A stretch of 22,092 nt of DNA from a virus. Every line of letters begins with the position of its first letter. The stretch's first letter is position 1. The stretch spans positions 1 through 22,092 of the IMG/VR virus record IMGVR_UViG_3300001533_001499; one strand, 5' to 3'. The notes below the pieces were generated by a model. The model did not search any database. It worked only from the letters and a program-made list of their open reading frames with translations, and was not told the origin of the DNA. Shown here in pieces: positions 1-22,092 of this stretch. Made by a program: the position numbers and the translations under genes.

Positions 1-9
1 AACTATACC

Positions 10-21
10 TATATATATTAA
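10..21 (-). promoter_or_regulatory. Promoter-like motif for a gene left of the window
   Basis: Read on the minus strand this is TTAATATATATA, a near match to the TTAATATATAAA motif found upstream of many genes here. It would drive a minus-strand gene lying beyond the left edge. It is assigned by similarity only, and in AT-rich DNA a chance match is quite possible. Confidence 0.3.
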
Positions 22-39
22 AAAATTAAAGTCAAAAAT

Positions 40-84
40 GTCAAATTCATCACAAAAACTAAAGATTTTTGTGTTTTCTTTGAC
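40..84. other. Nested AT-rich inverted repeat after the minus-strand nuclease gene
   Basis: An inner 8-base stem (CACAAAAA at 51-58 with TTTTTGTG at 66-73) lies inside an outer 6-base stem (GTCAAA at 40-45 with TTTGAC at 79-84). It is about 40 bases past the stop of the minus-strand gene ending at 125, so it could act as a weak terminator or 3' processing structure. There is no strong U-tract. The rest of 1-124 shows no gene. Confidence 0.3.
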
Positions 85-124
85 AAGTCATATAAATCAT
101 GCAAATGGTGTGAAAAAAAATAAT

Positions 125-967
125 TTAAACGTTTTTATATTTTAATCCCTTCGGTATAATATAAGTGTCCGGTCTTACTTGTATCCCTTTTCCATTTCTG
201 AACATATAAAATCCAAATTCTTCATTATAAAATGAATATATGTTTACAGAATATATTTTTGCTTCACCAACTCCATAGAAATAATAGAAGTTATCATCTT
301 CCTTCATGTTTTGATATTTCTTGGATTGTATGGTAAAGATTTTTTCATCATATTCAAATGATATATCGATCCCACCAAACATATCATCTACATCACCAAA
401 TTCAGCATGTTGTATGTTTGACACGTTTGGAAATTTTTTAATTCTATTAATTGTTTCGATTTCAGCTTTATTTCCATTATAACTTGTATATACAATAATT
501 CTTAATATATCATAAATAATCGTAGAATCCTTTGAAAAAATCTTATCTTTATTTTCAAATAATATTTCAAAGAATTTTCTAATTTCGGTTTCCCATTTTC
601 CTAAATAAAAATCTACCTGAGTGTTTTTTATTTCTCCTTTTACGATTTGGGAATTCACCCAATTTAATAGATTAAAAATCGCAATTTTATTTGTATCTAA
701 ATAATTCAAGAGTGATCGTTTAGGGTCTCTACCTCCCAGTATTTCCTCTACGAACTCAGCCACGACTCGATTAAAACGAATTTTTGAAAGATCGTATCCC
801 ATATTCATAACCCCTATTCTTTTCCCATTGACTTCTCCCCATTGACCTTTTGGTTCAAAATAATCTTTCATTACATCTCTTATAACTTTATCTATATTAT
901 ATTTTTTGAAATATTCCCATGTGTTATTCATGAATTTTAAATTATATTCTACTACGTTTTCTTTCAT
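125..967 (-). CDS. PD-(D/E)XK nuclease-like protein
   Basis: This 280-residue protein has no full-length family I recognise. Its second half carries the spaced signature of a PD-(D/E)XK nuclease fold: acidic residues in a helix at E169 and E171 (NKAEIETINRI), a GGID strand with D201, and a following strand ending in IQSKK at 213-217 that supplies the Q-x-K catalytic pair. Residues 1-150 are mostly helical with no clear motif. There is no signal peptide or membrane segment. Its ATG overlaps the stop of the CCA-adding enzyme gene as ATGA, so the two are probably co-transcribed and translationally coupled. A role in DNA degradation, repair or recombination is possible. The nuclease assignment is a motif inference, and the target is unknown. 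Confidence 0.5.
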   Translation of the reverse strand: MKENVVEYNLKFMNNTWEYFKKYNIDKVIRDVMKDYFEPKGQWGEVNGKRIGVMNMGYDLSKIRFNRVVAEFVEEILGGRDPKRSLLNYLDTNKIAIFNLLNWVNSQIVKGEIKNTQVDFYLGKWETEIRKFFEILFENKDKIFSKDSTIIYDILRIIVYTSYNGNKAEIETINRIKKFPNVSNIQHAEFGDVDDMFGGIDISFEYDEKIFTIQSKKYQNMKEDDNFYYFYGVGEAKIYSVNIYSFYNEEFGFYMFRNGKGIQVRPDTYIIPKGLKYKNV

Positions 968-2178
968 ATTAGTTCTTTAAATTTTTCTGTTTCTATTCTT
1001 TTTATTTCGATTCCAAGATCCTTTCCACGAAAACCTAATTTCATAATCTCTTCTGCATCTGTTGTTACAGAATATTTAAGAAAAGCATCAACAAATTTTC
1101 TATCCAAGTTTTCCAAGTCTGCATATTCGGATATTGTATTGTTACTTATGCGATAATCAATTTTATAACGATATAACAACACAATATTTAAGTATTTATT
1201 GTCATAATCAAATAATTGTTCAATATTTTTTTCATTAAAATATTTTTTTATTTTCAATAATAATATAACAGCATCAGATATACGACTTGGTAGGCGAAAT
1301 TCTTCTGTCATCTTTAAGTTAAAATCGTGAGTTGGTTCATTTCTATCAAATAATTTTGTGTATATTATCTTTTCGTTTAAGGTTTTCAATACATTTGTAT
1401 TTAATTTAACATCTGGATACATTCTAACGAACATTTTGAATTCCTTTAGATAATTCATATATCTAATCCAGGATTCCATATCACGATGTTGTTGACACCA
1501 CATTAACATACCTGGTTTTTCAGGATTGCCATAGAATTCTTCATTTATTCTTTCCTGTGTCACATCATCTTCGGGTGATATTCCATTCAAACGATTATCA
1601 TAAGTTATGGCATCGGCTGTTGCTTTATCGATTTTTAGATTCATTTTTGAGGCAAAACGAAATACTCTTAAAATTCTCAATCTATCTTCTGCAAAACGAT
1701 CTCTTGGATTACCAACAGCTCTTATAATTCCATTTCGAATATCTTCGAGTCCTCCAACTAAATCAACAATTTTTTCTCTTCTTATATCATAGTATAAAGC
1801 GTTGCATGTCAAGTCTCTACGAAATACATCATCACGTATAGTTATATGTCTTCCGAATTCAACTTTTGGGTTATTTGGATCTACTTTATTATCTCTTCCT
1901 TTTGCGATATCTTTACGATAAGAAGCAATTTCTATACCATCTGGTGTTTCTTTTGTAAATACACGAACAACCGCAAAATGTCTACCATGAAGACCAAGAC
2001 GATAACGATGTTCTAGTATGCGAACAATTGCGTTTGGTTGTGCATTTGTTACCAAATCAAAATCGTGTGGTTCTTTTCCAAGAATAAAATCTCTAACAGC
2101 ACCACCAACCACAAATAAATCATATCCATGTTGATGAAATATATTTGAAAGTTCCTTTACATCTTTTGGTATGTGCAT
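964..2178 (-). CDS. cca: CCA-adding tRNA nucleotidyltransferase (class II)
   Basis: A class II nucleotidyltransferase that adds or repairs the 3' CCA end of tRNA, acting in the cytoplasm. Numbered from the ATG at 2178, it shows the head motif GGAVRD at about 25-30, the metal-binding pair in HDFDL (D39, D41), RRDLTCNAL at about 120-128, and the nucleotide-recognition helix EDRLRILRVFRFA at about 164-176, in the canonical order. Its 404 residues suit the family. The frame stays open to a TTG at 2217, which would add 13 residues (MFKYFLNEIIRER). I prefer the ATG because a purine-rich GAGAAAGA precedes it and because bacterial homologues begin 20-30 residues before GGAVRD. It overlaps the downstream nuclease gene by ATGA. 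Phage versions probably maintain host or phage tRNAs during infection. No tRNA gene is visible here. Confidence 0.93.
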   Translation of the reverse strand: MHIPKDVKELSNIFHQHGYDLFVVGGAVRDFILGKEPHDFDLVTNAQPNAIVRILEHRYRLGLHGRHFAVVRVFTKETPDGIEIASYRKDIAKGRDNKVDPNNPKVEFGRHITIRDDVFRRDLTCNALYYDIRREKIVDLVGGLEDIRNGIIRAVGNPRDRFAEDRLRILRVFRFASKMNLKIDKATADAITYDNRLNGISPEDDVTQERINEEFYGNPEKPGMLMWCQQHRDMESWIRYMNYLKEFKMFVRMYPDVKLNTNVLKTLNEKIIYTKLFDRNEPTHDFNLKMTEEFRLPSRISDAVILLLKIKKYFNEKNIEQLFDYDNKYLNIVLLYRYKIDYRISNNTISEYADLENLDRKFVDAFLKYSVTTDAEEIMKLGFRGKDLGIEIKRIETEKFKELI

Positions 2179-2228
2179 TCTTTCTCTTATTATTTCATTA
2201 AGAAAATATTTAAACAAAAGAAGGTAAG

Positions 2229-2465
2229 TTGTATTGGAAACGTAATGATAATAAAGGAATTTCTATATTTAATTGTCGTATTCATATTCATGGTAAAAAA
2301 AGATTAATACTAAAAGCTTATCTAAATCATTATAATATTAATGGTTCTTATTTCGATGTAAAAATGAGTAACGGAATTCCAATATTTCGAATGAATATCG
2401 ATGTGTATCCAAATGTTTACAAAATGCTTTATCTACTTGATTATAAATATCAAAAAAATGGATAA
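2229..2465 (+). CDS. Small hypothetical protein (TTG start)
   Basis: A 78-residue protein that I do not recognise. It is basic and rich in Asn, Tyr and Ile, with strand-like stretches (ISIFNCRIHIHG, IPIFRMNIDVYP) suggesting a small beta-rich fold. The only usable start before residue 46 is TTG at 2229, because an in-frame TAA lies at 2211. AGAAGG ends four bases before it, one of the few Shine-Dalgarno-like sequences in the window. Its last 8 bases overlap the ATG of the next gene, and it begins a run of three tightly packed small plus-strand genes. It is divergent from the CCA enzyme gene, yet I see no TTAATATATAAA motif between them. Confidence 0.5.
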   Translation: MYWKRNDNKGISIFNCRIHIHGKKRLILKAYLNHYNINGSYFDVKMSNGIPIFRMNIDVYPNVYKMLYLLDYKYQKNG

Positions 2466-2757
2466 ATATTATATTGTTCACGATAACGGCTATTATTTTG
2501 TTTATCGGGATATTATTAAAGAAGGATTGAAAAAATATTTTGATCTAAATATAATTGATGATAATGCGATGGTTGTTCAAAATACAAAATCAGCAGTTCT
2601 TAAACTTTTTTTTAATAAAAAAATGGATCATGAATTATTGATGAAAGTAAAAAAACATTTATTTGATAATTTACCATACTTAAAAAGAGTTATTTTCAAT
2701 AATAGAAATATGGTATTATATTTTAAGCATAATATGAAAGCTATGATTATTTATTGA
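2458..2757 (+). CDS. Small hypothetical protein
   Basis: A 99-residue basic protein of unknown function, rich in Lys, Asn and Tyr. The frame is open back to an ATG at 2401, but I chose the ATG at 2458: it gives only an 8-base overlap (ATGGATAA) with the preceding gene, whereas the earlier start would overlap it by 65 bases and add a stretch (KCFIYLIINIKK) that merely reads that gene in another frame. The sequence alternates short strands with a central helix (SAVLKLFFNKKMDHELLMKVKKHLF), with no catalytic motif. It ends one base before the next ATG, so the three small genes probably form one translationally coupled unit. Confidence 0.55.
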   Translation: MDKYYIVHDNGYYFVYRDIIKEGLKKYFDLNIIDDNAMVVQNTKSAVLKLFFNKKMDHELLMKVKKHLFDNLPYLKRVIFNNRNMVLYFKHNMKAMIIY

Positions 2758-2758
2758 T

Positions 2759-3061
2759 ATGGTAGTAGGAAATGATTATTTAATAGAAAGATTAATATCA
2801 ACATCTCACGATAGTAAATATCTTTGGTACGGTGAAAGATTAAATCGAGATGGGTTAAATTTTCATACTCAACATCACATATCAAATAAAAAGTGGATAC
2901 GAATCGATGTTGGTAGAGAGTATATAAAAGGTGCAAATACAACATATCTAACAATAAGGTTCTTTGATGGCAATGAATATCATTTAGCAAAAAGATTGTT
3001 AGCAAGAAGATATATGAAAATATACGATCTTTTTGATATTTGTAAGGAAAAAGCAAGATGA
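2759..3061 (+). CDS. Small hypothetical protein
   Basis: A 100-residue basic protein with no family I recognise. It reads as a compact alpha/beta protein: a YLIERL helix, strands around WIRIDVGREYIKG and TTYLTIRFFDGNEYHL, then a basic C-terminal helix (AKRLLARRYMKIYDLFDI). There are no cysteine pairs, signal peptide or membrane segment. Its ATG follows the previous stop after one base. An antisense ORF over this region is a shadow. Small proteins packed like this in T4-like phages are often early host-takeover factors, but nothing in the sequence proves that here. Confidence 0.6.
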   Translation: MVVGNDYLIERLISTSHDSKYLWYGERLNRDGLNFHTQHHISNKKWIRIDVGREYIKGANTTYLTIRFFDGNEYHLAKRLLARRYMKIYDLFDICKEKAR

Positions 3062-3103
3062 TGGTATGATTTTTGTTCCTTTTTAAAAAAAATATATACA
3101 ATT

Positions 3104-4054
3104 ATGGGAAAAGTATCGGACATATATGACAATTTAACCTACAGACCTGATGATGATGACGAGTATGGTAGTGTGAATTTAGATATTAAATCATGGGCAG
3201 ATAGAAATAATATAGATTATTCAAATTTATTAGGTACTCCAAATTCTTGGGAACCAAAAGATGTAGGACACCATTCAAATATGGTTCATAATAATCGTAC
3301 AATTCCAGCAGACACATTTTTACCGAGTGATGGTCATATGTGGATACACCAAAGTAATAGGAACGCTATATTAGAATCTTATAATTCGATTCCTGGTGGT
3401 GAAAAAATAAATAAGACAGGGGGAGGATATTGTGGAGATACTTTTAGTAAAAAATTAGGTAATAAATTTTATAATGAAGCATTTGATCCTGATATATCAG
3501 ATGATTGGGAAGATAAACCTTTAGGGCCTGGTTGGTGTGATTTAGGTAATGATCCATTATCATTTCCAAAATTAAATTCCATTAAACCGGAAGTGTTTGA
3601 TTATAAACTACCAAAACTATCATTTCCAAAATTAAATCCCATTAAACCAAAAATGTTTGGTTATAAACTAGATGAACCAATTATATATAAATACCCATTA
3701 TCAGATATTAATACAAATTCATTCAGTACTTCCTACGAAAAACCTGTTTTAAATTCTTTTGATAGAAGCGTCCATGAAAGTCCATCAGACTGGGGTGTAG
3801 ATTTATCAAAATCATATGCTGATCCTCTTGGATTTTCAAAACCATTCAATTCATATAAAGTTGATAATAGTTGGGAAAATGAAGTTTACGGAAAACCTAT
3901 GAGTGAAATAGGTATGTATGATACAAAACCTATAAATTATGATAGATGGATTAATAATCCATGTGTTTTAAATGATGGTAAAGATAAAATTCATACGGGT
4001 GTTGATAATTCAGCGATGATGATGAATTATAAAGATCATTGCTCATGGCTATAA
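3104..4054 (+). CDS. Low-complexity hypothetical protein with a tandem 20-residue repeat
   Basis: A 316-residue protein of unknown function. It is unusually rich in Asp, Asn, Pro, Ser, Tyr and Trp and poor in long hydrophobic stretches, suggesting an extended or partly disordered protein rather than an enzyme. Residues 153-169 and 173-189 are near-identical copies of SFPKLNxIKPxxFxYKL, a 20-residue period. Short motifs such as SWADRNNIDYSNLLG and DDWEDKPLGPGW look like linear peptides. An AT-rich AAATATATACA lies a few bases before the ATG, a possible but close-set variant of the promoter-like motif. The gene is followed at once by a strong bidirectional terminator. A structural or interaction-scaffold role is a guess from composition only. 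Confidence 0.6.
   Translation: MGKVSDIYDNLTYRPDDDDEYGSVNLDIKSWADRNNIDYSNLLGTPNSWEPKDVGHHSNMVHNNRTIPADTFLPSDGHMWIHQSNRNAILESYNSIPGGEKINKTGGGYCGDTFSKKLGNKFYNEAFDPDISDDWEDKPLGPGWCDLGNDPLSFPKLNSIKPEVFDYKLPKLSFPKLNPIKPKMFGYKLDEPIIYKYPLSDINTNSFSTSYEKPVLNSFDRSVHESPSDWGVDLSKSYADPLGFSKPFNSYKVDNSWENEVYGKPMSEIGMYDTKPINYDRWINNPCVLNDGKDKIHTGVDNSAMMMNYKDHCSWL
3559..3670 (+). repeat. Two tandem 60-bp-period repeats in coding sequence
   Basis: Bases 3559-3610 and 3619-3670 are nearly identical and exactly 60 bases apart, encoding two copies of SFPKLNxIKPxxFxYKL. The copies differ at scattered positions, so the duplication is not very recent. The reading frame is kept. Confidence 0.85.
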
Positions 4055-4055
4055 A

Positions 4056-4090
4056 ATTAAAAAAGGGGGAAATTTTCCCCCTTTTATTTT
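4056..4090. terminator. Bidirectional Rho-independent terminator
   Basis: AAAAGGGGG at 4061-4069 pairs with CCCCCTTTT at 4077-4085 around AAATTTT. It sits between the stop of the plus-strand gene at 4054 and the stop of the minus-strand phoH gene at 4092. The A-run on one side and T-run on the other let it work in both directions, as expected between convergent genes. Confidence 0.9.
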
Positions 4091-4091
4091 T

Positions 4092-4895
4092 TTAATACTT
4101 TTCAAGTATTTTAGATATTATTGGATTTCGAACTATGTCTTTGCTTGTGAACTCCATTATACCTACTCCATCCACACTCTTTAATTTATCCAGAGCATCT
4201 TTCAACCCACTTTCTTCTTCATTTCGAAATCGATCAATTTGTTCAATATCCCCCGATACAATGAATTTTGTATTAAAACCGATTCTTGTTAAGAAAGTTT
4301 TCATTGCTTTTTTTGTTGAATTTTGAGCCTCTTCAAATATAACAATAGAATTATCTATGTTAACCCCTCTTAAATAGGCAATTGCTAAAGGTTTAATTAT
4401 ATCAGCCTTTATCAATCTTTTTCTTAAATCTTCACCTATTATCTTATCTATTAGATAGTAAGTTGAAAATAGATAAGGATCTAACTTTTCTTCTAAGGTT
4501 CCTTTTAGATAGCCTATTTTTTCCTCTGATTCGACAACAGGTGTAATAATAATTATTTTATTAAACCCATTACCTTTTGTTTTTAGAAGTTCTAAAGCCT
4601 TTACTATACTTACAAACGATTTACCAACTCCAGCAGGTCCTTTGCATAAAACAATTTGGTTTTCATCTATAAGACTAGAAAATTCTTTTTGACTTCGATT
4701 TTTACATTTTAGTTTTACTTTACCATTCAGTAAAGATCCAGCAAATTGTTCATTCGTGAATTCGATTCCTTCATCTACCAATCTACTGACAATTTCAGTG
4801 TTTCTACTCATAAATAAAGCATTATTTTTTAAAAATAAAAAATCCCAATCAGATTCAGTTTTTTCTTGATTTGGGATTTGTGAAAAATAATTCAT
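4092..4895 (-). CDS. phoH: PhoH-like P-loop ATPase
   Basis: A PhoH-family ATPase, common in T4-like and other large phages, predicted to couple ATP hydrolysis to an RNA-related task; its role in phages is unsettled. The Walker A motif GPAGVGKS lies at about 86-93, preceded by the QIVLCKG strand. The family-typical AYLRG-VNIDNSIVI leads into the Walker B segment FEEAQN at about 187-192, where the usual DEAQN aspartate is Glu. SGDIEQ follows at about 214-219. Two ATGs are possible, 4907 and 4895. I chose 4895 (267 residues) because the promoter-like motif at 4913-4924 would leave only 5 bases before the upstream ATG but 17 before this one, closer to the spacing at other genes. It is convergent with the upstream gene and divergent from the gene at 4974. 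Confidence 0.93.
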   Translation of the reverse strand: MNYFSQIPNQEKTESDWDFLFLKNNALFMSRNTEIVSRLVDEGIEFTNEQFAGSLLNGKVKLKCKNRSQKEFSSLIDENQIVLCKGPAGVGKSFVSIVKALELLKTKGNGFNKIIIITPVVESEEKIGYLKGTLEEKLDPYLFSTYYLIDKIIGEDLRKRLIKADIIKPLAIAYLRGVNIDNSIVIFEEAQNSTKKAMKTFLTRIGFNTKFIVSGDIEQIDRFRNEEESGLKDALDKLKSVDGVGIMEFTSKDIVRNPIISKILEKY

Positions 4896-4912
4896 ATTAC
4901 AATTCATACAAT

Positions 4913-4924
4913 TCTATATATTAA
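4913..4924 (-). promoter_or_regulatory. Promoter-like motif upstream of phoH
   Basis: On the minus strand this reads TTAATATATAGA, identical to the plus-strand copy at 4941-4952, so the two form a head-to-head pair driving the divergent genes phoH and 4974. It lies 17 bases before the chosen phoH ATG. Confidence 0.5.
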
Positions 4925-4940
4925 AAAATAAAAATAAAAA

Positions 4941-4952
4941 TTAATATATAGA
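4941..4952 (+). promoter_or_regulatory. Promoter-like motif upstream of the 416-residue protein
   Basis: TTAATATATAGA lies 21 bases before the ATG at 4974. It is the exact inverted partner of the phoH copy at 4913-4924. Assigned from recurrence of the motif at gene starts in the window. Confidence 0.5.
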
Positions 4953-4973
4953 TAAAAATCTATTAAATTTTTT

Positions 4974-6224
4974 ATGATTTACAAATTTAAAAAATTCTTT
5001 CTAATTGAAGCAGAGCAAGTAAGACCACCGATAGATGAAGTTGATGAGCTTGATGAAATTCTTGAAGATGAATATGATAGCATAAATCTTTCAAAAAGGC
5101 TTGAAAATCGTCTTAAAGAACTTAAAGAAAATGTAAGTAAAAAGATTGAAGTTGGTGATGAAGTATTCTTGAAGGATGAAAAAAAAGGAAAATTATCAGA
5201 TAAGGTATATGATTTTTTGAAGTCAAAAAATAAATTTAAAGTATTAAAAATAAATGATAAAGGAAAATTAGATATCGGGTATCGTTATAAATATATCCGA
5301 GAAGAGGATGGAAGAAAAGTAAAAAGAATTTTTTATTTTAGTCCAAGAAGATTTGAAAAAATAGATGTTTTAGATCCAGTTGCTCAATTTATATTATCTC
5401 TAAAAAATATAGAGAAGAAATATTTACTTGATTATCCGTTGGATTATTTAGATATTGATGAAAAAGGTAATTTATCATCTTTATCACGTAGGAATGTTGA
5501 AGCCGGTGTTGATCCATATAAATCTCCAAAAAGACAAATGAGTAGGTTAAATAAAATTCTTACAAGAATTGTTTTACCAGATTATTATAATAAGATGTTA
5601 AATCCACATATGATAGAAATTTTCTTAAATAAATGGCGAGTAATGTTTGATACAGATCTTCATGTAGAAGTTCTAGAAGGGGAAGCAATTTTAGAAGCAT
5701 ATAATTACCTGGGTAACTGTGATCCTAGTTGGATTTCAGCATCTTGTGCAAATTTCAGACCACAAGGCGCCTCCGGAGGCTCGTCGATGCTCCGACCACA
5801 AGGTACTGATAAATTTAGAGTGCTTACAGAAAACCCACAAATAAAAGCATTAATTGTTCGTCAACAAGGAAAGGTTATGGGAAGAAGAATTCTATTTGAA
5901 GGAGTTCAAACAAAAACTCATGGAAGATTTGAAGAAGGTAAAACATATAAATTTTTAAATAATTTTTATGGAAAATCAGGTAGTGGTGGTAAAGTAGATG
6001 CTACAATGATGCGTTGGGCAAGGGATAATGATGCTTATACACATCAAAACGTTAGAGGAGATGATATATTTCGAATAAAGGTAGATAAAACATGTTATCC
6101 ATCATATCCACCTATTGATTATATGTTTGTAAATTTCGATTTAAATGAATTTGCAAGTAAAAATCCAGAAGGCGGCGGTGGGTATGGATGGCGACAAGCA
6201 TATGGAGCAATCTGTAAAAAATAA
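4974..6224 (+). CDS. Phage protein with SCA-NP-GRRILFEG signature and capsid-targeting-like N-terminus
   Basis: A 416-residue protein. Residues 1-16 (MIYKFKKFFLIEAEQV) resemble the capsid-targeting start of T4 internal proteins, followed by an acidic linker (20-35) and a basic coiled helix. Residues 58-130 look like a small beta-barrel (VGDEVFLKDE...FKVLKINDKGKLDIGYRY). The C-terminal half holds SASCANFR (255-262), NPQIKALIVRQQGKVMGRRILFEG and FLNNFYGKSGSG...WARDNDAY. As I remember it, this spacing matches a family of uncharacterised phage proteins with SCM, NP, GRALLW and DRIYT motifs. That comparison is from memory and the function is unknown. Residues 266-277 are a GC-rich in-frame insertion. 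The leader is A/T-rich with no Shine-Dalgarno. A hairpin terminator follows the stop. An internal virion protein ejected with DNA is one hypothesis. Confidence 0.75.
   Translation: MIYKFKKFFLIEAEQVRPPIDEVDELDEILEDEYDSINLSKRLENRLKELKENVSKKIEVGDEVFLKDEKKGKLSDKVYDFLKSKNKFKVLKINDKGKLDIGYRYKYIREEDGRKVKRIFYFSPRRFEKIDVLDPVAQFILSLKNIEKKYLLDYPLDYLDIDEKGNLSSLSRRNVEAGVDPYKSPKRQMSRLNKILTRIVLPDYYNKMLNPHMIEIFLNKWRVMFDTDLHVEVLEGEAILEAYNYLGNCDPSWISASCANFRPQGASGGSSMLRPQGTDKFRVLTENPQIKALIVRQQGKVMGRRILFEGVQTKTHGRFEEGKTYKFLNNFYGKSGSGGKVDATMMRWARDNDAYTHQNVRGDDIFRIKVDKTCYPSYPPIDYMFVNFDLNEFASKNPEGGGGYGWRQAYGAICKK
5758..5803 (+). repeat. GC-rich palindromic insertion flanked by a 10-bp direct repeat
   Basis: GACCACAAGG occurs at 5758-5767 and again at 5794-5803. 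Between them are 26 bases, about 73% G+C in very AT-rich surroundings, containing the perfect palindrome GCCTCCGGAGGC at 5769-5780. The unit (26 bases plus one repeat copy) is 36 bases, exactly 12 codons. Removing it would leave an uninterrupted ...NFRPQGTDKF... This looks like an insertion with target duplication, or a templated duplication error, that kept the frame. Confidence 0.7.
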
Positions 6225-6254
6225 AAAAGGAGGATTTTTCAATCCTCTTTTTTT
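6225..6254. terminator. Bidirectional Rho-independent terminator
   Basis: GAGGATT (6230-6236) pairs with AATCCTC (6241-6247) around TTTC, with A-rich sequence before and a T-run after. It separates the convergent stops at 6224 (plus) and 6253 (minus), so it should serve both genes. Confidence 0.88.
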
Positions 6255-6726
6255 ATTTACATAGCATGTCGGCCGCTTTTGAAGCCGCCCAACTATCGGG
6301 TTTCGTTTCCACATTATATCCCAATCCTTTCAAATATCCAACAGCACTGTCATGAACAATACTTGATTTTGTTTCCTTGTTAAAGTTTATGTCAAGGTGA
6401 ACAGTTACGATTTTTTTTTCAGATTTTTCATTTACAACCGATTCTATATAATCAGCAATATCTCTACTATATTCAACCTCGTTCCATAATCTTGAGAAAA
6501 TATCTCGAATTTTTGAGATATTTTCTCTTTTGAAAATGATATGAACACCTTTTCTTGGTTTCAATAATCCAATAACAGTAACATACTTCGTGTAGTTTCT
6601 ATATTGCCTTGAATCAGTACCAATGAAAACTTTAACTTCTGGATTGTTCCTAAGATAATCTTTAACGTACAACCCCACATCCTTTAGCTCATCACCGCCA
6701 AAAAGCCTAAACATTTTATTTTTCAT
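6253..6726 (-). CDS. YkuK/DUF458-like predicted RNase H-fold protein
   Basis: A 157-residue protein matching the DUF458 (YkuK) family, predicted to have an RNase H-like fold and possibly nuclease activity. The signature elements are in order: FIGTDSRQY (34-42) with the first acidic residue D38, a long strand pair (YVTVIGLL, VHIIFKRE), NEVEYSRDIADYI (82-94) with E83 and S87, VHLDINFN (109-116) with D112, a GYLKGLGY turn near 130-137, and KPDSWAASKAAD (142-153) with a final acidic residue. Both the length and the C-terminal KPDsxAAsxxAD motif suit the family. A perfect promoter-like motif lies 32 bases upstream at 6759-6770. It is convergent with the preceding gene across a terminator. The substrate is unknown; RNA processing or DNA repair are possible. 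Confidence 0.8.
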   Translation of the reverse strand: MKNKMFRLFGGDELKDVGLYVKDYLRNNPEVKVFIGTDSRQYRNYTKYVTVIGLLKPRKGVHIIFKRENISKIRDIFSRLWNEVEYSRDIADYIESVVNEKSEKKIVTVHLDINFNKETKSSIVHDSAVGYLKGLGYNVETKPDSWAASKAADMLCK

Positions 6727-6758
6727 AATAAATTAAGGTTTTTTGACCGCCATCAAGA

Positions 6759-6770
6759 TTTATATATTAA
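6759..6770 (-). promoter_or_regulatory. Promoter-like motif upstream of the YkuK-like gene
   Basis: An exact TTAATATATAAA on the minus strand, 32 bases before the ATG at 6726 and 7 bases past the stop of the S1-domain gene. This would give the YkuK-like gene its own promoter. Confidence 0.55.
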
Positions 6771-6777
6771 GATTATT

Positions 6778-7953
6778 TTACTCACTTTTTCTTGTTTTCT
6801 TATTTAAAGCTAAATAAATTTTACGATCGTCTTTGATGACATTTAAAACCTTAACTGTTACATCATCACCAACTTTAAGATCCACATTATTTTTACTCAA
6901 ATAAGAGCTTTGGATCAATCCATTTGTTTCTTCATCTAATTTAACAAGAGCCCCAAAAGGTTTAATATCAATAACTTTACCTTTTACTATCTTATCTTTT
7001 CGAATGGTATCCCAAAGAGTTTGACGTAGTATTTGTGTTAGAATAATTTTCGATTTCTTAGGTATAATTTCTTTTATGTAGAAATTTATTATCATTCCTG
7101 GTTCAATTGTTTTCCATTTTTCTTTTTGCCATTCTTCTACAACATTATAACGATGAATCATACCTGTTAGACATTCCATGAATTCAATAAATACACCAAA
7201 AGGAGTAGTTCCAGTTACGAATCCTTCGTATATCTTTTTAGGATCTTTGTCGAATTCTTTTTTCAGATTGTTTATTGTATCTGGTATGAGACTCTGTAAG
7301 TATTTTCTACGACTAACAACATAAGCCCCTTTATCTTGTTGTAGAGTTTCTAACATTACATTTATTCTTTTACCAATTAATTCATCTTTTTGTTCATCCG
7401 TTAATTTATTTATACCAGCAAGTGTTGTTGGCATAAAGGCATCTACTGTTATATTATCCATTTCTATATCCAACATAAAACCAGCTGGTTTCATTTCAGT
7501 AACAAGTGCTGTTAGTGGTTCATCTTGATGAAAATAATCTTTTAGTTTATCAGATACATTCAAACGAATTATATCGGTTATTGATCCTTTTATGTAAAAA
7601 GGATTATCTGATATTTTGGTGATTATAACATCTATTTCATTACCAACTTTTAATTTATCTATAATTTTTGAATCCGATATTTTGTTTTCCACATAAACAA
7701 AATCTTTATTTCCGACATCTATTTTGATCTCCTTTTTATCAATAGAAAAAATTTCTCCTTTTATGATTTCATCCTTTTTGATTTCCCTAAAAGTTTCATC
7801 CTTTTTCAATATTTTTTTCAAAAGCAATTTATAATCATCATTAAGAGATGAAATTGAGTCGTCGCTTTTTATTTTAAGAATTTGATTATCGTTGGTTAGA
7901 GTTTCGAAAATATCTGGTAGTTGTCCAATATTTACGCCTTCAATTAATTTCAT
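6778..7953 (-). CDS. Protein with four S1 domains, ribosomal protein S1-like
   Basis: A 391-residue protein built largely of S1 (OB-fold) RNA-binding repeats, like a short ribosomal protein S1. I place repeats at about 61-128 (KDEIIKGEIFSID...), 145-218 (EPLTALVTEMKPAGFMLDI...), 239-309 (KIYEGFVTGTTPFGVFIEF...TGMIHRYNV) and 319-386 (DKIVKGKVIDIKPFGALVKLDEETNGLIQSS). The last two are the most canonical, with the G-x-V...PFGxxV/I...GLI/GMIH pattern. Residues 1-58 form a separate N-terminal segment that might contact the ribosome or polymerase. E. coli S1 has six repeats and about 557 residues, so this is shorter. Phage-encoded S1-like proteins are known. A role in favouring phage mRNAs that lack Shine-Dalgarno leaders is inference. 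Only a weak motif variant lies upstream. Confidence 0.88.
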   Translation of the reverse strand: MKLIEGVNIGQLPDIFETLTNDNQILKIKSDDSISSLNDDYKLLLKKILKKDETFREIKKDEIIKGEIFSIDKKEIKIDVGNKDFVYVENKISDSKIIDKLKVGNEIDVIITKISDNPFYIKGSITDIIRLNVSDKLKDYFHQDEPLTALVTEMKPAGFMLDIEMDNITVDAFMPTTLAGINKLTDEQKDELIGKRINVMLETLQQDKGAYVVSRRKYLQSLIPDTINNLKKEFDKDPKKIYEGFVTGTTPFGVFIEFMECLTGMIHRYNVVEEWQKEKWKTIEPGMIINFYIKEIIPKKSKIILTQILRQTLWDTIRKDKIVKGKVIDIKPFGALVKLDEETNGLIQSSYLSKNNVDLKVGDDVTVKVLNVIKDDRKIYLALNKKTRKSE

Positions 7954-8017
7954 ATTTTGTGTTTTTAAGAGTTAATATATCTATTTTGTAAAATGTAAAA
8001 AGTTTATTTTTCATAAA

Positions 8018-8046
8018 AAAAAAAATCCCAAAATGGGATTTTTTTT
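8018..8046 (-). terminator. Rho-independent terminator
   Basis: A-run plus ATCCCA (to 8030), loop AAA, then TGGGAT plus T-run (8034-8046), a perfect 13-bp stem. It overlaps the stop of the minus-strand gene at 8045 and so ends the 10877-8045 tail unit before the S1-domain gene. Confidence 0.88.
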
Positions 8047-8692
8047 AAGTTTGGGTGAACGTGCTATCTGGTCTATCACTTTCGAGAGTTCGATATCCTC
8101 GATCTCTTGGTATATCAAATATACTTTCTGGTTCATCAACGTGTTTTTCTCTTAATTCCCAAATAACATCTATGAAGTTATAACGGAATGTTATTGTAAA
8201 TTGTTTTTCTGATACATCTTGTTGTTGATAACTCATACGAAGTTCTGATAAAGTTTTCAATAATATTTCTTTAAACAAGACGGTATATATAACATCACCA
8301 GTTTTATCCAATACAAGTAGAGAAAAATAAGGTAAGTATGTTTTACGATTATTTTGATAGAATTCCATTAATATTTCCATCAACATAAAGTAGTTAATAT
8401 GAGAATCCACAGAACGAAATGTTATATCTAATTCTCTTTGATATTTATCAAAAATATTACCAGATTCTTTCCATTCGATTTCTTTTCCTTTCCAAAATGT
8501 TTGTTTAGGGGTATCTATAGATATACTCGGAAAAACAATTTCTTTGATTGTTGAATTAATAAAATCCAATACATTATCATAAGGCATATGATTATTATCA
8601 AGTATTCTTTGAAATTTACCAACTAATTTTTCATCTACAAAATCTGTTGGGAATTGAAAAATAAATTGATTATTTTGTGCATTTAATCTCAT
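8045..8692 (-). CDS. Probable tail or baseplate protein with a tube-like fold
   Basis: A 215-residue protein with no firm family. Its plan resembles that of the tail tube protein at 17118: an opening strand (NNQFIFQFPTDF), VLDFINSTIKEIVFPSISID near 42-60, a strand with ELDITFRSVDSHINYFMLMEILMEFYQ (89-114), then FSLLVLDKTGDVIYTVLFKEILLKTLSEL (123-152) and FTITFRYNFIDVIW (165-178). The tube protein has equivalents in NAISINLPDYP, DVTISFNLLKDDQHQMFVFRMLKDWY and ILVNVHDKDGVILRRVVYHNAV. A tube-initiator or other tube-fold baseplate protein is therefore plausible, by analogy with T4 gp48 and gp54. The charged tail (DIPRDRGYRTLESDRPDSTFTQT) looks flexible. It follows the 722-residue gene by 16 bases and is closed by a terminator. 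Confidence 0.6.
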   Translation of the reverse strand: MRLNAQNNQFIFQFPTDFVDEKLVGKFQRILDNNHMPYDNVLDFINSTIKEIVFPSISIDTPKQTFWKGKEIEWKESGNIFDKYQRELDITFRSVDSHINYFMLMEILMEFYQNNRKTYLPYFSLLVLDKTGDVIYTVLFKEILLKTLSELRMSYQQQDVSEKQFTITFRYNFIDVIWELREKHVDEPESIFDIPRDRGYRTLESDRPDSTFTQT

Positions 8693-8708
8693 CTATATTA
8701 TTTTATTT

Positions 8709-10877
8709 TTAACTAACTGAAGATGCGGTACCCCGATACTGCGTCAATGAAATACCACCATCCATCTCTCCTGAGTTTGAATCTTTAATTGTTAAATTGG
8801 GTGTTGTTGGTGTGGTTGTTCCCCAGCCAAGATTAAGTTTTAATTTAATAACATTATCAACATTTCCTATATCTTCTATACTTTTTATTTTATTCAAGTG
8901 AACCCTTTCTAGTACAATTGTATTATCATATTCATAATAAATTGTTAGACCAAGTGATGTTATTTGATTTTTAATTGCTGATATTTCGGTTGTTGAAAGG
9001 TTTTGGTTCATATAGACTATTAAGTTTCTATAATAATCTAATTCGTTTTGGTGTAAAACAGGTCTAATTGGTAGATTTTCTTCCTTGAATGCACTCTTTC
9101 TTTCAACTTTATCGTCAATTGCGTATCTTTTATCAACTCTCGATGCTGTTATATCTATACCGGATTTTAATCTAGGTATTCTTGTCTTTATTTCATTTTC
9201 AGGTAATCTTATTGTTGATGTTGCCAAATCTAAGAATTTAACATCTTCAAATATTTTTATTTTACCCGAGTAAAGTAGAGTTCTTGTATCATTTCCAACA
9301 ATTGTTATATAAAAATTATCAAAGTCATTTTCATACATTTGTTTTATAGATTTCATATCAGACTCTTTTACCTTAAATAAAACAGTTCCAAGTTTTATGT
9401 TGTTTTCATCACTCTCGTGAAATATTTCTTTTTCAATCATTTGTGTGTCTGATTTGAAGACAAGTGTTAATCTTGAATTTATAAGTATTTCAGACATATC
9501 ATAAGGTTCGGGTGTACTGCCTTCTTTCAATTGTCGAGCAATTCTGAATTTAATAACATTATCAAAAGGTGTTAATAATATAGTTAGAGTGCCCATAGTT
9601 TTATATTCATCTGCATCTACGGTGCTTCTTGAACTATTCAATAATATTTTATAGTTATTGATTAATATAGGATATGGTACTTTTGTAATACCATAACTAG
9701 TTGTCGCTTTTAAGTTTGGATTGCTTACATAATTCTCACCACGATAGTTATAAATTATTGGTTTATTAATTGTAGCAATATTTATACTTGATAATTTTTT
9801 ACCATACTTAAATAGATTTTCGCGAAGACCAAGTGATGTGGTTCTTATAATTGTGCTATTATCAACTAAATCTATTATTTGCATTTCAACATCAATTGCT
9901 GCTGTTGTATTTGAATATTTGAATATTGGACGATATTCAATTTTTTGAGCAAAATTCTCTGTTACATTAAATTTTATAGGAAAACCACTTTGAATATTCT
10001 CTTCATAAAGTGTTACAATATAGTCAATATTGATTTTTCTACCTTTTTCTTCCAAACTTCTAATAAAATTATCTAGATTTTCATTTGATTCATCATATAC
10101 ACCATATATTTCAAAGAAATCCCAATTCGTTGATTCTTCTATAACTACACCAAGTGATTGATATTCAGCTGTTTTTGAAATACTTGTTTCAAATGTATCT
10201 CCTAGATAGAAATAATACGTGTTCAGAACAAATTCTTTGCTCGTTATAAAAGAAAAATCTATGAATATGGGTGTTGATACACCAAGACCAACTTCATCAA
10301 AAGTTATATTTTCGTTTATACTATCTGCAATTGGACGATTTGCTGTACCACTAATTATTCTTTGTTCAGATACAGCATCAATTGATGGTATGGAGAATGT
10401 CAAATATTTACCCCATTCGCGTTCACCATAACGAAATGGTGGTTCTATTTGCATTAGATGCTGAATACCAGTATCGCTTTTATCATAATAATAATTTGCG
10501 AACCAGTACAATTTATCTGTGTCAAAATCATAACAATATATTTTCATCAAAAAACCAATATAATCATCAAAATCATAATTGAAAGGAAAATGTATATTTA
10601 CTTTATCATATTGAATTGGGGCTGTGAAATAATCCTGTGTTTTTAAGAAATTAAATTTACTTGTATCAACTTTTGTATATTTTTTCAAAACTGGATCAAC
10701 ATTAAATAATGTATAATCTATTATATTATTTAATGCTGATGATTTAGATACAAAGTTTCTTGATTGGTTTTGTAGATTTGTCCATATGGTATAATCTTCT
10801 GTTATATTTCCGTTATCATATATCCATTCGATTAATACATCCTCGTGTATATTGATGAATTTCCTATTGTTACTCAT
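8709..10877 (-). CDS. Large putative virion structural protein (tail or baseplate)
   Basis: A 722-residue protein that I cannot place in a named family. It is rich in Asn, Ile, Tyr and Thr and almost entirely beta-like, with many alternating strands (VNIHFPFNYDFDDYIGFLMKIY, VEMQIIDLVDNSTIIRTTSLG) and no catalytic motif, signal peptide or membrane helix, which fits a phage structural protein. Residues about 630-690 (NLSTTEISAIKNQITSLGLTIYYEYDNTIVLERVHLNKIKSIEDIGNVDNVIKLKL) form a compact alpha/beta module, like a small C-terminal domain. The last residues (YRGTASSVS) are encoded by a GC-rich palindromic patch. A motif copy lies 19 bases upstream, and the tube-fold gene follows 16 bases downstream, making one transcription unit. 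A wedge or fibre-attachment role is possible but unproven. Confidence 0.65.
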   Translation of the reverse strand: MSNNRKFINIHEDVLIEWIYDNGNITEDYTIWTNLQNQSRNFVSKSSALNNIIDYTLFNVDPVLKKYTKVDTSKFNFLKTQDYFTAPIQYDKVNIHFPFNYDFDDYIGFLMKIYCYDFDTDKLYWFANYYYDKSDTGIQHLMQIEPPFRYGEREWGKYLTFSIPSIDAVSEQRIISGTANRPIADSINENITFDEVGLGVSTPIFIDFSFITSKEFVLNTYYFYLGDTFETSISKTAEYQSLGVVIEESTNWDFFEIYGVYDESNENLDNFIRSLEEKGRKINIDYIVTLYEENIQSGFPIKFNVTENFAQKIEYRPIFKYSNTTAAIDVEMQIIDLVDNSTIIRTTSLGLRENLFKYGKKLSSINIATINKPIIYNYRGENYVSNPNLKATTSYGITKVPYPILINNYKILLNSSRSTVDADEYKTMGTLTILLTPFDNVIKFRIARQLKEGSTPEPYDMSEILINSRLTLVFKSDTQMIEKEIFHESDENNIKLGTVLFKVKESDMKSIKQMYENDFDNFYITIVGNDTRTLLYSGKIKIFEDVKFLDLATSTIRLPENEIKTRIPRLKSGIDITASRVDKRYAIDDKVERKSAFKEENLPIRPVLHQNELDYYRNLIVYMNQNLSTTEISAIKNQITSLGLTIYYEYDNTIVLERVHLNKIKSIEDIGNVDNVIKLKLNLGWGTTTPTTPNLTIKDSNSGEMDGGISLTQYRGTASSVS
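8722..8745. other. GC-rich imperfect palindrome at the 3' end of a gene
   Basis: GATGCGGTA (8722-8730) and TACTGCGTC (8737-8745) pair around CCCCGA, with two T-G type mismatches in nine positions. The patch is about 63% G+C in AT-rich surroundings and encodes the last residues of the 722-residue protein. It resembles the GC-rich palindromes at 5769 and 19141 in character, not in sequence. Confidence 0.5.
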
Positions 10878-10896
10878 TAAAGAATAATTATTTTTA

Positions 10897-10908
10897 TTTA
10901 TATATTAA
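10897..10908 (-). promoter_or_regulatory. Promoter-like motif upstream of the 722-residue protein
   Basis: An exact TTAATATATAAA on the minus strand, extended to TTTTAATATATAAATAAAA, 19 bases before the ATG at 10877. It would drive the two-gene tail unit 10877-8045. The TATAAATA inside it equals the T4 late-promoter core. Confidence 0.6.
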
Positions 10909-10930
10909 AAGTGGTCATTCAAAAACAAAA

Positions 10931-10959
10931 AAACACACTCCGTAAATCAGAGTGTGTTT
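10931..10959 (-). terminator. Rho-independent terminator after the lipoprotein gene
   Basis: AAACACACTC (10931-10940) pairs perfectly with GAGTGTGTTT (10950-10959) around a 9-base loop, with A/T runs on both outer sides. It lies just past the minus-strand lipoprotein stop at 10981 and before the promoter-like motif of the next unit. Confidence 0.88.
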
Positions 10960-10980
10960 TTAAAGTCTGTTTTTTTTCAT

Positions 10981-12096
10981 CTATCTTCTAGGACTTCTTG
11001 AAGAAGGACTCGATGTTCTTGATGGTGCTGAATTCCTTGAAGGGGTTGATGGTGAGTAATTCCTTGAAGGACTCGATGTTCTAGATGGAGCTGAATAATT
11101 CCTTGAAGGAGCTGATGGAGCTGAGTAATTCATTGAAGGACTCGATGTTCTAGATGGAGTAGAATAATTCCTTGAAGGACTCGATGTTCTAGATGGAGTA
11201 GAATAATTCCTTGAAGGATTTGATGGCGTAGAATAATTTCTTGAAGGACTTGATTGATTTCTAGGGGTTTTTCTAGGTACTGAATAAACAGATGGGTTGG
11301 TAGATTTTACTGGATTTGAATAAATTTTAGTTCTATTTGTTTCAGTTTGTGAAAAACGCGATTCTTTTGGTGAATTAGTATTTGATTTTCTATAAGTATC
11401 TTTTGACTTATTTGATGTATATCTTTTTTCTGGTGAAATATTTTGAGGTTTTGAATATCTCATTTCTTTTGTGGATCTTTCTTGTGAAAGATTATGTTGT
11501 TCACGAGAAATTGGATTTTCAATAGATTTAGAATTTTTTTCATTTGTTTTTATTGTAGATATACTTCTACTTCCACGGGAATTATCAGAGTTATATATGT
11601 TGTGATTAAATCCGTGTCTGTGTCCATAATAATTTCCATAATAATTATATGAATATGGTGGATTCCAATAATTATATGGGTAATACCAAGAATAATACCA
11701 CCCAAAATAATAAGGGTAATAATAATATGGATAATACCAATGGTAAGAATAATAATAAGGGTAATAATAATAAGGGTAATAATATGGATAATAATATGGA
11801 TAATAAAATCCAATGTAGAATGGGCTATAATAATCAAAATTAACATTTATATTCCACACAAATCTCTTTATCCTTGTCTGGTATTCATCATAGACATATT
11901 CATCATAATCGTAATATTCATAATTATCATTATAATTTATATCATTTGTCGATGTTGATGTGATAGTATCGCTTACAATTGTAGAATATTGTGATTTTTT
12001 ATAGTAAATACCATCTTGTTGTGACATTAATGCTCCCGTTGAACAAGATGTTAAAAATAAAGATACGATAAAACTAAATAATAGAAATTTTTTCAT
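10981..12096 (-). CDS. Tyr/Pro-rich lipoprotein with Ser-Pro-Arg repeats
   Basis: A 371-residue predicted lipoprotein. Residues 1-18 (MKKFLLFSFIVSLFLTSC) are a lipoprotein signal peptide: Lys-rich start, hydrophobic core and LTSC lipobox with Cys18 as the lipidation site. An acidic Tyr-rich part (55-75) leads to a dense Tyr/Pro segment at about 88-160 (repeats of YYPYY). Then come a basic Ser/Asn-rich linker and, from about 280, tandem SPSRNYSTPSRTS-type repeats ending SRSPRR. There is no enzymatic domain. Such proteins are more typical of Bacteroidota chromosomes, so it was probably gained from a host. A phage lipoprotein expressed in the envelope could alter the surface or block superinfection, but that is inference. 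It lies 32 bases downstream of the homing endonuclease, with no visible motif of its own, and is closed by a terminator. Confidence 0.8.
   Translation of the reverse strand: MKKFLLFSFIVSLFLTSCSTGALMSQQDGIYYKKSQYSTIVSDTITSTSTNDINYNDNYEYYDYDEYVYDEYQTRIKRFVWNINVNFDYYSPFYIGFYYPYYYPYYYPYYYYPYYYSYHWYYPYYYYPYYFGWYYSWYYPYNYWNPPYSYNYYGNYYGHRHGFNHNIYNSDNSRGSRSISTIKTNEKNSKSIENPISREQHNLSQERSTKEMRYSKPQNISPEKRYTSNKSKDTYRKSNTNSPKESRFSQTETNRTKIYSNPVKSTNPSVYSVPRKTPRNQSSPSRNYSTPSNPSRNYSTPSRTSSPSRNYSTPSRTSSPSMNYSAPSAPSRNYSAPSRTSSPSRNYSPSTPSRNSAPSRTSSPSSRSPRR
11131..11208 (-). repeat. 39-bp tandem repeat in the lipoprotein gene
   Basis: Bases 11131-11169 and 11170-11208 are almost identical 39-base units, each coding a 13-residue SPSRNYSTPSRTS-like block. 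More degenerate copies of 12 or 13 residues flank them from about 10990 to 11245. Near-identity suggests recent expansion or contraction by slippage. This is coding repeat, not CRISPR. Confidence 0.85.
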
Positions 12097-12128
12097 TTTA
12101 ATGATTTTTTTTATTAAAAATACAAATA

Positions 12129-13073
12129 TTATACCATATTGAGCTTTTCGATAATTAAATTGTAAATAAAGTTAAATAATTCATCTTTGTTCATATTTTT
12201 TATATCATTTTCCCATATTTGAATTAGTTTATAATTATTTGATTCAGCGTATTTTCTTTTTCTATTATCTTTTTCCCATACACTACTTATGGGTGTTCTT
12301 TTGAATGGATGATGAATTACATCATCTTCTTTATATAAAGATGGGTTAGAATGCCAATCATCACTATTTACATCAATTAAAAGATTCGTACCACCTATTC
12401 TAAAATCAAATTTTTTTTCCCCAATTCTGAAATTACTTATATAAGTGATATTTAATTTATCAAAACAAGATGATATTTTTTGTTCTAAAGATTCTTTTTT
12501 GTTCATTATTTCATTTTTCTGTTCATCATTCAATTCTTCCCAGTATTTTTTGTACCTCTTTAGAAATTCTTTTATTTCTTTTTCGAATAGGTCTTTTTCA
12601 TCGTATTTCTTTATCCTACCAAATTGTAATTCACCTCTTAACCAATCATAACTTTTTTTATTTTCAATTATTTCTGATATTAATTTTTTTGATTTATAGT
12701 GAGGACTTTTTTTTATTTTATTTATTTTCAATTTTGAAACATTATCAACTCCATATTTTTCTGAGCATGTCTTTTTATATTTTTTTATTGATGATTTTGT
12801 CTTTTTTCTAGTTCTTTTCTTAAATCCGAAATAATCTAATAAAAAAATAACATTTCGATAGCTTATACCATATTCATCTCTTAATTCTATTAGAGTTCTG
12901 GATTTTATGATGTACTCATCATATAGATTATTTTTATTGCTTATTAAAGGATAGTTGTGCTTGATATATTGAAACTTAGTTTCTATCCGATCGTTTAATT
13001 TATTTCTATTACATTTATATATATGATGACCATCTTTATTTTTTATTTTCCTTTTACAAAATGGACATTTCAT
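12129..13073 (-). CDS. Homing endonuclease with a Vsr-like (EDxHD) nuclease domain
   Basis: A 314-residue free-standing endonuclease. The N-terminus holds a likely zinc finger (C3, C6, H16 or H17, C21), followed by a helix-turn-helix-like segment (LIELRDEYGISYRNVIFLLDYFGF, 61-84) and EKYGVDNVSKL near 105-115, a motif I associate with phage homing endonucleases. The C-terminal domain resembles Vsr: KFDFRIGG (221-228) with D223, NLLIDVNSDDWH (230-241) with H241, WEKDNRKRKYAE (266-277) and YKLIQIWEND (281-290), matching the EDxHD pattern. It sits next to the tail sheath gene, a usual place for such elements. An exact promoter-like motif ends only 3 bases before its ATG, so its own mRNA start is unclear. 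DNA cleavage is predicted and the target site is not visible. Confidence 0.85.
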   Translation of the reverse strand: MKCPFCKRKIKNKDGHHIYKCNRNKLNDRIETKFQYIKHNYPLISNKNNLYDEYIIKSRTLIELRDEYGISYRNVIFLLDYFGFKKRTRKKTKSSIKKYKKTCSEKYGVDNVSKLKINKIKKSPHYKSKKLISEIIENKKSYDWLRGELQFGRIKKYDEKDLFEKEIKEFLKRYKKYWEELNDEQKNEIMNKKESLEQKISSCFDKLNITYISNFRIGEKKFDFRIGGTNLLIDVNSDDWHSNPSLYKEDDVIHHPFKRTPISSVWEKDNRKRKYAESNNYKLIQIWENDIKNMNKDELFNFIYNLIIEKLNMV

Positions 13074-13076
13074 ATG

Positions 13077-13088
13077 TTTATATATTAA
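13077..13088 (-). promoter_or_regulatory. Promoter-like motif abutting the homing endonuclease start
   Basis: An exact TTAATATATAAA on the minus strand, ending 3 bases before the ATG at 13073. If it is a -10-type element, the mRNA would start inside the gene, so translation from this promoter would be poor. It is the inverted partner of the sheath motif at 13153-13164. Confidence 0.45.
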
Positions 13089-13152
13089 TACTGATAAATT
13101 GGATTTTTCCTAATTTATCAGTCATTAATTTGAAAAAAATTAAAAAAATATT

Positions 13153-13164
13153 TTAATATATAAA
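13153..13164 (+). promoter_or_regulatory. Promoter-like motif upstream of the tail sheath gene
   Basis: An exact TTAATATATAAA, 27 bases before the sheath ATG at 13192. The leader between them is A-rich without a Shine-Dalgarno sequence. Sheath is a late, highly expressed gene, so this is one of the best-supported copies. Confidence 0.6.
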
Positions 13165-13191
13165 AATGAATTCAAAAAAAAATTATTCAAT

Positions 13192-16100
13192 ATGCCAATA
13201 GAAGATAAAAATTTAGGTAAATATAGAGTACCCGGAATTTATATCGAAGAAGTTGATCAGTCAGTAATCAATCTACCGATACAAGAGGTTTTAATTAATC
13301 TTGTTCCTGGTTTCTCTAGAAAAGGTCCATTTAACAACCCAACCAGGGTTAATAATATTTCAGAATTTGAAAGGATATTTGGATCTATTGACAAAGGATT
13401 GGAGACGAAAGGCTCTTATTTCCATAGAACAGTTGAAACAATGTTGGATCAAGGTCCAGTTTGGGCTTTGAATCTTTTGGCTACAGATCCAACAAGAGAT
13501 AAACTCGAGTGGAAATCAATCTCTTTGGCAACTCAATATGATAATGGTTCATTAATTTCTTCTCCATATGAAAGATTTTTCAATCGTCAAGATTTCTGGA
13601 TCAGAGACGATGATTCTTTTAATGATATTGTTATAGAAAATAACAATGGCGCGGAAGACGATGACCGATTATTACATATAACGAATATGTCTGATAAGGT
13701 GATAACGGTGTTTATGTTTAAGTCAGATGCCGCTGGATTTGATATATCAGCAGAACAATGGTATGGTGGTAGGAACAAGGTTCCTCTATTCATGAATTCA
13801 AAAGACATGATATCTGATTATCTAGTTAGTATATTAATTGTTTATGGTGATTGGTCAGATTACAAACAACTAAGTGGTGATGCTACATGGAGTGCATACT
13901 TCGGTGAAAGTGGTTTATATAAAACAAAAGTTGAAGATTTTGCAAATCATTATTTAGTAACAAGATTAGCTTATTACGATGCTTCTTTAATTCCTAATTT
14001 CAAGGACTTGAATAATCGTGATATGTATATAAAGAATATCATTAATAATGATACAGATAAAACTGGCTTGTTCTGTACATTCAATGAAGATATTCTTCTA
14101 AACGCGGATTCTTATCAAGGAAAAATTGATTTAATTGGTCAGACATTAGTTGGATTGGATGATGTTCCTGGTACACAACCAAAAACAACGATAGATTTCT
14201 TATCATATACAGATTCAATAAGTGAATCAGTTACATTTACAGAAAAAGGTCTTGATTCATCAGCCAATGTTTTTGGTAATTATGCAGCTGATATGACAAC
14301 AGCTTGGATATCTGGTAGAACAGCTGGTTATACAAACTGGTATACAAAGGATATAGCATCAACAGGATCATCCTCACTTTATACTGATTTAACATCTTGT
14401 GATGGAACAAATATCACACTTGCTTCTGTTACAGGATTAGATGTTGATGATGTGGTTTATTTCAGTAAGAATTTTGATACAATTGATAGAACAACTCCTT
14501 ATTATGTTAAAACTGTTGTTGGTAGTGATATCACAATATCAACAGAAAAAGGAGGACCACCATTAACAAGTATAAATACTGGTTCGACTACAGATATAGA
14601 TGTTTATAAAATATCGTATCAATTTGATGATAATGCATCGACAGGATTTTATAACATAGGTGGATATAGATATTATCTATCTGGTGAAACAGAAGCTTAT
14701 TTAGCTCCTTTTGTTATGACAAGTTCAGCACAAACTTATCAGAGATATGATGTTATATATTTAACCAGTACCGGTATCAGTAAGGTAACTGGAACACAGA
14801 CATTAACATCGGCATCAAAACCAAATTATCTTGTTAATAATAATAATTCAATAATCTTGGGTTATACATTAACATCATACGATGGAGCTGGTTCCTTTAC
14901 AATTAATTACACAGGGGTTACTGTTGATTCATCAGGTTATAAGAAGATTGATAGTAATTTCATATCTACTAACACAGGATCAACAACAACAGCGACATAT
15001 CTTGATATAATATTTGACGATACTTATGGTTCAAGTAGTGATTGGACAAATTATACAAAACTAAGAAGTCTAAAAATCTACGCTGAATTAGCAGCTAAAC
15101 TAGCCTTAGGTAAGGCTGTTGTAATAAATAAATCTAATGGATATAAATATGTAATTGAAACATACAGTTCTTATGATGCAACTGTAACAGAAAATGCAAG
15201 AATAAGAATTTATTTTGGATTAACTGATGATCCTTATGATTACATAGATACAGCAGATTTCATTCTTTATTATACAGATGATGAATTTCAAGTTGGTGAT
15301 GGTAGTGTTTCTCAGTTCACAACCACGTTAAAACCACAAATAGATGCAACCGAAGGTGTTATAGGTAAATATTCATCATTATATTTATCATATGTAAACG
15401 GTGTTATTAATAATGATGATTATTATTATGTTGATAATAATAGTGGTGACACCGCAGCTAGACAGTGGATAAGAATGTATCTTGATTCAAATAGAGATAT
15501 GGTTGTTAAATTCTTAAATCAATTAGATCCAGTGAATCTTACGACAATAGATCAATTTGATACTGGTTATGGTGGAGAATTGATCGTTCATTCAGAAAAA
15601 TCAAATTGGAAACAGACAGTAGAAATTGAAAATCCAAGTACGATAACTGATTCAACAAACACCACATCTATTTATGTTAAAAAGGATCGTTATTCAGAAA
15701 TAATAAAAGGAACATATCTAGAATCTTATTATGATACAAGTTATTATGATTATCCTGGAACAGGATATCTAAATGGTGAGATTCCAAGAAAATGGACAAG
15801 AATTCTTGATGTTAAGAATGATACAGTAGATACAACTCTTAAAATTCTTTACACAGATGCTCCTATTAAGATTTACACTCATAGTGATACATCTGGTACA
15901 ACAATAGAATACTTTACAACAAGTTACTACACAATTGATAATTACGTAAGTACTTACAAGGGTATAGCAATTAACCCATTCAAAGTACATGCTGATTCTA
16001 TTCCAAATAAAACAGAATCTCGCCAGGATAGTATTCTTGATGTTATTGCAAAAGGCACAAGACTTGCTCAAGGATTAACAAACAAAAATAGAATAACTTG

Positions 16101-16998
16101 GAGATACCTTGTTGATTCATTTGGTTTGGGATTAACATCCGATTCTAAACAGCAATACATAGATCTTTGTGGTGATAAGCTAAATGCATTAGGTTTCATT
16201 AACATGCCAAGTGCAAAAGATTTCAAGAAATCATCTAATCCAAGTTTCATAAGTTCAGATGGTTCATTGAGTATGGAATTCATAAAAGAAGGAGCTGATG
16301 CAAGTAAGAATCCAGACTTTTACTATTCATTTGGTGAAGGAGTTGGTAGATCTTGTGTATCTTACTGGTTCCCATATATTAAAACAGATGATGAGAGTTC
16401 CAAATTTATTCCACCAGCAGCTGAAATAGCAAAAACTTTCATGAATAAGTTTACAACTATTGACGCAAGTATTCGTCCTTGGACCATATTAGCTGGTGTA
16501 ATTCGTGGATCTCTAACAAATGTAAGAGAAACTGAAATTCGTTTCACATATGCAGATCTAGAATATCTACATGATATGGGATCAAATCCAATTGAATATG
16601 TTGAAAACTATGGATTTATAATCAATAGTGATAATTCGGCTCAAGTTTATCCATATTCATCCTTGAGTTTAATTCACTCTCGTGAAGTGTTGATTGAACT
16701 TGAAAATAGACTATATGATATGTTGTTGAATTATCACTGGAGATTCAATACTCCTGAAATTCGTGCAGAAATTAAGTATAGAGCAGATCAAATCTGTAAA
16801 GAACTTGCAGAAGCAGATGCAATATACGCTTACAGAAATGTTTGTGACAAAACAAATAACCCAGATTATATAATTGACTTACAAATGGGTGTTCTCGACA
16901 CCTATATTGAAATCATCAAGGGTATGGGTATAATTGTTAACCAAATTACTATACTTAGAAAGGGAACCATTGAGTCATCAGGTTTCTTACAAACATAA
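13192..16998 (+). CDS. Tail sheath protein (gp18-like) with a large internal insertion
   Basis: The contractile sheath subunit that surrounds the tail tube and shortens to drive it through the cell envelope. The N-terminus is typical: YRVPGIYIEEVDQS (9-22), LVPGFSRKGPFNNPTRVNNISEFERIFG and a FHRTVETMLDQGPVWALNL segment. The C-terminal part from about 920 to 1268 holds the conserved region (RQDSILDVIAKGTRLAQG, FPYIKTDDESSKFIPPAAEIAKTFM, IRPWTILAGVIRG, NPIEYVENYGFIINSDNSAQV and a long C-terminal helix-strand domain). T4 gp18 has 659 residues and this protein has 1268. The excess is a roughly 590-residue Ser/Thr/Tyr/Asp-rich, beta-type insertion at about 330-920, probably extra domains displayed on the sheath surface. 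Its own promoter-like motif lies upstream and a perfect hairpin follows. Two antisense ORFs within it are shadows. Confidence 0.95.
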   Translation: MPIEDKNLGKYRVPGIYIEEVDQSVINLPIQEVLINLVPGFSRKGPFNNPTRVNNISEFERIFGSIDKGLETKGSYFHRTVETMLDQGPVWALNLLATDPTRDKLEWKSISLATQYDNGSLISSPYERFFNRQDFWIRDDDSFNDIVIENNNGAEDDDRLLHITNMSDKVITVFMFKSDAAGFDISAEQWYGGRNKVPLFMNSKDMISDYLVSILIVYGDWSDYKQLSGDATWSAYFGESGLYKTKVEDFANHYLVTRLAYYDASLIPNFKDLNNRDMYIKNIINNDTDKTGLFCTFNEDILLNADSYQGKIDLIGQTLVGLDDVPGTQPKTTIDFLSYTDSISESVTFTEKGLDSSANVFGNYAADMTTAWISGRTAGYTNWYTKDIASTGSSSLYTDLTSCDGTNITLASVTGLDVDDVVYFSKNFDTIDRTTPYYVKTVVGSDITISTEKGGPPLTSINTGSTTDIDVYKISYQFDDNASTGFYNIGGYRYYLSGETEAYLAPFVMTSSAQTYQRYDVIYLTSTGISKVTGTQTLTSASKPNYLVNNNNSIILGYTLTSYDGAGSFTINYTGVTVDSSGYKKIDSNFISTNTGSTTTATYLDIIFDDTYGSSSDWTNYTKLRSLKIYAELAAKLALGKAVVINKSNGYKYVIETYSSYDATVTENARIRIYFGLTDDPYDYIDTADFILYYTDDEFQVGDGSVSQFTTTLKPQIDATEGVIGKYSSLYLSYVNGVINNDDYYYVDNNSGDTAARQWIRMYLDSNRDMVVKFLNQLDPVNLTTIDQFDTGYGGELIVHSEKSNWKQTVEIENPSTITDSTNTTSIYVKKDRYSEIIKGTYLESYYDTSYYDYPGTGYLNGEIPRKWTRILDVKNDTVDTTLKILYTDAPIKIYTHSDTSGTTIEYFTTSYYTIDNYVSTYKGIAINPFKVHADSIPNKTESRQDSILDVIAKGTRLAQGLTNKNRITWRYLVDSFGLGLTSDSKQQYIDLCGDKLNALGFINMPSAKDFKKSSNPSFISSDGSLSMEFIKEGADASKNPDFYYSFGEGVGRSCVSYWFPYIKTDDESSKFIPPAAEIAKTFMNKFTTIDASIRPWTILAGVIRGSLTNVRETEIRFTYADLEYLHDMGSNPIEYVENYGFIINSDNSAQVYPYSSLSLIHSREVLIELENRLYDMLLNYHWRFNTPEIRAEIKYRADQICKELAEADAIYAYRNVCDKTNNPDYIIDLQMGVLDTYIEIIKGMGIIVNQITILRKGTIESSGFLQT

Positions 16999-17007
16999 AT
17001 ATAAAAA

Positions 17008-17047
17008 TTCAGGTAAAATCCACTTGAAAAAGTGGATTTTACCTGAA
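17008..17047 (+). terminator. Perfect 18-bp hairpin with GAAA loop between sheath and tube
   Basis: TTCAGGTAAAATCCACTT (17008-17025) and its exact reverse complement (17030-17047) flank the tetraloop GAAA. It begins 9 bases after the sheath stop. No U-tract follows, so it may be a partial terminator, or an RNA-stabilising or processing structure that sets the sheath-to-tube ratio. Confidence 0.75.
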
Positions 17048-17053
17048 TAAAAA

Positions 17054-17067
17054 TTAAATATATAAAA
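17054..17067 (+). promoter_or_regulatory. Upstream promoter-like motif copy before the tail tube gene
   Basis: TTAAATATATAAAA, one base longer in the centre than the consensus, about 30 bases before the perfect copy at 17084-17095. The tube gene may have two stacked promoters, or this may be a decayed copy. Confidence 0.35.
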
Positions 17068-17083
17068 ACGGAACAAAGCACGT

Positions 17084-17095
17084 TTAATATATAAA
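17084..17095 (+). promoter_or_regulatory. Promoter-like motif upstream of the tail tube gene
   Basis: An exact TTAATATATAAA, 22 bases before the ATG at 17118. Its position rules against the in-frame TTG at 17097, which would begin within two bases of the motif. Confidence 0.6.
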
Positions 17096-17117
17096 ATTGA
17101 AAAAAAAATTTGATATT

Positions 17118-17684
17118 ATGCCATTAGCACATTTTACTAACATAGATTCACACAATAAATTGTGGGAACCAGTCCATAAGAATTTATTTGAGGTAAATTT
17201 TATTTTACCTCCAGCACTAGAAGCACAATATGGGAATAGAAAATATCTTCTTTTAGAGAATGCTATATCTATTAATTTACCAGATTATCCAAATCTTCCA
17301 ACACAATCTCAAAGATTTAAGTATTCAACAAGATTGTTTGTGATGATGCCAGATACAACATCTATTGATGATGTTACTATAAGTTTCAACTTATTGAAAG
17401 ATGATCAACATCAAATGTTTGTTTTCAGGATGTTAAAGGATTGGTATGATCTATCTTGGAATAATGAAACTGGTGAATTAAATTATAAGAAAGCTACCGT
17501 TGGTCAGATTCTTGTAAATGTTCATGATAAGGATGGTGTTATCTTAAGAAGAGTTGTTTATCATAATGCGGTGTGTAATAATTTTAGTGGTATTGAAGCT
17601 CATGCTTGGGAAGATACAGGTACTCTTCAAGGACCATTTGATGCTCACTTCGCTGTGGATTATTGGGAAGACTTCTACTACTAA
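17118..17684 (+). CDS. Tail tube protein (gp19-like)
   Basis: The subunit that polymerises into the inner tail tube, through which DNA passes. It follows the sheath gene directly, as gene 19 follows gene 18 in T4, and its 188 residues are close to T4 gp19 (163). The sequence has the expected plan: an opening strand KNLFEVNFILPP (21-32), a long loop with AISINLPDYPNLPTQSQRFKYSTRLF, paired strands DVTISFNLLKDDQHQMFVFRMLKDWYD, ILVNVHDKDGVILRRVVYHNAVCNNF and a C-terminal HFAVDYWEDFYY strand. The frame is open to TTG 17097 (MKKKFDI...), but I start at ATG 17118 because of the promoter-like motif at 17084-17095. The leader is A-rich with no Shine-Dalgarno. A hairpin terminator follows about 60 bases after the stop. 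Confidence 0.88.
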   Translation: MPLAHFTNIDSHNKLWEPVHKNLFEVNFILPPALEAQYGNRKYLLLENAISINLPDYPNLPTQSQRFKYSTRLFVMMPDTTSIDDVTISFNLLKDDQHQMFVFRMLKDWYDLSWNNETGELNYKKATVGQILVNVHDKDGVILRRVVYHNAVCNNFSGIEAHAWEDTGTLQGPFDAHFAVDYWEDFYY

Positions 17685-17745
17685 AACTTGTTGATTTTCA
17701 AGTAGTTATAAAAAACTTAAAATAATTCAATAAATTATTGAGAAG

Positions 17746-17776
17746 AACCTTGATTTTATAGTATAAAATCAAGGTT
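17746..17776 (+). terminator. Perfect 15-bp hairpin terminator before the HNH fragment
   Basis: AACCTTGATTTTATA (17746-17760) and its exact reverse complement (17762-17776) are separated by one G, with TTTGTT following. It ends the tube transcript and stops 5 bases before the ATG at 17782, leaving no room for a normal ribosome site on any read-through message. Confidence 0.8.
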
Positions 17777-17781
17777 TTGTT

Positions 17782-18168
17782 ATGCTATATAAAAAATGTA
17801 GAGTTTGTGGTGAAATGAAAGAAGTTGATAACTTTCATAAAAAAATGTCAACCAAAGATGGTTATAGAAATGAATGTAAAGAATGTGTTAAAGTAATTCA
17901 GAAGAAATATAAAGAAACGCCTGGATTCAAGGAAAAACAGAAAGCATACGATAAAAAAAGATATGAAGAAAAAAGAAAAGAAATTCTCCAAAGAAAAAAG
18001 GAATATCATGAAGAAAACAGGGAACGAATTCTTGAATATAAAAGAAAATATAGAAAAGAAAAAGATTCACAAATTAGAGAATGGAGAAAGAATAATCCTG
18101 AAAAAAACACAAAAGGACAATTAAATGACAGAAAAAAATATCCTCATGTTATAGCATGGCGTTCATAA
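17782..18168 (+). CDS. Truncated HNH homing endonuclease (HNH core missing)
   Basis: A 128-residue protein. Residues 6-35 form a four-cysteine zinc finger (CRVCGEMKEVDNFHKK...GYRNECKEC), the usual N-terminus of phage HNH endonucleases. A very basic, charged helix follows (40-115, repeats of KYRKEK and NREKIL type). It ends at KKYPHVIAWRS. In related full-length enzymes, as I recall them, YPHxxAWR leads into the domain with the GEWHIDHI catalytic motif; here a TAA follows at once and no downstream frame restores it. So the nuclease core appears lost, and this may be a decaying remnant or a retained DNA-binding piece. It lies between tail genes, a common homing-endonuclease location, and is preceded by a terminator hairpin that leaves almost no leader. 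Confidence 0.7.
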   Translation: MLYKKCRVCGEMKEVDNFHKKMSTKDGYRNECKECVKVIQKKYKETPGFKEKQKAYDKKRYEEKRKEILQRKKEYHEENRERILEYKRKYRKEKDSQIREWRKNNPEKNTKGQLNDRKKYPHVIAWRS

Positions 18169-18283
18169 ATTTAATAATTAAATTAAACTATTTTTTATTT
18201 TACATATATATTAAAAAAATGGTGGCTTCCAATGGGCCGAGGCAAGCTGAATATATATTTTTACAAAAAATAATATAAAAATT
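18169..18283. other. Intergenic leader with a GC-rich patch between two AT tracts
   Basis: A 115-base gap before the gp26-like gene. Bases 18220-18249 are clearly more GC-rich than their surroundings and lie between ATATATATT tracts at 18204-18212 and about 18250-18258, so an insertion into a duplicated AT tract is possible. An ATG at about 18219 opens a 19-codon frame (MVASNGPRQAEYIFLQKII) that is unlikely to be a gene. No exact TTAATATATAAA occurs; TAATATAAA just before 18284 may be a shortened version. Confidence 0.35.
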
Positions 18284-19234
18284 ATGGCACAAAATGATGA
18301 TGTTTTAAAACAGTTCATAAAAGATCAAACTGGTGGTGGAACAAAAATTGATAAAGTTAATGAAGTAAACATGGATACTTATAAAGAAAGTGTTGTTTAT
18401 GGTAGAGAATATATTTCAATTGATGTTAAATCCTTACCAGCTGGTGTTTTCTACAAAGAAGGTACAAGAATAAGCATTCGCGGAGCTTCTGTTGCTGAGG
18501 TTCAAGAATATTCAGTTGTAGATCAAGCAAATATAATGGATGTAACGGAAAAAATGAATAAGATTTTATCGCGTTGCGTTAGATTTATTCGTTCAGATGG
18601 TACTACGGGTAGTTATAGGGATTTAAAGGATAACGATCGTATATTCTTAATATTTATGATTAGAGAACTCACCTTTCAAAAAGGTAATAATTTAGCCAAG
18701 GAAGTCACTTGTGAAACTTGTGGTCATGAATTCAAAATTGAATATCGTGCTACCAATAGTGAAAGAAAACCTAATACTTTTGTAAATCATGAGATGAATG
18801 AAGAAATTGCTGAGTTTTTCAATCCAGATTTAAAAGTTTTTGAATTTGAAATTGATGATAAGGTCTATAGATTATCTCCACCATCTATTGGATTACAAGA
18901 ATCATTTTTCGAAAATCTTAAGGTGAATATACAGGAAAATCCTAACAAAAAACCAAATGTATCATTCCTAAAGATTATACCATTTACATTATATGATAGA
19001 ACGACTATAACAGCGGATGGTATAAAAGCAAAAGAAAAAGAATTTAGTGAAATGGATATGGATTCGTTCCAGACATTAGATTATGTTATCGATAGAATGG
19101 AATTTGGTATTAAAGAATTAAATTCAAAATGTCCTGTGTGCGGTGCGGAGGTCCGCACCGAAATGTCGTTTCCCTCAGGAGCAAAGAGTCTTTTCACTGT
19201 TTCAAGTCCACTTGAGAAACTTAAGAAAAAATAA
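18284..19234 (+). CDS. gp26-like baseplate hub protein with a split zinc ribbon
   Basis: A 316-residue protein resembling the T4 gp26-type baseplate hub/assembly family. The core shows IDVKSLPAGVFYKEGTRISIRGASVAEVQEYS (46-77), then a DVTEKMNKILSRCVRF helix and DRIFLIFMIRELTF (118-131). Two CxxC knuckles, C143/C146 (CETCG) and C283/C286 (CPVCG), probably join as one four-cysteine zinc ribbon enclosing the central domain. In T4 gp26 acts in hub assembly; baseplate assembly is the expected role here too. Its place downstream of sheath and tube fits a late morphogenesis cluster. Residues 287-291, right after the second knuckle, are encoded by a perfect 20-base GC-rich palindrome, unlike the AT-rich rest. 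The stop overlaps the next frame by 23 bases. Confidence 0.7.
   Translation: MAQNDDVLKQFIKDQTGGGTKIDKVNEVNMDTYKESVVYGREYISIDVKSLPAGVFYKEGTRISIRGASVAEVQEYSVVDQANIMDVTEKMNKILSRCVRFIRSDGTTGSYRDLKDNDRIFLIFMIRELTFQKGNNLAKEVTCETCGHEFKIEYRATNSERKPNTFVNHEMNEEIAEFFNPDLKVFEFEIDDKVYRLSPPSIGLQESFFENLKVNIQENPNKKPNVSFLKIIPFTLYDRTTITADGIKAKEKEFSEMDMDSFQTLDYVIDRMEFGIKELNSKCPVCGAEVRTEMSFPSGAKSLFTVSSPLEKLKKK
19141..19160. other. Perfect 20-bp GC-rich palindrome inside the zinc-ribbon gene
   Basis: CGGTGCGGAGGTCCGCACCG: CGGTGCGGA pairs perfectly with TCCGCACCG around GG. It is 80% G+C in an AT-rich gene and codes for residues just after the second CxxC knuckle. The frame is preserved. Confidence 0.75.
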
Positions 19235-19466
19235 GTTAGAACTTGGGATACAGGCTAATCAACCTTCTTGGTGTATAGATTCTTGGCCTTATTATGAATA
19301 TGAGGATTGGATCGAATTACTAAACGAAAGAAACGAAGAAGAAAAGAAATCCCGTGAAAAACAAGAAAAAGAGCAACAAAGACGACAACCTAAAATACCT
19401 GATTATTCAAAGTCAATGCAAAATTTCAAACCTGGTAGCTACAAACCACCAAAAATGCCCCGATAA
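19212..19466 (+). CDS. Small coiled-coil protein, possible gp51-like hub assembly partner
   Basis: A protein of 84 residues counted from the TTG at 19212. Residues 12-32 (GIQANQPSWCIDSWPYYEYE) are compact, followed by DWIELLNERNEEEKKSREKQEKEQQRR, a highly charged helix, and a Pro/Lys tail (KPGSYKPPKMPR). T4-like phages often have a small partner after the gp26-type protein (gp51 in T4), which suggests the same role here; the sequence similarity I can see is weak. There is no in-frame ATG before residue 63. The frame extends upstream to a GTG at 19143 within the GC-rich palindrome, which would give 107 residues overlapping the upstream gene by 92 bases. TTG 19212 with translational coupling is more likely. 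A +1 frameshift from the upstream gene is a third possibility. The stop lies inside a terminator stem. Confidence 0.55.
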   Translation: MRNLRKNKLELGIQANQPSWCIDSWPYYEYEDWIELLNERNEEEKKSREKQEKEQQRRQPKIPDYSKSMQNFKPGSYKPPKMPR

Positions 19467-19487
19467 TTTTTTCGGGGTATTTTTTTA
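19456..19487 (+). terminator. Rho-independent terminator
   Basis: CCCCGA (19458-19463) pairs with TCGGGG (19472-19477), followed by TA and a T-run. The stem overlaps the end of the small gene stopping at 19466. It closes the 18284-19466 unit, and its T-run merges into the next promoter-like motif at 19485. Confidence 0.88.
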
Positions 19488-19496
19488 ATATATACA
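19485..19496 (+). promoter_or_regulatory. Promoter-like motif upstream of the accessory cluster
   Basis: TTAATATATACA, one base from consensus, 23 bases before the ATG at 19520. It directly follows the terminator of the previous unit, as expected for a new transcription start. Confidence 0.5.
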
Positions 19497-19519
19497 AATA
19501 ACAAAATAAATCTATTATT

Positions 19520-19756
19520 ATGAAAACAAAATTCAATAATTTTTTAAATGAATCTGTATCCCGAATTCAATATAATATAGGTATAGATGAATTAGAATCA
19601 GGCGAAAGAGAAATTCAAAACAAAGCAGAGAGTTTGAATTTAAGTATTTCAATTTCAAGAACACCCGGAACCACTATGACGACTTTACTTATGAAAGTAG
19701 AAGGTGAAGACGATTCGATTGCTGAATTTAAAGATTGGTTAAAAAATGATTTTTAG
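19520..19756 (+). CDS. Small hypothetical protein with capsid-targeting-like N-terminus
   Basis: A 78-residue acidic protein with no known family. MKTKFNNFLNESVSR at the start is close in pattern to the capsid-targeting sequence of T4 internal proteins (Met-Lys-Thr, aromatic residues, then Phe-Leu/Ile-x-Glu). The remainder (SLNLSISISRTPGTTMTTLLMKVEGEDDSIAEFKDWLKNDF) looks like a small beta-strand pair and a helix, similar in size to a ferredoxin-like half domain. It begins the accessory cluster, with its own promoter-like motif, and the next gene follows after 20 bases. Packaging inside the head is a hypothesis only. Confidence 0.6.
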   Translation: MKTKFNNFLNESVSRIQYNIGIDELESGEREIQNKAESLNLSISISRTPGTTMTTLLMKVEGEDDSIAEFKDWLKNDF

Positions 19757-19776
19757 AAAATGATAGAAGTAATATC

Positions 19777-20259
19777 ATGAAATATTTAAAATATTTTGAA
19801 AATAAAAAGATAGAATGGGATGAAGAATGGGAAGAATCTCAGGAACAAAAGGATTGCAAACACATATGGGTAAAAAAGGTTGAAGGGGGAAGATTGGCAC
19901 CACCTATATATTATAAAGAATGCAAGTTTGAATCAAATATAGATTTTGATGATTGGGACATAGAAGAAGATGAAGATAATGTTCTTGAAACTAAAGGTAT
20001 AGTATATAAAACTATTAGAGATATAATTAGGGATAAATTTAATATTGAGATTGAAAGTATAAGTAAAACTTTTAAAGAAATGGGTATGGATGAATTGGAT
20101 TGTATAGAATTAATAATGGATACAGAATTTTTTTTGAATATGGCAATTCCTGATACAGAATTAAGTCATTTAACTAATGATGGTAATCTTTATAATGTTA
20201 AATTGGTGAGTTTTATTGATTTAGTTGAAAGAATATATTATTGGAATAAAAAAGATTAA
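19777..20259 (+). CDS. Acyl-carrier-protein-like protein lacking the phosphopantetheine serine
   Basis: A 160-residue acidic protein. It starts MKYLKYFENKK, the N-terminal pattern shared with 21690 and 22025. A linker rich in Trp and Glu follows, then a short Cys/His-containing part (CKHIWVKK...YYKECKF, 27-51). Residues about 75-155 match an acyl carrier protein: VYKTIRDIIRDKFNIE (first helix), then MGMDELDCIELIMDTEFFLNMAIPDTEL, aligning without gaps to the family's GxDSLDxVELVMALEEEFxxxIPDEE. The serine that would carry phosphopantetheine is Glu106, so it should not be an active carrier. A binding or regulatory role, perhaps targeting ACP partners such as lipid-modifying enzymes, is possible. 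It sits 20 bases after the previous gene. Confidence 0.65.
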   Translation: MKYLKYFENKKIEWDEEWEESQEQKDCKHIWVKKVEGGRLAPPIYYKECKFESNIDFDDWDIEEDEDNVLETKGIVYKTIRDIIRDKFNIEIESISKTFKEMGMDELDCIELIMDTEFFLNMAIPDTELSHLTNDGNLYNVKLVSFIDLVERIYYWNKKD

Positions 20260-20260
20260 T

Positions 20261-20437
20261 ATGAAAAGACTTACTAAACAAGAATTTATAGAAAGATGTA
20301 AAATAGTACATGGTAATAAATATGATTATAGTTTAGTTAATTATAAAAATTGTATGTCTAAAGTTAAAATAATATGTCCTGAACATGATGAAATAAAAGA
20401 TAATTATTGTAAAGATAATAATATTAATAAAATATAA
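20261..20437 (+). CDS. Truncated DUF723-like module (endonuclease-associated) remnant
   Basis: A 58-residue protein. Residues 6-44 (KQEFIERCKIVHGNKYDYSLVNYKNCMSKVKIICPEHDEI) match, from memory, the repeat module in phage homing or Vsr-like endonucleases, FIEKAxxVHGDKYDYSxVxYxNxxxKVxIxCPxHG. There the module continues with a FEQxPxxHLxGxGCPxC zinc-binding end. Here the H-G is H-D and the continuation is replaced by KDNYCKDNNINKI and a stop, so the second cysteine pair and any nuclease domain are missing. I start at ATG 20261, one base after the previous stop; an in-frame upstream ATG at 20225 lies inside that gene. It is likely a decaying fragment of a mobile endonuclease gene. Confidence 0.6.
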   Translation: MKRLTKQEFIERCKIVHGNKYDYSLVNYKNCMSKVKIICPEHDEIKDNYCKDNNINKI

Positions 20438-20472
20438 TAGAAAATTAAAATTTAATATTTTAGAAAAAATAA

Positions 20473-21693
20473 ATGAGTTTATTTATGAATAAAGAAATTC
20501 ATATGTTCGATTTGGATGGAACACTTTGGAACATAAAGTCTGAAATATGGTTGATCGATAAAGAAAACCCGCAAAGGCCAATTGTAAAAATAGATTCTTT
20601 AGAATTTTCGATGATTAAAAATGGTATGTTTCGAAAAGATGATATACCAATTGATTATAACGGGCAGAAGTTTTATATCAGTAAAAAAATATACAACAAG
20701 GTTTATAAACGTAAAGGATTTGAAAATTTAGATCGTTTAGGTATAAGTTTCATAGATTTTTATGATAAAGAAAAACTTAATAAAGCAGATAAAGATTTTA
20801 TTGTAGATAATATATCACATTTAAGGGGTAAAAAAGTTCATGTTGGTTTATTAACAGCTCGTTCAAGTCAACGAACACATTCTGATATTGTGAATGAACT
20901 TCGATTAGAGTTAAAAAATATGAATATTCCACTGAATAAAATATATTTTATTGGGGATAAGTTTAAAGTAACTCACGATGATATAATGAGTTTGAAAAAG
21001 GCTCATATATTATTAGAACATCTGATAGGATTCAAAATAAAAGATAATAAATTTATTCCTATACGTCAGGATTGGTATGACAATGTTCATTTTTATGATG
21101 ATAATTATACAAATATTAATTATGCAAATGATTTACAGAAGATATTTGAAGATGTTTTAACAAATACAGATGATGATTTATTTAAGATTATCCTGGAAAG
21201 AGTGGATTCAGAAGAACTGATATTAATTAATCATTTGGTTTCAAATAATGAAATTAAAAGATTCAAGGATACAAAAATAGTGTTGAAAGAACCTGGTAAA
21301 TTTCCAATTCAGTTAGAATCATTTTCTAGTTATTCTGGAATAATACTCGAAGAAGTAAATTCAAATAAATATTATAAGGTTGTAACAAAGGATTTGAAAT
21401 CTTTAGGGCTCAGAAACAATCCTACAATTATGGATTTTCCAGTTGGAGATTGGGTTTATGAACCAAATCCAACAGAAGGACCTGGTGGATGGGGTGGAAC
21501 CGGTGGTATTTGGGTTGCAAATGGATTGAGTCAAGGAAAAGGATTATTAAAATACATGCAAAAGAAAGCATTAAAAGAAAACGATGAAGAATTGAAAGAT
21601 TGTAGATTATTTGAAGTTGAGATCGGTAATGTTTTATATTCCAATTCTTATCGTTCAAAAGTGGATGCTGTAAAAATGATAAAAGAATTATGA
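20473..21693 (+). CDS. HAD-fold phosphatase-like protein with an extra C-terminal domain
   Basis: A 406-residue protein. The N-terminal half is a HAD-superfamily domain: motif I MFDLDGTLW (11-19) with D13 and D15, motif II VGLLTARSS (124-132), a motif III lysine near 175-176 and motif IV HFYDDNYTNI (207-216) with D209 and D210. The segment IDKENPQRPIVKIDSLEFSMIKNG and the LLEHLIGFKI helix resemble phage proteins annotated as Swiss-army-knife RNA-repair-like HAD domains, as I recall them. That would suggest a nucleic-acid-end or nucleotide phosphatase. The C-terminal half (about 265-406) includes DLKSLGLRNNPTIMDFPVGDWVYEPN, a Gly-rich GPGGWGGTGGIW and an IGNVLYSNSYRSKVDAVKMI end; its function is unknown. 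The next gene overlaps it by ATGA, so they are coupled. Confidence 0.75.
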   Translation: MSLFMNKEIHMFDLDGTLWNIKSEIWLIDKENPQRPIVKIDSLEFSMIKNGMFRKDDIPIDYNGQKFYISKKIYNKVYKRKGFENLDRLGISFIDFYDKEKLNKADKDFIVDNISHLRGKKVHVGLLTARSSQRTHSDIVNELRLELKNMNIPLNKIYFIGDKFKVTHDDIMSLKKAHILLEHLIGFKIKDNKFIPIRQDWYDNVHFYDDNYTNINYANDLQKIFEDVLTNTDDDLFKIILERVDSEELILINHLVSNNEIKRFKDTKIVLKEPGKFPIQLESFSSYSGIILEEVNSNKYYKVVTKDLKSLGLRNNPTIMDFPVGDWVYEPNPTEGPGGWGGTGGIWVANGLSQGKGLLKYMQKKALKENDEELKDCRLFEVEIGNVLYSNSYRSKVDAVKMIKEL

Positions 21694-22028
21694 AACACTT
21701 AAAATTATTTGAAGAAATAAAAGATATAGATCAATATTATTTTGGAGAAAATAAACCAGATCCTATCGATCCTTTTGGTGAAGAGGATTGGGATGAAGTA
21801 GAACCAGATGGTACTTTCCTTACGTGGCTAAAAAGAGAATACCCGGATAAAAATTCTTGGAAGAAAATAAAGGAAATAGATTGTTCTAATAATAATTTAA
21901 CTTCCCTAGAAGGAATAGAGAATTTAAGGAATTTAACACATTTATGGTATTATAATAATAATTTCAGTAATGATTATAAGAATTATCTAAAGAAATATTG
22001 TAAGGAAAATAAAATAATATTAAGATGA
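21690..22028 (+). CDS. Acidic protein with a leucine-rich-repeat-like segment
   Basis: A 112-residue protein. It opens with MKHLKLFEEIKD, the shared N-terminal pattern, followed by the acidic stretch DPIDPFGEEDWDEVEPDG (24-41). Residues about 62-95 (IKEIDCSNNNLTSLEGIENLRNLTHLWYYNNNFS) give one to two leucine-rich-repeat turns of the type LxxLxCxxNxLTSLxGIExLxxLxxLxxxxN; repeats of this kind usually bind proteins. It is coupled by ATGA to the HAD gene upstream and to the next gene downstream. It shares 32 identical bases with that gene, so the two are tandem paralogues in part. Function unknown. Confidence 0.7.
   Translation: MKHLKLFEEIKDIDQYYFGENKPDPIDPFGEEDWDEVEPDGTFLTWLKREYPDKNSWKKIKEIDCSNNNLTSLEGIENLRNLTHLWYYNNNFSNDYKNYLKKYCKENKIILR
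21768..21799 (+). repeat. 32-bp direct repeat, copy 1
   Basis: Identical to the last 32 bases of the window (22061-22092), coding DPFGEEDWDE in the same frame. The repeat may extend past the window edge. Confidence 0.9.
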
Positions 22029-22092
22029 AGTACCTTAAATATTATGAAAATATGGATATTGATCCTTTTGGTGAAGAGGATTGGGATGAAGT
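22025..22092 (+). CDS. Partial acidic protein, paralogue of the preceding gene (cut by window end)
   Basis: Only the first 22 residues are present, running from the ATG that overlaps the previous stop as ATGA. They read MKYLKYYENMDIDPFGEEDWDE. The start matches the pattern of 19777 and 21690, and DPFGEEDWDE is identical to residues 27-36 of the preceding protein at both protein and DNA level. This suggests a tandem array of related small genes continuing to the right. A leucine-rich segment downstream would be expected but is outside the window. Confidence 0.65.
   Translation, partial: MKYLKYYENMDIDPFGEEDWDE
22061..22092 (+). repeat. 32-bp direct repeat, copy 2
   Basis: Exact second copy of 21768-21799, 293 bases downstream, ending at the window edge. 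Identity of DNA, not only of protein, suggests recent duplication or gene conversion. Confidence 0.9.

Follow-up and report, generated by a model that had tools for sequence, protein, structure and literature searches.

A putative T4-type capsid-targeting tag on many unrelated proteins in a group of huge phages

The short tag found at the start of several unrelated proteins in the window (the whole stretch of DNA analysed, a 22,092-base virus fragment with 22 genes; IMG/VR record IMGVR_UViG_3300001533_001499, positions 1 to 22,092) is real and far more widespread than the window shows. Four complete genomes of related, uncultured phages encode 29–118 tagged proteins each, that is 4.5–12.5% of their proteins, where about 1–3 are expected. 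The tag is probably the mark of an expanded, lineage-specific T4-type capsid-targeting system, in which its bearers would bind the prohead core, be cleaved, be carried in the virion and be ejected. No description of such an expansion was found in the open literature searched.

Results

Judged by its tail sheath protein (13192..16998, + strand), which is untagged and 55% identical over its whole length to that of the uncultured 735-kb phage LR756501, the window comes from a huge phage that is a relative of the latter. The next sheath matches are 462–642-kb phages, Flavobacterium phage MaF61, Tenacibaculum phages and Lak phages. We take the group of LR756501-type records to be 'Mahaphage'. The largest phage reported in PMC7162821 is 735 kb. 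Searching with the sheath alignment gave 467 relatives, while PhoH as a single-protein query found no relatives. LR756501 (W01), LR756502 (W02), LR745206 (W03), LR756500 (W04), MaF61, PTm1 and T4 were analysed whole, and LR756504 over its first 220 kb (W07p); the genes of all these genomes were called with our own gene caller.

The five N-terminal starts singled out in the sequence-only reading of the window were all found in place. Three are short forms: MKYLKYFEN (19777..19803, +) on a degenerate ACP-like protein (19777–20259), MKHLKLFE (21690..21713, +) on a leucine-rich repeat (LRR) protein (21690–22028) with homologs in locus L199 (MKYIKEYNEYIDPFNEEDW), and MKYLKYYEN (22025..22051, +) on an ORF truncated by the contig end (MKYLKYYENMDIDPFGEEDWDEV). 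The start of the 78-aa protein 19520–19756, MKTKFNNFLNE|S (19520..19555, +), is indeed a tag, but not a 'looser' one as had been proposed: this long form is the best match to the T4 capsid-targeting sequence (CTS; F5, F8, L9, E11), and its orthologs in L198 and L201 read MNMKKFDDFLNES and MKRFKDYLNEDFLNES. The fifth, MIYKFKKFFLIE|A (4974..5009, +), opens a 416-aa protein (4974–6224) whose close orthologs all carry the tag, spelled differently (MIKGYLEYLNES, MKLKQYKDFIYEA, MIKFNEFFIQES); no relative of this protein was found in the PDB, and its structure prediction (pLDDT 46.5) was left unused. A sixth tag had been overlooked, MFKYFLNE (2194..2217, −), which has a TTG start and stands on a CCA-adding enzyme/tRNA nucleotidyltransferase (964–2217, −) with orthologs in W03 (MILKKYKMFLES) and W02 (MIITKYAKFLES). 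The T4-type baseplate protein (18284..19234, +) is untagged, as is the HAD-like protein (20473..21693, +), the latter also in the relatives listed. The domain of 19777–20259, earlier called ACP-like, is probably no working carrier, because Glu replaces the phosphopantetheine serine (DEL, where PDB carriers read DSL). Two tag patterns match four of the 22 window genes (P=1.8e-7 at a pooled internal-methionine rate of 0.23%), although these patterns were partly drawn from the window examples themselves, and the independent evidence is that of the genome-wide counts.

As control for chance, these patterns were also counted within the same proteins, at internal methionines. The recurrence noticed in the window extends to its relatives, in which the tag is strongly enriched at protein starts (within the first 10–20 residues) and rare internally: 61 tagged starts against 2.6 expected in W01 (979 proteins), 118 against 3.0 in W02 (946), 97 against 0.9 in W03 (918), 29 against 1.1 in W04 (644) and 21 against 1.3 in W07p. 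In a set of 80 IMG/VR loci that carry related sheaths, the tag stands on 96 of 1093 genes (2.7 expected), and the tagged loci include the nearest relatives of the window, L197, L198, L199 and L201. The tag rate of uncalled ORFs is 0–0.6%. T4 has three tagged starts (0.6 expected, 244 proteins), MaF61 one (0.0) and PTm1 one (0.3); the phages outside the group, other than T4, have 0–2. At the DNA level, counts of the tag pattern are near background in P-SSM2, HTVC008M, RM378 and RaK2, modest in KVP40, PAU and Aeh1, and 22 versus 4 in Lak, a 200-kb sample of which holds no tagged start. As far as the few phages tested go, such an expansion seems confined to this group. That the tag might be a general trait of T4-type phages was considered and rejected (tagged starts in the parts read: P-SSM2 2, KVP40 2, Lak 0).

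The motif was also recovered by an unseeded search, an anchored mixture model (EM), which replaced a ZOOPS motif search that the start methionine had swamped. It returned the tag in W01, W03, W04 and W07p (for example MKYIKEYEEFINE|A), as MI[KT]K[FY]xx[FY]xNE in W01, MK[YH]LKx[FY]xxFE and MIKK[YF]xxF[I]xE in W03, MK[Y]I[K]EY[E][ED]F[ILV]NE[S/A] in W04 and MKYLKxFE in W07p. No clean tag class was returned by EM on W02, in which the tag is seen by regular expression and 5-mer counts. The 5-mers most over-represented across unrelated proteins of W02, W03, W04 and W07p are MKHLK, MKYLK, MKYIK, YKIFE and KLFES; none of these is over-represented in T4, PTm1 or MaF61.

The tag is kept at the protein level, as had been supposed, and on bodies unrelated in sequence. 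Where two tags share a residue, they share its codon at roughly the rate predicted from codon usage (observed/expected 0.60/0.57, 0.61/0.51, 0.61/0.57 and 0.67/0.77), and the 116 tagged bodies of W02 fall into 112 families. When orthologs are matched without their first 20 residues, each genome has its local spelling (MRIKGYNKFVKED in W01, MKYLKKYKKYKES in W02, MRYIKSYKTFKES in W03), and three-way orthologs keep the class of tag while its letters change. Descent of the tag from one gene family or from duplicated 5′ ends might be suspected from the clustering of tagged genes (42 adjacent pairs in W02 versus 14 after shuffling) and from a few paralog groups, yet it is very improbable and largely refuted by the separate families, the randomised synonymous codons and the changing letters of orthologs. 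That the tag acts in translation, or as DNA at gene starts, would fit its position at the start codon and an AT-rich upstream element common to tagged genes; codons being as free as genome usage allows, the constraint lies on the amino acids, and this explanation, also largely refuted, has a negligible chance of being right.

The upstream element TTTAATATATA is start-proximal, late-promoter-like and common to tagged genes and virion genes. In the window it precedes the tagged gene at 19520 (19484..19494, +) and, for comparison, the untagged sheath gene (13152..13162, +); the tagged gene at 4974 is preceded by TTAATATATA (4941..4950, +). In W02 and W03, TAATATA stands upstream of 53–54% of tagged genes versus 22–25% of others (p=1e-9 and 3e-10). 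A shorter form, TATATA, precedes 57% of tagged, nine of nine structural, four of 12 replication and 36% of other genes in W01. The role of TAATATA may lie in late transcription, as a promoter, or else in translation.

In T4 IPIII, residues 4 and 7 carry targeting, while 8 and 10 serve processing (PMC9026906). The tag core [FY]xx[FY][ILV]xE has a spacing of i, i+3, i+4 and i+6, exactly that of these four residues. The aromatic pair at i and i+3 (Y4 and F7 in T4) was returned as [FY]xx[FY] by EM in W01, W03 and W04, and the long form adds the aliphatic residue at i+4, Glu at i+6 and a small residue next. P1′ is Ala or Ser in 59 of 140 long tags (42% versus a background of 10%, p=8e-23) and Asn is 7-fold enriched at P2; since the counting pattern already contains Glu at P1, independent evidence of cleavage comes only from P2 and P1′. 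The short form does without i+4 and i+6 and keeps E|S: Ala or Ser follows [FY]N?E in 85 of 161 short tags (53%) versus 10% at internal copies (p=1.5e-41). The three short tags of the window have no T4 I-x-E step, and they fit the aromatic spacing only loosely. Short and long forms are taken as one thing because of the Ser/Ala after Glu and because ortholog pairs carry either. By their agreement with the consensus, these are candidate sites of cleavage by the prohead protease.

The sequence-only reading held that its interpretation would fail if replication proteins were tagged equally. They are not: polymerase, helicase, clamp loader, recombinase, topoisomerase and reductase, as well as portal, sheath and terminase, are untagged wherever T4 homologs were detected, and the only tagged T4 homolog is RNA ligase 1, in W02 and W03. 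The PHROG labels do include 'DNA primase', at label level and not tied to one protein. The majority of tagged proteins belong to no family; those that do are mostly enzymes, namely PPK2 (W01, W02, W03), RNA ligase 1, DHH, NUDIX, PNK phosphatase and CCA-adding enzyme, with methyltransferases, radical SAM and LRR proteins, one GH108 endolysin-like protein and HNH nucleases. W03 also has a tagged fusion of a 2H phosphoesterase to an RNase_T exonuclease (448257–449573; L154:8257-9573:-); the match of the phosphoesterase to the anti-CBASS protein Acb1 is weak and under the cut-off.

A gp21-like protease, which the sequence-only reading proposed to look for, turned up in seven of eight relatives as an S77 domain; the window, a fragment, holds none detectable in a PF03420 search, nor a scaffold or capsid gene. 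Three of the seven matches exceed the Pfam cut-off (among W01–W04, that of W04) and those of W01, W02, W03 and W07 fall below it; in W01, W02 and W03 they sit between the portal and capsid genes, in T4-like order. A gp23-type capsid protein was found in all nine records searched. In the head gene cluster of W01–W04, the protease is part of a 632–807-aa protein with 15–24 [ILVFM]xE[ASGN] sites versus 3.5–3.9 expected (T4 gp22: 11 versus 1.5), and it appears from its sequence to join a gp21-type protease to a long stretch that resembles a scaffold and is crowded with [ILV]xE|[ASNG] sites of the tag type. The capsid proteins of the relatives have a conserved INE|N or similar, a candidate cleavage site, in the N-terminal arm.

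Discussion

The T4-type capsid-targeting interpretation is supported by the motif spacing, the cleavage-site statistics and the start element common with virion genes, as well as by the gp21-type protease and gp23-type capsid protein of the relatives and by the lack of a tag on detected replication homologs. It suggests that phages of this group load dozens of different enzymes, some of them anti-defence-like, into the capsid. The paired aromatic residues would dock 30–120 unrelated proteins per genome onto a prohead core that consists here of one gp21 protease/gp22 scaffold fusion. Cleavage by this protease behind the Glu of the tag (FINE|A, IFE|S, FLNE|S) would release the proteins within the head, from which they would pass into the next host along with the DNA. 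Some of this cargo (endolysin-like, HNH, LRR) could instead act late in the producing cell, unpackaged. Several observations count against this interpretation. T4 internal proteins are basic, whereas the tagged proteins of W02 and W03 are slightly acidic; the distinct cargoes far outnumber those of T4; and the window has no detectable protease or capsid gene, while its short tags lack the I-x-E step.

Like the CTS of T4 IPI, IPII and IPIII (Mullaney & Black; reviewed in PMC9026906 and PMC3012670), the tag is N-terminal, stands on unrelated bodies and combines aromatic residues at i and i+3, an aliphatic one at i+4 and Glu at i+6, followed by Ala/Ser; an S77 protease and a gp23 capsid protein occur in the related phages. 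Unlike the T4 signal, it is carried by 29–118 proteins per genome rather than three, has several spellings, including the short form without I-x-E, and has named cargo that consists mostly of enzymes; the scaffold, moreover, appears fused to the protease. The head propeptides of SPN3US and phiKZ (PMC5694885) are likewise N-terminal on ejected head proteins, and thought to serve targeting and to be cleaved, but they are mostly >100 residues long, occur on few proteins and have another cleavage motif, whereas the tag is T4-like and of 10–14 residues. The packaging signal of P1 DarB (PMC9024508) is N-terminal as well and directs an anti-restriction protein to the inside of the capsid; the Dar proteins, however, have no consensus by BLAST, and no T4-type spacing is reported for them. 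Starts with the same motif occur in KVP40 (MKQFCNFLAE), P-SSM2 (MKSFKQFLEE) and the hypothetical protein of T4 gene 61.1 (MKTFKEFIKE; 18966–19130, −), but, in contrast to the group, no more than a handful were seen per genome in the parts read.

It is conceivable, if unlikely, that the tag sorts proteins to another site in the cell, such as a replication site, a membrane or a phage-made body. The enzymatic nature of most tagged proteins of known family would suit such a destination, as would a C-terminal tag in relatives that is mutually exclusive with the N-terminal one and whose existence means that there may be more than one destination. The match to the mapped T4 positions, the Ser/Ala after Glu, the recurrence of such sites in scaffold and capsid protein and the lack of a tag on the replication proteins detected would then be left unexplained. 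We give still less credence to the idea that tagged proteins are head-assembly helpers that, once part of the scaffold core, are broken down or expelled in maturation, not ejected effectors. T4 gp22, gp67 and gp68 do behave in this way (PMC9026906, PMC5694885), and some tagged proteins have further LxE sites, for example MVKKYFEFINENFELILESD; intact enzyme families such as PPK2, RNA ligase, Acb1-like and DHH, on the other hand, have no evident role in head assembly.

If capsid targeting is indeed the role of the tag, the first 14 residues would predict which of the mostly unknown proteins of giant phages travel in the virion. The payload would comprise an Acb1-like phosphoesterase, tRNA repair enzymes, PPK2, NUDIX proteins and methyltransferases, present in the host ahead of all phage gene expression, which would directly explain how defences are blunted at entry. 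The tags would also be a natural set of capsid-loading signals.

The C-terminal tag, xIRDxK[IL]xxILx, lies about 10 residues from the end of 115 proteins in W02 and 114 in W03 (12–13% of proteins in each for RDxK[IL]xxIL). Of these, none in W02 and one in W03 are also N-tagged; with a stricter pattern the two tags never occur together (0 in W02 and 0 in W03; p=9e-5 and 3e-4). TAATATA precedes 6–10% of C-tagged genes in these two genomes. In W07p, dozens of proteins bear a C-terminal tag that is spelled differently, E[YH]RKxxIxxLL or RKxRIxxLN, and W04 has a C-terminal repeat containing NADDFG in ~12 proteins, several of them probably paralogs. It is tempting to speculate, tentatively, that a two-signal sorting code exists, in which the N-terminal CTS-type tag (~10% of proteins) would lead to the capsid and delivery and the exclusive C-terminal tag to another fate, each lineage having its own spelling.

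A further motif, DPYGEExW, has 109 copies in ~82 families of W01, often C-terminal, and is absent from W02–W04, T4, MaF61 and PTm1; copies at the DNA level were found in W01, all in frame. The window has DPFGEEDW twice, after the tag of the LRR protein (21768..21791, +) and directly after that of the ORF cut by the contig end (22061..22084, +).
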